Below are positions 1 through 56,595 of a DNA stretch of 56,595 bases, piece after piece. The notes under the pieces were generated by a model. The model was not told where the DNA came from. It saw only the letters and a list, made by a program, of their open reading frames with translations, and did not search any database. The first letter of the stretch is position 1. The number at the start of each line of letters is the position of its first letter. The translations under genes and the position numbers were made by a program. The DNA comes from Comamonadaceae bacterium (GTDB lineage: Bacteria > Pseudomonadota > Gammaproteobacteria > Burkholderiales > Burkholderiaceae_C), in contig JAIXRH010000065.1 in NCBI GenBank assembly GCA_027485285.1, forward strand, positions 1 through 56,595, written 5' to 3'.

Positions 1-255
1 CAGCGCGATGCGCAGGCCCAGGCTGTGTTGCAAGCTGAATTGCAAAAAGCACAGCGCCAACATGTTGAGCTGCTGCGCGCGTGGAACAACGGCGAGCCCG
101 AGCGGCGTGCCGATGAGCACCGCCAGCCCCAAAAATACCAAGACCGCGTGGCTCAGTTGCGCGCCGCATTGCAACGCGCAGAGGCTGATGTGGCCGGGCT
201 GCAGCGGGAGTTGGCGCGCTTGGGTCTGCCCGCTCCCGCTGGAGCCAAGCCATGA
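1..255 (+). CDS. C-terminal end of a probable DUF4124 family protein (partial)
   Basis: The reading frame is open from the first base and stops at TGA 253-255, so only the last 84 residues are present. They are rich in Gln, Ala, Arg and Glu with heptad-like spacing and look like a coiled coil, including NNGEPERR and a terminal QRELARLGLPAP. From memory, proteins annotated DUF4124 that sit directly before ntrB in Comamonadaceae end in a similar way. The DUF4124 domain itself would lie upstream of the window, so family membership is an inference. The stop overlaps the ntrB start (ATGA, 252-255), which suggests translational coupling. No function can be assigned. Confidence 0.55.
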   Translation, partial: QRDAQAQAVLQAELQKAQRQHVELLRAWNNGEPERRADEHRQPQKYQDRVAQLRAALQRAEADVAGLQRELARLGLPAPAGAKP

Positions 256-1325
256 CAAATCTCAGCCCAGCCCAACCCAGCTACGCGCAAGCCTTTGACC
301 TGCTGGCCACCTTGGTGGCTGTGGTGCGCACCGATGGCATGGTGGTGTTTGCCAATGCAGCCCTTGAGGATGTGATGGGCGTGTCGCGCCGCACCATTGA
401 AGGCTCGTCACTGGCCAGCTATTTCACACACACGCAGGCGTTTGACAATGCCCTACAAGGTGCCCAGACCCATGCGTTTGCCACCCTGCGCTACGACGCG
501 CACTTGCGCCGTCCACTGCAAGATGCCTTGCCCGTGCACGTCATCGTGGCGCCCACCGATGTGACGGGCGAGGTGCTGGTCGAGCTGCTGCCCCTTGAGC
601 AGCAAACCCGTCAAGACCGCGAAGAACGCTTGATGGACCAAGCCCAAGCCAACAAAGAGCTGATTCGCAACTTGGCTCACGAAATCAAAAACCCCTTAGG
701 CGGCATCCGTGGTGCAGCGCAGTTGCTGCAAATGGAGGTCGAGAGCAAAGACCTCATCGAATACACCCAGGTCATCATCCACGAGGCCGACCGCTTGCAG
801 CTGTTGGTGGACCGCTTGTTGGCCCCGCATCGCCGTCCGCATGTGGTGGGCGATGTGAACATCCACGAGGTGTGCGAGCGGGTGCGCAGCTTGATCTTGG
901 CTGAGTTTCCTAAGGGCCTGCGGGTGGTGCGTGACTACGACACGTCCATTCCCGAATTCCGTGGTGATCGCGAGCAGTTGATTCAAACGGTGCTCAACAT
1001 CGTGCACAACGCGGCACAAGCGCTGGCGGATCGTGTGTCAGGAGGCGACGCTGAGATCATTTTGCGCAGCCGTATCAGCCGCCAAGTGACTTTTGGCAAG
1101 CAACGCTATCGGTTGGCACTGGAATTGCATGTGATAGACAACGGGCCCGGCATTCCGCAAGACATCAAGGACAGGTTGTTTTTCCCCTTGGTGTCTGGCA
1201 GAGATGGCGGCTCAGGCTTGGGGCTGAATTTGGCACAAACTTTTGTGCAGCAGCACCATGGCTTGATTGAGTGTGACAGTGTGCCGGGACGCACGGATTT
1301 CAAAATTCTCATCCCGCTGCCTTGA
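252..1325 (+). CDS. ntrB: Nitrogen regulation sensor histidine kinase NtrB (GlnL)
   Basis: Cytoplasmic sensor kinase/phosphatase, 357 residues, the usual NtrB length, without membrane segments. An N-terminal PAS domain (about residues 12-75) is followed by the dimerisation/phosphoacceptor helix with NLAHEIKNPLGG, phospho-acceptor His143, and a HATPase_c domain. The ATP-binding boxes DNGPGIP (about 296) and GGSGLGL (about 319) are intact. In the known family, PII protein (GlnB) binds NtrB and decides whether it phosphorylates or dephosphorylates NtrC. The start overlaps the upstream stop and ntrC follows after 39 bases, so the pair is co-transcribed. All catalytic motifs are present. Confidence 0.96.
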   Translation: MTNLSPAQPSYAQAFDLLATLVAVVRTDGMVVFANAALEDVMGVSRRTIEGSSLASYFTHTQAFDNALQGAQTHAFATLRYDAHLRRPLQDALPVHVIVAPTDVTGEVLVELLPLEQQTRQDREERLMDQAQANKELIRNLAHEIKNPLGGIRGAAQLLQMEVESKDLIEYTQVIIHEADRLQLLVDRLLAPHRRPHVVGDVNIHEVCERVRSLILAEFPKGLRVVRDYDTSIPEFRGDREQLIQTVLNIVHNAAQALADRVSGGDAEIILRSRISRQVTFGKQRYRLALELHVIDNGPGIPQDIKDRLFFPLVSGRDGGSGLGLNLAQTFVQQHHGLIECDSVPGRTDFKILIPLP

Positions 1326-1364
1326 CGCTTCGATGGCCCCTAACTTAGAACAGAAAGTGCCGAG

Positions 1365-2912
1365 ATGAAATCGATTTGGATTGTGGATGACGACCAGTCA
1401 ATTCGCTTCGTGCTGGAAAAAGCGCTGTTGCGCGAGAGCCTGCCCACGCGCAGCTTCACCAGCCCACGCGAAGTGCTGCAAGCCCTCGACTCGGTGAGCG
1501 AAGAAGATGGCCCGCAAATTTTGGTCAGCGACATCCGCATGCCGGGTGGCTCGGGGCTCGATTTGCTCACCAAAGTCAAAGAGCGTTTGCCTGCACTCCC
1601 CGTCATCATCATGACGGCCTTTTCTGATTTGGACAGCGCGGTGTCGGCCTTTCAAGGTGGCGCGTTTGAGTATTTGCCCAAGCCTTTTGATTTGCCCAAA
1701 GCGGTGGAGTTGATTCGTCGTGCTTTGGGTGAAAGCCAACGCGAACAGGCCCAAACCGAAGCGCAAGATGCCGCGCCCGAAATGCTGGGGCAAGCCCCCG
1801 CCATGCAAGACGTGTTTCGTGCCATTGGCCGCCTGAGCCAAAGCCATGTGACGGTGATGATCACCGGCGAGAGCGGCTCTGGCAAAGAACTGGTGGCGCG
1901 CGCCTTGCACAAACATTCGCCGCGTGGGGACGCGGGTAACAAAGGCCCATTTGTGGCCATCAACACCGCCGCGATTCCCAAGGATTTGCTGGAGAGCGAG
2001 CTTTTTGGCCACGAGCGTGGTGCCTTCACGGGGGCGCAAACCACGCGTCGCGGTCGCTTTGAGCAGGCCGAGGGCGGCACGCTGTTCCTGGATGAAATTG
2101 GCGACATGCCCTTTGATTTGCAAACCCGTTTGCTGCGTGTGTTGAGCGATGGCACTTACTACCGCGTGGGCGGTCATAACGCGATCAAAGCCAATGTGCG
2201 CGTGATTGCGGCGACGCACCAAGACTTGGAAAAACGCGTCAAAGACGGCGTGTTCCGCGAAGACTTGTTTCACCGCTTGAACGTCATTCGCCTTCGATTG
2301 CCTCCTTTGCGGGAGCGACGCGAAGACATCCCCACTTTGACGCGCCACTTTTTGCAGCAGAGTGCACATCAATTGGGCGTGGAGTCCAAACGTATCTCGG
2401 ATGGCGCACAAATGGTGCTCGATCAGTTTGCGTTTCCTGGCAACGTGCGTCAGCTTGAAAACATTTGCCACTGGCTGAGCGTCATGGCGCCTTCGCAAGT
2501 GATAGAGCCCAAAGATTTGCCGCCCGAAGTCACGCTCACAGGCGATGCTTTGGCGGCACTCAGTCACACTGGGCAAGACACATCAGGGTTCAGTGCCATC
2601 GTTGCGCCAGATGTGGGCCAAGCGCTGCCTCCTGCGGTGTCTTCTTTGACTGACAGTTCTGGTGGATCAGCGCCCGTGGCGCTCAACATGCCCAGTCACG
2701 ATTGGGAGCAGGGCCTAGAAGTTGAGGCCATGGGCTTGCTCGTGGCGGGTCGTACCGATGTGTGGGAGGTGTTGGTCAACCGCTTTGAAGCGCGTTTGAT
2801 TCAAACCGCCTTGGTCAACACGCGAGGCCGTCGCATCGAAGCCGCGCAAAAGTTGGGCATCGGCCGCAACACCATCACCCGCAAAATTCAAGAACTGGGG
2901 TTGGACGACTGA
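1365..2912 (+). CDS. ntrC: Nitrogen regulation response regulator NtrC (GlnG), sigma-54 activator
   Basis: 515-residue enhancer-binding protein. The receiver domain (1-120) has the acidic pocket at IVDDD and phospho-acceptor Asp56 in SDIRMP. The central AAA+ domain has Walker A GESGSGKE (168-175) and the sigma-54 contact loop GAFTGA (219-224). The C-terminal Fis-type helix-turn-helix is at about 470-513. The linker before the HTH (about 395-460) is longer than in enteric NtrC, which is about 470 residues. Phosphorylated NtrC activates sigma-54 promoters of nitrogen assimilation genes. It lies downstream of its kinase ntrB, and its stop abuts the stop of the convergent xth gene with no spacer. 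Confidence 0.97.
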   Translation: MKSIWIVDDDQSIRFVLEKALLRESLPTRSFTSPREVLQALDSVSEEDGPQILVSDIRMPGGSGLDLLTKVKERLPALPVIIMTAFSDLDSAVSAFQGGAFEYLPKPFDLPKAVELIRRALGESQREQAQTEAQDAAPEMLGQAPAMQDVFRAIGRLSQSHVTVMITGESGSGKELVARALHKHSPRGDAGNKGPFVAINTAAIPKDLLESELFGHERGAFTGAQTTRRGRFEQAEGGTLFLDEIGDMPFDLQTRLLRVLSDGTYYRVGGHNAIKANVRVIAATHQDLEKRVKDGVFREDLFHRLNVIRLRLPPLRERREDIPTLTRHFLQQSAHQLGVESKRISDGAQMVLDQFAFPGNVRQLENICHWLSVMAPSQVIEPKDLPPEVTLTGDALAALSHTGQDTSGFSAIVAPDVGQALPPAVSSLTDSSGGSAPVALNMPSHDWEQGLEVEAMGLLVAGRTDVWEVLVNRFEARLIQTALVNTRGRRIEAAQKLGIGRNTITRKIQELGLDD

Positions 2913-3677
2913 TCAAGCCAGTGTCACGACCACAGGCACGTGGTCGCTGGGGCGCTCATTCTTGCGCGGTGCTTTGTCAATCACACAGGCTTGGACGGCG
3001 GGTTTGAGCGCGTCGCTCACCAAAATGTGGTCAATGCGCAAGCCACGGTTGCGGCGGAATGCAAACTCGCGGTAGTCCCACCAGCTGTAACTTTTCTCGG
3101 CTTGTTCGAACAAGCGAAACGCATCGTGCGTGCCTGAATCAATCAAGGCTTGGAAGTGGTCACGCTCTTCCACGGTGCAGTGGATGGTATCTTTCAAGGC
3201 CACGGGATCCCACACATCGCGGTCGTCGACGGTGATGTTGAAGTCCCCCATCAACACCAACTTGGGGTGTTGTTGCAGTTCTTGGCGCAACCAGGTTTGT
3301 AGCGCTTCTAGCCAACGCATTTTGTACACAAACTTGTCGCTGTCGGGCGCTTGGCCATTGGGGAAATACGCGCCGATCACACGCACGCCCTCGACCGTGC
3401 CTGCAATCACACGGGCCATGTCGTCTTCAAAACCGGGGATGTTTTTCACCACGTCGGTGGCTTCGCTGCGCGAGAGCAGGGCCACACCGTTGTAGGTTTT
3501 TTGGCCGAAGAACGCCACCTTGTAGCCTGCTGCTTCTATGGCTTCATGCGGAAATTTGTCGTCGGTGCATTTGGTTTCTTGCAGCACCAGCGCATCGACG
3601 GGATGGGCGGCCAACCAGTCCAGCACTTGCGGTAAGCGCACGGTGAGTGAGTTGACGTTCCAAGTGGCGAGTTGCAT
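2913..3677 (-). CDS. xth: Exodeoxyribonuclease III
   Basis: 254-residue AP endonuclease/3'-5' exonuclease of the exonuclease-endonuclease-phosphatase superfamily, which cleaves at abasic sites in base-excision repair. Family motifs are visible: an N-terminal ATWNVNSL, LQETKC with the metal-binding Glu, GDFNI, and C-terminal SDHVPV. The frame stays open 32 codons further upstream into folA. The start at 3677 is preferred because the protein then begins at the conserved MQLATWNVNS and the upstream part has no family character. It is the last gene of a thyA-folA-xth run, 14 bases after folA. The stop is flush with the convergent ntrC stop. Confidence 0.93.
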   Translation of the reverse strand: MQLATWNVNSLTVRLPQVLDWLAAHPVDALVLQETKCTDDKFPHEAIEAAGYKVAFFGQKTYNGVALLSRSEATDVVKNIPGFEDDMARVIAGTVEGVRVIGAYFPNGQAPDSDKFVYKMRWLEALQTWLRQELQQHPKLVLMGDFNITVDDRDVWDPVALKDTIHCTVEERDHFQALIDSGTHDAFRLFEQAEKSYSWWDYREFAFRRNRGLRIDHILVSDALKPAVQACVIDKAPRKNERPSDHVPVVVTLA

Positions 3678-3691
3678 GTGTGAATGAGAAG

Positions 3692-4180
3692 TTAAGGTGT
3701 GCGTGAAAGGGTCACAAGGCTGTAAGTCAAGCCATTCGCAGCGACATGGGTGCTGCGTGCGGTTTCTTGCCACCTGTGATCAAAGGTGGGGGCGAAGGCA
3801 TCGCCTTCAAAGTCGGCATCAATCTCAGTCACCACGGCGCGTGTGGCCAAGGGCATGGCTTGCGCGTAGACCTCAGCGCCGCCAATCACCCACACCTGCG
3901 CATCAGGCGGGCAGTGCTGCATGGCTTCTTCGAGGGAGTGGGTGACGACAGCGCCCTCAGCCTGCCAATTGGCTTGGCGCGTCACCACGATGTTGATGCG
4001 GCCGGGCAGGGGGCGAAATTGAGGGGGCAACGATTCCCAAGTCTTACGTCCCATCACCACCGGCTGTCCCAGTGTGGTTTGTTTGAAATGCGCCAAGTCT
4101 TCGGGCAAGTGCCAAGGCAGGGTGTTGTCTTTGCCAATGACACCGTTGCGCGCACGGGCAAAGATTAAATTCAAAGTCAT
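3692..4180 (-). CDS. folA: Dihydrofolate reductase
   Basis: 162 residues, the normal length for chromosomal bacterial DHFR. It reduces dihydrofolate to tetrahydrofolate with NADPH. The N-terminal signature GVIGKDNTLPWHLPEDL carries the Trp and the acidic residue of the active site, and GRKTWESL and the glycine-rich VIGGAEVY contribute to cofactor binding. It lies 3 bases downstream of thyA, the reaction that generates its substrate, so the two genes are almost certainly co-transcribed and functionally coupled. Confidence 0.97.
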   Translation of the reverse strand: MTLNLIFARARNGVIGKDNTLPWHLPEDLAHFKQTTLGQPVVMGRKTWESLPPQFRPLPGRINIVVTRQANWQAEGAVVTHSLEEAMQHCPPDAQVWVIGGAEVYAQAMPLATRAVVTEIDADFEGDAFAPTFDHRWQETARSTHVAANGLTYSLVTLSRTP

Positions 4181-4183
4181 GGC

Positions 4184-5011
4184 TTAAACGGCGACGGGGG
4201 CTTTGATCGCACCGTGGCATTGGTAGTCCAACACCTCGAAGTCTTCAAACTGGTAGTCGAAAATGGAATCAGGTTTGCGTTTGATGAGCAAAGTGGGATA
4301 AGCAAACGGTTCGCGGCTGAGTTGCAAGGCCACTTGTTCGCGGTGGTTGCTGTAGATGTGGCAGTCGCCACCCGTCCAGATGAAGTCGCCCACATCCAAG
4401 TCGCACTGTTGGGCCACCATGTGGGTCAGCAGGGCATAGCTGGCGATGTTGAAGGGCACACCCAAAAAGATGTCTGCACTGCGTTGGTACAGCTGGCAGC
4501 TCAGTTTGGCTTTGTCGCCCGGGTTTTGTGCAGGCGCCACATAGAACTGGAAGAAAGCGTGGCAGGGCATGAGCGCCATCTTGTCGAGGTCGGCCACGTT
4601 CCAAGCGCTCACGATGATGCGGCGGCTGTCGGGGTTGCTTTTGAGCGTGTCTATGACCTGCTTGATTTGGTCAATGTGGCCGCCGTCAGGGGTGGGCCAG
4701 CTGCGCCACTGCACACCGTACACGGGGCCCAGGTCGCCGTCTTCGCGTGCCCATTCGTCCCAAATCGTCACGTTGCGCTCTTTGAGCCAGTTGTTGTTGC
4801 TGGAGCCCGTAAGGAACCACAGCAGCTCTTGAATGATGGAGCGCAGGTGAACCTTTTTGGTGGTCACCAGCGGAAATCCTTCGTTCAAATCAAAGCGCAT
4901 TTGGTGGCCAAACACGCTTTGGGTGCCCGTGCCTGTGCGGTCGGTTTTGGCAACGCCGTGGCTGGCGACGTGCTGCATGAAATCTTCGTACTGGCGGCGG
5001 ATGGGGCGCAT
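4184..5011 (-). CDS. thyA: Thymidylate synthase
   Basis: 275-residue ThyA that methylates dUMP to dTMP using methylene-tetrahydrofolate. The nucleophile is Cys150 in [12 protein letters not shown]. Folate and nucleotide contacts include RTGTGT, the arginine pair PDSRR, and the conserved segment near FNIASYALL. First gene of the thyA-folA-xth operon. The ATG at 5011 is chosen because homologues begin with a similar [11 protein letters not shown] segment. No strong Shine-Dalgarno is visible upstream. The divergent promoter region is 5012-5153. Confidence 0.97.
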
Positions 5012-5100
5012 AAGGGTAAGTGGGTAAAAAACTCACATGAGTTTAAGCGGTGCGCCGCTCAAATTAGATAACAATTAAGTTCTCTACGCTAACTGTCTTA

Positions 5101-5129
5101 TTGACGGCTTTGACGGGTAAGACGATAGT
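5101..5129 (+). promoter_or_regulatory. Candidate sigma-70 promoter for the HTH/bactofilin pair
   Basis: TTGACG at 5101-5106 and GATAGT at 5124-5129 are separated by exactly 17 bases. The -35 matches 5 of 6 consensus bases and the -10 matches 4 of 6. It lies 42 bases before the ATG at 5172, in the 140-base gap between the divergent thyA and the HTH protein gene. Assigned by eye only. Confidence 0.5.
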
Positions 5130-5171
5130 AGTGACTTAAATCTTTAGTAAGTTGTGACGAAAATTTCAACT

Positions 5172-6188
5172 ATGTCATCCAGCGAACAGACAAACATCGA
5201 ATCCAAGCGCCGCAGTTATGACGCGTGTGACCCTGCCTACTTGCGCGAATTGCGCAACGCCGCAGGGATAGATGTGCACGTGTTGGCTCGCACGGCTTGT
5301 TTGTCGGTGGCTCAAGTGCGTGCGCTTGAGACAGACAACAGCGACCTCTTGTTTTATTCGGATGCCATCAAGCGTCAAGCCTACAAGCGTTTGCTGATGA
5401 TTTTGGGTGCAGATCCGCCCTCGGTGGAAGTGCCAGACGAATTGCGCGATGCAGGCAAAGTCGCAGAGGCCCATCTCAACACCCTAGATCAACTCGTGGC
5501 CATGAGCCATCAACCGGCCCTCAACCGTTCGACTTGGGGTTGGGTCCGCTCAGGGGTGACCAAGTTGAACAAGCACAAGCAATTCATGGGTGCTTTGTTG
5601 TTGCTGGTGGCGGCGGTGGGACTGTTTGTGATGCAAGGCCTTCAATCTGCTGGCGATTTGGTCGTGGTTGCACCTTCTGCTTCTGAAGCTGTTCAAACGC
5701 CACCTGAGTCTGCCCTTGTGGCTGCAGTCCCTTCTCCGGCTTCAAGCACGCCCCAAGCTGCTAAGCCTGCCGCCACCGCTGCCGCTTTGGTTGCTGCGTC
5801 TGCTGACACAGTTCTGACTGCGCCCGTCTCATCCGCCTCTGCACCGATCTCGGAACCTGCCACCCTCGCGGCCTCCAGCAAAGTGGTGGGCTGTGCGCAT
5901 GTCACCGACGCCATGCCCCAGTTGACACCCTTCATCGCGCAAAAAGAAGGACGCTATGTTTATGTGGTGAGCCTTGGCAATGCTGAAATTTGCTTGGTGG
6001 ATGGCAACAAGCAAGCCACTGTTTTGCAACTCAAGGCAGGCGAAAACCGCAGCGTGCAAGGCGTCGCCCCTTGGCAAGTGTCTAGCCCGCAATTGTCGAA
6101 GCTTCAAATCTTTTTCCAGGGTTGGCGCATTGCTATTCCTGAGGCGTCCACACGTGTGAGTTTGGTCGAAGTGCCTGTTTCGCGTTAA
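5172..6188 (+). CDS. RodZ-like single-pass membrane protein with N-terminal helix-turn-helix
   Basis: 338 residues from the ATG at 5172; an in-frame GTG at 5154 would add six, and neither start has a clear Shine-Dalgarno. Residues about 20-80 form an Xre/RodZ-type HTH (YLRELRNAAGI, TACLSVAQVRALE, FYSDAIKRQAY). A single membrane helix lies at about 139-156. An Ala/Pro/Ser-rich periplasmic linker follows, then a compact C-terminal region (about 235-338) with GENRSVQGVAPWQV, reminiscent of RodZ DUF4115. A bactofilin gene starts 6 bases downstream. A homologue without the C-terminal domain is at 40632-41339, also next to bactofilin genes. In RodZ this HTH contacts MreB; here a membrane adaptor for bactofilin is my inference. 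Confidence 0.8.
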   Translation: MSSSEQTNIESKRRSYDACDPAYLRELRNAAGIDVHVLARTACLSVAQVRALETDNSDLLFYSDAIKRQAYKRLLMILGADPPSVEVPDELRDAGKVAEAHLNTLDQLVAMSHQPALNRSTWGWVRSGVTKLNKHKQFMGALLLLVAAVGLFVMQGLQSAGDLVVVAPSASEAVQTPPESALVAAVPSPASSTPQAAKPAATAAALVAASADTVLTAPVSSASAPISEPATLAASSKVVGCAHVTDAMPQLTPFIAQKEGRYVYVVSLGNAEICLVDGNKQATVLQLKAGENRSVQGVAPWQVSSPQLSKLQIFFQGWRIAIPEASTRVSLVEVPVSR

Positions 6189-6194
6189 AGCCCG

Positions 6195-6578
6195 ATGTTC
6201 AAACACCTTAAATTTGGACAGTCCGATCAAGCTGTCCCCACTGAAAAAACCATCATCGGTCAATCCGCTGTGGTGGTGGGCAACATCGTGTCACAAGACA
6301 TGGTTCAGCTCAAAGGCCATGTGGTGGGCAACATCGATGTGAATGGCAGTCCCAACGCCCAACTGTCAGTGTTGTCGCAGGCGCAGGTGGAGGGTGATAT
6401 CAATGCCCAGCAAGCGGTGGTCAATGGAGTGGTCACTGGCAACATTGAATCGACGGGGCGTGTCGAGCTGCATGCGGGCGCTGATGTGAAAGGCAATATT
6501 TCATACGCGACCATGGCCATTGAGCACGGCGCCAAGCTGTACGGGATGATGAGCAGCAACGATGCCAAAACGGGCTGA
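6195..6578 (+). CDS. Bactofilin family polymer-forming protein
   Basis: 127 residues dominated by the DUF583 right-handed beta-helix, visible as regularly spaced short repeats with V/I and G (GNIVSQDMVQLKGHVVGNI, VNGVVTGNI, VKGNISYATM). Bactofilins self-assemble into nucleotide-independent filaments at the inner face of the membrane and position wall enzymes. The ATG is 6 bases after the stop of the RodZ-like HTH gene, so the two form an operon. It is one of three bactofilins in the window; the others are at 38699 and 40098. No metallopeptidase is adjacent here, unlike the second locus. Confidence 0.9.
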   Translation: MFKHLKFGQSDQAVPTEKTIIGQSAVVVGNIVSQDMVQLKGHVVGNIDVNGSPNAQLSVLSQAQVEGDINAQQAVVNGVVTGNIESTGRVELHAGADVKGNISYATMAIEHGAKLYGMMSSNDAKTG

Positions 6579-6624
6579 AAATTCACGCCCGTTAGGACAT
6601 GCCAGCACCTCGTCGCCAACGGTC

Positions 6625-7026
6625 TCAAGTCTGAGGCGTGTCGCTGACCCCATGCGCTTTGGCGTGCTTTAACCGCAGGCGAACATGCAAGGCGCAAGCC
6701 GCGAATAAGACAATGCACAGCAAGACTTCCACCATCGCCAGGTAATTGCTGGGTGCTGCGTCTCCCCACGCGCGAACCACACCTTCGGTGAAATACAACC
6801 AAATCAACAAACTCAGCCAACGGTAGGTGTACATGCGGTTTTTCAGCAAACCCGTGAGCGGAAAGCACAGTGGCAGTACCTTAAGAGCCAGCAGCGTGCC
6901 ACCTGGGCGCAGGGGCGCTAGCCACAACTCCCAAGCCAAGCCCAACACGATGAGGCCCATCAGGCTGCTGACGGCTATCAGGCGTGTGAACGTCACGTGA
7001 TGCAACGAATTTTCTGGAGAGGTCAT
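6625..7026 (-). CDS. DUF2069 family inner membrane protein
   Basis: 133 residues with about four hydrophobic segments (near 12-32, 44-60, 68-84 and 93-112). The arrangement, with a charged GLLKNRMYTYRW loop and the WLYFTEGVVRAW segment, is typical of DUF2069 proteins found as single small genes across beta- and gammaproteobacteria. Function unknown. Its start codon region (7024-7026) faces the divergent YihY gene, whose first possible ATG overlaps it by two bases, so the two genes share a very short control region. Confidence 0.85.
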   Translation of the reverse strand: MTSPENSLHHVTFTRLIAVSSLMGLIVLGLAWELWLAPLRPGGTLLALKVLPLCFPLTGLLKNRMYTYRWLSLLIWLYFTEGVVRAWGDAAPSNYLAMVEVLLCIVLFAACALHVRLRLKHAKAHGVSDTPQT

Positions 7027-7051
7027 GATGGCGTGGGGTAAAGATAGTGGG

Positions 7052-8284
7052 ATGATTCAGCCCATGATTGTCCCGCAACTCCAAAAATTCTTTGACCGCA
7101 TCGCCCGATTCCCTTGGCGCAACACGGCGCGCACCTTGCGCCAACGCTTTCGCGATGACCGCCTGGGTCAAGCTGCTGGTAGCTTGACCTTCACCACCAC
7201 CATCGCTTTGGTGCCGTTGGTCACAGTGGCCTTGGCGGTGTTGACGGCATTTCCCATGTTTGCTGATTTTCAAACCGTGCTGCAAAAACGCTTGGTTGAA
7301 AGCTTGGTGCCCGACAACATTTCGCGCCAAGTGTTGGGGTACTTGACGCTCTTTGCCAGCAAGGCCAGCAGCTTGGGTGCTGCGGGTGTGGCGGTGTTGT
7401 TGGCGTCTGCGCTGGCGTTGGTGTTCACGATTGACCGCACGCTCAACGCCATTTGGCGTGTGCGCAAGCGTCGACCTTTGGCGCACAGCATGCTGTTGTA
7501 TTGGACGACCATCACCTTGGGTCCCCTGTTGATGGGCGCGAGCTTGGTGATGATGTCGCAATTCATGGCGGTGTCGCGCGGCGTCGTGCCTGATTTGGTG
7601 GGCGATTTGCGTGGGTTGTTCAGCGTGTTGGAGTTCTTTTTGTTGGCCTGGGCTGTCAGCGCGCTTTACCGTTTTGTCCCCTACACCCAAGTGCGTTGGG
7701 GCCATGCCTTGGTGGGCGGCGTGTGGGTGGCGGCGGCTACTGAAGTGGCGCGTAAAGTGTTGGTTTATTACTTTGGGTTGATGCCCACCTATTCGGTGGT
7801 CTACGGGGCTTTTGCCACCGTGCCCATCCTGTTGGTTTGGATTTACTTGGCGTGGGCCATTGTGCTGATTGGCGCGGTGTTGGTGGCCAATTTGCCTAGT
7901 TTGTTGGCTGGTGTTTCGCGCGATGGCCGCAGCGTGGGCTGGCGTTTTCAGTTGGCGGTGGAAGTGTTGCAGCGTTTACAACTGGCACGCACCACCGAAG
8001 CGCATGGCGCAAGTCTGAGCACCTTGTGCCAAGACTTGGCGCTTGACCCTTTACAGCTCGAAGACGTGTTAGCCACACTGGTCGAGCTTGATTGGATTGC
8101 GCGTTTGAGCGAGTCGGTTGACGCTCGGCAAAGCCATGTGCAAGAGGCGCGCTATGTCATGCTGGCTGACCCGCATCGCACGCCACTGGCCCCTCTGATG
8201 GCACGGTTGCTGTTGGTGCCCAGCACCGAGTCTGAAGGGCTGTGGATGAAGTGGCATGACTTGCGCTTGCGCGACGTGCTTTAA
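7052..8284 (+). CDS. YihY family inner membrane protein
   Basis: About 410 residues with the six-helix YihY/virulence-factor-BrkB core (roughly residues 30-285), including SLTFTTTIALVP, the VFTIDRTLNAIWRVR loop and the WIYLAWAIVLIGAVL helix. A soluble tail of about 120 residues has a winged-helix look (LCQDLALDPLQLEDVLATLVELDWI). E. coli YihY was once called RNase BN, which was incorrect; the role remains unclear. The frame opens at 7025. I prefer the ATG at 7052 (a further one is at 7064) because homologues start just before the RIARFPWRN segment and a purine-rich stretch precedes it. Confidence 0.88.
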   Translation: MIQPMIVPQLQKFFDRIARFPWRNTARTLRQRFRDDRLGQAAGSLTFTTTIALVPLVTVALAVLTAFPMFADFQTVLQKRLVESLVPDNISRQVLGYLTLFASKASSLGAAGVAVLLASALALVFTIDRTLNAIWRVRKRRPLAHSMLLYWTTITLGPLLMGASLVMMSQFMAVSRGVVPDLVGDLRGLFSVLEFFLLAWAVSALYRFVPYTQVRWGHALVGGVWVAAATEVARKVLVYYFGLMPTYSVVYGAFATVPILLVWIYLAWAIVLIGAVLVANLPSLLAGVSRDGRSVGWRFQLAVEVLQRLQLARTTEAHGASLSTLCQDLALDPLQLEDVLATLVELDWIARLSESVDARQSHVQEARYVMLADPHRTPLAPLMARLLLVPSTESEGLWMKWHDLRLRDVL

Positions 8285-8329
8285 GATTTTTGGGCTATAT
8301 TTCATCCATCCACTGGAGGAGATCAAACT

Positions 8330-8797
8330 ATGCAAGTCAGTGACATCCTGCGCGTCAAAGGCCAAAGCGGCGGCACCTTGTTCACCATCGACCCCACCGA
8401 GCCACTGGTTTTGGCGGTCAATATCATGGCTGAAAAAGACATGGGCTCACTGCTGGTGATGGCGCATGGCCGCTTGGTGGGTTTGTTGACCTTTCGTGAG
8501 GTGATTCAAGCGGTCAGTCGCAACCAAGGTGCCTTGGGTGATGTCACAGTGCGCGACGCGATGGATCCAAAGCCGCTCACTTGCACGCCAGACACTTTGA
8601 TTGACGAGGTGCGTCGCATGATGTTGGGCACGCATAGCCGCTACATGCCTGTGATGACTGAGGGGGAGTTGCAGGGCGTGATCAGTTTTTACGACGTGGC
8701 CAAGTCGGTGGTGGACAGCCAAAACTTCGAGAACCAAATGCTCAAGGCTTACATCAAAGACTGGCCAAGTGGTTCGCCAGATCCAGACGGCAAGTGA
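8330..8797 (+). CDS. Tandem CBS domain protein
   Basis: 155 residues made of two CBS motifs (about 8-65 and 75-135) and nothing else. Typical elements are MAEKDMGSLLVM, GLLTFREVI, TVRDAMDP, HSRYMPVM and GVISFYDVA. Stand-alone CBS pairs bind adenine nucleotides and usually act as energy sensors for a partner protein, which cannot be identified here. A strong Shine-Dalgarno, GGAGGA, lies about 9 bases before the ATG. It sits between the YihY and aroC genes with short gaps; no operon partner stands out. Confidence 0.9.
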   Translation: MQVSDILRVKGQSGGTLFTIDPTEPLVLAVNIMAEKDMGSLLVMAHGRLVGLLTFREVIQAVSRNQGALGDVTVRDAMDPKPLTCTPDTLIDEVRRMMLGTHSRYMPVMTEGELQGVISFYDVAKSVVDSQNFENQMLKAYIKDWPSGSPDPDGK

Positions 8798-8833
8798 TCT
8801 GAGACACCTCGTGGTGGTGGGATAATCCACCCC

Positions 8834-9946
8834 ATGAGCGGCAATACCTTTGGAACCCTTTTCACTGTCACCAACTTTGGTGAATCCCACGGCCCAGCCA
8901 TTGGCTGCGTGATTGACGGCTGCCCTCCGGGCATGTCTTTGCGAGAGTCAGACATCCAGCATGACTTGGACCGTCGCCGCCCTGGCACCAGCCGCCATGT
9001 GACCCAGCGTAACGAACCCGACCAAGTGCAAATTTTGTCTGGTGTGTACGAAGGTCACACCACAGGCACCCCCATTGCGCTGCTGATACAAAACACGGAC
9101 CAGCGCAGCAAAGACTACGGCAATCTCTTGCAAACCTTCCGCCCAGGCCATGCGGACTACACCTATTTTCAAAAGTTTGGCATCCGCGACCCTCGAGGCG
9201 GCGGTCGTTCTTCGGCACGTTTGACTGCGCCCACGGTGGCGGCAGGTGCGGTGGCCAAGAAGTGGCTCAAAGAAAAATACGGCACGCAGTTTTTTGGCTG
9301 CATGACGCAACTGGGCGAAATGACCATTCCGTTTGAGAGCTGGGACCATGTGGGCCACAACCCGTTTTACGCCCCCTGCGCCGACGTGCAAGCCTTTGAA
9401 GACTACATGGACAGCCTGCGCAAAGCGGGCGACTCTTGCGGTGCCCGCATTCGGGTGGTGGCCAGCGGCATGCCCGTCGGTTTAGGTCAGCCCATTTACG
9501 ACCGTTTGGATGCCAGCATTGCCTACGCGATGATGGGCCTCAACGCGGTGAAGGGCGTGGAGATCGGCGCGGGTTTTGCCAGCGTGGCGCAGCGCGGCAC
9601 CACCCATGGCGATTCGCTCACCCCCGAAGGTTTTGTGACCAACAATTCAGGTGGTGTGTTGGGCGGCATCAGTACTGGCCAAGACTTGGACGTGAGCATT
9701 GCGATCAAACCCACCAGCTCAATCTTGAGCCCGCGTGACTCGATCGATCAAAACAGCCAACCCACCGAGGTGGTGACCAAGGGTCGCCACGACCCGTGCG
9801 TGGGCATTCGTGCCACGCCAATTGCTGAAGCGTTGTTGGCGTTGGTGGTCATGGACCATGCGTTGTTGCACCGTGCCCAGTGTGGCGATGTGCAGGTGGC
9901 GATGCCAGCCATCCCCGGTCACATCGCCGATCAAAGTCGCGCTTGA
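8834..9946 (+). CDS. aroC: Chorismate synthase
   Basis: 370 residues, normal length. It catalyses the last common step of aromatic biosynthesis, EPSP to chorismate, with reduced FMN. Signatures include the N-terminal [54 protein letters not shown] and C-terminal [10 protein letters not shown]. The other shikimate gene in the window, aroE, is 28 kb away. A GATAAT at 8820-8825 could be a -10, but it lies inside a GGTGG/CCACC hairpin just before the ATG, so the promoter is uncertain. The MFS gene starts 22 bases after its stop. Confidence 0.97.
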
Positions 9947-9968
9947 CGTCATTGCACGCAGGTTTGCT

Positions 9969-11171
9969 TTGACATCTCCCAACTCACAAGCGCGTTCGCG
10001 TAACGCGCTTTCTCGTTTTCAGCTCTTCCCCTTTGCGGCGCTGTCCGCCAGCTACTTTGCGCACATTGGCTTTTTCAACCCGTACTTGCCGTTGTGGCTC
10101 AAAGAGTTGGGCTTTTCCATCACCATCATTGGTTTGTTGACGGCGGTACAAGCGGCCACGCGGGTGCTAGCACCCTATGGCTGGGGCTGGCTGAGCGACC
10201 ACACGGGCGAGCGTGTGAAGCTGCTGCGCTTTTGTGCGGGTGCGGCGTTGATGTGTTCAGCGGGTTTGTTGGTCGAGGGCGGTGTGGTGTGGATTGCGGG
10301 GGTGTTGCTGCTGATGTTCATTCACACCAGCGCCATGATGCCCATGAGCGAAGCGGCTTTGGCACATTTGGTCAGCACCGACCAAGGTTTTGATTCCCGC
10401 CGTTATGGCCGTGTGCGTTTGTGGGGCTCACTCGGGTTTTTGGTCACGGTATTTCTGGCGGGTGCTTGGTTTGAGGCGCAGGGCATGCTGAGCTTTCCCA
10501 TCTGGGCGGTGTGCTCCTTGCTGGCCTTGAATCTGAGCGTATGGTGTTTGCCCAACCGCAAAGAAGCCGTGCATCAAGACGAACCGAGGCCCCCCGTCAT
10601 GCCTGTGTTGCGCCACCGCAGAGTGCAATGGTTCTTTGCGTCGGTGTTTTTTCATGTGCTCTCGCACATCGGCATTTATGTGTTTTTCTCGCTCTACCTT
10701 GACGAACTGGGTTACAGCAAGACCATGATTGGCGTGTTGTGGGCAGTGTCTGTGGCGGCTGAGATCGTTTGGTTTTTCACGCAAAGCCGATGGTTGCCAG
10801 CCTTCAGTTTGTCGACCTGGATGTTCATTTGTTCGGTGGCCATGGTGTTGCGCATGGTGCTGACCACGTGGGTGGCGGATGGGTTGTTGGCTTTGCTGTT
10901 GGCGCAGATTCTGCACGCGCTGACCTTTGCCACGCATCACACGGCGTGCATTGCTTTGTTGTCTCACCATTTTCCGGGACGCCTGCGGGGCAGAGGGCAG
11001 GCGCTGTATGCATCCATTGGCTATGGCGTGCCAGGCGTCTTGGGCGCTTTATGTGGCGGCGCCTTGAGCGATGCATATGGCCTGTCGTCGGTGTATGCGT
11101 GTTCGATTGCCACGGCCCTGTTGGCCTGCTTGTGTGCCTGGCAATGCAAGCGCCAACATGCAACGCACTGA
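9969..11171 (+). CDS. MFS transporter of the phenylpropionate/nucleoside-type subfamily
   Basis: About 400 residues with twelve predicted membrane helices. The N-terminal FFNPYLPLWLKELGFS and the RYGRVRLWGSLGF loop are typical of the MFS_1-like group that includes the 3-phenylpropionate permease HcaT. The substrate cannot be read from sequence. The frame is open back into aroC, but that part is not protein-like. I place the start at TTG 9969, preceded by CAGG six bases upstream and directly before the polar N-terminus. No catabolic genes flank it; it follows aroC, so export or import of an aromatic compound is possible but unproven. Confidence 0.85.
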   Translation: MTSPNSQARSRNALSRFQLFPFAALSASYFAHIGFFNPYLPLWLKELGFSITIIGLLTAVQAATRVLAPYGWGWLSDHTGERVKLLRFCAGAALMCSAGLLVEGGVVWIAGVLLLMFIHTSAMMPMSEAALAHLVSTDQGFDSRRYGRVRLWGSLGFLVTVFLAGAWFEAQGMLSFPIWAVCSLLALNLSVWCLPNRKEAVHQDEPRPPVMPVLRHRRVQWFFASVFFHVLSHIGIYVFFSLYLDELGYSKTMIGVLWAVSVAAEIVWFFTQSRWLPAFSLSTWMFICSVAMVLRMVLTTWVADGLLALLLAQILHALTFATHHTACIALLSHHFPGRLRGRGQALYASIGYGVPGVLGALCGGALSDAYGLSSVYACSIATALLACLCAWQCKRQHATH

Positions 11172-11184
11172 AACACCCCAAGCC

Positions 11185-12213
11185 CTAAAAGAGTTGCTTG
11201 GACTTTTGGGAGACCCAATGGTGCATGGGCACTTCCACCTTCTCGTGTAAGAACAGGCCCAGCGCCACACACAGCAACCAAGCGATGCCTGTCACGGCCA
11301 AGGCCGTCTCAGGCCCGCTGGCTGTGTTCAGGTTCCAAAGGGCACTGGTCAAAACAATGATGCCAAAGTGCGTTAAGAACAACACATAAGCACTGTTGGA
11401 CAAACGGTGCACCGCGCGTTGAAGGGGTGTCCAGTCCACCATGCCTCTGGGTTTGATGACCAGCCAGACGGCGGTGAGGAGCGCCAAAGAGAGGCGCGTG
11501 CGGTATTCCACCCACAGCGCGCCCACGGCCAGCGCTGCGGTGAGCCAAAACACGCGGTTTTCAAAGGGCGAGCGTTTGGCCCAAGCGGCCAACACGCCAA
11601 GACCGTAGGCTGCAAAAAAATAAATGGCCCAGACATCCAGCGCTTCCACGCGGTTGAATTGCCACATGGAGGCCGCACACAGCAAAGCCACGGCCATGGA
11701 CAAGCGTTTGTGGTGCTCGGTCTGAAAGAAGTGACACAACAGCATCAGCAAGGCATACAACTGGAAGTCGATGGCCACATACCAAGCACCGCTGGCGAGG
11801 GCTTCTACACCCAACAGGTCATGCAGCAACAAACCATGCGCCAAGAATTGCAAGCCGCTGGGCTCGCTCGGCAGCCAATCGGCCTGAACAGCGTCGCGTG
11901 ACACAGCCACAGCCATGCTGATGAGTGCCAAGGACAGCACATAAATGGGCACCAAACGCAAATACCGCTTGGCCATCTGGGTCACAGGGTGTGTGATGGG
12001 TTTGGTCATCACCGACTGAGCGGCCAAAAAACCACCGACCACCAAGAACACTTGCACCGCCAACCGTGCGTAGCGGTAAAACCATTCCATCAGTTGTGGC
12101 CAAGCCAAGGTCATGACCTCGGCCATCGGTCCGTACGCAGAGAAGTGGTGCCAGACGATGAACTGTGCAGCCACCACTTTGAGAACATCCACAGTCAAGG
12201 AGCGTTCAAACAA
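11185..12213 (-). CDS. Acyltransferase 3 family membrane protein (OafA/YrhL type)
   Basis: 342 residues with about ten hydrophobic helices. The N-terminal VDVLKVVAAQFIVWHHFSAYG holds the conserved His pair of the acyltransferase 3 family, which moves acyl groups (often acetyl) onto surface glycans or lipids. The target is unknown; no polysaccharide genes adjoin it. The start is a TTG at 12213: an in-frame TAG lies three codons upstream and AGGA sits about 10 bases before it. It follows tolA in the same direction after a 33-base gap and may be read from the tol transcript. Confidence 0.88.
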   Translation of the reverse strand: MFERSLTVDVLKVVAAQFIVWHHFSAYGPMAEVMTLAWPQLMEWFYRYARLAVQVFLVVGGFLAAQSVMTKPITHPVTQMAKRYLRLVPIYVLSLALISMAVAVSRDAVQADWLPSEPSGLQFLAHGLLLHDLLGVEALASGAWYVAIDFQLYALLMLLCHFFQTEHHKRLSMAVALLCAASMWQFNRVEALDVWAIYFFAAYGLGVLAAWAKRSPFENRVFWLTAALAVGALWVEYRTRLSLALLTAVWLVIKPRGMVDWTPLQRAVHRLSNSAYVLFLTHFGIIVLTSALWNLNTASGPETALAVTGIAWLLCVALGLFLHEKVEVPMHHWVSQKSKQLF

Positions 12214-12230
12214 ATGAATCTATTCCTATA

Positions 12231-12257
12231 GTTGGTCAATCGTTGGTCAGTCGTTGG
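12231..12257. repeat. Short 11-bp tandem repeat at the tolA 3' end
   Basis: GTTGGTCAATC is followed directly by GTTGGTCAGTC and a partial third GTTGGGCTT. The array spans the last codons and stop of tolA and the gap before the acyltransferase start. It may be chance or a small slippage product. Confidence 0.45.
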
Positions 12258-13221
12258 GCTTGAACACCAACAACAGCGGCGAGTGCACGCGGCCATCGGT
12301 GTCACGCGGCAAAATTTCGGTCTTGTCGATGGCTTTGAGCACCGCGTTGTCCCACGCTGAGTTGCCGCTGGATTTGACCAGTTTCTTGCTTACGATGGTG
12401 CCGTCGGGGGCGCAGCGCACTTCCACTTCGGCTGCAGGGTTGCCTGAGATGGCGCTGGGGTCAAAGGTGATGTTGGGTTTGACGCGTGCGCGGATGCGTC
12501 CGCCGTAGCTGTCTGACGGGCCAGAGGATTTCATGGCATTGCCTGTGGCGTTTTCGTTGCCACTGGCACCAGCCAGACCTTCGATGCGCTTCATGTTTTC
12601 TTTGCGAATGGCGTCGAGTTTTTTGGCTTCGTCGGCGGCAGCTTTGCTGTCTTTTTGCGCTTGCTGCTTTTTGGCTTCTTTGTCTTTGCGTTCCTTTTCG
12701 GCGCGCTCTTTTTGCTTTTCTTTTTCTTGGCGCTCTTTGTCCTTGCGCTCTTCTTCTTTCTTCGCTTCTAGTTTGCGCTTGTCTTCTTCGATTTTGGCCT
12801 TGGCTTTTTTCTCTGCCTCTTTTTTGACCTCTTCTTTGCGGCGTTCTTCGGCCTTCAAAGCGTCTTGTAGTTTTTTCTCTTCTTCAATCTTGCGTTTTTT
12901 CGCCAAGGCAATGTCTGCATCGCGGTTGGGTGCAGGCAGCTCAGGGGCTTTCACCACGGGTTTGGGCGCGGGTTCTAGTTTGGGCGCAGGGGGTGGCGGA
13001 GGCGGTGGTGTTTCCACTTCGACCAAGGCAGGGGCTGCCGCCATCGGCACGGCCGACCACAACTCGGCCTCGACCGACACGCTGTTGTCTTGCTTCCACT
13101 GAATGCCAGCGGTGAGCGCCACGATCAGCAAAGCATGCACCACCAAGGCCGCGAACACAGAGCTGGCAGTTCCTTTCGGTGGTGGTGGAGCAAACTCCAG
13201 ATGCTTGGGCAATGCGCTCAT
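12247..13221 (-). CDS. tolA: TolA, cell envelope integrity protein (TonB-like C-terminus)
   Basis: 324 residues in the three-part TolA plan. There is a short cytoplasmic N-terminus and a single membrane anchor (about 20-42). A Pro-rich stretch (about 72-95) precedes a long Lys/Glu/Ala helical domain (about 100-215) that spans the periplasm. The C-terminal TonB-like domain (about 235-324) has RVKPNITFDP and AAEVEVRCAPDGTI. TolA couples the TolQR proton motor to TolB-Pal and supports outer-membrane constriction at division. It follows tolR by 11 bases. tolB and pal are not downstream, so they must lie elsewhere; an acyltransferase gene follows instead. Confidence 0.95.
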   Translation of the reverse strand: MSALPKHLEFAPPPPKGTASSVFAALVVHALLIVALTAGIQWKQDNSVSVEAELWSAVPMAAAPALVEVETPPPPPPPAPKLEPAPKPVVKAPELPAPNRDADIALAKKRKIEEEKKLQDALKAEERRKEEVKKEAEKKAKAKIEEDKRKLEAKKEEERKDKERQEKEKQKERAEKERKDKEAKKQQAQKDSKAAADEAKKLDAIRKENMKRIEGLAGASGNENATGNAMKSSGPSDSYGGRIRARVKPNITFDPSAISGNPAAEVEVRCAPDGTIVSKKLVKSSGNSAWDNAVLKAIDKTEILPRDTDGRVHSPLLLVFKPND

Positions 13222-13232
13222 GGCAGCTGAGA

Positions 13233-13664
13233 TCAGTCGACCAATTGAACCGACAGGCCCACGCGTTGCACGCCTGCGCGTTGCAGCGTGTCCATGGCTT
13301 TGACCACGGTTTCGTAAGAGATGGTGCGATCAGCGGTGATGACCACGGGGCCTTGTGCCGTTTCGCCTTGCAACTCACGCACATCGCGCGCGAGGCCCAA
13401 CAACGAGCTGCTGACCGACTTGTTCACTGTGCCCGTGCTTTTGACGGTGATGCGTTCTTCTTTGCTGATTTCCACATGAATCACTTGGTCAGGCACGTTA
13501 GAGGCTTTGCCCACGCTGGGCAAATCAATCACGGTCGGTGAGATGAGCGGTGCGGTCACCATGAAGATGATGAGCAAGACCAACATCACGTCAATGAACG
13601 GCACCATGTTGATGTCGTTCATGGCGCGGCGGCCGCGTCCTGCGCGAGGGGAGATAGAAGCCAT
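13233..13664 (-). CDS. tolR: TolR, ExbD/TolR family proton-channel subunit
   Basis: 143 residues: a short cytoplasmic N-terminus, one membrane helix (about 20-42, NMVPFIDVMLVLL) and a periplasmic domain. Asp25 in this helix is the conserved proton-carrying residue of the ExbD/TolR family. TolR forms the motor with TolQ. It is located 15 bases after tolQ and 11 bases before tolA, as in most Tol operons. Confidence 0.96.
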   Translation of the reverse strand: MASISPRAGRGRRAMNDINMVPFIDVMLVLLIIFMVTAPLISPTVIDLPSVGKASNVPDQVIHVEISKEERITVKSTGTVNKSVSSSLLGLARDVRELQGETAQGPVVITADRTISYETVVKAMDTLQRAGVQRVGLSVQLVD

Positions 13665-13679
13665 GCTGCGTCCTTTGGC

Positions 13680-14366
13680 TTAGTGCGTCATCGTGCCAGC
13701 GCTGTTGCGCTGCAAGATGTTGCTGAACTCTTCGATGAAGGTTTCCAACTTGATGGACACGCGGTCAATGTCGCGTGAAAAACGGTTGTAGGCCAACACC
13801 GCGGGAATCGCTGCAAACAAACCGATGGCGGTGGCCACCAGCGCTTCGGCAATGCCAGGCGCCACTTTGGCCAAGGTCACTTGTTGCATGCCGGCCAAAC
13901 CCGTGAAGGCGTGCATGATGCCCCATACCGTGCCAAACAAACCCACGTAAGGCGATACCGAACCGACGGAGGCCAGCATCGAGAGGTTGGACTCAATCGC
14001 ATCCATCTCGCGTTGGTAGCTCGCACGCATGGCGCGTCGCGCGCCGTCCATCAATGCGCTGCTGTCGTTGATGCGGCGTTCGCGCAGTTTTTGGTATTCG
14101 CGCATGCCGCTGGCAAAAATGCGTTCCATGGGGCCAGAGGTTTTGGCATTTTGTGCGGCAGCGGCGAACAGCTCGTTCAAGCTGGTGCCCGACCAAAAGT
14201 CGCGCTCGAACTCGTCGTTGAGTTCTTGGATGCGTTTGATCGCCCCAATTTTGCGAAAGATCGCGGCCCAGCTCACGATGGAAACGCCCATCAGCATCAG
14301 CACCACAACTTGCACGACCCAACTCGCGTTGAGCAACAAATGAACGATGGAAAAGTCTTGTGTCAT
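13680..14366 (-). CDS. tolQ: TolQ, MotA/TolQ/ExbB proton channel protein
   Basis: 228 residues with three membrane helices (about 12-35, 130-155 and 165-190). GLFGTVWGIMHAF is the family signature helix motif. The open frame extends 36 codons upstream, but the ATG at 14366 gives the usual N-terminus MTQDFSIVHLLLNAS. That ATG overlaps the ybgC stop (ATGA, 14363-14366), matching the standard ybgC-tolQ-tolR-tolA order. With TolR it converts proton flow into force on TolA. Confidence 0.96.
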   Translation of the reverse strand: MTQDFSIVHLLLNASWVVQVVVLMLMGVSIVSWAAIFRKIGAIKRIQELNDEFERDFWSGTSLNELFAAAAQNAKTSGPMERIFASGMREYQKLRERRINDSSALMDGARRAMRASYQREMDAIESNLSMLASVGSVSPYVGLFGTVWGIMHAFTGLAGMQQVTLAKVAPGIAEALVATAIGLFAAIPAVLAYNRFSRDIDRVSIKLETFIEEFSNILQRNSAGTMTH

Positions 14367-14764
14367 GTCAGGCGTTCCAATACAGAAGAGGGGATTCTCG
14401 CAGGCTTCATGGCGGTGGCATCGACCCAACCGATGCGAATCGTGCCTTCGCACAAAAGTGTGTCGGCCAGCCAAGCTTGTTGGGCGATGACGAGGCTGGC
14501 GCGGCCACCTTCGGCCAGCTTGGCGGTGACGCGCAGTTGGTCATCCAGCTTGGCGGGGCGGTGGTATTTGATGGCGGTTTCACTCACCACAAACATGCCG
14601 CCGGTTTCTTCGCGCAACGCGTGTTGGCCGATGCCCAACGCGCGCAGCCACTCGGTGCGCGCACGCTCAAAAAACTTCAGGTAATTGGCGTAAAACACGA
14701 TGCCACCGGCATCGGTGTCTTCCCAGTAAACCCGAATCGGGTGTTCAAAAGCAGTGCCCATCAT
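14363..14764 (-). CDS. ybgC: YbgC, Tol-Pal associated acyl-CoA thioesterase
   Basis: 133-residue single hot-dog domain. The active-site segment is EDTDAGGIVFYANYLKFFERAR, with catalytic Asp18. YbgC proteins hydrolyse acyl-CoAs and are encoded first in tol operons; the link to Tol-Pal function is not settled. Both ends overlap neighbours by four bases: its ATG with the aminotransferase stop and its stop with the tolQ ATG, so translation of the cluster is coupled. Confidence 0.94.
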   Translation of the reverse strand: MMGTAFEHPIRVYWEDTDAGGIVFYANYLKFFERARTEWLRALGIGQHALREETGGMFVVSETAIKYHRPAKLDDQLRVTAKLAEGGRASLVIAQQAWLADTLLCEGTIRIGWVDATAMKPARIPSSVLERLT

Positions 14765-15951
14765 TTGCCCAGCAAGGTGTGTAAACGTCCAATCGCGGCT
14801 TGCAACTCAGGCAGCGAGCGTGCGGTGGAAAAACGAACAAAGCGCGAGGTGTCGGCATGGCCAAAGTCGCGCCCAGGGGTGATGGCCAGGTTGGCTTGGT
14901 TCATCACTTCAAATGCAAAGTCCCAGCTGCCATTCACGCCCAGCTTCTTCGCTGCGGCCGAGCAATCGGCCCACGCGTAAAACGCGCCATCGGGCAGCAC
15001 GGGCACGTTCAGGCCCAGCGCGTTGAGGGCCGGCACAAAGTAGTCGCGGCGGGCTTTGAACTCCGCGCGGCGGCGCTCAAATTCCGCCATGCTCTCGTCT
15101 TCAAAGCAAGCCAGTGCAGCATGCTGTGCCACCGTGCTGGCGCAGATAAACAGGTTTTGTGCCAAGCGTTCCATCACGGGCACAAGGGCATCAGGCACGA
15201 CCAGCCAGCCCAGACGCCAGCCCGTCATGTTGAAGTATTTGCTGAAGCTGTTGATGCTGATGATTTGGTCATCGATGCCGAGCGCCGATTGACCCAACTG
15301 TGCGTCGTAACTCAGACCTAAATAAATTTCGTCAATCAGCGTGGTGCCGCCGCGTTGCGACACCTCGTTGTGAATGGCGCGTAACTCGTCGGGGTGGATG
15401 GACGTGCCGGTGGGGTTAGACGGTGAAGCCAACAACACACCGCGTGTGTGGGCCGTCCAATTCGCTTTCACTTGCTCAGCACTGAGCTGAAATCGCTCAG
15501 CTGCCGTGGTCGGTACCAACACCGCCCGGCCTTCGGCGGCACTCACAAAGTGGCGGTTGCAGGGGTAGCTCGGGTCGGGCATCAGCACTTCATCACCAGC
15601 TTCCACCAACGCCAAGCAGGCCAGCTGTAAAGCAGCGGATGCACCAGCAGTGATGACGATGCGTCGCGCGGGCACATGCACACCAAAACGTGTGCGGTAC
15701 CAAGCGCTGAGGCGCTCGCGTAATTCTGGAATGCCGAGTGCGGGCGTGTACTGCGTCACGCCGTCGTGGATGGCTCGTGCCGCGGCTTCTTGCACCAGCG
15801 GTGGTGCGGTGAAATCGGGCTCGCCGATGTTCAAAAAGATCATGGGCGCATCGGTGTGCGCCACCAAGGCCGCTCGCTCGGCGGCTGCTTTGGCCACCTC
15901 CATCACATAGAAAGGCTCAATGCGTTGTGCGCGTTGGGCAATTTTCATCAT
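14761..15951 (-). CDS. PLP-dependent aminotransferase, class I/II
   Basis: About 396 residues, fold-type I. The PLP lysine is Lys238 in NSFSKYFNMTGWRLGW. Other motifs are the cofactor-binding GASAALQL, SPSNPTG and the carboxylate-binding Arg in SRFVRFS. The overall character matches the aspartate/alanine-type group (AspC/AlaA-like), but the amino donor is not decidable. ATG 15951 overlaps the nusB stop (TGATG), and another ATG follows at 15948. It lies between nusB and the ybgC-tol genes, an unexpected metabolic gene in an envelope operon. Confidence 0.9.
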   Translation of the reverse strand: MMKIAQRAQRIEPFYVMEVAKAAAERAALVAHTDAPMIFLNIGEPDFTAPPLVQEAAARAIHDGVTQYTPALGIPELRERLSAWYRTRFGVHVPARRIVITAGASAALQLACLALVEAGDEVLMPDPSYPCNRHFVSAAEGRAVLVPTTAAERFQLSAEQVKANWTAHTRGVLLASPSNPTGTSIHPDELRAIHNEVSQRGGTTLIDEIYLGLSYDAQLGQSALGIDDQIISINSFSKYFNMTGWRLGWLVVPDALVPVMERLAQNLFICASTVAQHAALACFEDESMAEFERRRAEFKARRDYFVPALNALGLNVPVLPDGAFYAWADCSAAAKKLGVNGSWDFAFEVMNQANLAITPGRDFGHADTSRFVRFSTARSLPELQAAIGRLHTLLGK

Positions 15952-16496
15952 CAATCGCGCAGCTTGCCCTTGGCGCGGTCAGATTCGACTTCGCGTGCGC
16001 GCAGTTTGGGGGCTAAACCGTTGAGCACGCCGTTGACGTACTTGTGACCGTCCGTGCCGCCGAAAGATTTGGCAAGCTCGATGTATTCATTCAGCACCAC
16101 ACGCCATGGCACGTCGATGCAGTGTTGAAACTCATACGCGCCCATCCACATGACGGCGTGTTCGATGGGGGAGATTTCGTTGAGCTTGCGGTCCAGCAAA
16201 GGCTCAATCAGCGAATCCAAAATTTCACGTTGCTCGATGCACCCGTAGAGCAAGGCGTCGTAATGCACCGAGTCGGATTTGTGAAAACCACTCAAGTCGC
16301 GGGTGAACATGTCAATGTCGGCCGCTTCGTTTTGACCTACCAAAAATTGGTAGAGGCCTTGCAGAGCAAATTCGCGCGAGCGGCTACGGCCGGACTTGGC
16401 TGCACTTTTGCCTGTTCCGTTGCTCGAAGTTTTGCGCGTGGCCTTGTCGTCGATGGCGGTTGGGGCCGATGGGCTGGTGCGCTGAATGTCGATCAT
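15951..16496 (-). CDS. nusB: Transcription antitermination factor NusB
   Basis: 181 residues. The NusB helical domain covers about residues 38-172 ([59 protein letters not shown]). NusB binds boxA RNA with NusE (S10) for rRNA antitermination. It carries a basic Ser/Thr-rich N-terminal extension of about 37 residues, longer than the 139-residue E. coli protein. Its ATG overlaps the ribH stop by four bases, the common ribH-nusB pairing. Confidence 0.95.
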
Positions 16497-16966
16497 GCCA
16501 GGCTCTCTAGCAACAATGCCATTTCCACGGCCACACGTGCCGCGTCGCGGCCTTTGTCGGTTTGGCGCATGACGGCTTGAGGCATGTCTTCGGTGGTGAG
16601 GATGGCGTTGGCGATGGGCACGTGGTAGTCCATGCCCACGCGGGTCACGCCAGCGCCAGATTCATTGGCGACCAACTCAAAGTGGTAGGTCTCGCCACGG
16701 ATGATGCAGCCCAGCGCGATCAGGGCGCTGAACGGTTCTGGGTCTTCAATTTGCGCCAGCGCAGCCAAGGCCAAGGGCACTTCGAGTGCGCCAGGCACAT
16801 GCACGTGGGTGATGCGGTCATCCGCCACGCCCATGGCTTTGAGTTCAGCGATGCAAGCAGCAGCCAATGCATTGGTGATGTCGTCGTTGAAGCGCGCTTG
16901 GACGATGCCAATTTTCAATGCGCTGCCATCGAGCGTGGTGGTGGAGGCAAGGTTGGAGACAAACAT
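16493..16966 (-). CDS. ribH: 6,7-dimethyl-8-ribityllumazine synthase
   Basis: 157 residues. It condenses 5-amino-6-ribitylaminouracil with dihydroxybutanone phosphate in the penultimate riboflavin step and assembles as an icosahedral or pentameric shell. Motifs: [33 protein letters not shown] and the catalytic His in that segment. The open frame extends 69 codons upstream into ribBX; the ATG at 16966 gives the normal start, 19 bases after ribBX. Part of the ribD-ribE-ribBX-ribH-nusB run. Confidence 0.96.
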
Positions 16967-16985
16967 GGTTTTGATCTTTGAGGTT

Positions 16986-18125
16986 TTATTCTTTGGACAG
17001 GTAGCCGGTGATTTCCAGTCCATAGCCGGCCATGCTGGGCATGCGGCGAGGGTTGCCCATGAGACGCATTTTTTGCACGCCACAGTCACGCAAAATTTGC
17101 GCACCCACGCCATAGCTGCGCAGGTCCATGCGACCGCGCTCTGGCGCTTGGGCTGAGCGGGCCGTGCCGTCAAATTGGTTCAGCAGTTGTTCTCCGCTTT
17201 CGCCGCAGTTGAGCAAGACGACCACGCCTGTGCCGACTGCGCTGATGCGCGACAAGGCTGCATCCAAACCCCACGAGTGCATGACACGGTTGGGCTCAAG
17301 TGCGTCGAGCACAGAGAGCGGTTCATGCACGCGGGCCAGCACTTCAGCGTCATGGCCCCAAGTGCCTTTGACAAGTGCCAAGTGCACAGCGCCGCTGGTC
17401 ATGTCTTTGTAGGCGTTGGCGGTGAACTCGCCGTGCGCGGTGTGCATGGCGCGTGAGCTGACTTTGTGCACCAACGATTCGGTGCGGCTTCGGTAAGCAA
17501 TCAGGTCGGCGATGGTGCCAATCTTCAAGCCGTGTTCAGCGGCGAAGATTTGCAAATCAGGCAAGCGGGCCATGGTGCCGTCGTCTTTCATGATTTCGCA
17601 AATCACAGAAGAGGGCGAGCAGCCGGCCATGGCGGCCAAGTCGCAACCGGCTTCGGTGTGGCCAGCGCGCATGAGTACGCCGCCGTCGACAGCTTGCAGG
17701 GGGAACACGTGGCCAGGCTGCACCAAGTCCGTAGGTTGGGTCGCTTTGGCCACGGCCACTTCGATGGTGCGTGAGCGATCAGCGGCAGAAATGCCAGTGG
17801 TCACGCCCTCCGCGGCTTCGATGGACACCGTGAACGCGGTGCTGTAGACCGTGCCGTTGCGTGCGGCCATTGGGGGGAGTTTCAAATATTCGCAGCGCTC
17901 GCGCGTGAGCGTGAGGCAAATCAAGCCACGGCCAAAGCGGGCCATGAAGTTGATGGCTTCGGGGGTGACGTGGTCAGACGCCAGCACCAAGTCGCCTTCG
18001 TTCTCGCGGTCCTCTTCGTCCACCAAGATGACGATACGACCGGCTTTCATGTCAGCCACGATGTCTTCAACGGGAGAAATAGAAACAGGAGAAGCAACGG
18101 GCGTGAGCCCTTGGGTAGCGCTCAT
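16986..18125 (-). CDS. ribB: RibBX-type protein: DHBP synthase fused to a degenerate GTP cyclohydrolase II domain
   Basis: 379 residues. The N-terminal half (about 15-210) is an intact 3,4-dihydroxy-2-butanone 4-phosphate synthase, with the metal-binding [11 protein letters not shown] and [12 protein letters not shown]. The C-terminal half aligns in outline with GTP cyclohydrolase II (RibA). The three zinc cysteines of RibA are missing: where RibA has SEC and CDCG this protein has HEPLS and VMHSWG. The RQEGRGIGL-like motif is also absent. This matches the described RibBX variant of Proteobacteria, whose second domain lacks cyclohydrolase activity, so a functional ribA should exist elsewhere. 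Its start overlaps the ribE stop. Automatic annotation would call it bifunctional RibBA. Confidence 0.9.
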
Positions 18126-18802
18126 GGCTGGGCTTTCAAGGAGGCAGCGTCGCCCAGCGTGGCGTCGACGCGCAACATGCGTTCAACGTAGCGGGCGACG
18201 GTGTCAATTTCGAGGTTCACTGTGGCACCCACTTGGAGCGAACCCAAAGCGGTGTTGTCCACGGTGTGAGGAATGAGGTTGATGCTGACTTCAGAGCCGC
18301 GCAAGCCCAAGGGGCCGTCCGCGTTGAAAAAGTCTTGCACACTGTTCACGGTCAAGCTCACGCCGTTGATGGTGATGGAGCCCTTGTAAGCCAAGTACTT
18401 GGCGAGGTCCGTGGGCGCCATGATGCGCAGCTCCCAGCTTTCACCGATTTGCGCGAAGTAGCTCACGTGTCCTGTGCCATCCACATGTCCCGACACGATG
18501 TGTCCGCCTAAGCGGTCATGCGCGCGCAATGCTTTTTCAAGGTTGACGTGCCCAAGCGCACTCAAGCCACTGGTGCGAGCCAGCGATTCCACAGAAATGT
18601 CGATGGTGAAGGTGTGTGTGTCGAGGTCGAAGCTGGTGACCGTCATGCAAGCGCCGTTGAGCGCGATGCTGTCCCCCAGCGTGACGTCGTCGAGGTACGC
18701 GGCAGGGGCCTCGAGGGTGAGACGCTTGCCGTGGCTTAAAGAGCTACCCAGGTCGTGGACAGCGGTGATGCGCCCCACGCCGGTGATGATTCCGGTGAAC
18801 AT
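18122..18802 (-). CDS. ribE: Riboflavin synthase alpha chain
   Basis: 226 residues with two tandem lumazine-binding domains (about 1-97 and 98-200). The N-terminal [10 protein letters not shown] motif is typical, and NGACMTVT and NGVSLTVN are the paired repeat signatures. It dismutates two lumazine molecules to riboflavin. It starts 29 bases after ribD and its stop overlaps the ribBX ATG. The family is also called ribC in some species. Confidence 0.96.
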
Positions 18803-18831
18803 GTTTGTATTTTCGCAGGTTTAAGTGCCGC

Positions 18832-19935
18832 TTACCGGCTGAGGCGGGCCAATATCCTCAAATCAGGACCGATTTGCGTCATTTCGTGAAAGCAGAGTGT
18901 TTTTGTATCGCTCAAAGTGGTGAAAGGACCCAAATTTGTCATGCCACGGCCTTGTCCCATCAGTTTGGGGGCAAGGTAGGTCAGCAGTTCGTCGACCAAG
19001 TCTTCGCGCAGCAACGAGCCATTCAGTTTGTGACCCGCTTCCACATGCACTTCGTTGATTTGCTTTTGGGCGAGGTGTTTGAGCATGGCTGCTAGGTCCA
19101 CCTTGCCGGAGGCGTTAGGTAGGCAAATGACCTGTGCACCTTTGGCCTCTAGGGCTTGGCGGCGCTGTGCGTTCTCCACTGCGCAGTAAATCCACACGGG
19201 GCGTTGCGGGGTGAAGAGCTTGGCGCTCAGGGGTGTTTCAAGCTGGCTGTCCATCACCACCAGGGTGGGCTGGCGTGGCGTGGGGATGGCGCGCACATCC
19301 AATTGCGGGTCATCTTCCAGCACAGTGCCGATGCCCGTGAGCACCGCGCAAGCACGGGCACGCCAAGCATGGCCATCGTCTCGCGCGGGGGCTGAGGTGA
19401 TCCATTGGCTCAAGCCGTTCTCAAGCGCGGTTTGGCCGTCCAGTGAAGCGGCGACTTTCATGCGTACCCAAGGTGTGCCATGCGTCATGCGTTTGAAAAA
19501 ACCGATGTTGAGTTCTTGGGCTTGCGTTGCGAGCAAACCCACCTCGACTTGGACGCCTGCGGCGCGCAAACGGGCAATGCCTTGGCCTGCGACTTGTGGG
19601 TTGGGGTCCTGAACGGCAACCACCACGCGTGCGAAGCCCGCATGCACGAGAGCATCGCAGCAAGGGGGGGTGCGGCCTTGGTGGCTGCAAGGCTCAAGCG
19701 TGACGTAGGCCGTTGCCCCTTGGACATGGTGGTGCTTTGCTTGCGCATCACGCAAGGCCATGACCTCCGCATGTGCTTCGCCCGCGCGCTGCGTGTGACC
19801 GCTGCCCAGCACTGCCCCGTCAGCGCCCACGATGACGCAGCCGACGCGGGGGTTGGGTGAGGTCAAGAACAAGGCCTCGCGCGCCAAGGCCAAGGCGCTT
19901 GTCATGTGTGTGATGTCTTGCGCTGAAAAATTCAT
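18832..19935 (-). CDS. ribD: Bifunctional pyrimidine deaminase/reductase RibD
   Basis: 367 residues. The N-terminal cytidine deaminase-type zinc domain has His55/Glu57 in AHAEVMAL and Cys83/Cys92 in EPCSHQGRTPPC. The C-terminal reductase domain spans about 155-360 (RMKVAASLDGQTAL, TGIGTVLEDDPQLDVR, VEAGHKLNGSLL). It carries out the second and third steps of riboflavin synthesis. The open frame is longer upstream, but the ATG at 19935 gives the family N-terminus. It follows pilE by 40 bases. No FMN riboswitch is evident in that short gap. Confidence 0.96.
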   Translation of the reverse strand: MNFSAQDITHMTSALALAREALFLTSPNPRVGCVIVGADGAVLGSGHTQRAGEAHAEVMALRDAQAKHHHVQGATAYVTLEPCSHQGRTPPCCDALVHAGFARVVVAVQDPNPQVAGQGIARLRAAGVQVEVGLLATQAQELNIGFFKRMTHGTPWVRMKVAASLDGQTALENGLSQWITSAPARDDGHAWRARACAVLTGIGTVLEDDPQLDVRAIPTPRQPTLVVMDSQLETPLSAKLFTPQRPVWIYCAVENAQRRQALEAKGAQVICLPNASGKVDLAAMLKHLAQKQINEVHVEAGHKLNGSLLREDLVDELLTYLAPKLMGQGRGMTNLGPFTTLSDTKTLCFHEMTQIGPDLRILARLSR

Positions 19936-19975
19936 GGCGTGATTATGAACGGCCAAAAAAGTGCGTGAAGGAGGT

Positions 19976-20386
19976 TTATCGACTCCAGCACTGCGCCGCA
20001 GTTTGGCTTGCGCCTTGCACGCTGCGTTCACCCAGCTGGTTGAGGGTCAGGACGCCGCAAGCATCCGCTGCTTGCGTGCCCAACGGTGTGGCGCTGAGCG
20101 TGTAGCTTTTCACGGTGCTGGTGACCGTTAACTTGTAAAGCTGTCCATCAATTTGCAGCACGCTGGCGGGGACATCGGCTGCCAGCGGGTAGCTGCCGTT
20201 GGCGCTGGCGGCGCGCTCCATCCAGTGCGCAGCGTGTAGCAAGGCTGCACGCGCTTGGGCACGTTGGCTTCGCGCCATCAAGCTTTGGTAGCTGGGCCAC
20301 GCCATGCTGGCAAGCAGTGCCACGCAAGCGAGCGCGACGAGCAACTCGATGAGGGTGAGGCCTCGCGATGGATGTGTTTTTTTCAT
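19976..20386 (-). CDS. pilE: Type IV pilin-like protein PilE
   Basis: 136-residue prepilin. The short basic leader ends in SRG, followed by LTLIELLVALACVALLASMAWPSYQ, a canonical type IV N-methylation helix with Glu at mature position 5. Two cysteines near the C-terminus (CGVLTLNQLG and QCWSR) could form the usual D-region disulfide. The size suggests a minor pilin rather than the main subunit. It is the last pilin gene in the cluster; its start lies inside the frameshifted reading of pilX and 6 bases after the stop of the restored pilX frame. Confidence 0.92.
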   Translation of the reverse strand: MKKTHPSRGLTLIELLVALACVALLASMAWPSYQSLMARSQRAQARAALLHAAHWMERAASANGSYPLAADVPASVLQIDGQLYKLTVTSTVKSYTLSATPLGTQAADACGVLTLNQLGERSVQGASQTAAQCWSR

Positions 20387-20392
20387 GGCTGC

Positions 20393-21081
20393 CTAGTTGT
20401 GCAGCACATGCCAGCTGTGCCATTGGCCCGTGAGGGCCGTGGGCGTGTCTCGCACCCAAACGCCTTGCAGCACGGTGGTGCTGCCGGGCATGACGCCCTT
20501 GGCCAGCGTGGTGATGCGGTAGACAAATGGCGCGGAGGAAAAATCGTTGGCGTCGCTGCTGTTGTGCTGCGGCAAAACTTCAACCCAATACCAAGCGGTG
20601 TCGTGGCCATAGGGTGTGTCGGCGTTGCTGACATGCATGGCCGTGGCGGTTTGTTTTTCCAGTCGCTGGCATGGGTGGCCTTGGGATCCAGTGTGTTGGG
20701 TGCACAAATGCCTGCGCTGCATGTGCCGGCGTTCAAGCGTTGACGCAGCACAACGTATTCAGCCATTGATGCAGGAAAAAATGCGTGGGTTTGTGTGGTG
20801 TCACCGGCGGTGTGGCGTAAGTTCACGGTGCCATCTTTGTTGTTTGTGCCAACACCCATCAGGTCAACCAAGGCCACAGGCAACACAGCCTCCGCCTTGT
20901 GTTGGGTGCGAAGTTGGTCTGCCTCGGCGTTGAGCAGTTGGGCGTTGATCGACAAGTTGCGCAGGGCCAGCAGGGTGGCGATGCTCGCCAGCGCAAGCAT
21001 CATCATCAAAGTTGGCAACGCAAAGCCTCGAACGGCGCCTTGGCCGCTGGTCCGAGCGTGCCAATGTGTTGCGCGCTTCAC
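20393..21081 (-). pseudogene. pilX: PilX-like minor pilin, interrupted by a frameshift
   Basis: The GTG start at 21081 overlaps the pilW stop. The first 140 or so codons read as a PilX-type protein: leader ending in VRG, then FALPTLMMMLALASIATLLALR, without Glu5 as is common in PilX. At a run of five A on the coding strand (20654-20658) the frame is lost and continues as Pro/Thr/Ser-rich nonsense to 20383. In the other frame the expected C-terminus resumes at once: AWYWVEVL, FVYRITTLAKGVMPGSTTVLQGVWVR, ending at 20393. One extra A would restore a continuous protein. Either a sequencing error or a real homopolymer mutation. Confidence 0.75.
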
Positions 21082-21845
21082 GGCATGACCCTGTCACGGT
21101 TACGCAAAGTCACCACCTTCTTGAAGGTGCGGCGCGCACGGCCATCGGATGGCAGGGCCTCGTCTTGGCAGCCTTTGCGACTGCTACTGGGCTTGGTGGT
21201 GTGAACGGTGTGGGTGCTGGCCACACGCAGGCAGACCTCAATAGCCAACACCTGCGTCATGTCGATCACTTGATTCGCGGTTTTCCATTGGATGGTTTGT
21301 GTGCCGAGGTTGGCTTCAGCGTAGCGCAACTGAAAGTCCTCCACGCCCTCCGCCAAGGCTTGGTAGGTGCTGCTGGTGAGGTTGAGGTCTTTGCAGGTCA
21401 GCTCTTTGTTGGTGTTGAGTTTGTAGTCGTTGCGCACGCTGGTGTGGGTGCTGCCCGTATTGCCTTGGCAGTCGGTGGTGTTGAGCGCATGCCAGTGACC
21501 GAGGGTCAGACTTTCAATATTTTTGGTGCCGTTCACGCCTGCCACTGCGGCTTGCCCCAAGTCTTCGCTGGGGGATAGTTCAGCCGTGAATTGGCCATCG
21601 CTGCTTTTGTTTGGCTTGAGGTAAGCTGCCCCCGCCATCTGCGCTTGCGCGCCGATGTTGCGCAAAGCAACCCTGGCATTGGCGTGCACAGCATCTGCTG
21701 CAGCCATGGCGCTCCACGTTTGCTTGCTGGTGCCGTAGGCCGATGTGGCAGCGGCAATGACGAGCAGGCTCAAAGCCATGCCAATCAGCAAGTCTGGCAG
21801 GGTGTAGCCCCGTTGCGAAGCCCTGGCGGAGGCAGGTTGGCTCAT
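21078..21845 (-). CDS. pilW: PilW-like minor pilin
   Basis: 255 residues from the ATG at 21845, which overlaps the pilV stop. The leader ends in SQRG, followed by YTLPDLLIGMALSLLVIAA. The mature position-5 residue is Asp rather than the usual Glu. The rest has the loose beta-rich character of PilW/PilJ minor pilins, with several cysteines (for example NTTDCQGNTG and LTCKDLNL). PilW helps prime type IV pilus assembly in the inner membrane together with FimT/FimU, PilV, PilX and PilE. The stop overlaps the pilX GTG. Confidence 0.85.
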   Translation of the reverse strand: MSQPASARASQRGYTLPDLLIGMALSLLVIAAATSAYGTSKQTWSAMAAADAVHANARVALRNIGAQAQMAGAAYLKPNKSSDGQFTAELSPSEDLGQAAVAGVNGTKNIESLTLGHWHALNTTDCQGNTGSTHTSVRNDYKLNTNKELTCKDLNLTSSTYQALAEGVEDFQLRYAEANLGTQTIQWKTANQVIDMTQVLAIEVCLRVASTHTVHTTKPSSSRKGCQDEALPSDGRARRTFKKVVTLRNRDRVMP

Positions 21846-22348
21846 CGGTCGGGCCGGAAGAACAACCGCCAGCAACTCATGTGCGAGGGGCAAGGCGGTG
21901 TGCCTGATGTGGTGTCGGTGCGGTAGGTTTCATTCGCATCGTGCCACGCGATGACGATGCCCCACCAGCTTGCCACATCGGTCAGGGCAAATACCGCTGC
22001 ATCACCCTCGGGCAGTTGGCTTTGCAAGGTGTGTTGCATCTGCTGCATGTCCCACGCCGCAAGTTCTTGGCGTGTGCATGCACTGGCTGTGCAGTCTGGT
22101 GCGGCTTGACTGGCACTGCCCCATGCCTTGGCGTACATCGCACGTTGGGGGCTGTTCAGTCGCATGCGTTCCGCCAAGTCGTCGGCCACGCCCATCGCCA
22201 CCGATCGCATGAGTTGTTGCCGTTGCTGCGCCAAAGCTTGCTGGTGCAACCACAACAAGCCCAGCACGCCAAATGCCAAGATGACCAATGCCATGAGAGC
22301 TTCTAGCAAGGCGATGCCAAGCTGCCTGGTGTGCTTTGGATGCCGCAT
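21842..22348 (-). CDS. pilV: PilV-like minor pilin
   Basis: About 168 residues from the ATG at 22348. The leader ends in RQLG, followed by IALLEALMALVILAFGVLGLLWLHQQ with Glu at mature position 5; the double-L/F helix is typical of PilV. An alternative ATG at 22396 would overlap the end of fimT and give a 27-residue leader. I prefer the shorter one because type IV leaders are usually short, but neither start has a strong ribosome site. The stop overlaps the pilW ATG. Confidence 0.82.
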   Translation of the reverse strand: MRHPKHTRQLGIALLEALMALVILAFGVLGLLWLHQQALAQQRQQLMRSVAMGVADDLAERMRLNSPQRAMYAKAWGSASQAAPDCTASACTRQELAAWDMQQMQHTLQSQLPEGDAAVFALTDVASWWGIVIAWHDANETYRTDTTSGTPPCPSHMSCWRLFFRPDR

Positions 22349-22383
22349 GGGGTGCTGTTTGAACCGCTGCCGGAGCGGGCGAA

Positions 22384-22902
22384 TCAGCTGCTGCATGTTT
22401 CGCCCGATTGCCAGCGCAAACGGCTGGCGCTGCTGAGGCACAAGACGTTGGCGATGTTGAGAGCCGTTTGCCGTGACTGGATGACCCACCGCTCACCCAC
22501 AGTGCCAAGATCGCCGCGTTGGTTGATCTCAAGTGGGTCTGATTTGGCGAACGTCACTCGCAATGGCGTTTGCAATTGCGAGGTCTGCAACACAGTTAGG
22601 TCGACCTTGACGATCAGCTGCCAGCCGCAACTCCAGTCTTTGTTGGACGATGTGCGCCAGGGGCAGTCGAGTAACGGCGTGAGTTGCAAAGTTTCGCCCT
22701 GCTGCATGGCACGCACGCGGGCGTTTTGCAAATCGTTCACCAACTGGTCGCGGGCAGCCTCCACGCGGCTGCGTTCTTGCAGACGTTGCCAGCTGGGAAT
22801 GGCAAGTGACGCCATGACTGCGAGCACGCTCAAACACACCAACAGCTCCAACAGCGTGAAGCCTTGTGTGCTGGACCGCTGAAAACGGCGAGGATGAGGC
22901 AT
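22384..22902 (-). CDS. fimT: FimT/GspH-family pseudopilin
   Basis: 172 residues from the ATG at 22902. The leader ends in STQG, followed by FTLLELLVCLSVLAVMASLAIPSW with Glu5. A GspH/FimT beta domain follows, with motifs such as LVNDLQNARVRAMQQGETLQL. First gene of the minor pilin set fimT-pilV-pilW-pilX-pilE. An upstream in-frame ATG at 22923 would add seven residues. A run of seven T lies immediately before the 22902 ATG, so a single-base length change there would disconnect the upstream start from the gene. Confidence 0.85.
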   Translation of the reverse strand: MPHPRRFQRSSTQGFTLLELLVCLSVLAVMASLAIPSWQRLQERSRVEAARDQLVNDLQNARVRAMQQGETLQLTPLLDCPWRTSSNKDWSCGWQLIVKVDLTVLQTSQLQTPLRVTFAKSDPLEINQRGDLGTVGERWVIQSRQTALNIANVLCLSSASRLRWQSGETCSS

Positions 22903-22976
22903 AAAAAAACCCAGCGTTTGCATGCAGCAAATGCTAGGTATCTGAGGGGTTTCAGCGCATGGCTGAGACTCGAAAA

Positions 22977-23426
22977 CTACTTGCGAACCTCGTCCACCAA
23001 ACTCTTGAAGTCGTCGATGTCTTCAAAGCTGCGGTACACGCTGGCAAAGCGGATGTATGCCACTTTGTCGAGTTTTTTGAGTTCACGCATGACAAGTTCG
23101 CCAATGCGGGTGGAGGGTACTTCGCGTTGTCCCAAAGACATGAGCTTTTCCTCAATGCGCTCGATGGCACTGTCAACCTGCTCGGTGCTGACAGGACGTT
23201 TGCGCAGCGCAAGGCTCATGGAGTCGAGCAATTTGGTGCGTTTGTATTCGGTACGCCGCCCGTCTTTTTTGACGATGTTGGGGTAGTTGACGTCTGGTCG
23301 CTCATAGGTGGTGTAGCGCTTTTCGCAGGCGCCGCATTGGCGACGGCGACGCACCGAGTCACCGTCTTCGGACATGCGCGTTTCGACGACTTGGGTCTCT
23401 AGGTGGCCGCAAAAGGGACATTTCAT
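22977..23426 (-). CDS. nrdR: Transcriptional repressor NrdR
   Basis: 149 residues. An N-terminal zinc ribbon carries Cys3, Cys6, Cys31 and Cys34 (MKCPFCGH and [12 protein letters not shown]). It is followed by an ATP-cone domain (about 46-137) that senses ATP/dATP. NrdR represses ribonucleotide reductase genes by binding paired NrdR boxes. It lies downstream of glyA, separated by a terminator-like hairpin and about 170 bases that should hold its own promoter. No nrd genes are in the window. Confidence 0.97.
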
Positions 23427-23593
23427 GTGTTGTTTTCTCTTGTGCTCTGCTTTTCTGTGCTGATTCTTTTGCTGAGCTCGCTGAGTTCACTCGGACCAAT
23501 TGTTCTGACGAAGTTGCAAAGCAACGAGCGAACCATTTCTAAACTCAACCCGCGCCTCATTCGGCGAGAAACCTTCACGAAAACAAATAACAA

Positions 23594-23621
23594 AAAACCC
23601 CGAAACAAATGACGGGGTTTT
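23594..23621 (-). terminator. Rho-independent terminator downstream of glyA
   Basis: Read on the minus strand, AAAACCCCG and CGGGGTTTT pair around a 10-base loop, and the stem runs into six consecutive T. It begins 9 bases after the glyA stop. Confidence 0.85.
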
Positions 23622-23630
23622 GAACAAAAG

Positions 23631-24875
23631 TTACTTGTAAACAGGAAACTTTGAAGTCAGCGCATGCACCTTGGCACGCACCGCCGCAATGTTGGCTTCG
23701 TCGTGGGGGTTGTCCAACACGTCCGCAATCAAGTTGGCCGTGATGCGGGCTTCTTCGTCCTTGAAACCACGGGTCGTCATGGCAGGTGTGCCGATGCGCA
23801 CACCGCTGGTCACGAAAGGTTTTTCTGGGTCGTTCGGAATGGCGTTCTTGTTGATCGTCATGTGCGCGGCGCCCAAAGCAGCTTCGGCTTCTTTGCCGGT
23901 GATCTTTTTTGAGCGCAGGTCCACCAACATCACGTGGCTTTGCGTGCCCCCGCTGACGATGCGCAGGCCGCGTGCGGTCAAGGTCTCAGCCACGATTTGG
24001 GCGTTTTTCACCACTTGCGCTTGGTAGTCTTTGAAGCCGGGTTCCATGGCTTCTTTGAAGGCCACGGCCTTGGCTGCGATGACATGCATCAACGGGCCGC
24101 CTTGCAGGCCGGGGAAAATGGCGCTGTTGATGGCTTTTTCGTGCTCGGCCTTCATCAAGATGATGCCGCCGCGAGGGCCGCGCAAGCTCTTGTGGGTGGT
24201 GGAGGTCACCACGTCTGCGTGCGGCACGGGGTTGGGGTACTGGCCTGCGGCGATCAAGCCGGAGTAATGGGCCATGTCCACCAAGAAGATGGCGCCCACT
24301 TCTTTGGCAACTTTGGCAAAGCGCGCCCAGTCAATGTGCAAGCTGTAGGCAGAGGCGCCCGCAATGATGAGCTTGGGCTTGTGTTCGCGGGCCTTGGCTT
24401 CCATCGCGTCGTAGTCGATGGCTTCGTTGGCATCCAAGCCGTAAGACACGGCGTTGAACCATTTGCCAGACATGTTCAGCGCCATGCCGTGGGTCAGGTG
24501 GCCGCCCTCAGCCAAGCTCATGCCCAAGATGGTGTCGCCAGGCTTTAAGAAAGCAAGGAACACGGCTTCGTTGGCCGATGCGCCGCAATGCGGTTGCACG
24601 TTGGCGGCTTCCGCACCGTAAATTTGTTTCAGGCGGTCGATGGCCAATTGCTCGGCCACGTCCACGAATTCACAGCCACCGTAGTAGCGCTTGCCAGGGT
24701 AGCCTTCGGCGTATTTGTTGGTCAGTTGAGAGCCTTGGGCTTGCATGACCGCGGGGGACGCGTAGTTTTCGCTGGCGATCAGCTCGATGTGGTGTTCTTG
24801 GCGCGCGTTTTCGGCCTGGATGGCAGCCCAAACTTCGGGGTCGGTTTGTTCGATCAAGATGTTGCGGTTGTACAT
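23631..24875 (-). CDS. glyA: Serine hydroxymethyltransferase
   Basis: 414 residues. It interconverts serine and glycine with tetrahydrofolate, supplying the methylene-folate that thyA consumes. PLP lysine Lys229 lies in [14 protein letters not shown]; other family segments are [21 protein letters not shown] and [10 protein letters not shown]. The frame is open 17 codons further upstream, but the ATG at 24875 gives the usual [16 protein letters not shown] leader of up to 182 bases separates it from the upstream lytic transglycosylase gene. A strong terminator follows its stop. Confidence 0.97.
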
Positions 24876-25057
24876 GGTGGCAGTCCTAGAAAAAGGTGGT
24901 TTTATGGCTGCCCAGGCGAACGGCAAAACACCTCTGTCAATAGAGGCTGCGCGCTTCCCAGTGGTCTACATCCACGTCAGCGGTTTGCGGCAGATGCCAC
25001 ACACGCCTATCGCCAGTTGCGCACGCTTTGGAGTTTACCGCGCTTCCAAGGCCTTGT

Positions 25058-25894
25058 TTATTCAGCCTCATCCTTGCCAAAGGGGGCCAAACGCTGGGCT
25101 TTTTCCCACAAGCTCTCCAAACGGGCGGTGGCCGCTTGGGCTGCGGTGGCGGGAGGTGGGGTCAAGGGGACTTTCACGCCTTTGGCCACTTGTTGCAAGC
25201 GCGAGTTTTCAGCCAGCACCTTGGCGGTGTAGCCTTGGTCGTCTTTCAAGTTGCCCGCACCCACATAGAGTTTGAGGCCGCCCTCGATGCTGCCTGCGCG
25301 GTTGATGCATTCTTTGAGCACGATCACGCCCACGCGCAAGTTGGCCACAGGGTCAAACGCAGCCAAGGTACCGCCAAAGCCTTGGTATTTTTGTTCGTGC
25401 ACCTTGGTCATGACTTGCATCAGGCCTTGTGCCCCAACTGGGCTTTGGGCGAAAGGGTTGAAGCCCGACTCCACCGCCATCACGGCCAAGATGAGGGTGG
25501 GTTCAATTTGGTTGTCTGGACCCACGTCATAGGCTTCAGCCACCAAAGCGCTCAAAGGCTCGGGGGCCACGCGGTATTTTTTGCTCAGCCAGTAGGCGAG
25601 GTTGGCTTGTTGCTTGGGCAGATCGCGCGGGTCGGTGGCGGTGGCGCGGTCGACCGCATCGGCATCGGTGGCGATGCCCAGTTCATCGTACTGGCGCTCT
25701 TGCAGCCAGCTGATGACCTTGGCTTCGGTCACCACACGCAGGTCAGGGCGCACGGTCAGCGCCACGGCAAAGAAGAAGATCGACAGGCCCACCACGGCCA
25801 AGCCGTTGTGCGAAATCGCAAAAAAACCTTGTGCCACGTCAGATGCAAAGGTGCGTAGACCTAGCTGTAATCTGGCGAGTAAAGAAATAGACAT
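25058..25894 (-). CDS. Membrane-anchored lytic transglycosylase (SLT domain)
   Basis: 278 residues from the ATG at 25894; an upstream TTG at 25906 would add four. A membrane anchor lies at about 32-48 (GLAVVGLSIFFFAVAL). The C-terminal soluble lytic transglycosylase domain (about 125-235) has catalytic Glu142 in AVESGFNP and the family motifs SPVGAQGLMQVM and NLRVGVIVL. It should cleave peptidoglycan glycan strands in the periplasm. The anchor is a non-cleaved signal-type helix, so the enzyme stays on the inner membrane. Divergent from the DUF349 gene with a short shared promoter region (25895-25971). Confidence 0.9.
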   Translation of the reverse strand: MSISLLARLQLGLRTFASDVAQGFFAISHNGLAVVGLSIFFFAVALTVRPDLRVVTEAKVISWLQERQYDELGIATDADAVDRATATDPRDLPKQQANLAYWLSKKYRVAPEPLSALVAEAYDVGPDNQIEPTLILAVMAVESGFNPFAQSPVGAQGLMQVMTKVHEQKYQGFGGTLAAFDPVANLRVGVIVLKECINRAGSIEGGLKLYVGAGNLKDDQGYTAKVLAENSRLQQVAKGVKVPLTPPPATAAQAATARLESLWEKAQRLAPFGKDEAE

Positions 25895-25971
25895 AAATTT
25901 ATTCAATAGGAAGCAGCTGAAATTTTAAAGCCTCGGCGACAATCACCTCTAATTTACTGTGAGCCCTGCTT

Positions 25972-28737
25972 GTGACTGATTCTTCTAACAAACCCCTCGA
26001 CCTCGCCGCCCTAGACGCTTTGACCGGTGGCGCTTTTTCCGTTTCGACCTCGGCAGACCGCACCGCACGTCTGCGCGATTGGCTGGCTGGCCAGCCCACT
26101 TTGGCGCAAGTGCAAGCGGCCTTTGACGAAATGAGTCACCGCGACAAGGGCGCTGCCAAAGTCCTGCGCGAAAAGTTGGACGAGCTGCGCCGCAGCAAGG
26201 ACCAAGATGCCTTGATCGTGGAGTGGGCTGCCAAAGGCGAAGCCCTGCGCGATGCGCCACACATCAATTTGAGCGATGCCATGGGCTGGCAGCGCGAAGC
26301 CGCCAAAGCGGGTGCGCCCTTGTCACGCGAGCCCTTGGCCGGTTTGAAAACTGCCTTGGCCGAGCGCGTGAAAGCCATTGAAGACCTGCAACACCAAAGC
26401 CAAGTGCAGCGCGAAGCCGCAGTCCTGCTGGCCCAGCGCATTGAAGTGCTGTCCACCAAACCTTGGCAAGACGCCTTGGCGCAGCGCGAAGCCCTGCAAG
26501 CCGACCTCGACCGCTGGGTGGCCCAAGCCCAAGCCTTGGCGGCTGACGCCCAGTGGCCCAGCGTGGACGCCAAGTTTGCGTCTGCTTTACAAACCAGCAC
26601 CCAACAGGTGCAAGCCGTTTGGACCGCTTTTGGCGAAGCTTTGACCTTGACTGAAGCCGCCGCCGCAGACGCCGCTGCACCCTTGCCCGAAGTGCCTGCG
26701 TGGTCCGAGCAAATTCGCTTGGCCCGTGGCGAAGAACTGCCCCCAGTCGCCGCGCCCGTCAAAGCCGCCAAACCGGCGGCTGAGTCTGCCCCTGGTGTGG
26801 ACGCGACCCGCAAGGTCAAGCCCACTGCCGACAAAGCGGTGGTCGACCAAAAACGTTTAGAGCTGGCCATGCAAGCCGAGGCCTTGTTCAAGCCTGCGCC
26901 TGCGGCCAAGCCCGCCAAAGCCAAAGCACCTCAGGCTGACGACGTGACGCCAGTTCAAGAGGCTGCTGTTGTCGCGCCAGTGGCTGCTGACGCCACGCAG
27001 GCAACGGTTGTTGACATGCCTGCCGTGATTGAAGTCAGTCCACCTGAAACTGCACCAGCACCAGCACCAGCACCAGCGACAGCCGAGGGGATGACGCCAG
27101 TTGCGCCCAAAGTCGATGACGTGGTTCGCGTGCCAGCCATGGGTGGCCGCAAGATGCAAGAAAGCTTGCGCAACCTGCGCGAGCAATGGAAAAAAATCGA
27201 CAAAGAAGCCGCGCCCAACCCCGCGTTGTGGAAGCGCTTTGACGCCGCTTGCAACCGCGCACACGAAGTGGTGGACGCATGGCTCAAAGAAGCCCGCGCC
27301 CAAACCGCCGCGCACAAAGCCCAACGCTTGGCCTTGATTGAAGAACTCAAGGCTTGGACGCTTGCGCATGCCAATGGCCCTGATTGGAAAGGCGTGGCAC
27401 GCCAGTTGCACCAGTTTGCCCAGCGCTGGCGCGAAAGCGGCCATCTGAGCGAAAAAATGTTTGCCGAGTTGCAACCTGTTTGGAAGGCTGCCATCAGCGC
27501 CGCCCACGAACCGCTGGAAGTGATGCAAAAGGCCAGTTTGGCCCGCCGCCAAGGCCTGATTGCCGAAGCGCAAGCTTTGGGCGCTGCGCCCACCTTGCGC
27601 GTGGACGCGGTCAAAGCTTTGCAGCAACGTTGGCAGGAAGAAGCGCACGCTGTGGTGCTGGACCGCAAGCTAGAGCAAAAGTTGTGGGACGCTTTCCGGC
27701 AACCGATTGACGAAGCCTTTGCCCGCAAGTCGTCGGTGCGTGAGCAATCGCAAGCCGCGCTGACACCGCATGACAAGGCCGTGCTGGATGCCGCCAAGGC
27801 CTTGGAGTCAGCCACCGCCAAAGGCGATGCCACCGCCATTCGCTCTGCCATGCACATGCTGGAACAAATTGCGCGCGGTGAAGCGGTGGCGCCAGTCGCC
27901 CCTGCGCAGACAGCAGCCAGCGCCCCTGCTGCCCCTGCGGCTTCGACCGAGGTGACCGCCCAACAAGAAGCGGTCGCTGCCAGTGACGCCGAAGAACCTG
28001 CCTCAGAAGTTGCGACAGACGCTGCAGGTGTTGAAGAAGCCGCAGTGCCTGTGGCTGAAGCTGCACCTGTCAAACCCAAAGCCCCACCACGTCCTGTGGT
28101 GGCGGTGCGCGGTGATGACCGACCCGGCCAAAAACGCACCGAAGCTGCACCTGCTGGCCGTGGCCGAGATGGCAAGCCCGGCGGCAAGTTTGGCGACAAA
28201 CCAGGCTTTGGCCGTGACGGCAAACCTGGCCGCGATGGCGATCGTGATGGCGGCCGCGAAGGCTTTGCACCGCGTGGCCCTCGATTGGGCGATGCAGCTT
28301 TCCGCGCCCAACGCTTTGCCTTGGAGTCCGCCCAAGATGCGCTGCGCCGCTTGGCCGCGCAAGCCCATGGCGAGGTGTTGACCCAGCTCATGCATGCTTG
28401 GGAAAAGCGCGATGCCACGCAATTGCCAGCCGCGCAAGCCATTGGCAACAAGCTCAGCCCAGCGCAGCGCACGCAATGGTCGCAAGCCTTGTCGGCTCAG
28501 CCGCAAGGCGAGGCAGTCACGCCCTTGTTGCGTTTGGAAGTGGCCGCTGACTTGCCCACACCTGCTGTGCACATGGAGGCTCGCCGTGCTTTGCAACTGC
28601 AAATGCTCACGCGCCGCAATGACCCATCGCCTCAAATGACGTGGGCAGCTGATGCCGCACAGGTGTTGGGTGGTGCGTACGACGAGGCGGCAGCGCGTCG
28701 TTTGCAAGCGGCCTTGAAGGTGTTGTTGAAGCGCTAA
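25972..28737 (+). CDS. DUF349 domain protein with RG-rich region
   Basis: 921 residues starting at GTG 25972. The N-terminal third is helical and Ala/Gln/Glu-rich. DUF349-type repeats are recognisable around residues 385-600 by patterns such as LREQWKKIDKEAAPNPALWKRF and LWDAFRQPIDEAF. Alanine/proline-rich linkers separate them, including an (AP)n stretch at 361-368. Residues about 724-774 are rich in Gly, Arg, Asp and Lys (GRGRDGKPGG, GDRDGGREG), like an RNA-binding RGG segment. The function of DUF349 proteins is not established to my knowledge. A terminator hairpin sits just past the stop, inside the convergent lpxH. Confidence 0.85.
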   Translation: MTDSSNKPLDLAALDALTGGAFSVSTSADRTARLRDWLAGQPTLAQVQAAFDEMSHRDKGAAKVLREKLDELRRSKDQDALIVEWAAKGEALRDAPHINLSDAMGWQREAAKAGAPLSREPLAGLKTALAERVKAIEDLQHQSQVQREAAVLLAQRIEVLSTKPWQDALAQREALQADLDRWVAQAQALAADAQWPSVDAKFASALQTSTQQVQAVWTAFGEALTLTEAAAADAAAPLPEVPAWSEQIRLARGEELPPVAAPVKAAKPAAESAPGVDATRKVKPTADKAVVDQKRLELAMQAEALFKPAPAAKPAKAKAPQADDVTPVQEAAVVAPVAADATQATVVDMPAVIEVSPPETAPAPAPAPATAEGMTPVAPKVDDVVRVPAMGGRKMQESLRNLREQWKKIDKEAAPNPALWKRFDAACNRAHEVVDAWLKEARAQTAAHKAQRLALIEELKAWTLAHANGPDWKGVARQLHQFAQRWRESGHLSEKMFAELQPVWKAAISAAHEPLEVMQKASLARRQGLIAEAQALGAAPTLRVDAVKALQQRWQEEAHAVVLDRKLEQKLWDAFRQPIDEAFARKSSVREQSQAALTPHDKAVLDAAKALESATAKGDATAIRSAMHMLEQIARGEAVAPVAPAQTAASAPAAPAASTEVTAQQEAVAASDAEEPASEVATDAAGVEEAAVPVAEAAPVKPKAPPRPVVAVRGDDRPGQKRTEAAPAGRGRDGKPGGKFGDKPGFGRDGKPGRDGDRDGGREGFAPRGPRLGDAAFRAQRFALESAQDALRRLAAQAHGEVLTQLMHAWEKRDATQLPAAQAIGNKLSPAQRTQWSQALSAQPQGEAVTPLLRLEVAADLPTPAVHMEARRALQLQMLTRRNDPSPQMTWAADAAQVLGGAYDEAAARRLQAALKVLLKR
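27052..27075 (+). repeat. Hexanucleotide repeat (GCACCA)x4 inside the DUF349 gene
   Basis: Four exact GCACCA units encode alternating Ala-Pro at residues 361-368. Being a multiple of three, length changes would keep the frame and only alter the linker length. Confidence 0.8.
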
Positions 28738-29570
28738 ACCAAGCTGAGTGGCAACCGACAAAGCCCCCTTGTGGGGCTTTGTTCGTTTTGGCGTTGCCAG
28801 CTCAACACCTCTAGGCGAGGGGGCTTGGCATCGGCATGCCAGTCGCTCAGCACCCAGCGTTCAAGACCATGGCCCAAGTCATGCACCGCAGGCTTGTGGG
28901 TGTGGCCGTGCAGCAGCACTTGGGCCTCAGCGGCATTCAGCCATGCGACCGCGGCATGGGCGTCCACGTCGGCGTAGCCAGCGAAATCTGGGTTGTGGCT
29001 GTGGCTTTGTTTGCGGGCTTCGCTGGCGTCTCGGACGCTGCGTGCATAGGTTTGGCGTTCAGCCAAAGGCTTCGCCAAAAAGTTGGCTTGCCACTGAGGC
29101 TGGCGCACTTGGGCGCGAAACGCCAAGTAGTCGTGGTCGTCCAAACACAGGGCGTCGCCATGGCTGAGCAAGATGCGCGTCGGGTTTGCAACATTTGCGC
29201 CAGCCAGCTCAAGCACCGTGGGGTCGCTCAAACCGCGCATACCGGTGGCTTTGAGCAACGCAGTGCCCACCAAAAAGTCACGGTTGCCGCACATGAAAAA
29301 CACAGGCATGCGCTGCGCAGCTGATTTGAGCACGGCCAAGCACTGCAGGGCAAAGGGGTCTTGGGTGTCGTCGCCCACCCACACTTCAAACAAATCACCC
29401 AGGATGAACAAGGCGTCTGCTGGCGTGTGTGCCATGTGCTGCGCCCACGCGTCAAACGTGGCAGGCTCGATGGCGTCTAGGTGCAGGTCTGAGATGAAGT
29501 CAACGCGCTGCCAGTGCGGTTGCGCTTGTACGCAGGGCACAGGCTGGGGGGGCACAGGCGGCGTTGACAT
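28734..29570 (-). CDS. lpxH: UDP-2,3-diacylglucosamine diphosphatase
   Basis: 278 residues, calcineurin-like metallophosphoesterase of lipid A synthesis that hydrolyses UDP-2,3-diacylglucosamine to lipid X on the inner membrane surface. Metal ligands are in ISDLHLD, LGDLFEVW, CGNRDF and HGHTHKP. The first 20 residues are proline-rich and precede the core. Its stop overlaps that of the DUF349 gene by about three bases, and a terminator for that gene lies in the lpxH 3' coding part. It follows ppiB by 11 bases. Confidence 0.95.
   Translation of the reverse strand: MSTPPVPPQPVPCVQAQPHWQRVDFISDLHLDAIEPATFDAWAQHMAHTPADALFILGDLFEVWVGDDTQDPFALQCLAVLKSAAQRMPVFFMCGNRDFLVGTALLKATGMRGLSDPTVLELAGANVANPTRILLSHGDALCLDDHDYLAFRAQVRQPQWQANFLAKPLAERQTYARSVRDASEARKQSHSHNPDFAGYADVDAHAAVAWLNAAEAQVLLHGHTHKPAVHDLGHGLERWVLSDWHADAKPPRLEVLSWQRQNEQSPTRGLCRLPLSLV
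28759..28781 (+). terminator. Terminator-like hairpin after the DUF349 gene
   Basis: CAAAGCCCC and GGGGCTTTG form a perfect 9-bp stem with a 5-base loop, followed on the plus strand by TTCGTTTT. It lies inside the last codons of the convergent lpxH gene. Confidence 0.7.
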
Positions 29571-29581
29571 CAGCCGAGGGC

Positions 29582-30088
29582 TTAGAGCGCAACAGCCTTT
29601 TCGATGACCACGTCTTCTTTTGGCACGTCGTCATGAAAGCCTTTGCGGCCCGTTTTGACGGCGGCGATTTTGTCGACCACGTCATTGCCACTCACCACTT
29701 TGCCAAACACGGCATAGCCCCAGCCTTGTTGGCTGGGTGCGGTGTGGTTCAAAAATTCGTTGTCAGCCACGTTGATGAAGAACTGCGCGGTGGCCGAGTG
29801 AGGGTCAGACGTGCGAGCCATGGCCAATGTGTAGTGCTTGTTTTTGAGGCCGTTGTTGGCTTCATTTTCAATCGGTGCGTCGCAGTCCTTTTGCGTCATG
29901 CCTGGCTCGAAGCCACCGCCTTGCACCATGAAGCCTGGAATCACGCGGTGAAAAATAGTTTTGTCATAGTGGCCCTTGTTCACGTAGTGCAGAAAGTTTT
30001 CTGCGCACTTGGGGGCTTTTTCAGCGTCCAGTTCAATGGTGATGACGCCGTGGTCCAAGATGTGCAGTTCGACTTGTGGGTTGCTCAT
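29582..30088 (-). CDS. ppiB: Cytoplasmic peptidyl-prolyl cis-trans isomerase B (cyclophilin)
   Basis: 168-residue cyclophilin without a signal peptide. Active-site segments: [15 protein letters not shown] with the catalytic Arg, [12 protein letters not shown] and the [14 protein letters not shown] end. It accelerates proline isomerisation in the cytoplasm. Its paralogue with a signal peptide lies 39 bases upstream in the same transcription unit, giving a periplasmic/cytoplasmic pair, with lpxH after it. Confidence 0.95.
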
Positions 30089-30127
30089 GGTGTGTTTCCT
30101 TTGTTGAAATGAGATGTCGACGCGGGC

Positions 30128-30730
30128 TCAAAGCACGCTGGCCGATTGGATGACGATGGGTGTGCGCGGCACGTCAGAAGGGAACGGGCCGCCGAAGCCG
30201 GTTTGTACGGTTTTGATTTTGTTCACAGTGTCCATCCCCGACACCACTTTGCCAAACACGGTGTAGCCGGGTTGTTGGGGTGTGGGATCCAAAAAGCCGT
30301 TGTCCACCACGTTGATGAAGAACTGCGATGTGGCTGAGTTGGGCACATTGGTGCGCGCCATGGCCACTGTGCCCATGGTGTTGCGTGGCCCACCCTTGGC
30401 CAAGGCTTCGCGGCCTTCGTGTTCAACGGGTGGGCGTGTGCGGCGCTCGATGTAGCGTTGGTCGTAGCCACCGCCTTGCACCATGAAGTTGCCAATCACG
30501 CGGTGAAAAATCGTGCCATCGTAGTGCTTGTCGCGCACGTATTGCAAAAAGTTGTCCACCGTCTTCGGTGCTTTGTCTGGGTAAACCTCGACCACAAATT
30601 CACCGGCAGTGGTGACAAATTTCACGCGCGGCGCATCTTGGGCGATGGCGGTTTGGGCTAAGCCCACAAAGGCGAGGGCGCAAAAGCTGGCTTTGCAAAG
30701 TGCGCGGCGGGTCAAAGATGCAAGTGTCAT
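30128..30730 (-). CDS. Periplasmic peptidyl-prolyl cis-trans isomerase (cyclophilin)
   Basis: 200 residues. A signal peptide ends near residue 30 (LAQTAIAQ) and is followed by a cyclophilin domain with FHRVIGNFMVQGGGY, ATSQFFINVVDN and FGKVVSGMDTVNKI. PpiA-like, acting on envelope proteins. The ATG overlaps the stop of the TPR gene by four bases, and ppiB follows. About 50% identical by eye to the neighbouring ppiB product, so the pair probably arose by duplication. Confidence 0.93.
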   Translation of the reverse strand: MTLASLTRRALCKASFCALAFVGLAQTAIAQDAPRVKFVTTAGEFVVEVYPDKAPKTVDNFLQYVRDKHYDGTIFHRVIGNFMVQGGGYDQRYIERRTRPPVEHEGREALAKGGPRNTMGTVAMARTNVPNSATSQFFINVVDNGFLDPTPQQPGYTVFGKVVSGMDTVNKIKTVQTGFGGPFPSDVPRTPIVIQSASVL

Positions 30731-31389
30731 GGTTTGCCTTGGGTGATGTCTAGGACGGGTTTGAGGCGTTCAATTTTTTGAGAAATGCCGCGCTGCTTGG
30801 GTTCAACAGTCAAAGATCGCTCATACGCTTGACGGGCCATGTTGACCAGCAAGTCGCCCATGTTTTCATGGGCGGCCGCATAGTTGGGGTTGGCACGTAA
30901 AGCCGCCTCCAGCGAAGCCTTGGCGTTGGGGTAGTCACCTTGGGCGGCGTAAATTGCGCCCAAGTTGTTGTGGGGCTCGGGCAGCTCGGGGTATTCACGC
31001 GTGAGGTCCAAGTACACCTGTTGCGCCATCGTGGGCTGATCGAGTTGTTCAAAAATATAGGCTTGCCAAAACCGCATTTGGGGGTCACGCGGGTTGGTGG
31101 TCAAGCCTTTGTTCACCAACAGCAAAGCCTGACGGTATTTGGCTTGGCGCAACAGCTTGCGCACGTTGTTATGCGGCGTGCTGATGACAGTGGGCAGAGT
31201 GGATTGGCCAGGTTCCCACTCTGGAACTTCCACGCTTTGGGCCGAGGCCGCGCCTGCTGCAAACACCAATGTCAAACCCAGCGTGACGCAACGCAGCCTT
31301 TGGGCTGTCCAAGGGCTGTATGGGCTCAGCAGTGGGGCATCAAGTGAAGCCAAAAACTTGACTTGGTGGGTGGGGCGAGGGTTTGTCAT
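30727..31389 (-). CDS. Exported tetratricopeptide repeat protein
   Basis: 220 residues from the ATG at 31389. A long N-terminal region ends in a hydrophobic stretch TLGLTLVFAAGAASA, probably a signal peptide cleaved near residue 50. TPR-type helix pairs cover about 75-200, with hallmarks PEPHNNLGAIYAAQGDYPNAKASLEAAL and AHENMGDLLVNMARQAYERSL. TPR proteins are scaffolds; the partner is unknown, and no enzyme motif is present. First gene of the TPR-cyclophilin-cyclophilin-lpxH operon, divergent from cysS across about 100 bases. Confidence 0.88.
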   Translation of the reverse strand: MTNPRPTHQVKFLASLDAPLLSPYSPWTAQRLRCVTLGLTLVFAAGAASAQSVEVPEWEPGQSTLPTVISTPHNNVRKLLRQAKYRQALLLVNKGLTTNPRDPQMRFWQAYIFEQLDQPTMAQQVYLDLTREYPELPEPHNNLGAIYAAQGDYPNAKASLEAALRANPNYAAAHENMGDLLVNMARQAYERSLTVEPKQRGISQKIERLKPVLDITQGKP

Positions 31390-31490
31390 GTGCTTTGTAT
31401 ACTGCAACCATTGTAAAACAGCGGGTCTGATCGACTCCTTGGCTTTCACCTCATTACCGACCCTTCATTGCGGTCACTGATCCATCACTC

Positions 31491-32864
31491 ATGACGCTTC
31501 GCATTCACAACACGCTCACGCGTGCGTTGGAGAACTTTTCGCCTCTAGAGCCTGGCCATGTGCGCATGTACGTGTGCGGCATGACCGTGTACGACCTCTG
31601 CCATTTGGGCCACGCCCGCTCCATGGTGGCCTTTGACGTGGTGCAGCGTTGGCTCAAGGCCAGCGGCTATCGCGTCACCTATGTGCGCAACATCACCGAC
31701 ATTGACGACAAGATCATCAAACGCTCGCTAGACAACGGCGAAACCGTGCGCGGCTTGACCGACCGCATGATTGAGGCCCTGCACCAAGACGCCGATGCTT
31801 TGGGCATCGATCGCCCGACACACGAGCCCCGTGCGATGGACTACGTGCCGCACATGCTCTCAATGATCGGCACCCTCCAAGACAAAGGCTTGGCCTACCA
31901 AGCCCGCAATGGCGACGTCAACTACGCCGTGCGCAAGTTTGCGGGCTACGGCAAGTTGTCGGGCAAGTCGCTGGATGAGCTGCAAGCAGGCGAGCGCGTG
32001 GCCGTGGATGACGGCAAAGAAGACCCGCTGGACTTTGTGCTGTGGAAATCAGCCAAAGAGAGCGAGCCAGAAGAAGTGAAATGGGCCAGCCCCTTTGGAG
32101 CGGGCCGCCCAGGTTGGCACATCGAGTGCTCGGCCATGAGTTGCGAGATGCTGGGGCAGAGCTTTGACATTCATGGCGGTGGGGCTGACCTACAGTTCCC
32201 GCACCACGAAAACGAAATCGCGCAAAGCGAAGGCGCGAATGGCAAAAAAATGGCCAGCATCTGGATGCACAACGGCTTCATCAACGTGGACAACGAAAAA
32301 ATGTCCAAAAGCTTAGGCAACTTTTTCACCATCCGTGATGTGCTCAAAGCGTTTGATGCCGAGACCGTGCGTTTCTTTGTGGTGCGCAGCCACTACCGCA
32401 GCCAGCTCAACTACAGCGATGTTCATTTGAACGACGCACGCGGGGCCTTGAAGCGCCTCTACACCGCGCTGGGCACGGTGGCCGCTGCCGATGTCACGAT
32501 CGATTGGGCCGAACCCCACGCCGCTCGCTTCAAAGCCGCCATGGACGAAGACTTTGGCACGCCCGAAGCCGTAGCGGTGTTGTTTGAACTCGCGGGTGAA
32601 GTCAACCGCACACAATCGGCGCAAACCGCTGGCCTGCTCAAAGCCTTGGGGCGGGTGTTGGGCTTGTTGCAATCCGACCCCCAAGCATTTGCCCAAGCGG
32701 GTGCGGGTGTGGACGACCACGCGATTCAGGCGCAAATCGCGGCACGCGCTGCCGCCAAAGCCGCCAAAAACTTTGCCGAGGCCGATCGCATTCGCCAAGC
32801 CTTGGCTGATGAGGGCATCGTGCTCAAAGACTCGCCCACGGGCACCACGTGGGAGCGTGGCTGA
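31491..32864 (+). CDS. cysS: Cysteinyl-tRNA synthetase
   Basis: 457 residues, class I synthetase. The HIGH-type motif is CHLGHAR, the KMSKS loop is [10 protein letters not shown], and zinc ligands include Cys29 ([10 protein letters not shown]) and the CSAMSCEML segment. It charges tRNA-Cys, one copy of which ends the window at 56595. The stop lies 2 bases before the start of the DNA glycosylase gene. Confidence 0.98.
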
Positions 32865-32866
32865 TC

Positions 32867-33511
32867 ATGGCAACGACCGACAAAGTCATCATTGCCACAC
32901 CCGAGTATTGGGCCGAGGCGTGCAAGCACCTGATGAAAAAAGATCGGGTGATGAAGCGCCTCATCCCTCAGTTTGGTGAAGCCTCTTTGCAGTCGCGCGG
33001 CGACGCGTTTGTCACGCTGGCACGCAGCATCGTGGGCCAACAGGTATCGGTCAAGGCGGCACAAACCGTGTGGGACCGCTTCGCTGAATTGCCTCGCAAA
33101 ATCACACCCGCCAACGTGCTCAAGCTCAAGGTAGACGATATGCGCGCGGCAGGCTTGTCGGCTCGCAAGGTGGAATACATCGTCGACTTGGCGCTGCACT
33201 TTGACAACGGCGCTTTGAATGTGAAGACATGGTCAGAGATGACGGACGACGCCATCATCGACGAACTGGTGGCCATTCGCGGCATCGGCCGTTGGACTGC
33301 GGAAATGTTTTTGATGTTTCACCTCATGCGGCCCAATGTGTTGCCGCTGGACGATGTGGGGTTGATCAACGGCATCAGCCGCAACTATTTTTCGGGCGAG
33401 GCGGTCAGCCGCAGCGAAGCCCGCGAGGTGGCGGCTCCTTGGGCCCCTTATTGCAGTGTGGCGACTTGGTATATTTGGCGCTCGCTAGATCCGTTGCCAG
33501 TGTCTTACTGA
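32867..33511 (+). CDS. DNA-3-methyladenine glycosylase II-type (HhH-GPD)
   Basis: 214 residues of the HhH-GPD superfamily. The helix-hairpin-helix is LVAIRGIGRWTAEMFL (about 135-150), followed by LPLDDVGL with the catalytic Asp near 163. The short form lacks the N-terminal AlkA domain. It should remove alkylated purines in base-excision repair; the xth endonuclease at 2913 would act after it. The ATG at 32867 is preferred over an in-frame upstream codon inside cysS. It is two bases after the cysS stop and 21 bases before accA. Confidence 0.92.
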   Translation: MATTDKVIIATPEYWAEACKHLMKKDRVMKRLIPQFGEASLQSRGDAFVTLARSIVGQQVSVKAAQTVWDRFAELPRKITPANVLKLKVDDMRAAGLSARKVEYIVDLALHFDNGALNVKTWSEMTDDAIIDELVAIRGIGRWTAEMFLMFHLMRPNVLPLDDVGLINGISRNYFSGEAVSRSEAREVAAPWAPYCSVATWYIWRSLDPLPVSY

Positions 33512-33532
33512 GCGCGCAAGGAGTATTGAATT

Positions 33533-34510
33533 TTGGCTAAACGCACTTTCCTCGACTTTGAACAACCCATTGCTGAACTCGAAGGCAAGATCGACGAGTT
33601 GCGCTATGTGCAAAGCGAGTCTGCGGTTGATATCTCTGACGAGATTGACCAGCTCAGCAAAAAAAGCATGCAGCTGACCAAGGACATTTACAGCGACCTC
33701 ACGCCTTGGCAAATCACCAAAATTGCGCGTCATGCCGAGCGCCCTTACACGCTCGACTACATCAACGACATCTTCACCGACTTTGTGGAAATGCACGGCG
33801 ACCGCCACTTTGCGGATGACCTGAGCATCGTCGGCGGCTTGGCCCGTTTCAATGGCAACGCTTGCATGGTGTTGGGTCAGCAAAAAGGCCGCGACACCAA
33901 AGAGCGCGCCTTGCGCAACTTTGGCATGAGCAAGCCCGAGGGCTACCGCAAAGCCTTGCGTTTGATGAAGACCGCTGAGAAGTTCAAGCTGCCCGTGTTC
34001 ACCTTTGTGGACACACCCGGTGCTTACCCCGGCATTGACGCCGAGGAGCGCAGCCAATCCGAAGCGATTGGCCGCAACATTTTTGAAATGGCCCAACTCG
34101 AAGTCCCGATCATCACCACCATCATTGGTGAAGGTGGCTCGGGCGGCGCGTTGGCCATCAGCGTGGCAGACCAAGTGTTGATGCTGCAGTACTCGGTCTA
34201 CTCGGTCATCAGCCCTGAGGGCTGTGCCTCGATTTTGTGGAAAACCTCTGACCGTGCCGAAGACGCAGCCGAAGCCTTGGGCATCACCGCCCATCGCCTG
34301 AAAGCCTTGGGGCTGGTCGACAAAATCGTGAACGAGCCTGTGGGTGGCGCGCACCGCGACCCCAAGCAAATGGCGGCACAACTCAAGCGCGGCTTGAACG
34401 ATGCTTGGCGTCAGGTGAGTGACCTCAAGGTCAAAGAACTGCTCGACAAGCGTTACGAGCGCCTCCAAAGCTATGGCCGTTTCACCGACACCAAAGCTGA
34501 CGCCCGCTGA
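33533..34510 (+). CDS. accA: Acetyl-CoA carboxylase carboxyltransferase alpha subunit
   Basis: 325 residues. It transfers the carboxyl group from biotin to acetyl-CoA together with AccD in the first step of fatty acid synthesis. Typical segments: [51 protein letters not shown] and [15 protein letters not shown]. The start is TTG 33533, with AAGGAG at 33518-33523 nine bases upstream; no ATG fits. tilS begins inside its 3' end. Confidence 0.97.
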
Positions 34511-35441
34511 CTTCCCCTCGCTGGACGCGCTCCAGCACCTTGGCCCATTCGCCGTTGCGCTCAGCGGCGGGGCCGATTCCACGGCTTTGTTGCTTGCCTG
34601 TGCCATCCGTTGGCCTCGCAGGGTGCATGCGGTGCATGTTCACCACGGCTTGCAAGCGGCGGCAGATGGGTTTGAGGCCCATTGCGTGGCTCTGTGTGCG
34701 CGTTTTCATGTGCCTCTGGTGGTGCAACGTGTGCACGCAGCACACGCAGCAGGCGAGAGCCCCGAGGACGCCGCCCGCCAAGCCCGCTACCGTGCCCTGG
34801 CCGAGGCGCTGCAAAGCAACTGGGATGGGCACATCCAGCACATGGCCTTGGCCCAACATGCGGACGACCAAGCTGAGACTTTGTTGCTGGCGCTGTCGCG
34901 TGGTGCAGGTTTGCCTGGCTTGGCGTGTATGCCCGCAGTGGCTGAACGTCATGGCGTGACGTACCACCGCCCCTGGCTGGATGTGCCCGGACTTGCTTTG
35001 CGCGAGGCCCTGACTGCCGCAGGCGAAACTTGGGTTGAAGACCCAACCAACACCGACACGCGCTTCACGCGCAACCGCATCCGTGCTGAGCTGTTGCCGG
35101 TGATTGAGCAAGCGTTTCCTGTCTTCAGGCAAACCTTCGCACGCAGCGCCTCTCACGCAGCCCAAGCGCAAACGCTGTTGCAAGAAATGGCAGAGCAAGA
35201 CTTGCAGCAAGTGGGGCATCCGCCAGCCATCCAAGCTTTGCAGCAGCTCAGTGAGGCACGGCAATCGAATGTGTTGCGTCATTGGTTGGCGCTCGAGCAA
35301 TCTCAAGCCAGCGCCGCACAACTGCAGGCCTTGTTGGTGCAGGTCAAAGCGTGCACCACTCGCGGCCACCACATCGACATCAAGGTGGGCCGTGGCTTCG
35401 TCAGGCGTGATGGGGCGGTGTTGCGTTGCTACAATCTGTGA
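34473..35441 (+). CDS. tilS: tRNA(Ile)-lysidine synthetase
   Basis: About 322 residues. It converts cytidine-34 of tRNA-Ile(CAU) to lysidine so that it reads AUA. The PP-loop ATPase motif [10 protein letters not shown] is near residue 30. The [32 protein letters not shown] and [12 protein letters not shown] segments are characteristic. The only convincing ATG is at 34473, so the gene overlaps accA by 38 bases in another frame. The C-terminal part is shorter than in E. coli TilS (432 residues), and the tRNA-binding C-domain looks reduced. Confidence 0.92.
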
Positions 35442-35477
35442 GTTTTTTTGCCCATAACACAACAGTTTTAAACAAAT

Positions 35478-36746
35478 ATGGCATTGATTGTTCATAAATA
35501 TGGCGGCACGTCGATGGGCTCGACAGAGCGCATCCGCAACGTCGCTAAGCGCGTCGCCAAGTGGGCCCGCGCGGGTCACCAAATGGTGGTGGTGCCTTCC
35601 GCCATGAGCGGCGAGACCAACCGTTTGCTTGGCCTTGCCAAAGAATTAGCCCCCTCCAAGGCCGACTCGGCCTACAACCGCGAACTCGACATGCTGGCCT
35701 CCACGGGCGAGCAAGCCTCTTCTGCTTTGTTGGCCATCGCATTGCAAGCCGAAGGCCAGCCTTCGGTCAGCTACGCGGGCTGGCAAGTGCCCATCCGCAC
35801 CAACAGCGCTTACACCAAAGCGCGCATTGAGTCGATTGACGACAAGCGCGTGCGTGCCGATTTGGACGCAGGCAAAGTGGTCATCATCACGGGCTTTCAA
35901 GGCAAAGACGACCACGACAACATCACCACCTTGGGCCGTGGCGGCTCTGACACCTCGGCGGTCGCAGTGGCAGCCGCCTTGCAGGCCAAAGAGTGTTTGA
36001 TCTACACCGACGTGGACGGCGTGTACACCACCGACCCCCGTGTGGTGCCTGAAGCCCGTCGCTTAGAAACGCTGTGTTTTGAAGAGATGCTAGAAATGGC
36101 ATCTTTGGGTAGCAAAGTTTTGCAAATTCGCTCGGTTGAGTTTGCAGGTAAATACAAGGTGCCGCTGCGCGTGTTGTCCAGCTTCACCGCGTGGGACATT
36201 GACATCAACGAAGAAGCCAAATCAGGCACGTTGATCACCTTTGAGGAAGACGAAAAAATGGAACAAGCAATCGTATCGGGCATCGCCTTTAACCGCGATG
36301 AGGCCAAAATTTCTGTGGTCGGCGTGCCCGACAAGCCAGGCATCGCTTACCAAATCTTGGGCGCTGTGGCCGATGCCAACATCGAAGTGGACATGATCAT
36401 CCAAAACATCAGCAAGGATGGCAAAACCGACTTCAGCTTCACCGTGCACCGCAACGACTTTGCACGCACCACCGATTTGCTGAAAGACAAAGTGTTGCCA
36501 GCCCTGGGCGCGAGCGACGTGATTGGCGACACCAAGATTTGCAAAGTGTCCATCGTGGGCATCGGCATGCGCAGCCATGTGGGCGTGGCCAGCAAGATGT
36601 TTCGTTCATTGAGCGAAGAGGGCATCAACATCCAAATGATCTCCACGTCGGAGATCAAAACTTCGGTGGTGATCGACGAAAAATACATGGAGCTTGCGGT
36701 GCGCGCGCTGCACAAAGCTTTTGATTTGGACCAGCCCACGCTCTAA
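35478..36746 (+). CDS. lysC: Aspartate kinase
   Basis: 422 residues, monofunctional. It phosphorylates aspartate as the entry to Lys, Met, Thr and diaminopimelate synthesis. The kinase domain has the N-terminal VHKYGGTSMGS, the catalytic-loop GRGGSDTSAVA and the DVDGVYTTDPRVV segment. Two ACT domains (about 265-420) bind lysine/threonine for feedback control. This is the last protein gene of the cysS-accA-tilS-lysC row, with tRNA-Ser downstream. Confidence 0.97.
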   Translation: MALIVHKYGGTSMGSTERIRNVAKRVAKWARAGHQMVVVPSAMSGETNRLLGLAKELAPSKADSAYNRELDMLASTGEQASSALLAIALQAEGQPSVSYAGWQVPIRTNSAYTKARIESIDDKRVRADLDAGKVVIITGFQGKDDHDNITTLGRGGSDTSAVAVAAALQAKECLIYTDVDGVYTTDPRVVPEARRLETLCFEEMLEMASLGSKVLQIRSVEFAGKYKVPLRVLSSFTAWDIDINEEAKSGTLITFEEDEKMEQAIVSGIAFNRDEAKISVVGVPDKPGIAYQILGAVADANIEVDMIIQNISKDGKTDFSFTVHRNDFARTTDLLKDKVLPALGASDVIGDTKICKVSIVGIGMRSHVGVASKMFRSLSEEGINIQMISTSEIKTSVVIDEKYMELAVRALHKAFDLDQPTL

Positions 36747-36771
36747 GCTTCGTGCATAATATGCACCAGCT

Positions 36772-36864
36772 GGAAACGTGACCGAGTGGCCGAAGGTGCT
36801 CCCCTGCTAAGGGAGTATGGGGTGTAGAGCCTCATCGAGGGTTCGAATCCCTCCGTTTCCGCCA
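36772..36864 (+). tRNA. tRNA-Ser (anticodon GCT)
   Basis: Acceptor arms GGAAACG and CGTTTCC pair fully, with discriminator G and an encoded CCA (36862-36864). The anticodon loop CTGCTAA gives GCT at 36806-36808. The long variable arm and the T-loop GTTCGAATCC are present, giving a class II tRNA of 93 bases. It reads AGC/AGU codons. CATAAT at 36755-36760 is a possible -10 for its own promoter. Confidence 0.97.
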
Positions 36865-36878
36865 GCTACCTAGCAAAG

Positions 36879-36900
36879 ACGCCCCTTTCGGGGCGTTTTT
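36879..36900 (+). terminator. Terminator after tRNA-Ser
   Basis: ACGCCCC and GGGGCGT pair around a 4-base loop TTTC, followed by a T run (36896-36900). It starts 14 bases after the tRNA end. Confidence 0.88.
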
Positions 36901-36904
36901 CGTT

Positions 36905-37426
36905 TCTACCCAACTATTTACACGTCATCAACTTTGGGCATGTTTTTGGTAGGTAAGCTGACAAATGAAAAATCTTATAGTTTTCATGCGGTTCAGGTTT
37001 GTGTGAGTAACTTTATCAAATTACTTGGTAACTTAACATGACGTCTATTGCCAATTTGATAGCTTATCGGTTAACAACTTAGCATACAAGAGGCATCCTC
37101 TTGGCCACGCACGCTGCACCAACCGACGGTGTAAAGCTGCTGACTGCCAAACTATAAATCCGATGATTGAACCCAATTGGGAACTCACATACGTTTGAGC
37201 GCTGTTTGATTTTTGGTTGACAAAAGCAAAGCGTTGCAAGAGTTGATTGAGTGCTGTTTGCAAAGGACGATGCTTTGTCCGAGCCGGCCAGTTTGCCAAC
37301 TGGCTCGCAAACGTGCTACCTCATTCAAGCAGCCACGGTTCAGATAAAAGCTTCTTGAGTTTGGGCTTGCTGCTGATTGGCTGATCTGAAGCGGTTTGAA
37401 ACGCCAGACAGTTGTCTTCACTTAAG
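36905..37426. other. Non-coding stretch without supportable genes
   Basis: About 520 bases, clearly lower in GC than the surroundings. The open frames in it (for example on the minus strand at 37045-37299 and 37185-37421) use atypical codons and have no recognisable protein character. A hairpin with an internal bulge lies near 37280-37306 (GAGC, CAGTT, loop TGCC, AACTG, GCTC). I find no tRNA, no repeat of the tRNA-Ser 3' end and no clear mobile-element remnant. Confidence 0.5.
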
Positions 37427-37597
37427 TCAAATTTTGTGTCTTGAAATCAACACTGCCGGCGGCAGCAAGCCAAGGGCAAAAACAATCGCGCCAAGGTCTT
37501 GCCAATCACGGGTTTGCATCAGACAAAAACCAATGGCGACCACTGCCCATGCATAAGGCATTAACTGGTTTAGTTGAATGGTTGGAAGCTTTCTCAT
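37427..37597 (-). CDS. Possible 56-residue membrane protein
   Basis: A short open frame begins with ATG at 37597 and ends with TGA at 37427. It reads MRKLPTIQLNQLMPYAW and then AVVAIGFCLM, a polar QTRDWQDLG turn and AIVFALGLLPPAVLI, ending in SRHKI. This gives a basic start, two hydrophobic helices joined by a charged loop, and a basic end, a plausible two-helix inner membrane protein. It lies 57 bases downstream of aroE on the same strand. No ribosome-binding site is visible, and I recognise no family. It could be chance, but the hydrophobic pattern is orderly within an otherwise non-coding region. Confidence 0.4.
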   Translation of the reverse strand: MRKLPTIQLNQLMPYAWAVVAIGFCLMQTRDWQDLGAIVFALGLLPPAVLISRHKI

Positions 37598-37654
37598 GCT
37601 GTTAATTTTGCACTCAATCAGTGTCTGCTGGCTTGTTTGTCGCTGCTGGGGGCT

Positions 37655-38491
37655 TTAAAAGGTGTTGATGACTTCTTCATACAGCGCGTGAGTCACATCC
37701 GGCAAGACGCCAAACCATGCCTGAAAAGCTGGGCGTGCTTGGTGAAGCAGCATGCCTAGGCCGTTGACGGTTGAGTTACCTCGCAAGCGGGCCTCTTGAA
37801 GGAGCGGTGTTTCCAGTGGGATGTAAACCGCATCGCAAACCAGTGCTTCAACTGGAAGCTTGTTCAAGCGCAACGCGAGGGCGGGCTCTCCGTCCATACC
37901 TTGATTGGTTGTGTTGACGAGTAGGGCAGCGCCTGTGAGTGCGTCCTCACGCGCCTCCCACTTCACGGTGGTGACCGCAGGACCAAACGCTTGTGCCAGC
38001 TCTTGGGCTTTGCTGTGTGTACGGTTGATGAGCCGAATGTTTGTCGCGCCTGCGTCGAGCAGGCTGACCACCACACCCCTGGCGGCACCGCCTGCGCCCA
38101 ACACGGCGATAGGGCCAGCATTGGCGTGCCAGTTGGGTTGCGATTCGAGCAGGCTCTGGATGAAACCAAATCCGTCATTGTTAAAGCCATGCAGCGCTCC
38201 GTCTGACTGCACCACGATGGTGTTGATGGCGCCCATACGTCTGGCCAGTGGGTCGACCCAATCCACGCACGCCATGGCATTGACTTTGTGCGGAATGGTG
38301 ATGTTGCAACCCGCAAGACCGAGAGCTTGCAGACCTCGAATAGCTGCTTCAAGGTCGATGGGGTTGACTGGGAAAAGCCCATAAGCACCGTTCAACTGGT
38401 GTTGGCGTATCCAATGGTTGTGGATGAGTGGGGATCTGGAGTGGGCCACAGGCCAGCCCATCACGCCAGCGATGGTGAATGTGTTTTTCAT
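37655..38491 (-). CDS. aroE: Shikimate dehydrogenase
   Basis: 278 residues. It reduces 3-dehydroshikimate to shikimate with NADPH. Substrate residues: SRSPLIHNHW near the N-terminus, catalytic Lys69 in NITIPHKV and Asp106 in NNDGFGF. The cofactor loop is GAGGAARGVV and the NADPH-phosphate motif is NRTHSKA. It stands alone on this strand. Many Burkholderiales have mtgA after aroE; here the downstream sequence is largely non-coding. Confidence 0.96.
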   Translation of the reverse strand: MKNTFTIAGVMGWPVAHSRSPLIHNHWIRQHQLNGAYGLFPVNPIDLEAAIRGLQALGLAGCNITIPHKVNAMACVDWVDPLARRMGAINTIVVQSDGALHGFNNDGFGFIQSLLESQPNWHANAGPIAVLGAGGAARGVVVSLLDAGATNIRLINRTHSKAQELAQAFGPAVTTVKWEAREDALTGAALLVNTTNQGMDGEPALALRLNKLPVEALVCDAVYIPLETPLLQEARLRGNSTVNGLGMLLHQARPAFQAWFGVLPDVTHALYEEVINTF

Positions 38492-38698
38492 GAATTTGCC
38501 AAAGAGTAGTCCAATGTTAGCAATTGTGCTGATGGGCTTGGGTTGATCTCAGTCAGTAGATTTCCATCAGGAAGCACATTCAAAAATTACGCTAAGTGGT
38601 TGCATTAAATGAACTTTTTTCACAAATAAACAACAATTATTTTTGATTCATGCAGATTTCGTAGGTTTGTTGGATAAAATCAAAATTAAGGAGTCCAT
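38492..38698. promoter_or_regulatory. AT-rich divergent control region between aroE and the second bactofilin locus
   Basis: 207 bases, markedly AT-rich compared with the neighbouring genes, between divergent starts. A GATAAAAT at 38673-38680 precedes the bactofilin and may be its -10, but no -35 with standard spacing is evident. An AAGGAG ribosome site at 38688-38693 lies five bases before the ATG at 38699. Confidence 0.45.
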
Positions 38699-39070
38699 AT
38701 GTCTAATCAATCTGATTCGCTCGAAAGTGTTGTTATCGGTGACGGCGTTGTCGTCAAAGGTACGTTCACAGTTCCATCAAAAGCCATCATCAATGGTGTT
38801 ATTGAGGGTGATTTAACTGCTGAAGAGGTCTTAATCGGCCCAACAGGCAAGATCACCGGCAGAGTTTCTGCCAAGGTGATCGATGTGCGTGGACAGTTGC
38901 ACAACACCATCATTTCTGAGAAGAGCCTGATCGTTCGCTCAACCGGAAAAATTGCTGGCAAAGTTCAATACTCGGAGATCGAGATTGAAAAGGGCGGCGA
39001 GATCGAAGGTACCTTGAGCCAAGATGCCAACGGTCCTGTGATGCAAGTGGGCGGCCCTGCGGCCGTTTAA
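38699..39070 (+). CDS. Bactofilin family protein (second locus, first copy)
   Basis: 123 residues consisting almost entirely of the beta-helical DUF583 core, with repeats such as GVVVKGTFTVPSKAIINGVIEGDL, GKITGRVSAKVIDVRG and GKIAGKVQYSEIEIEKGGEIEGTL. It has a strong ribosome site (AAGGAG). It is likely the main scaffold of this operon because it is first and best translated. An M23 peptidase gene follows after 18 bases. Filament formation and membrane association are known for the family; its place in this cell is inferred. Confidence 0.92.
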   Translation: MSNQSDSLESVVIGDGVVVKGTFTVPSKAIINGVIEGDLTAEEVLIGPTGKITGRVSAKVIDVRGQLHNTIISEKSLIVRSTGKIAGKVQYSEIEIEKGGEIEGTLSQDANGPVMQVGGPAAV

Positions 39071-39088
39071 TTTCCATCGCTCCTTGTC

Positions 39089-40129
39089 ATGATGTCTCGA
39101 ATTGTCACCGCTGCGCGATTGCTCCCCGGGTTTGTCGCTCGGGGATGGACTCGTCAGTACGAGGACGCGAGAATCATTCTTGAGCAAAACGGCGACCTTC
39201 ACTACCTGAACATCAGCGCGCACATGCAGCGCATTTTGGTGCGTGGCGGCATTTTGACCACGGGCGTCATGCTCGTTGCTATCTTTGTGCTGATGGTCAC
39301 CAGCGTGAATCTGATGATCAGTCGCGCCAAGTTGGAGCGATCGCATGAAGAGGTCTATCGCGCACTGCTCAGCAGCGCTTCTGACTCTGAAAACGGCGAT
39401 CAACTCACCATGAATGACGAGCAAATGGTTGCCTTGGCGCAAACCATTCGCGATCGCGACATGAGCATTCGCCGCTTTGTGGACACGTCCATGGTTGCGG
39501 TGTCGCAAGAAAACGTGACCATGAAGTCGCAACTTGAATCTTCGGGTTTGACTGAAAAGATCGTGAAGATCATTCAGCAAAACGCGGCCAATGGTGGCTT
39601 TAACCTAGAAGACGATGTCAAAAACAATCCTTTGCTGCGCGGCAAAGTGGCTGACGAGTTGTCAACCAACCGTGCTTTGCGTGAAGTTCTTTACGCATTG
39701 CCGAGCGTCATGCCTGTGCCCAATTACAGTGTGACATCCGATTTTGGTGTGCGTCGTCATCCTATTTCAGGACAAACACATTTCCACACCGGCCTGGATT
39801 TGTTAAGTCAAACAGGGGATGAAAAAGTCCATCCCGTCAAGCCAGGCGTGGTTGTTTTGGCGCAGTTTCATACGCAATATGGCAACACCGTTGTGGTCCG
39901 CCACACCAATGGTGTTGAATCCCTGTATGCGCACATGGCTAACATAGCGGTGAAGTTGGGTGACAAAGTCACCAATGAATCTGTGTTGGGTAATATCGGT
40001 AGCACAGGTTCTTCGTCAACTGGCAAGCATCTGCATTTGGAAATTTTGATTGGTGGTTATCCAGTCAACCCACAAAAAGTAATACGGACGGCACAATATG
40101 TTCAACAAATCCAAAACCAACAACGTTAA
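39089..40129 (+). CDS. Membrane-anchored M23 (LytM-type) endopeptidase
   Basis: 346 residues. A short cytoplasmic N-terminus precedes a membrane helix at about 53-72, a helical/coiled periplasmic stretch (about 78-200) and the peptidase domain (about 208-335). All zinc and catalytic motifs are intact: H233-xxx-D237 in HFHTGLDL and H314-x-H316 in HLHLEI. It should cut peptidoglycan cross-links. It is flanked by two bactofilin genes and overlaps the second by 32 bases. M23 peptidases next to bactofilins are known to act in cell shape (for example Csd1 with CcmA in Helicobacter). A second ATG at 39092 is equally possible. Confidence 0.94.
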   Translation: MMSRIVTAARLLPGFVARGWTRQYEDARIILEQNGDLHYLNISAHMQRILVRGGILTTGVMLVAIFVLMVTSVNLMISRAKLERSHEEVYRALLSSASDSENGDQLTMNDEQMVALAQTIRDRDMSIRRFVDTSMVAVSQENVTMKSQLESSGLTEKIVKIIQQNAANGGFNLEDDVKNNPLLRGKVADELSTNRALREVLYALPSVMPVPNYSVTSDFGVRRHPISGQTHFHTGLDLLSQTGDEKVHPVKPGVVVLAQFHTQYGNTVVVRHTNGVESLYAHMANIAVKLGDKVTNESVLGNIGSTGSSSTGKHLHLEILIGGYPVNPQKVIRTAQYVQQIQNQQR

Positions 40130-40598
40130 TCCAACTCAAGCAGGTGCAGCTGCGCCCGAAGCAGAGGAGCTGAGCAATGACGTTGAGAATGAAGACGAGT
40201 TGAACGAGGCTGTGACGCAGCCCGTAGTCAATCCCCCCCCTCAACCAACCCAGCGAAGCAGCATGATGGACATGATCACAACAACCGCGACAAAACCCTC
40301 AATTTTGAGCGAGGGCTTCTCCTTTCGAGGCGAGATCGCTGCCAAAGGCGCGATCCACGTTGAGGGTGCATTGAATGGTCAAATCCAAGTCGATGAACTC
40401 ACCATCGGTGCACGTGGTCAAGTGGAAGGTGTTGTGACTTGCACCAGCTTGCACATCAAAGGGAAATTCTCAGGCACTGCAACATGCAATGAACTCATCG
40501 TCACCTCTTCTGCTTCAGTGGACGGTCACGTGGTGTATCAAACCTTGTCTGTTCAAAAGGGTGCTTCGATCAAGGGCGAGCTCTTGCTGGTTAAGTAA
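40098..40598 (+). CDS. Bactofilin family protein with N-terminal extension (second locus, second copy)
   Basis: 166 residues. The first 65 are acidic and Pro/Gln-rich, probably disordered, ending in MMDMITTTATKPSILSEG. The beta-helical core then runs from about 70 to 163 (FSFRGEIAAKGAIHVEGALNGQI, GQVEGVVTCTSLHIKGKFSGTATC). Its ATG lies inside the M23 gene, 32 bases before that gene's stop, so translation is probably coupled. Two bactofilins of different length in one operon suggest a mixed polymer or separate positioning roles. Confidence 0.92.
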   Translation: MFNKSKTNNVNPTQAGAAAPEAEELSNDVENEDELNEAVTQPVVNPPPQPTQRSSMMDMITTTATKPSILSEGFSFRGEIAAKGAIHVEGALNGQIQVDELTIGARGQVEGVVTCTSLHIKGKFSGTATCNELIVTSSASVDGHVVYQTLSVQKGASIKGELLLVK

Positions 40599-40631
40599 TC
40601 CAGCCCAGCCAAAAGCTGACAGCGTTTGTCT

Positions 40632-41339
40632 ATGAGCCAAGAAGATATTTTCATCAACGGTGAATTGCTGCGCTTGCGTCGAGAGGCCAGTGCTTGGGCC
40701 ATCAATGACATGGCTGTACGTGCTTGTTTGTCTGTGAAACAAGTTCGCCAGCTTGAAGACGGTGGCATGAGCTCTTTTTACAGTCAGTCGGTGAAAGCCA
40801 CTGCCGCGAAAAAGGTGGGCGCAATCTTAGGCTTAACACCCGATCAGGTGTTCAACAAGTCGGTTGAGCCTGCGCCAAGTGCTGATGCGATTGAGCCACA
40901 ACTGGTTGAGAGTGCTCAAGATGCCTCACTTGAAACCAAGGCGGCCTTGGTGTCTGAGGCGCATTCAGAAGCGGTGGTCGTTCCTTTGGAGGCCCCTGTT
41001 CTTGTAGACCAGGTACCAGCACCTGCAGCCATCTCTGCACCAGCTTCAATCACTGAAGAGCCAAAATCTAAAACCTCGTTGTGGGTCATGGCTGGTTTAT
41101 TTGCCGCTGCTTTGGCGGTGGCCGCTTACATGCAGCCGCGCGAATTACCCGCCTCTGAGCCAGCGCCCCCGTTGCAAGTGCTTCCTTCTGAAGAGTCCGC
41201 CAGTGTTGCAAGCGCTGCCGATGTGCCTGCTTCTGAGCCAGTTGAAGTTGCGTCAGGGGCTGCCCTTGTTCAAAAGCCAGCCTCTGCCACAACAGCCACA
41301 GCTTCTGCGCCTGCCGCAGCTGCAAGCAAAGCACCTTGA
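40632..41339 (+). CDS. HTH single-pass membrane protein, paralogue of the 5172 protein
   Basis: 235 residues from the ATG at 40632; an in-frame TTG at 40626 would add two. The cytoplasmic HTH (about 10-70) shares the pattern CLSVxQVRxLE, FYSxxxK and ILG with the protein at 5172. The membrane helix is at about 150-167, and the tail is an Ala/Pro/Ser-rich stretch of about 65 residues without the C-terminal domain of its paralogue. It ends the bactofilin-M23-bactofilin-HTH operon, 33 bases after the last bactofilin. It resembles a minimal RodZ. DNA binding is unlikely given the membrane anchor and the RodZ precedent; a membrane-cytoskeleton link is my inference. Confidence 0.8.
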   Translation: MSQEDIFINGELLRLRREASAWAINDMAVRACLSVKQVRQLEDGGMSSFYSQSVKATAAKKVGAILGLTPDQVFNKSVEPAPSADAIEPQLVESAQDASLETKAALVSEAHSEAVVVPLEAPVLVDQVPAPAAISAPASITEEPKSKTSLWVMAGLFAAALAVAAYMQPRELPASEPAPPLQVLPSEESASVASAADVPASEPVEVASGAALVQKPASATTATASAPAAAASKAP

Positions 41340-41356
41340 GTTTTTGTTGCCCAGTG

Positions 41357-41380
41357 AAAAGCCGCTCTAGAGCGGCTTTT
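41357..41380. terminator. Bidirectional terminator between the HTH gene and hemH
   Basis: A perfect palindrome, AAAAGCCGCT and AGCGGCTTTT around CTAG, followed by TT on the plus strand and preceded by T-rich complement on the minus strand. It lies between two convergent stops (41339 and 41381) and can serve both. Confidence 0.88.
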
Positions 41381-42478
41381 TTAGTTTTTCGCGCCCAGTG
41401 CGAGGGCCTCTTCACGGCTAGTGGCAAGCGCTTGCGCGTGAGGCTGCGCCAGGGACCATCCACCCATGTGGGATTTGCACAAATCATGCATGCCTTGCAC
41501 CCATGTGTCGCTGTCGTTCAAACAGGGAATGTAGTGAAACGTTTCACCACCTGCGTGTAGGTAAGTTTCTTGCGCTTCTTGAGAAATCTCTTCCAAGGTT
41601 TCCAAACAGTCGCTGGTAAAGCCCGGGCAAATCAAATCGACACGTTTCACACCTTGCTCAGCCAGTGCAATGAGCGTGGGCTCGGTGTAGGGTTCCAGCC
41701 ACTTGGCTTTGCCAAAGCGGGATTGGAAGGTCACCAAGTACTGCGCTTTGCTGAGGCCCAAGGCTTCACCCAATAAGCGTGCAGTTTTGTAGCATTCGCA
41801 GTGGTAGGGATCGCCTAAGTGCAGCGTGCGTTCAGGTACGCCATGAAAGCTCATCACCAAACGCTCAGGTTGACCATGCGCAGCCCAATGTGCGCGCACG
41901 CGTTCAGCGAGCGCCGCGATGTAGGCCGGGTGATCGTGGTAGTGGTTGATGAAGCGAAACTCTGGCAGCACACGACTTTTCAGGCCCCAGTGGTAGACCG
42001 AATCAAACACGCTGGCTGTGGTGGTGCCTGAGTATTGTGGGTAGGCGGGCAGAATCAAGATGCGTGTGTGGCCTTCGGCCTTCAGCGCATCCAGTTGGCT
42101 AGCGATCGACGGATTGCCATACGTCATGGCATAGCGAACAGTGACAGCCTCACCGTGCGAATTGAAAACTTTTTGCAAAGCTTGTGCTTGTTTGTCGGTC
42201 CAAATCTTCAGCGGCGAGCCTTCATCTGTCCAAATGGTGGCGTACTTGGCCGCTGATTTGGCAGGCCTCACGCGCAAGATGATGCCGTGAAGAATAGCCA
42301 TCCAAAGCAAGCGTGGAATCTCGACCACGCGATGGTCTCCCAAAAACTGGGCAAGGTAGCGGCGAACAGCAGGGGCTGTGGGCGCGTCGGGCGTGCCCAA
42401 GTTGCACAACAACACGGCAGTCCGCGGCGCCTGTCCGTGGGAGAAGGGGGGCTCTGGGTGAAAGACAGGTTTAAACAT
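41381..42478 (-). CDS. hemH: Ferrochelatase
   Basis: 365 residues. It inserts ferrous iron into protoporphyrin IX, the last step of heme b synthesis. The N-terminal AVLLCNLGTPDAPT, YGNPSI, the catalytic His in SFHGVP, and CPGFTSDCLETLEEI are family hallmarks. The frame is open 15 codons further upstream, but the ATG at 42478 has a good ribosome site (GGGGGAG) and the right N-terminus. The start is only 21 bases from that of the divergent HAD gene. Confidence 0.96.
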   Translation of the reverse strand: MFKPVFHPEPPFSHGQAPRTAVLLCNLGTPDAPTAPAVRRYLAQFLGDHRVVEIPRLLWMAILHGIILRVRPAKSAAKYATIWTDEGSPLKIWTDKQAQALQKVFNSHGEAVTVRYAMTYGNPSIASQLDALKAEGHTRILILPAYPQYSGTTTASVFDSVYHWGLKSRVLPEFRFINHYHDHPAYIAALAERVRAHWAAHGQPERLVMSFHGVPERTLHLGDPYHCECYKTARLLGEALGLSKAQYLVTFQSRFGKAKWLEPYTEPTLIALAEQGVKRVDLICPGFTSDCLETLEEISQEAQETYLHAGGETFHYIPCLNDSDTWVQGMHDLCKSHMGGWSLAQPHAQALATSREEALALGAKN

Positions 42479-42499
42479 GATGATGTATTCTCCCCCAGC

Positions 42500-43195
42500 A
42501 TGCTGAATATTTTTAAAATCCAAGCCATTTCCTTAGACCTTGATGACACTTTGTGGCCTGTTTGGCCCACCATCGTCCGAGCGGAGGTGGTTTTGCAAGA
42601 TTGGCTGGCATTGCATGCGCCACAAACAGCGCAGTTGTGTACCGACGCCGAGGTGAAAAAACGCATCCGAGCCGAGGTGAATCAGCGCCATCCCGACAAA
42701 GCGCATGACTTGAGTTTTTTACGACACGAGGCCATACGTCAGAGTTTGATCAGCGCTGGCGAAGCGCCGCATTTGGCAGATGAAGCGTTTGCGGTGTTTT
42801 TTGCCGAACGACTCAACGTCACTTTGTATGACGGCGTGGTCCAAGCCCTTGCACGTTTGGCTGAACGCTACCCGCTGGTGGGTTTGTCCAATGGCAATGC
42901 CGATGTATTTCGCACCCCGGCGGGCCCGTATTTCAAAGCGTCTCTCAGTGCGCAAAGCTTTGGTGTGGCCAAGCCTGATGTGCGCATTTTTCATGCCGCT
43001 GCAGCGCAGCTGAATGTGCCTGTTGAATCCGTGTTGCACCTCGGTGATGACGCCCACGCCGATGTGATGGGCGCCATCAACGCCGGCATGCAAACTGTAT
43101 GGGTCAACACCCAGGGCCATGACTGGCCCCATCAGTCAGCGCAGCCTTTGACCGTGAGCCACCTGACGGAGTTGTGTGACCACTTGCTGGCCTGA
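42500..43195 (+). CDS. HAD family hydrolase
   Basis: 231 residues. Motif I is LDLDDTLW, with the nucleophile Asp and general acid Asp. A helical cap (about 25-100) is followed by motif II in LSNGN, motif III Lys in AKPDVRIF and motif IV in LGDDAHAD. Phosphatase of the HAD-IA (YigB/YjjG-like) type, substrate unknown; FMN or other small phosphates are possible. The ATG at 42500 has no Shine-Dalgarno, because that sequence is the complement of the hemH ribosome site. The last 60 bases overlap the convergent hpnE. Confidence 0.9.
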   Translation: MLNIFKIQAISLDLDDTLWPVWPTIVRAEVVLQDWLALHAPQTAQLCTDAEVKKRIRAEVNQRHPDKAHDLSFLRHEAIRQSLISAGEAPHLADEAFAVFFAERLNVTLYDGVVQALARLAERYPLVGLSNGNADVFRTPAGPYFKASLSAQSFGVAKPDVRIFHAAAAQLNVPVESVLHLGDDAHADVMGAINAGMQTVWVNTQGHDWPHQSAQPLTVSHLTELCDHLLA

Positions 43196-44422
43196 GCGGA
43201 CCGCACCTTCGAGGGTGGACGGGTAGGGGCCGCAGATGTAGTCGCCACAGGCCCACAAGCCTTCGGCCACCAATGACTCGGGTCTATCAAGCATGGGGGT
43301 GCAGCCGAGCGTGGCACGTTTTTCGACCACGGTTTGCACAACCTCCACATTCACTAGCTCCAGTTGCTCGCAGACTTGGCCGTGCACTTGTTCGGTCACG
43401 TCATCGCGCTCAGCGGTGCAGGCACTCACCACAGCGGCCAACAACCCATGCTGTTGCGACAAAGCACCTTTGTCGAATACAAATTGTGCAGGCGCTTGCG
43501 CATCGCTGTGCAGCGCCACCATGGGGCGAGCTAGGCCATTGAAGCCCACGTCTTTGCAATGCAAATACACGGTGGCGATTGCGGTGTGCGAAAGCTCGGC
43601 GCACATGAAGGCCCACTTGGGCGCGATGTCGGCGGTGAGGCGCGCGGCCTCCCACGACGGGCAAGCGAGCAGCACCGCGCTGTGCGGTGACGCCGCGTGT
43701 TGCAGTGCCTCCACCTCGTCGGCAGACACACGCGAGCCCAGACGAATGTCTGCCCCATGCGTGCGAAGCCACTGCAAACACGCCTCGGGAAAAAGAGCAC
43801 CTAAATCCACGCGGGGCACCAGCAGATCAGAGCTGCCCGCGCCACCCAACAAAGCATCGTGCAGCACGCGTAAAAACACCGTGGCACTGGCGTCAACCAA
43901 GGGTGTGTTGAGGGCCGACAAACACAGCGGCTCAATGAGCTGCGTCATCAACCGAGGGCTCAGGCTTGAGGCGTTGCACAGCTGGGCCACTGTCCACGTG
44001 GGATCGCATTCAAACCCGGCGCGCTGCCATCCCCAAGCGGCCTGGATGAGGCTGACCTTGTCTTTCAAGGTCCAGCCTTGCGCAAGGCCTAAGCCAGCCA
44101 GCATGTTGAGCGGCAGTGGCCAGTTGGGAAGGTGGATGCCTTGGCCATCTGCAAAGCGTAAGTCCAGTGGCATGCGTTGCAGCAGTGCATCTGGGTTCAA
44201 ACCCACCGTGCGCATGAGGGCCAATGTGTCGCGGTAAGCGCCAATCAGCACATGTTGGCCATTGTCCAAAGGCTGGCCCGCAAAGCTTTGTGTCAGGCTT
44301 CGGGCGCGACCCCCGGCCATCTGGGCCGCTTCAAACAACCGCACTTGCCAGCCCGCTTGGGTGGCGGCCACGGCAGCGGCCAAACCTGCCCAGCCCGCGC
44401 CCACGATGGTCAGTTGCTGCAT
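43136..44422 (-). CDS. hpnE: Hydroxysqualene dehydroxylase HpnE
   Basis: 428 residues, FAD-dependent amine-oxidase-like enzyme. The dinucleotide motif IVGAGWAGLAAAV is at the start, followed by AQMAGGRARSL. The C-terminal FAD segment is LWACGDYICGPYPSTLEGAVRSG. It makes squalene from hydroxysqualene, the last step of the hpnCDE route. The ATG at 44422 gives the standard N-terminus. It is 14 bases after hpnD and overlaps the HAD gene by 60 bases tail to tail. No squalene-hopene cyclase gene is in the window. Confidence 0.93.
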   Translation of the reverse strand: MQQLTIVGAGWAGLAAAVAATQAGWQVRLFEAAQMAGGRARSLTQSFAGQPLDNGQHVLIGAYRDTLALMRTVGLNPDALLQRMPLDLRFADGQGIHLPNWPLPLNMLAGLGLAQGWTLKDKVSLIQAAWGWQRAGFECDPTWTVAQLCNASSLSPRLMTQLIEPLCLSALNTPLVDASATVFLRVLHDALLGGAGSSDLLVPRVDLGALFPEACLQWLRTHGADIRLGSRVSADEVEALQHAASPHSAVLLACPSWEAARLTADIAPKWAFMCAELSHTAIATVYLHCKDVGFNGLARPMVALHSDAQAPAQFVFDKGALSQQHGLLAAVVSACTAERDDVTEQVHGQVCEQLELVNVEVVQTVVEKRATLGCTPMLDRPESLVAEGLWACGDYICGPYPSTLEGAVRSGQQVVTQLRQVAHGQRLR

Positions 44423-44436
44423 GCGGTGCTGAAAAC

Positions 44437-45276
44437 TTAAAAGCGGCCCAGCGCTTGCATTTTCCAAGCCAGCCAGAGTTTGCGCAGTGGCGTGAGGGCC
44501 ACACGTTGGTTGAGCACTGGAAACTGTTTGGCCTCGATCTCACGCAGCAAGGTGCGGTAAATGCTGGCCATCATCAAGCCTGGCTTTTGGTGTTTCCAGT
44601 CTTGGATGGGCAATAAGGCCAAAGCGTCGTCGTACAAAGCATGCGCACGCGCCGCTTGAAATTGCATGAGGGCTTGAAAACGCTCAGAGTCCAAGCGGTT
44701 CAATATTTCATGGGCCTTCACTTCAAACTGCTGCAGCTCGTTCACGGGCAAGTAAATGCGGCCTCGCAGGGCGTCTTCACCCACGTCACGGATGATGTTG
44801 GTGAGCTGAAACGCCTGGCCTAGTTTGTGGGCGTAGGCGGTGGTGGCCGTATCGGTTTGGCCAAAAATTTTGGCCGACACTTCGCCCACCACGCCAGCCA
44901 CCAAATGGCAGTAGCGCGTGAGGTTGGGGTAGTCAAGGTATCGGGTTTGCGTCAGGTCCATTTCGCAACCCTCAATCACCGATTGCAACGAAGCTTCCTC
45001 AATGCCGAACTCAGCCACCAACGGCATCAGGGCTTGCGTGACGGGATGGTTGGGTGTGCCTGCAAAGGCTTGGTGCACTTCGTTGTGCCACCATGCCAGT
45101 TTGCTGGCGGCCACGCCAGGGTCAGTCACCTCGTCCACCACATCGTCCACCTCGCGGCAAAAAGCGTAAAACGCCGTGATGGCCGCACGGCGCTGGGGTG
45201 GCAAAAACAGGAAGGCGTAATAAAAGCTGCTGCCCGAGGCAGAGGCTTTTTGCTGAACGTAGTCTTGAGGTGTCAT
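44437..45276 (-). CDS. hpnD: Presqualene diphosphate synthase HpnD
   Basis: 279 residues, head-to-head prenyl synthase. Both Asp-rich motifs are intact: REVDDVVDEV and RDVGEDALRGRIYLP. Other features are FYYAFLFLPPQRR near the N-terminus and CEMDLTQTRY. It joins two farnesyl diphosphates to presqualene diphosphate. The ATG at 45276 was chosen over a long upstream open frame that reads into hpnC. It lies 46 bases after the hpnC stop, in the order hpnC-hpnD-hpnE. Confidence 0.94.
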   Translation of the reverse strand: MTPQDYVQQKASASGSSFYYAFLFLPPQRRAAITAFYAFCREVDDVVDEVTDPGVAASKLAWWHNEVHQAFAGTPNHPVTQALMPLVAEFGIEEASLQSVIEGCEMDLTQTRYLDYPNLTRYCHLVAGVVGEVSAKIFGQTDTATTAYAHKLGQAFQLTNIIRDVGEDALRGRIYLPVNELQQFEVKAHEILNRLDSERFQALMQFQAARAHALYDDALALLPIQDWKHQKPGLMMASIYRTLLREIEAKQFPVLNQRVALTPLRKLWLAWKMQALGRF

Positions 45277-45322
45277 GTGTGCCTGATTATCAGGCACACA
45301 GGGCTCTCCGAGCGCAAGGCCC

Positions 45323-46114
45323 TCACATGCGAATGCATCGCCAAACGATACGAACCAAGTCAGATTTTTGCAGGGTGGGCTGTGCAAGCTGACGGTGATC
45401 CTCGGTTTCAACGCGCGTGTCTAGTTTGTCCAAGATGCACAAGCCGCCTTGCACCACCGCGCGCAGCTCCCAGCCAGCGCGGCCTTGGATGCGATGGGGC
45501 AAAGGTGCGCCTTGCATCATCAGCTGGCGTGCAAACTGCAGCTCTTGTTTCAGGGTTTGGCCTTGGGGTAGATAGTCTCTGCCACGCAGCAGGTCTTCGG
45601 CGCGGTCTTGCCAAAAGTTGATCAGCTGCAAGGCGGTGCAAATGGCATCGCTTTGCGCAAGAGATGGCGCGTCAGCCACGCCGTACAAATGCAGCATCAA
45701 TCGGCCCACAGGGTTGGCGGAGCGACGGCAGTATGCCAGCAGCTCGGTGCGGTGGCGATAGCCTTGGCCCACACTGGTGTAAATCACGTCTTGCTCAAAA
45801 GCATCGAGCAAATCGAACAGCGGCTGTGCAGGCAATTGGTGTTGCTCAACTGCCCGTTGCAGCGGGCCAAAAACGTTTGGCCAGCGGATGCTGGGTCTTT
45901 CGCTGTGTTGCAGGCAGTTGTGGAGGTCTGCCCGGTACTCGCCCAAAGCCTCGAGGCGGTGGTGCGCAGGTTCGTGGCCTTCGTCGGCCAAATCATCGGC
46001 TGTACGGGCAAAGTGGTAGAGCGCCGCCACGGCGGGGCGTAAACGCTTGGGGCATAGCCACGATGCAACAGGAAAATTTTCGTAATGGTCGATGCTTGAC
46101 ATAAGGGGGTGCAT
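45323..46114 (-). CDS. hpnC: Hydroxysqualene synthase HpnC
   Basis: 263 residues of the squalene/phytoene synthase fold. The N-terminal ENFPVASWLCPKRLRP is HpnC-like, with Asp-rich motifs ARTADDLADEG and WQDRAEDLLRGRDYLP. It converts presqualene diphosphate to hydroxysqualene. ATG 46114 has a purine-rich GGGCGAG upstream; ATG 46102 is an alternative. First gene of the operon, divergent from the RND adaptor across 83 bases. Confidence 0.94.
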   Translation of the reverse strand: MHPLMSSIDHYENFPVASWLCPKRLRPAVAALYHFARTADDLADEGHEPAHHRLEALGEYRADLHNCLQHSERPSIRWPNVFGPLQRAVEQHQLPAQPLFDLLDAFEQDVIYTSVGQGYRHRTELLAYCRRSANPVGRLMLHLYGVADAPSLAQSDAICTALQLINFWQDRAEDLLRGRDYLPQGQTLKQELQFARQLMMQGAPLPHRIQGRAGWELRAVVQGGLCILDKLDTRVETEDHRQLAQPTLQKSDLVRIVWRCIRM

Positions 46115-46161
46115 TGTCGCTCGCCCTTTTTAAACACGGGGCGAATGGCGATCAGCTACAT

Positions 46162-46181
46162 TAATAACCAATCAGTCATTA
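46162..46181. promoter_or_regulatory. Candidate TetR-type operator upstream of the RND operon
   Basis: The 20-base sequence has ends TAAT/ATTA and inner AC/GT steps that pair, 7 of 10 symmetric positions in total. It sits 16 bases before the RND adaptor ATG. The size and spacing suit a TetR/AcrR dimer. No TetR gene is present in the window. Assigned by eye. Confidence 0.45.
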
Positions 46182-46197
46182 GTAAAGTCAGCACTTT

Positions 46198-47286
46198 ATG
46201 TTGTTTCAAAATTTGCTTTCTCGCCGCTTTTCCATCTTGGTGATCGCAGCCCTCTCTTTGGCCGCTTGCGATAAAAAGCCCGCGCCTCTTGAGCCGGTGC
46301 GTGCGGTCAAAGTCATGACAGTGGGCGAGTCCATTGCCACGACTGACCTGGAGTTTTCGGGGGATGTGCGGGCACGCATCGAGTCCAATCTGGGTTTTCG
46401 TGTGGCGGGCAAATTGCTCAGCCGGCCTGCAGAAGTTGGCCAACGCGTGAAGGCCGGTCAGCTTTTGGCCCACATTGACCCGCAAGACTACCGCGCTGCT
46501 GCCGAGGCGGCTGAGGCGCAATTGATGGCCGCTCAAACCAGCCGTGATGTGGCGGGCGCAGACTTCAAGCGTTACCAAGATTTACATGCACAAGGCTTCA
46601 TCAGCATGGCCGAGTTGCAGCGCCGCGAGTCGGCCTACACCTCGGCCCAAGCCCAATGGAAGCAAGCACAAGCCCAAAGCTCGGTGCAAGGTAACCAGTC
46701 GGGTTACACCCGTTTGTTGGCCGATGGCGCAGGTGTTGTCACCGCGGTAGATGCCAGTGCAGGCCAAGTGGTGGCCGCTGGCCAGCCTGTGGTGCGTTTG
46801 GCTTTGGACGGCCCACGCGATGCGGTGTTTGCTGTGCCCGAAGACAAGCTGGGCTTGCTGAAAACCGGCGACACCGTCCAGGTGCGTCAGTGGGTGGACG
46901 GCAAAGTGCTAGACGCTGTGGTGCGCGATGTATCGGCCAGCGCTGACGCGGTGACGCGCACCTTTATGGCCAAAGCCGCACTGCCCAAAGATGCCGCGCC
47001 TGTGTTGGGCTCTACCGTCACGGTGAGTTTGGGCCTGGCCAAAGACGCGCGCAAAACCATCAAGCTGCCCACCAGCGCTTTGCGCTTGGAAGCGGGCGCG
47101 CCATCGGTGTGGGTGCTAGATCCCGCCACCTTGACGGTGAAGTCCCAAGCCATTGAGGTGAATACTGCCAGCGGCAACGAGGCGGTGGTGACATCAGGCC
47201 TCAAAAACGGCGATCAAGTGGTGCTGTCTGGCGTGCATGTGCTGACCGCAGGCCAAAAAGTTTCGGTGTTTGGCGCGGTGAAGTGA
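46198..47286 (+). CDS. RND efflux periplasmic adaptor (membrane fusion) lipoprotein
   Basis: 362 residues. The signal peptide ends in the lipobox LAAC, with Cys24 as lipidation site. The typical adaptor layout follows: a lipoyl half (SNLGFRVAGKLLSRPAEVGQRVKAGQLL), an alpha-helical hairpin (about 100-165), the second lipoyl half (GVVTAVDASAGQVVAAGQP) and a beta-barrel. It links the pump at 47294 to an outer-membrane channel. No channel gene is in the window. It starts the operon behind the candidate TetR operator, and the permease follows after 7 bases. Confidence 0.93.
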   Translation: MLFQNLLSRRFSILVIAALSLAACDKKPAPLEPVRAVKVMTVGESIATTDLEFSGDVRARIESNLGFRVAGKLLSRPAEVGQRVKAGQLLAHIDPQDYRAAAEAAEAQLMAAQTSRDVAGADFKRYQDLHAQGFISMAELQRRESAYTSAQAQWKQAQAQSSVQGNQSGYTRLLADGAGVVTAVDASAGQVVAAGQPVVRLALDGPRDAVFAVPEDKLGLLKTGDTVQVRQWVDGKVLDAVVRDVSASADAVTRTFMAKAALPKDAAPVLGSTVTVSLGLAKDARKTIKLPTSALRLEAGAPSVWVLDPATLTVKSQAIEVNTASGNEAVVTSGLKNGDQVVLSGVHVLTAGQKVSVFGAVK

Positions 47287-47293
47287 GTTGACC

Positions 47294-50200
47294 ATGGGCG
47301 ACAAATTCAACCTTTCTAAATGGGCGCTGGACCATCCTGCGCTCACGCGTTACTTGATGGTGGTGCTGATGGTGTTGGGTGTGGCGGCCTACTTTCAGCT
47401 GGGTCAAGACGAAGACCCACCTTTCACTTTCAGAGCCATGGTGGTGCGCACCTATTGGCCGGGTGCAACGGCGCAGCAAGTGGCCGAGCAAGTCACCGAC
47501 AAGATTGAACGCACGCTGCAAGAAGTGCCCTATGCCGACAAGATTCGCAGCTACTCCAAGCCGGGCGAATCGCTGATCATTTTTCAAATCAAAGACTCTT
47601 CCAAGCCCACCGATGTGCCCAACATTTGGTACACGGTGCGCAAGAAGATTGGCGACATCCGCTACACCTTGCCGCCCGGGGTGCAGGGCCCGTTTTTCAA
47701 CGATGAATTTGGGGATGTGTATGGCGTGATTTACGCGCTTGATGCACCCGGCTTTTCGCCTGCAGAGGTCAAGAAGTTTGCCGACGATGTGCGCCAACAG
47801 CTTCTGCGTGTGCCTGATGTGGCCAAGGTCGAGCAGTTTGGCGTGCAAGACGAAAAAATCTTCGTCGAAATTCCGCAAAAGCGTTTGGCGCAACTGGGCT
47901 TGGACGTGGGCGCTGTGTTGTCGCAACTCAGCCAAGAAAATGCGGTCGAAAATGCCGGCGCAGTGCAAGCCCCGCTCGATGTGTTGCAAGTGCGCATAGG
48001 CGGTCAGTTTGAAACCGAAGCGCAGCTGCGGGCCATGCCCATTCGCGGCAGCTCGGGCCAACAGACCAAGCTGGGCGACATCGCCACCATCACGCGTGGC
48101 TATGTGGACCCGTCCACCGTCAAGGTGCATCACCAAGGCCACCCGGTCATCGCCCTCGGCGTGTCGATGGCCAAGGGCGGCGACATCATTTCGCTGGGCA
48201 AAGCTTTGGAAGTTGCCACCACGCGCATTGAGAAAACATTGCCTGCAGGCGTGGGCCTGCTGAAGGTGCAAGACCAGCCGATGGCGGTGCAAAAGTCGGT
48301 GGGCGAATTTGTGAGCGTGCTGATTGAGGCCGTGCTGATTGTGTTGGCGGTCAGCTTTGTGGCTTTGGGTTTGCACAAAGGCGGTCGTTTTGGCTGGTAT
48401 GTGGACATGCGTCCGGGCTGGGTGGTCGCCATCACGATTCCACTGGTGTTGTCCATGACCTTTTTGGCCATGAATTACTTGGGCATTGGCCTACACAAAA
48501 TTTCGCTGGGCTCACTCATCATTGCCTTGGGCCTGTTGGTGGACGACGCCATCATTGCGGTGGAGATGATGGTGCGCAAAATGGAAGAGGGTTACGACCG
48601 TGTGCGTGCCGCCACCTTTGCGTACGAGGTCACCGCCATGCCCATGTTGACGGGCACGCTCATCACCGCTGCTGGCTTTTTGCCGATTGGCATGGCCAAG
48701 TCGACGGTGGGTGAGTACACCTACGCCATTTTTGCGGTGACGGTGATTGCCTTGGTTTTGAGTTGGTGGGTGTCGGTGTACTTTGTGCCCTACTTGGGCA
48801 CTTTGTTGTTGAAGGTCAAGCCCCAAGGCGAACACGCGGGTGAGCATGAGCTGTTTGATGGCCCGTTCTACCGCCACTTCCGCACCGCAGTCACCTGGTG
48901 CGTGGAATACCGCTGGAAAGCCATTGGCATCACCATTCTCATTTTTGTGCTCGGCATTGTGGGCATGGGCCGTGTGCAACAGCAGTTTTTCCCAGACTCC
49001 AGCCGCCCTGAAATTTTGGTGGACTTGTGGTTCCCAGAAGGGACGTCCTTCAAAGCCAACGAGACCGTCACGAAGGCGGTCGAGCAGCGCTTGCTCAAAG
49101 AGCAGGGCGTGCAAAGCGTGAGCACATGGATTGGCTCTGGCGTGCCACGTTTTTACCTGCCACTTGACCAGGTGTTTCCACAAACCAACGTGTCGCAAAT
49201 CATTGTGATTCCCGAGAGTTTGGCGCGCCGTGAATCCTTGCGTTTGGCTTTGCCTGCCGTGCTGGCGCAAGAGTTTCCTGAGGCGCGTGCGCGGGTCAAG
49301 CTGCTGCCTAACGGCCCACCCGTGCCCTACCCTGTGCAATTCCGTGTTGTTGGACCCGACCCCAAAGTGTTGCGCTTGCGCGCCGACGAAGTGAAGGCGC
49401 AAATGCGCACCAGCGCCAACACGCGCGGTGTGAATGACAACTGGAACGAGGCCATCAAAGTGGTGCGCCTTGAGGTGGACCAAGCCAAGGCGCGCAACTT
49501 GGGCGTGACCAGCCAGTCCATTGCGCAAGCGGTGCGCACTTTGTTGGTGGGCTCGACGGTGGAGCAGTTTCGCGAGGACAACAAACTCATCGACATCGTG
49601 CTGCGTCAGCCCTTGAATGAGCGTGATGCCATCAGCGACCTCGCCAGTGCCTTTGTGCCCACCGCGTCGGGCCGCATGATCCCGCTGACGCAAGTCGTCA
49701 AGCCCGTGTTGTCGTGGGAGCCCGGCGTGATGTGGCGCGAGGGAAGGGAATACGCCATCACGGTGCAGTGCGACATCGTCGAGGGCCTGCAAGGCGCCAC
49801 CGTCACGCAGCAGTTGCTGCCAGACTTGAAGAAAATCGAGGCCAAATGGCAAGACAGCGGCATACAAAGTTACCGCATTGAAGTGGCTGGCGCGGTCGAA
49901 GAAAGCGCCAAGGGTTCCAGCTCCATTTCGGCGGGCCTGCCAGTGATGCTATTCATCACCTTCACTTTGCTGATGCTTCAGTTGCACAGCTTCAGCAGAG
50001 CTTTGCTGGTGTTCTTGACCGGCCCGCTGGGCTTGGCTGGTGTGGCTGGTGCTTTGTTGGTGCTCGATCGTCCCTTCGGCTTCGTGGCTTTGCTGGGCGT
50101 GATTGCCTTGATGGGCATGATTCAGCGCAATTCAGTGATCTTGATTGACCAAATTGAGCAAGACCGTGCCAGCGGTGTGCCCGCTTGGGAGGCCATTGTG

Positions 50201-50413
50201 GAGTCCGCTGTGCGCCGATTGCGCCCGATCGTGCTGACAGCAGCGGCTGCCGTGCTGGCCATGATTCCGCTCACGCGCAGCGTGTTTTGGGGGCCCATGG
50301 CGGTTGCCATCATGGGCGGCCTTGTGGTGGCCACCGTCTTGACGCTTCTGGCCTTGCCTGCTATGTACGCGGCGTGGTTTAAGGTTGAAAAGCCGTCTAA
50401 AATGTCAAGCTGA
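47294..50413 (+). CDS. RND family efflux pump permease
   Basis: 1039 residues in the duplicated AcrB plan: a helix, a large periplasmic domain, six helices, and the same again. The proton-relay pair Asp417-Asp418 lies in GLLVDDAIIAVEMM. The second-half signature GMIQRNSVILIDQIEQD differs from the KNAIL form of AcrB, as in a divergent group of HAE-type pumps. Substrates cannot be predicted. The ATG at 47294 is preferred over TTG 47288. A hairpin follows the stop. Confidence 0.95.
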   Translation: MGDKFNLSKWALDHPALTRYLMVVLMVLGVAAYFQLGQDEDPPFTFRAMVVRTYWPGATAQQVAEQVTDKIERTLQEVPYADKIRSYSKPGESLIIFQIKDSSKPTDVPNIWYTVRKKIGDIRYTLPPGVQGPFFNDEFGDVYGVIYALDAPGFSPAEVKKFADDVRQQLLRVPDVAKVEQFGVQDEKIFVEIPQKRLAQLGLDVGAVLSQLSQENAVENAGAVQAPLDVLQVRIGGQFETEAQLRAMPIRGSSGQQTKLGDIATITRGYVDPSTVKVHHQGHPVIALGVSMAKGGDIISLGKALEVATTRIEKTLPAGVGLLKVQDQPMAVQKSVGEFVSVLIEAVLIVLAVSFVALGLHKGGRFGWYVDMRPGWVVAITIPLVLSMTFLAMNYLGIGLHKISLGSLIIALGLLVDDAIIAVEMMVRKMEEGYDRVRAATFAYEVTAMPMLTGTLITAAGFLPIGMAKSTVGEYTYAIFAVTVIALVLSWWVSVYFVPYLGTLLLKVKPQGEHAGEHELFDGPFYRHFRTAVTWCVEYRWKAIGITILIFVLGIVGMGRVQQQFFPDSSRPEILVDLWFPEGTSFKANETVTKAVEQRLLKEQGVQSVSTWIGSGVPRFYLPLDQVFPQTNVSQIIVIPESLARRESLRLALPAVLAQEFPEARARVKLLPNGPPVPYPVQFRVVGPDPKVLRLRADEVKAQMRTSANTRGVNDNWNEAIKVVRLEVDQAKARNLGVTSQSIAQAVRTLLVGSTVEQFREDNKLIDIVLRQPLNERDAISDLASAFVPTASGRMIPLTQVVKPVLSWEPGVMWREGREYAITVQCDIVEGLQGATVTQQLLPDLKKIEAKWQDSGIQSYRIEVAGAVEESAKGSSSISAGLPVMLFITFTLLMLQLHSFSRALLVFLTGPLGLAGVAGALLVLDRPFGFVALLGVIALMGMIQRNSVILIDQIEQDRASGVPAWEAIVESAVRRLRPIVLTAAAAVLAMIPLTRSVFWGPMAVAIMGGLVVATVLTLLALPAMYAAWFKVEKPSKMSS

Positions 50414-50424
50414 CCGATTTCAAG

Positions 50425-50458
50425 CGGGTGGTCTTTTTCAGGCCACCCGTTGTTATTT
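50425..50458 (+). terminator. Terminator after the RND operon
   Basis: CGGGTGG and CCACCCG form a 7-bp stem with an 11-base loop, followed by TTGTTATTT. It lies 12 bases after the stop and just before tRNA-Leu. Confidence 0.75.
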
Positions 50459-50466
50459 AGATACCC

Positions 50467-50553
50467 GCGCGGGTGGCGAAATTGGTAGACGCACCAGGTT
50501 TAGGTCCTGACGTCCGCAAGGATGTGCGGGTTCGAGTCCCGCCCCGCGCACCA
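50467..50553 (+). tRNA. tRNA-Leu (anticodon TAG)
   Basis: Acceptor arms GCGCGGG and CCCGCGC pair fully, with discriminator A and encoded CCA (50551-50553). The anticodon loop TTTAGGT gives TAG at 50501-50503. A long variable arm and GTTCGAGTCC T-loop mark a class II leucine tRNA. It precedes tig by about 60 bases. Confidence 0.97.
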
Positions 50554-50613
50554 CTTGATTCCTAGCAAGCGGCCCCAAGGCCGCTGCTGACCCTGCCAAA
50601 TTAGGAGAAATAC

Positions 50614-51927
50614 ATGGCTGTGACTGTTGAGACTTTGGAAAAACTAGAACGCAAGATTACTTTGAGCTTGCCTGTGGATGTGATTACCAAAGAGGTGGAT
50701 GTGCGCTTGAAGCGCGTGGCGCGCCAAGTCAAGATTGACGGCTTCCGTCCAGGCAAAGTGCCCATGAACATCGTGGCCCAACGCTACGGTTATTCCACAC
50801 AGTTCGAAGTGATGAACGACAAAGTGGGCGAAGCTTTTGCACTGGCCACCAACGAAGCCAAGCTGCGCGTGGCTGGCCAACCCAGCATCACTGAAAAAGA
50901 AGGTGCACCCGAAGGTCAAATGCAATTTGATGCCGTGTTCGAGGTGTACCCAGAAGTCAAGTTTGCTGATTTGAGCAGCCTTGAAGTTGAAACCGTCTCC
51001 GCCGAGGTGACAGACGCTGCCATCGACAAAACCATCGAGATCTTGCGCAAGCAACGCCGCACCTTTGCTCAGCGTGGTTTGGACACGGCGGCCCAAGACA
51101 ACGACCGCGTGACCATCGACTTCGAAGGCAAGATTGACGGCGAACCCTTCCAAGGCGGCAAAGCCGAAGACTTCCAGTTCTTGCTGGGTGAAGGCCAAAT
51201 GCTCAAAGAATTTGAAGATGCGGTGCGCGGCATGAAGTCTGGCGAAAGCAAGACTTTCCCACTCAGCTTCCCAGCCGATTACCACGGCAAAGACGTGGCT
51301 GGCAAACAGTCGGATTTCTTGGTGACTTTGAAGAAAGTCGAAGCTGCTAACTTGCCAGAAGTGACCGATGAATTGGCCAAGTCTTTGGGCGTGGCTGAAG
51401 CCACTGTGGAAGGTTTGCGCGCTGACATCAAGAAAAACTTGGAGCGCGAAGTCAAGTTCCGTTTGTTGGGCCGCAACAAGCAAGCTGCTTTGGACGCTGT
51501 GGCGACCAAGGCTGAACTCGATCTGCCCAAAGCCAGCGTGCAAGCTGAACTCGACCGCATGGTCGAAGGCGCTCGCGCCGACCTCAAGCAACGTGGCATC
51601 AAAGACGCTGACAAAGCCCCCATTCCTGACGACATCTTCCGTCCACAAGCCGAAAAGCGCGTGCGCATGGGCTTGGTGGTGGCTGACTTGGTGCGCGCCA
51701 ACAACTTGCAAGCCACGGCAGAACAAATCAAAGCACACATCGAAGAATTGGCCTCTAGCTACGAGAAGCCAGCCGACGTGGTAAGTTGGTACTACAGCGA
51801 CATGAGCCGTCTGGGCGAAGTTGAAGCCATCGTCATTGAAAACAACGTGACTGACTTCATCTTGTCTAAAGCCAAGGTCAACGCCAAAGCTATTTCGTTC
51901 GACGAATTGATGGGTCAGCAAGGCTGA
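50614..51927 (+). CDS. tig: Trigger factor
   Basis: 437 residues. The N-terminal ribosome-binding domain carries the signature GFRPGKVP, the middle FKBP-type isomerase domain is at about 160-245 ([31 protein letters not shown]), and the helical C-terminal chaperone arms follow. It binds nascent chains at the ribosome exit. An AGGAG ribosome site lies nine bases before the ATG. First gene of the tig-clpP-clpX-lon set of protein quality control. Confidence 0.97.
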
Positions 51928-51947
51928 TTCACGCACAAGGAAACAAC

Positions 51948-52556
51948 ATGAGCGCACTGGATACACAAGCTTTGGGCATGGTCCCCATGGTCATTGAGCA
52001 GTCGGGCCGCGGCGAGCGGTCTTACGACATCTATTCACGTTTGCTCAAAGAGCGCGTGATCTTTTTGGTGGGCGAAGTCAATGATCAAACCGCCAACTTG
52101 GTGGTGGCTCAGTTGTTGTTCCTGGAGAGCGAGAACCCTGACAAAGACATTTCGCTCTACATCAACTCCCCTGGTGGTTCGGTCAGTGCTGGCATGTCGG
52201 TGTACGACACCATGAACTTCATCAAGCCCCATGTGTCCACGTTGTGCATCGGCATGGCCGCCAGCATGGGTGCGTTTTTGTTGGCTGCCGGCGAAAAGGG
52301 GAAGCGCTTCTCGTTGCCCAACTCCAAGGTCATGATTCACCAGCCTTTGGGCGGTACGCGCGGCCAAGCCACTGAGATCGAAATTCACGCCCGAGAAATC
52401 TTGAAGACACGTGAGCAATTGAACAAAATCTTGGCTGAGCGAACAGGTCAACCTTTAGAGAAAATTCAGCGTGACACCGAACGCGATTACTATCTCAGTG
52501 CAGACGAGTCCAAAGAATACGGCCTGATCGATCAAGTCATCAGCAAACGCGCATAA
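51948..52556 (+). CDS. clpP: ATP-dependent Clp protease proteolytic subunit
   Basis: 202 residues including a probable short propeptide. The catalytic triad begins with Ser106 in [12 protein letters not shown] and His131 in VMIHQPLGG, 25 residues apart as in E. coli ClpP. The oligomer contact [11 protein letters not shown] is conserved. It assembles as two heptamer rings. It starts 20 bases after tig, with AAGGAAA before the ATG, and clpX follows. Confidence 0.98.
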
Positions 52557-52598
52557 ACGACCCGACGCACACACTCACACTCATACACGCACTGATAC

Positions 52599-53864
52599 AT
52601 GGCCGATAAAAAAAGCACTTCTGGCGAAAAAACGCTCTATTGCACCTTTTGCGGTAAGAGCCAGCACGAAGTCAAAAAACTCATTGCGGGCCCTTCGGTC
52701 TTCATTTGCGACGAATGCATTGACTTGTGCAATGAAATCATCCGTGACGAGTTGCCGGGCCTAGAAGCCACCAAAGAAAAGGGCAGTGACCTGCCCACGC
52801 CTTACGAGATCAAAGCCAACCTCGACAACTATGTGATTGGCCAAGAACTGGCCAAGCGCACCTTGGCGGTGGCGGTGTACAACCACTACAAGCGTTTGAA
52901 GCACAAAGAATCGTCTAAGAAAGACGATGTTGAGCTGACCAAAAGCAACATCTTGCTGATTGGCCCCACAGGCTCAGGCAAAACCTTGCTGGCGCAAACC
53001 TTGGCGCGCATGTTGAATGTGCCTTTCGTCATGGCGGATGCCACCACTTTGACCGAAGCCGGTTATGTGGGTGAGGACGTTGAGAACATCATTCAAAAGC
53101 TGTTGCAAACCTGCGATTACGACGTGGAACGCGCGCAGCGCGGCATCGTCTACATCGACGAGATCGATAAGATTTCGCGCAAGTCCGACAACCCCTCCAT
53201 CACGCGTGATGTGTCGGGCGAGGGCGTGCAACAAGCCTTGTTGAAGCTGATCGAAGGCACCATGGCCAGCATCCCGCCTCAGGGTGGCCGCAAGCACCCC
53301 AACCAAGACTTTTTGCAAATCGACACGACCAACATCTTGTTCATTTGTGGTGGTGCGTTTGCCGGGCTGGAAAAAGTCATTGAAAACCGAACCGAAGCTT
53401 CTGGCATTGGCTTTGGCGCCACGGTCAAGAGCAAAGAGTCGCGCAGCTTGACCGAAGTGTTTGGCGAAGTGGAGCCACAAGACATCATCAAGTTCGGCTT
53501 GATTCCCGAGCTGGTGGGCCGCATGCCTGTCATTGCTGCCTTGGCAGAGCTGACTGAAGACGCCTTGGTGCAAATCTTGACTGAGCCAAAGAACGCTTTG
53601 GTCAAGCAATACAGCAAGCTGCTCGCCATGGAAGGCGCTGAACTGGAAATTCGCCCAGCCGCCCTGCGTGCCATCGCCAAAAAAGCTTTGGCGCGCAAAA
53701 CCGGCGCGCGTGGTTTACGCTCTATCCTTGAGCAATCTTTGATCGACACCATGTATGAATTGCCCAATTCTTCCAATGTCGAAAAGGTGGTGGTTGAAGA
53801 GGCCACCATTGAAGATAACAAGCCGCCTTTGCTGGTGTACCGAGAAGCTGCTAAGAAAGCTTAA
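52599..53864 (+). CDS. clpX: ClpX, ATPase subunit of Clp protease
   Basis: 421 residues. The N-terminal zinc-binding domain has CTFCGK and CDECIDLC. The AAA+ module has Walker A GPTGSGKT (122-129), Walker [11 protein letters not shown] and the pore and ClpP-binding loops ([22 protein letters not shown]). It unfolds substrates and feeds them to ClpP. The 42-base gap after clpP is CA-rich and contains no purine-rich ribosome site, unlike clpP and tig. Confidence 0.98.
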
Positions 53865-53876
53865 ACATTCATCTCG

Positions 53877-53906
53877 GGGACGGCGCCTAGTGCCCGTCCC
53901 TTTTTT
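53877..53906 (+). terminator. Terminator between clpX and lon
   Basis: GGGACGG and CCGTCCC pair in a 7-bp stem with a partly paired loop, followed by six T. It lies 12 bases after the clpX stop and about 16 bases before the lon ATG, so lon may depend on read-through or a nearby promoter. Confidence 0.85.
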
Positions 53907-53921
53907 ACTGGAAGGCTGACC

Positions 53922-56339
53922 ATGTCTGGACAACCCCCGCTGCCCGCTATCCCTCTTGAACTGCCGCTGTTGCCTTTGCGTGACGTGGTGGTGTTTCCGC
54001 ACATGGTCATCCCCTTGTTTGTGGGCCGTCCCAAGAGCATCAAAGCCCTCGAGTCCGCCATGGCTGCTGAGCGCCGCATCATGTTAGTGGCGCAAAAGGC
54101 AGCTGCCAAAGACGAGCCCTCTGTGGCCGACATGTTTGGCGTGGGCTGCGTGTCCACCATTTTGCAAATGTTGAAGCTGCCCGACGGCACCGTGAAGGTG
54201 TTGGTCGAAGGCCAGCAACGCGCCAAAGTGGACGGCATTGAAGACGGTGAATCACACTTCACCGCCCATGTCACGCCCATCGAAGTGCAGCCTGCGGAGA
54301 CGGGCAGCGAAGTCGAGGCCTTGCGCCGCGCGGTGATGCAGCAGTTTGACCAATACGTCAAGCTGAATAAAAAAATTCCACCCGAAATCTTGACGTCGAT
54401 CGCCAGCATTGACGACGCGGGCCGTTTGGCCGACACGATTGCGGCGCACTTGCCTTTGAAGCTCGAGAGCAAGCAAGTGGTGCTTGATTTGTCGCCTGTG
54501 CGCGAGCGCTTGTCCAACTTGTTTGAGCAAATTGAACGTGAAGTTGAAATTCTCAACGTCGACAAAAAAATCCGTGGCCGCGTCAAGCGCCAAATGGAGA
54601 AAAACCAGCGCGACTTCTACCTGAACGAACAGGTCAAAGCCATCCAGAAAGAACTGGGCGAAGGTGAAGAGGGCGCGGACATCGAAGAGATCGAGAAAAA
54701 GATCAAGGCTGCCCGCATGCCCCAAGAGGCACGCAAGAAGGCCGAGTCTGAGTTGAAGAAGCTCAAGCTCATGTCCCCCATGTCAGCCGAAGCCACCGTG
54801 GTGCGCAACTTCCTTGACGTGCTGGTGGGTTTGCCTTGGAACAAAAAAACCAAAATCAAACACGACCTTGGCAATGCCGAAGACGTGTTGAACGAAGACC
54901 ATTACGGCCTCGACAAAGTCAAAGACCGCATCTTGGAATACCTTGCTGTGCAACAGCGCGTTGATAAGGTGAAGGCGCCCATTCTGTGTTTGGTTGGCCC
55001 ACCTGGCGTGGGTAAAACCTCGCTCGGTCAATCCATCGCCAAAGCCACAGGCCGCAAATATGTGCGTATGGCCTTGGGCGGTATGCGTGACGAGGCAGAG
55101 ATCCGTGGCCATCGCCGCACTTACATCGGCGCGATGCCAGGCAAGGTGCTGCAAAGCCTGACCAAGGTTGGCACACGCAATCCCTTGTTCTTGCTCGATG
55201 AAATTGACAAGTTGGGCATGGACTCGCGTGGCGATCCATCCAGCGCCTTGCTCGAGGTGCTAGACCCTGAGCAAAACAACAAGTTTGCAGACCACTACGT
55301 GGAAGTCGATTACGACTTGAGCGACGTGATGTTTGTGGCCACGTCTAACTCGATGAACATCCCGCCAGCCTTGCTGGACCGCATGGAAGTGATTCGTTTG
55401 TCGGGTTACACCGAAGATGAAAAAACGCACATCGCCATCAAGTATTTGCTGCCTAAGCAAATGAAAAACAATGGTGTCAAAGCCGAAGAGTTGTCGATGG
55501 ACGAATCCGCGGTACGCGACATCGTGCGCTACTACACGCGCGAAGCGGGCGTTCGTTCGTTAGAGCGTGAAATTTCCAAAATTTGCCGCAAGGTGGTCAA
55601 GGCTTTGTTGCTCAAACAAATGACGCCACAAGTCAAAGTGACGGCAGACAACCTGCCCGACTTCTTAGGGGTGCGCAAGTACACCTATGGCCGTGCAGAA
55701 GCCGAGAACCAAGTGGGCCAAGTGGTCGGCTTGGCGTGGACCGAAGTGGGCGGGGACTTGCTGACCATCGAAGCCGCCATCATGATCGGCAAAGGCACCA
55801 TCACCCGCACAGGTTCGCTGGGCGATGTGATGAAAGAGTCGGTGGAAGCTGCGCGCACGGTGGTGCGCAGCCGTGCGCGTCGATTGGGCATCTCAGAAGA
55901 GTTGCTGGAAAAGCGCGACATCCACATTCACGTGCCTGACGGCGCCACACCCAAAGACGGGCCCAGCGCGGGCGCTGCCATGACCACTGCGCTGGTGTCT
56001 GCCCTGAGCGGTATTCCTGTGCGTGCAGATGTGGCCATGACGGGTGAGATCACCTTGCGTGGTGAAGTCACGGCGATTGGCGGCTTGAAAGAAAAGCTGT
56101 TGGCGGCTTTACGTGGCGGCATCAAGACGGTGTTGATCCCTGAAGAAAACGTCAAAGACCTGCAAGAGATTCCTGAAAACGTGAAGAACGGTTTAGAAAT
56201 CGTGCCAGTACGTTGGATCGACAAAGTGCTGGAGATCGCCCTAGAAAAAATGCCCACCCCATTGCCTGACGAAGTGCCAGCCCTCGCGGCTGTGCCTGCC
56301 GTTGACGCAGTGGCAAAGGGCGATGCTTTAAAGCACTGA
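53922..56339 (+). CDS. lon: ATP-dependent protease Lon
   Basis: 805 residues, LonA type. An N-terminal substrate-binding domain (about 10-205), a coiled-coil region (about 210-300), AAA+ with Walker A GPPGVGKTS, and a C-terminal serine-lysine protease domain with Ser682 in DGPSAGAAM and Lys725 in LKEKLLAAL. The spacing of 43 equals that of E. coli Lon. It degrades misfolded and regulatory proteins. A GGAAGG ribosome site precedes the ATG. It is downstream of clpX, with a terminator between. The tail after residue 775 is Ala-rich and variable. Confidence 0.98.
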   Translation: MSGQPPLPAIPLELPLLPLRDVVVFPHMVIPLFVGRPKSIKALESAMAAERRIMLVAQKAAAKDEPSVADMFGVGCVSTILQMLKLPDGTVKVLVEGQQRAKVDGIEDGESHFTAHVTPIEVQPAETGSEVEALRRAVMQQFDQYVKLNKKIPPEILTSIASIDDAGRLADTIAAHLPLKLESKQVVLDLSPVRERLSNLFEQIEREVEILNVDKKIRGRVKRQMEKNQRDFYLNEQVKAIQKELGEGEEGADIEEIEKKIKAARMPQEARKKAESELKKLKLMSPMSAEATVVRNFLDVLVGLPWNKKTKIKHDLGNAEDVLNEDHYGLDKVKDRILEYLAVQQRVDKVKAPILCLVGPPGVGKTSLGQSIAKATGRKYVRMALGGMRDEAEIRGHRRTYIGAMPGKVLQSLTKVGTRNPLFLLDEIDKLGMDSRGDPSSALLEVLDPEQNNKFADHYVEVDYDLSDVMFVATSNSMNIPPALLDRMEVIRLSGYTEDEKTHIAIKYLLPKQMKNNGVKAEELSMDESAVRDIVRYYTREAGVRSLEREISKICRKVVKALLLKQMTPQVKVTADNLPDFLGVRKYTYGRAEAENQVGQVVGLAWTEVGGDLLTIEAAIMIGKGTITRTGSLGDVMKESVEAARTVVRSRARRLGISEELLEKRDIHIHVPDGATPKDGPSAGAAMTTALVSALSGIPVRADVAMTGEITLRGEVTAIGGLKEKLLAALRGGIKTVLIPEENVKDLQEIPENVKNGLEIVPVRWIDKVLEIALEKMPTPLPDEVPALAAVPAVDAVAKGDALKH

Positions 56340-56345
56340 GATTTT

Positions 56346-56383
56346 TCTAGCGCGCGGCAGCCCAAGGCTAAAAGTGCGCTAGA
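56346..56383. promoter_or_regulatory. Inverted repeat before tRNA-Gly, possible promoter region
   Basis: TCTAGCGC (56346-56353) and GCGCTAGA (56376-56383) are exact 8-base inverted arms separated by 22 bases. The right arm overlaps TAGAAT (56380-56385), a possible -10 for tRNA-Gly at 56397. No U-run follows, so it is not a usual terminator of lon. Confidence 0.35.
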
Positions 56384-56396
56384 ATATGCGTCTCAT

Positions 56397-56472
56397 GCGG
56401 GAATAGCTCAGTTGGTAGAGCGCAACCTTGCCAAGGTTGAGGTCGCGAGTTCGAATCTCGTTTCCCGCTCCA
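56397..56472 (+). tRNA. tRNA-Gly (anticodon GCC)
   Basis: Acceptor arms GCGGGAA and TTCCCGC pair, with discriminator T and encoded CCA (56470-56472). The anticodon stem CAACC/GGTTG carries loop TTGCCAA with GCC at 56430-56432. 76 bases, standard cloverleaf. Confidence 0.98.
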
Positions 56473-56481
56473 AATTCGATC

Positions 56482-56508
56482 AGGGAAGCACACCATGCTT
56501 CCCTTTTT
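56482..56508 (+). terminator. Hairpin with T-run between tRNA-Gly and tRNA-Cys
   Basis: AGGGAAGCA and TGCTTCCCT form a perfect 9-bp stem with loop CACCA, followed by five T in total. It lies 10 bases after the tRNA-Gly end and 14 bases before tRNA-Cys. Confidence 0.75.
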
Positions 56509-56521
56509 CGTCAAAGTGAAT

Positions 56522-56595
56522 GGCGCGATAGCAAAGCGGTTATGCACCGGATTGCAAATCCGTTTAGCCCAGTTCGACTCTGGGTCGCGCCTCCA
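56522..56595 (+). tRNA. tRNA-Cys (anticodon GCA)
   Basis: Acceptor arms GGCGCGA and TCGCGCC pair, with discriminator T and encoded CCA. The anticodon loop TTGCAAA gives GCA. 74 bases, ending exactly at the last base of the window. Confidence 0.97.

Follow-up and report, generated by a model that had tools for sequence, protein, structure and literature searches.

Two membrane proteins with a helix-turn-helix (HTH) domain, P1 and P2, are encoded beside bactofilin genes at separate loci of the stretch analyzed here (the window), a contig of 56,595 nucleotides from a Limnohabitans genome of the "LimA" type; among its named relatives in GTDB r220, Limnohabitans sp. Jir61 and B9-3 have contigs labelled LimA. 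We hold with moderate confidence that the two are membrane adaptors derived from RodZ and in part put to use in bactofilin shape modules, with a RodZ- or Csd5-like action. What the analysis shows directly is how the genes are ordered and how well that order is conserved, the domain architecture, the membrane topology as read from the sequences, and the separation from canonical RodZ.

Organization of the two loci

P1 (338 aa; 5172..6188, + strand, ATG start) is composed of an HTH domain, a single transmembrane helix, a linker and a RodZ_C-like periplasmic domain. The HTH domain (aa 22-84; 5235..5423, +) matched Pfam HTH_31 at 3.4e-5 and HTH_25 at 1.2e-3, both under Pfam's cut-off, the transmembrane helix (from aa 139; 5586..5648, +; hydropathy 2.25) is preceded by a stretch containing Lys and Arg, and the RodZ_C-like domain (5886..6185, +) carries two conserved cysteines, C241 and C274. 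The adjacent bactofilin gene (6195..6578, +; PF04519, 7.4e-22), whose product starts with MFKHLKFGQ, follows P1 after 6 bp, and the ORF coordinates together with the PF04519 match bear out the spacing of six bases given in a preliminary description of this DNA. No response regulator gene lies next to this pair in the window.

About 32 kb beyond the pair, four genes form a quartet: bactofilin A (38699..39070, +; PF04519), an M23 peptidase (39089..40129, +; PF01551, 2e-26), bactofilin B (40098..40598, +; PF04519) and P2 (40632..41339, +). The peptidase gene, absent from the preliminary description, stands between the two bactofilin genes and overlaps that of bactofilin B by 32 bp; its product has by eye an LmdC-like layout (cytoplasmic N-terminus, transmembrane segment, M23 domain) and carries HFHTGLD and HLH, which we take to be the HxxxGxD-like and HxH metal motifs. 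The bactofilins of the window scored 77.9, 72.2 and 78.6 bits against PF04519 (cut-off 27.9). P2 consists of the HTH domain, a linker, one transmembrane helix (from aa 149; 41076..41138, +) and a short Pro/Ala-rich periplasmic tail; its ORF opens at TTG 40626, 27 bases from bactofilin B, and the alternative ATG at 40632, at a distance of 33 bases, is the more likely start. P1 and P2 share 44% identity across 62 aa of the HTH (E 2e-9) and the order of a cytoplasmic part with the HTH followed by one transmembrane helix, which confirms the earlier claim that a paralogue of P1 is linked to two other bactofilins. Their C-termini differ, a periplasmic domain being present in P1 only, and Pfam found no RodZ_C in P2.

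The source genome contains seven bactofilin matches on five contigs, and a canonical RodZ is encoded elsewhere in it (contig C99; HTH_25, 57.4 bits) with rlmN upstream. Neither P1, which adjoins thyA, nor P2, which adjoins hemH, lies in the rlmN/ispG neighborhood (rlmN, thyA and hemH were named by eye). Because this separate canonical rodZ exists, P1 is not the ordinary rodZ of the genome, and the idea of a bactofilin partner survived the check on whether P1 is a genuine rodZ. Two full-length MreB genes are present as well, but in the window mreB adjoins neither P1 nor P2; the second one (G000:C44:15956-16945; L213) is located away from the mreCD-like cluster, and further loci with such a second MreB are L214:3957-5786 and L215:3948-5389. 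In the genus genome G015, a response regulator gene is divergent from a run of soluble HTH, bactofilin, MreB paralogue and sensor kinase-like genes (kinase by eye), and G022 has the same arrangement minus the bactofilin. A further member of the P1/P2 family, an HTH-transmembrane protein of 145-147 aa, is encoded directly after fliN in the source genome (L106:1990-2430, G000:C12; fli names by eye), and in G120 and G224 (L107:2952-3386, L108:3746-4180) a bactofilin and another gene lie on the opposite strand between fliN and the HTH gene. The source genome also has another M23-bactofilin pair (G000:C42:9962-10258; L004), with no HTH-transmembrane gene within the fetched stretch.

Linkage to bactofilins within the genus

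Across 25 genomes of the same genus, with 119 bactofilin matches, every one of the 21 P2-type genes had a bactofilin match no more than 64 bp away (expected counts 0.09 for 500 bp and 0.18 for 1.5 kb), and P1-type genes were found within 500 bp in six of 20 cases and within 1.5 kb in eight (0.22 expected, P 2e-11), expectations and P values that ignore shared descent. The 20 do not include P2-type genes that P1 matched weakly, and a match split within a single ORF was counted once. None of the eight canonical rodZ genes detected in these genomes, i.e., HTH_25 matches with a RodZ-sized frame of 213-258 aa, lay within 1.5 kb of a bactofilin match. Since 21 of 21 P2-type and 8 of 20 P1-type genes stand against 0.18 and 0.22 expected, chance is excluded; the enrichment of bactofilin neighbors, whose absence the preliminary description had named as a refutation, is strong, and the linkage recurs in a second family. 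P2 is absent from four genus genomes: G002 (57% complete, two bactofilins), G005 (87%, one), G017 (99%, none) and G023 (97%, none).

A scan of GTDB r220 species gave at least 55 P2-type loci, which overlap with the 21 same-genus genomes and are not a sample independent of them. Among the matches listed, the P2-type gene started 3-53 nt past the last sense codon of a bactofilin at 54 of 55 loci, the full order bactofilin-M23-bactofilin-HTH was visible at 50, the other four of the 54 beginning at a contig edge, and a second HTH-M23-bactofilin unit lay just upstream at seven of the 55. The single exception (L169), labelled Burkholderiaceae, groups with proteins of a second genus, g172, in the HTH tree, and its genome is therefore probably not of the LimA type. 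The LimA gene cluster also occurs in a metagenome bin labelled Bordetella parapertussis (L143), probably a mislabel.

P1-type genes have several surroundings. At the thyA locus, the order is HTH-bactofilin-response regulator in G003, G009 and G224 and HTH-regulator, with no bactofilin, in G011 (gene names by eye); an HTH-bactofilin pair with a divergent response regulator occurs in G002, G004 and G012 (contig C106), and in G018 and G021 the min genes are divergent from an HTH-M23-bactofilin unit that is followed by the P2 quartet. Twelve of the 20 genes have no bactofilin match within 1.5 kb, including those at a locus common to six genomes (with an alpha/beta-hydrolase gene in five, by eye), at a deacetylase/TPR locus in two (by eye) and at a min/RNA-methyltransferase locus in two, where the nearest bactofilin is 6.0 and 6.3 kb away, and that of G020, on a 5-kb contig whose far side is unseen. 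The proposal of a dedicated bactofilin partner thus agrees with P2, which follows a bactofilin at 54 of the 55 loci among the matches listed, and less well with the P1 subfamily.

Canonical rodZ was detected by HTH_25 in eight of the 25 genomes (G000, G003, G004, G009, G010, G011, G017 and G023) and in none of the other 17, some of them nearly complete and G018 among them, where the gene is either too diverged or replaced. Eleven of the 12 unlinked P1-type genes belong to genomes with no detected canonical rodZ (e.g., G006, G015, G016, G019 and G024, 94-99% complete), and may therefore have replaced RodZ there; the same is true of the genomes of four of the eight bactofilin-linked genes as far as detection is concerned.

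Linkage beyond the genus

In genus g172 of family f32 (genomes of 1.7-2.1 Mb), which we take to be Polynucleobacter, the glnK/ilvD locus of all six genomes found encodes an HTH protein related to P1 and P2; a response regulator adjoins the HTH gene there in five, and G254 has two HTH genes in tandem. G558 and G583, with six and seven bactofilins, have an extra HTH-transmembrane copy with a two-cysteine C-terminal domain, 35 bases before a bactofilin, and the four other genomes, with 0, 0, 1 and 0 bactofilins, have HTH copies at the glnK locus only. On the opposite strand in G558 and G583 lie a second bactofilin gene and a gene for a 122-aa protein (L210:4263-4628 (-), L211:4581-4946 (-)), which matches the M23 profile at positions 46-163 of 366 only, i.e., its N-terminal/transmembrane part, and in which no peptidase domain was found. 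We regard the bactofilin linkage in g172 as the best independent support for the association.

Strong profile matches were restricted to the genus itself and g172 in the samples searched. In the family sample, 86 of 200 genomes matched at E<=1e-3, and below 5e-6 only three same-genus genomes and G229 did so, the match of the latter being a 74-aa HTH with a TGA inside it. This HTH of G229 (L111:3061-3908, another genus) has no transmembrane segment; its neighbor is a response regulator (by eye), and the genome has no bactofilin match. Of the 399 genomes in the order sample, 25 reached E<=1e-7: the source genome, the g172 set of six (E 5e-23 to 6e-20) and a further 18 (E 1e-14 to 4e-8). Loci were inspected for four of these 18 (L178-L180 and L192), L192 being a canonical RodZ, and a bactofilin search in six of them found one with no bactofilin and five with bactofilins not near the HTH gene. 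Five of 398 genomes of the phylum sample matched at E<=1e-10; in large genomes 13 or 26 candidates were scored, so that misses are possible. In the five bactofilin-bearing genomes just mentioned, which belong to other families and have weaker HTH matches (G317, G376, G441, G535 and G604), the HTH and bactofilin genes lie far apart or on different contigs, a result that speaks against the adaptor reading.

Relationship to RodZ

The likeness to RodZ that had been proposed for the HTH protein holds for the architecture of the P1 type. The HTH_25 scores of P1 and P2, 19.0 and 17.5 bits, are under the cut-off of 24.6, and the g172 relative L173 reached 27.5, exceeding the Pfam cut-offs for both HTH_25 and RodZ_C. 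The C-terminal domain of P1-type proteins aligned with that of 13 canonical RodZ proteins, including E. coli RodZ (hhalign 95%, E 4e-8), while PF13464 (RodZ_C) was matched at E<=10 by six of 19 single P1-type proteins, at best 6.9e-4, P1 itself not among them. Because of this alignment and the Pfam matches of L173, P1-type proteins can be classed from their sequences as RodZ-type by architecture. A hydropathy segment above 1.6 after aa 80 was present in 57 of 58 P2-type and eight of nine bactofilin-adjacent P1-type proteins. Two cysteines, an aspartate and a QG motif are invariant in the C-terminal domains of 23 P1-type proteins, g172 included, and further aligned P1-type rows also retain both cysteines.

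P1-type proteins thus share with RodZ the domain order, the one transmembrane helix and a RodZ_C-like periplasmic domain, but differ from it in their two conserved periplasmic cysteines and in lying beside bactofilins instead of at the rlmN locus; the HTH_25 match is weak, and FYS..(I/V)K stands where RodZ has LPG..F.RG. In a tree of the HTH, 19 canonical RodZ rows (and one duplicate, since row L192 was in twice) split from the 81 others with an SH-aLRT support of 97%, although the columns are few and the branches long. This tree was built on 93 columns from one P2 row in three and without the weak hits, and it is poorly resolved, 49 of its 98 inner branches being open. The genus' own canonical RodZ proteins showed no RodZ_C and HTH_25 only in the two that were scanned with Pfam (L001, frame 1450-2106, and L200), and by eye L195, L198, L199 and L203 also end shortly past the transmembrane helix.

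Alternative explanations

It is unlikely that P1 and P2 are membrane-bound transcription regulators whose HTH binds DNA and which, together with neighboring response regulators, control bactofilin and wall genes when the C-terminal domain detects an envelope signal. The Pfam models nearest to the HTH are the general HTH_31, HTH_25 and HTH_3, and profile searches of the PDB gave only weak matches, mostly to XRE-type regulators, with RodZ 2wus at E 0.32 and no relative of the C-terminal domain. In two families, FixJ/LuxR-type regulators adjoin HTH genes of the P1 type, whether or not a bactofilin is present (L110:2716-3369, L114:4105-4716, L115:615-1250, L173-L177): they lie near six of the 20 P1-type genes of the genus, five of these six being bactofilin-linked, and at five of the six glnK loci of g172, and Pfam confirmed both response regulators that were scanned (L110 and L204). 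Around the P2 quartet, however, a response regulator was met at only three of 58 loci searched (L109, L117 and L120), weakly, and the layout of HTH and transmembrane helix with the RodZ_C-like domain is that of RodZ, whose HTH binds a filament protein.

We consider it quite improbable that these proteins, whether RodZ paralogues or substitutes for RodZ, have kept their binding to MreB, or bind the second MreB, with the bactofilin-adjacent ones linking MreB to a bactofilin module. The presence of two full-length MreB genes in the source genome, the consecutive soluble HTH, bactofilin and mreB paralogue genes of G015, and the scarcity of detected canonical rodZ in the genus, above all in genomes with unlinked P1-type genes, would suit such a role, but the source genome does have a canonical RodZ, and neither P1 nor P2 has an mreB neighbor in the window. 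The residues F60 and Y64 of E. coli RodZ are critical for MreB binding, according to the accessible part of one study (PMC4047632). In a gapless alignment, both positions were non-aromatic in all 52 bactofilin-linked rows (36/36 P2-type, 9/9 P1-type and 7/7 M23-linked), against F60 in 18 and an aromatic residue at 64 in at least 11 of the 19 canonical RodZ rows. hhalign gaps this region and pairs F60 with a Phe of the family, and position 64 is non-aromatic in both alignments. The change at F60 is thus seen with the gapless alignment only, and Y64 is the one residue whose loss is robust.

That bactofilin and HTH genes were duplicated together and are adjacent with no joint function is highly improbable: although the genus-mates are related, so that 21 of 21 does not amount to 21 independent events, and the tree needs just seven changes of the adjacency label, the gene orders vary (after bactofilin B, before the bactofilin at thyA, HTH-M23-bactofilin at min, and the response-regulator loci), a second family has the linkage, and the spacing stays short while the HTH diverges, as in L170, whose bactofilins are 81% and 89% identical to those of the window and whose HTH is 39% identical.

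A putative RodZ-like adaptor of bactofilin modules

The reading as RodZ-derived adaptors for bactofilins finds parallels in systems already described. In the accounts available in part to us, bactofilins meet bitopic partners through the cytoplasmic part of the partner: BacA binds the N-terminus of LmdC (PMC10945521), PbpC behaves similarly (PMC12448750), and in Helicobacter the bactofilin domain of CcmA binds the cytoplasmic part of Csd5, which CcmA needs to reach the envelope (PMC9507126). The Csd5 system of Helicobacter pylori resembles the present one in that a bitopic protein brings a bactofilin to the envelope of a curved cell through its cytoplasmic part, a contact proposed for P1 and P2, and in including an M23 peptidase, Csd1 (PMC9507126). 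Csd5, however, has a periplasmic SH3 domain and no SH3 family was among the Pfam hits of P1- and P2-type proteins, so that membership of P1 and P2 in the Csd5 family was rejected and the likeness drawn here is one of proposed function. The bactofilin-LmdC pairs of Hyphomonas and Rhodospirillum are likewise adjacent, overlapping genes for a bactofilin and a bitopic M23 protein in morphologically complex cells (PMC10945521, as far as its accessible text goes), but in the present case the M23 gene has a bactofilin on either side, and a gene for a RodZ-like HTH-transmembrane protein comes next. PadC of Myxococcus xanthus is a bactofilin-neighboring adaptor as well, shown to bind bactofilin, but the available part of its description presents it as having a ParB-like domain and a role in chromosome segregation, not as a RodZ-type membrane protein (PMC5703909). 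The earlier statement that no function was described for such a pair stands insofar as no publication on a RodZ-like HTH protein paired with a bactofilin was found in the open-access literature, and falls short insofar as Csd5-CcmA is a described functional analogue (PMC9507126, in its accessible part).

The N-terminus of bactofilin B, MFNKSKTNNVN, resembles the membrane-targeting peptide of BacA, MFSKQAKS (PMC12448750, partial text), as do many partner N-termini, e.g., MFNKSKTNN. Partner bactofilins start with MF and a polar residue in 50 of 58 cases for P2 and six of nine for P1, some of the others being cut by contig ends. An HTH anchor may therefore not be needed: a role of the HTH protein as sole membrane anchor of the bactofilin is doubtful, and that of a client or coupler, judged from these N-termini, appears more likely.

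In the mechanism that we propose, a RodZ-derived bitopic inner-membrane family would have been duplicated in the LimA lineage, and several of its branches would have become neighbors of bactofilins and, in many cases, of LmdC-type M23 endopeptidases too. The cytoplasmic HTH would bind the bactofilin polymer, as the HTH of RodZ binds MreB and the N-terminus of Csd5 binds CcmA, and the single transmembrane helix would fix the complex in the membrane. The RodZ_C-like domain of P1, probably disulfide-bonded, may read or recruit periplasmic wall enzymes, and at P2 the co-encoded M23 peptidase would supply the wall-cutting activity. Such a module would help give the cell its solenoid (curved) shape. 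A bolder version, which we offer tentatively as a possibility, is that, after duplication of RodZ, some copies switched from MreB to bactofilin, so that a second elongasome made up of a bactofilin polymer, a RodZ-like receptor and an M23 endopeptidase, joined in some genomes by an MreB paralogue and a two-component system, makes these freshwater cells solenoid, the canonical RodZ of the genus, where found, having lost the periplasmic domain that P1-type proteins kept.

As to cell shape, the LimA isolates KL6S and LF5-52 are listed as solenoid, and the LimE isolates B9-3 and B10-3v as ovoid and solenoid, respectively, in the part of the survey available (PMC3591437, Table 2). The ovoid strain B9-3 carries the quartet (L127), and the quartet alone therefore does not make a solenoid cell. 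Few partners are known that tie bactofilin filaments to wall enzymes (PbpC, LmdC and Csd5). If the adaptor reading is true, the RodZ plan would not be specific to MreB and could be redirected to a polymer of another kind, unrelated to MreB, and in Limnohabitans LimA there would be a testable case of the acquisition of curvature in planktonic cells.
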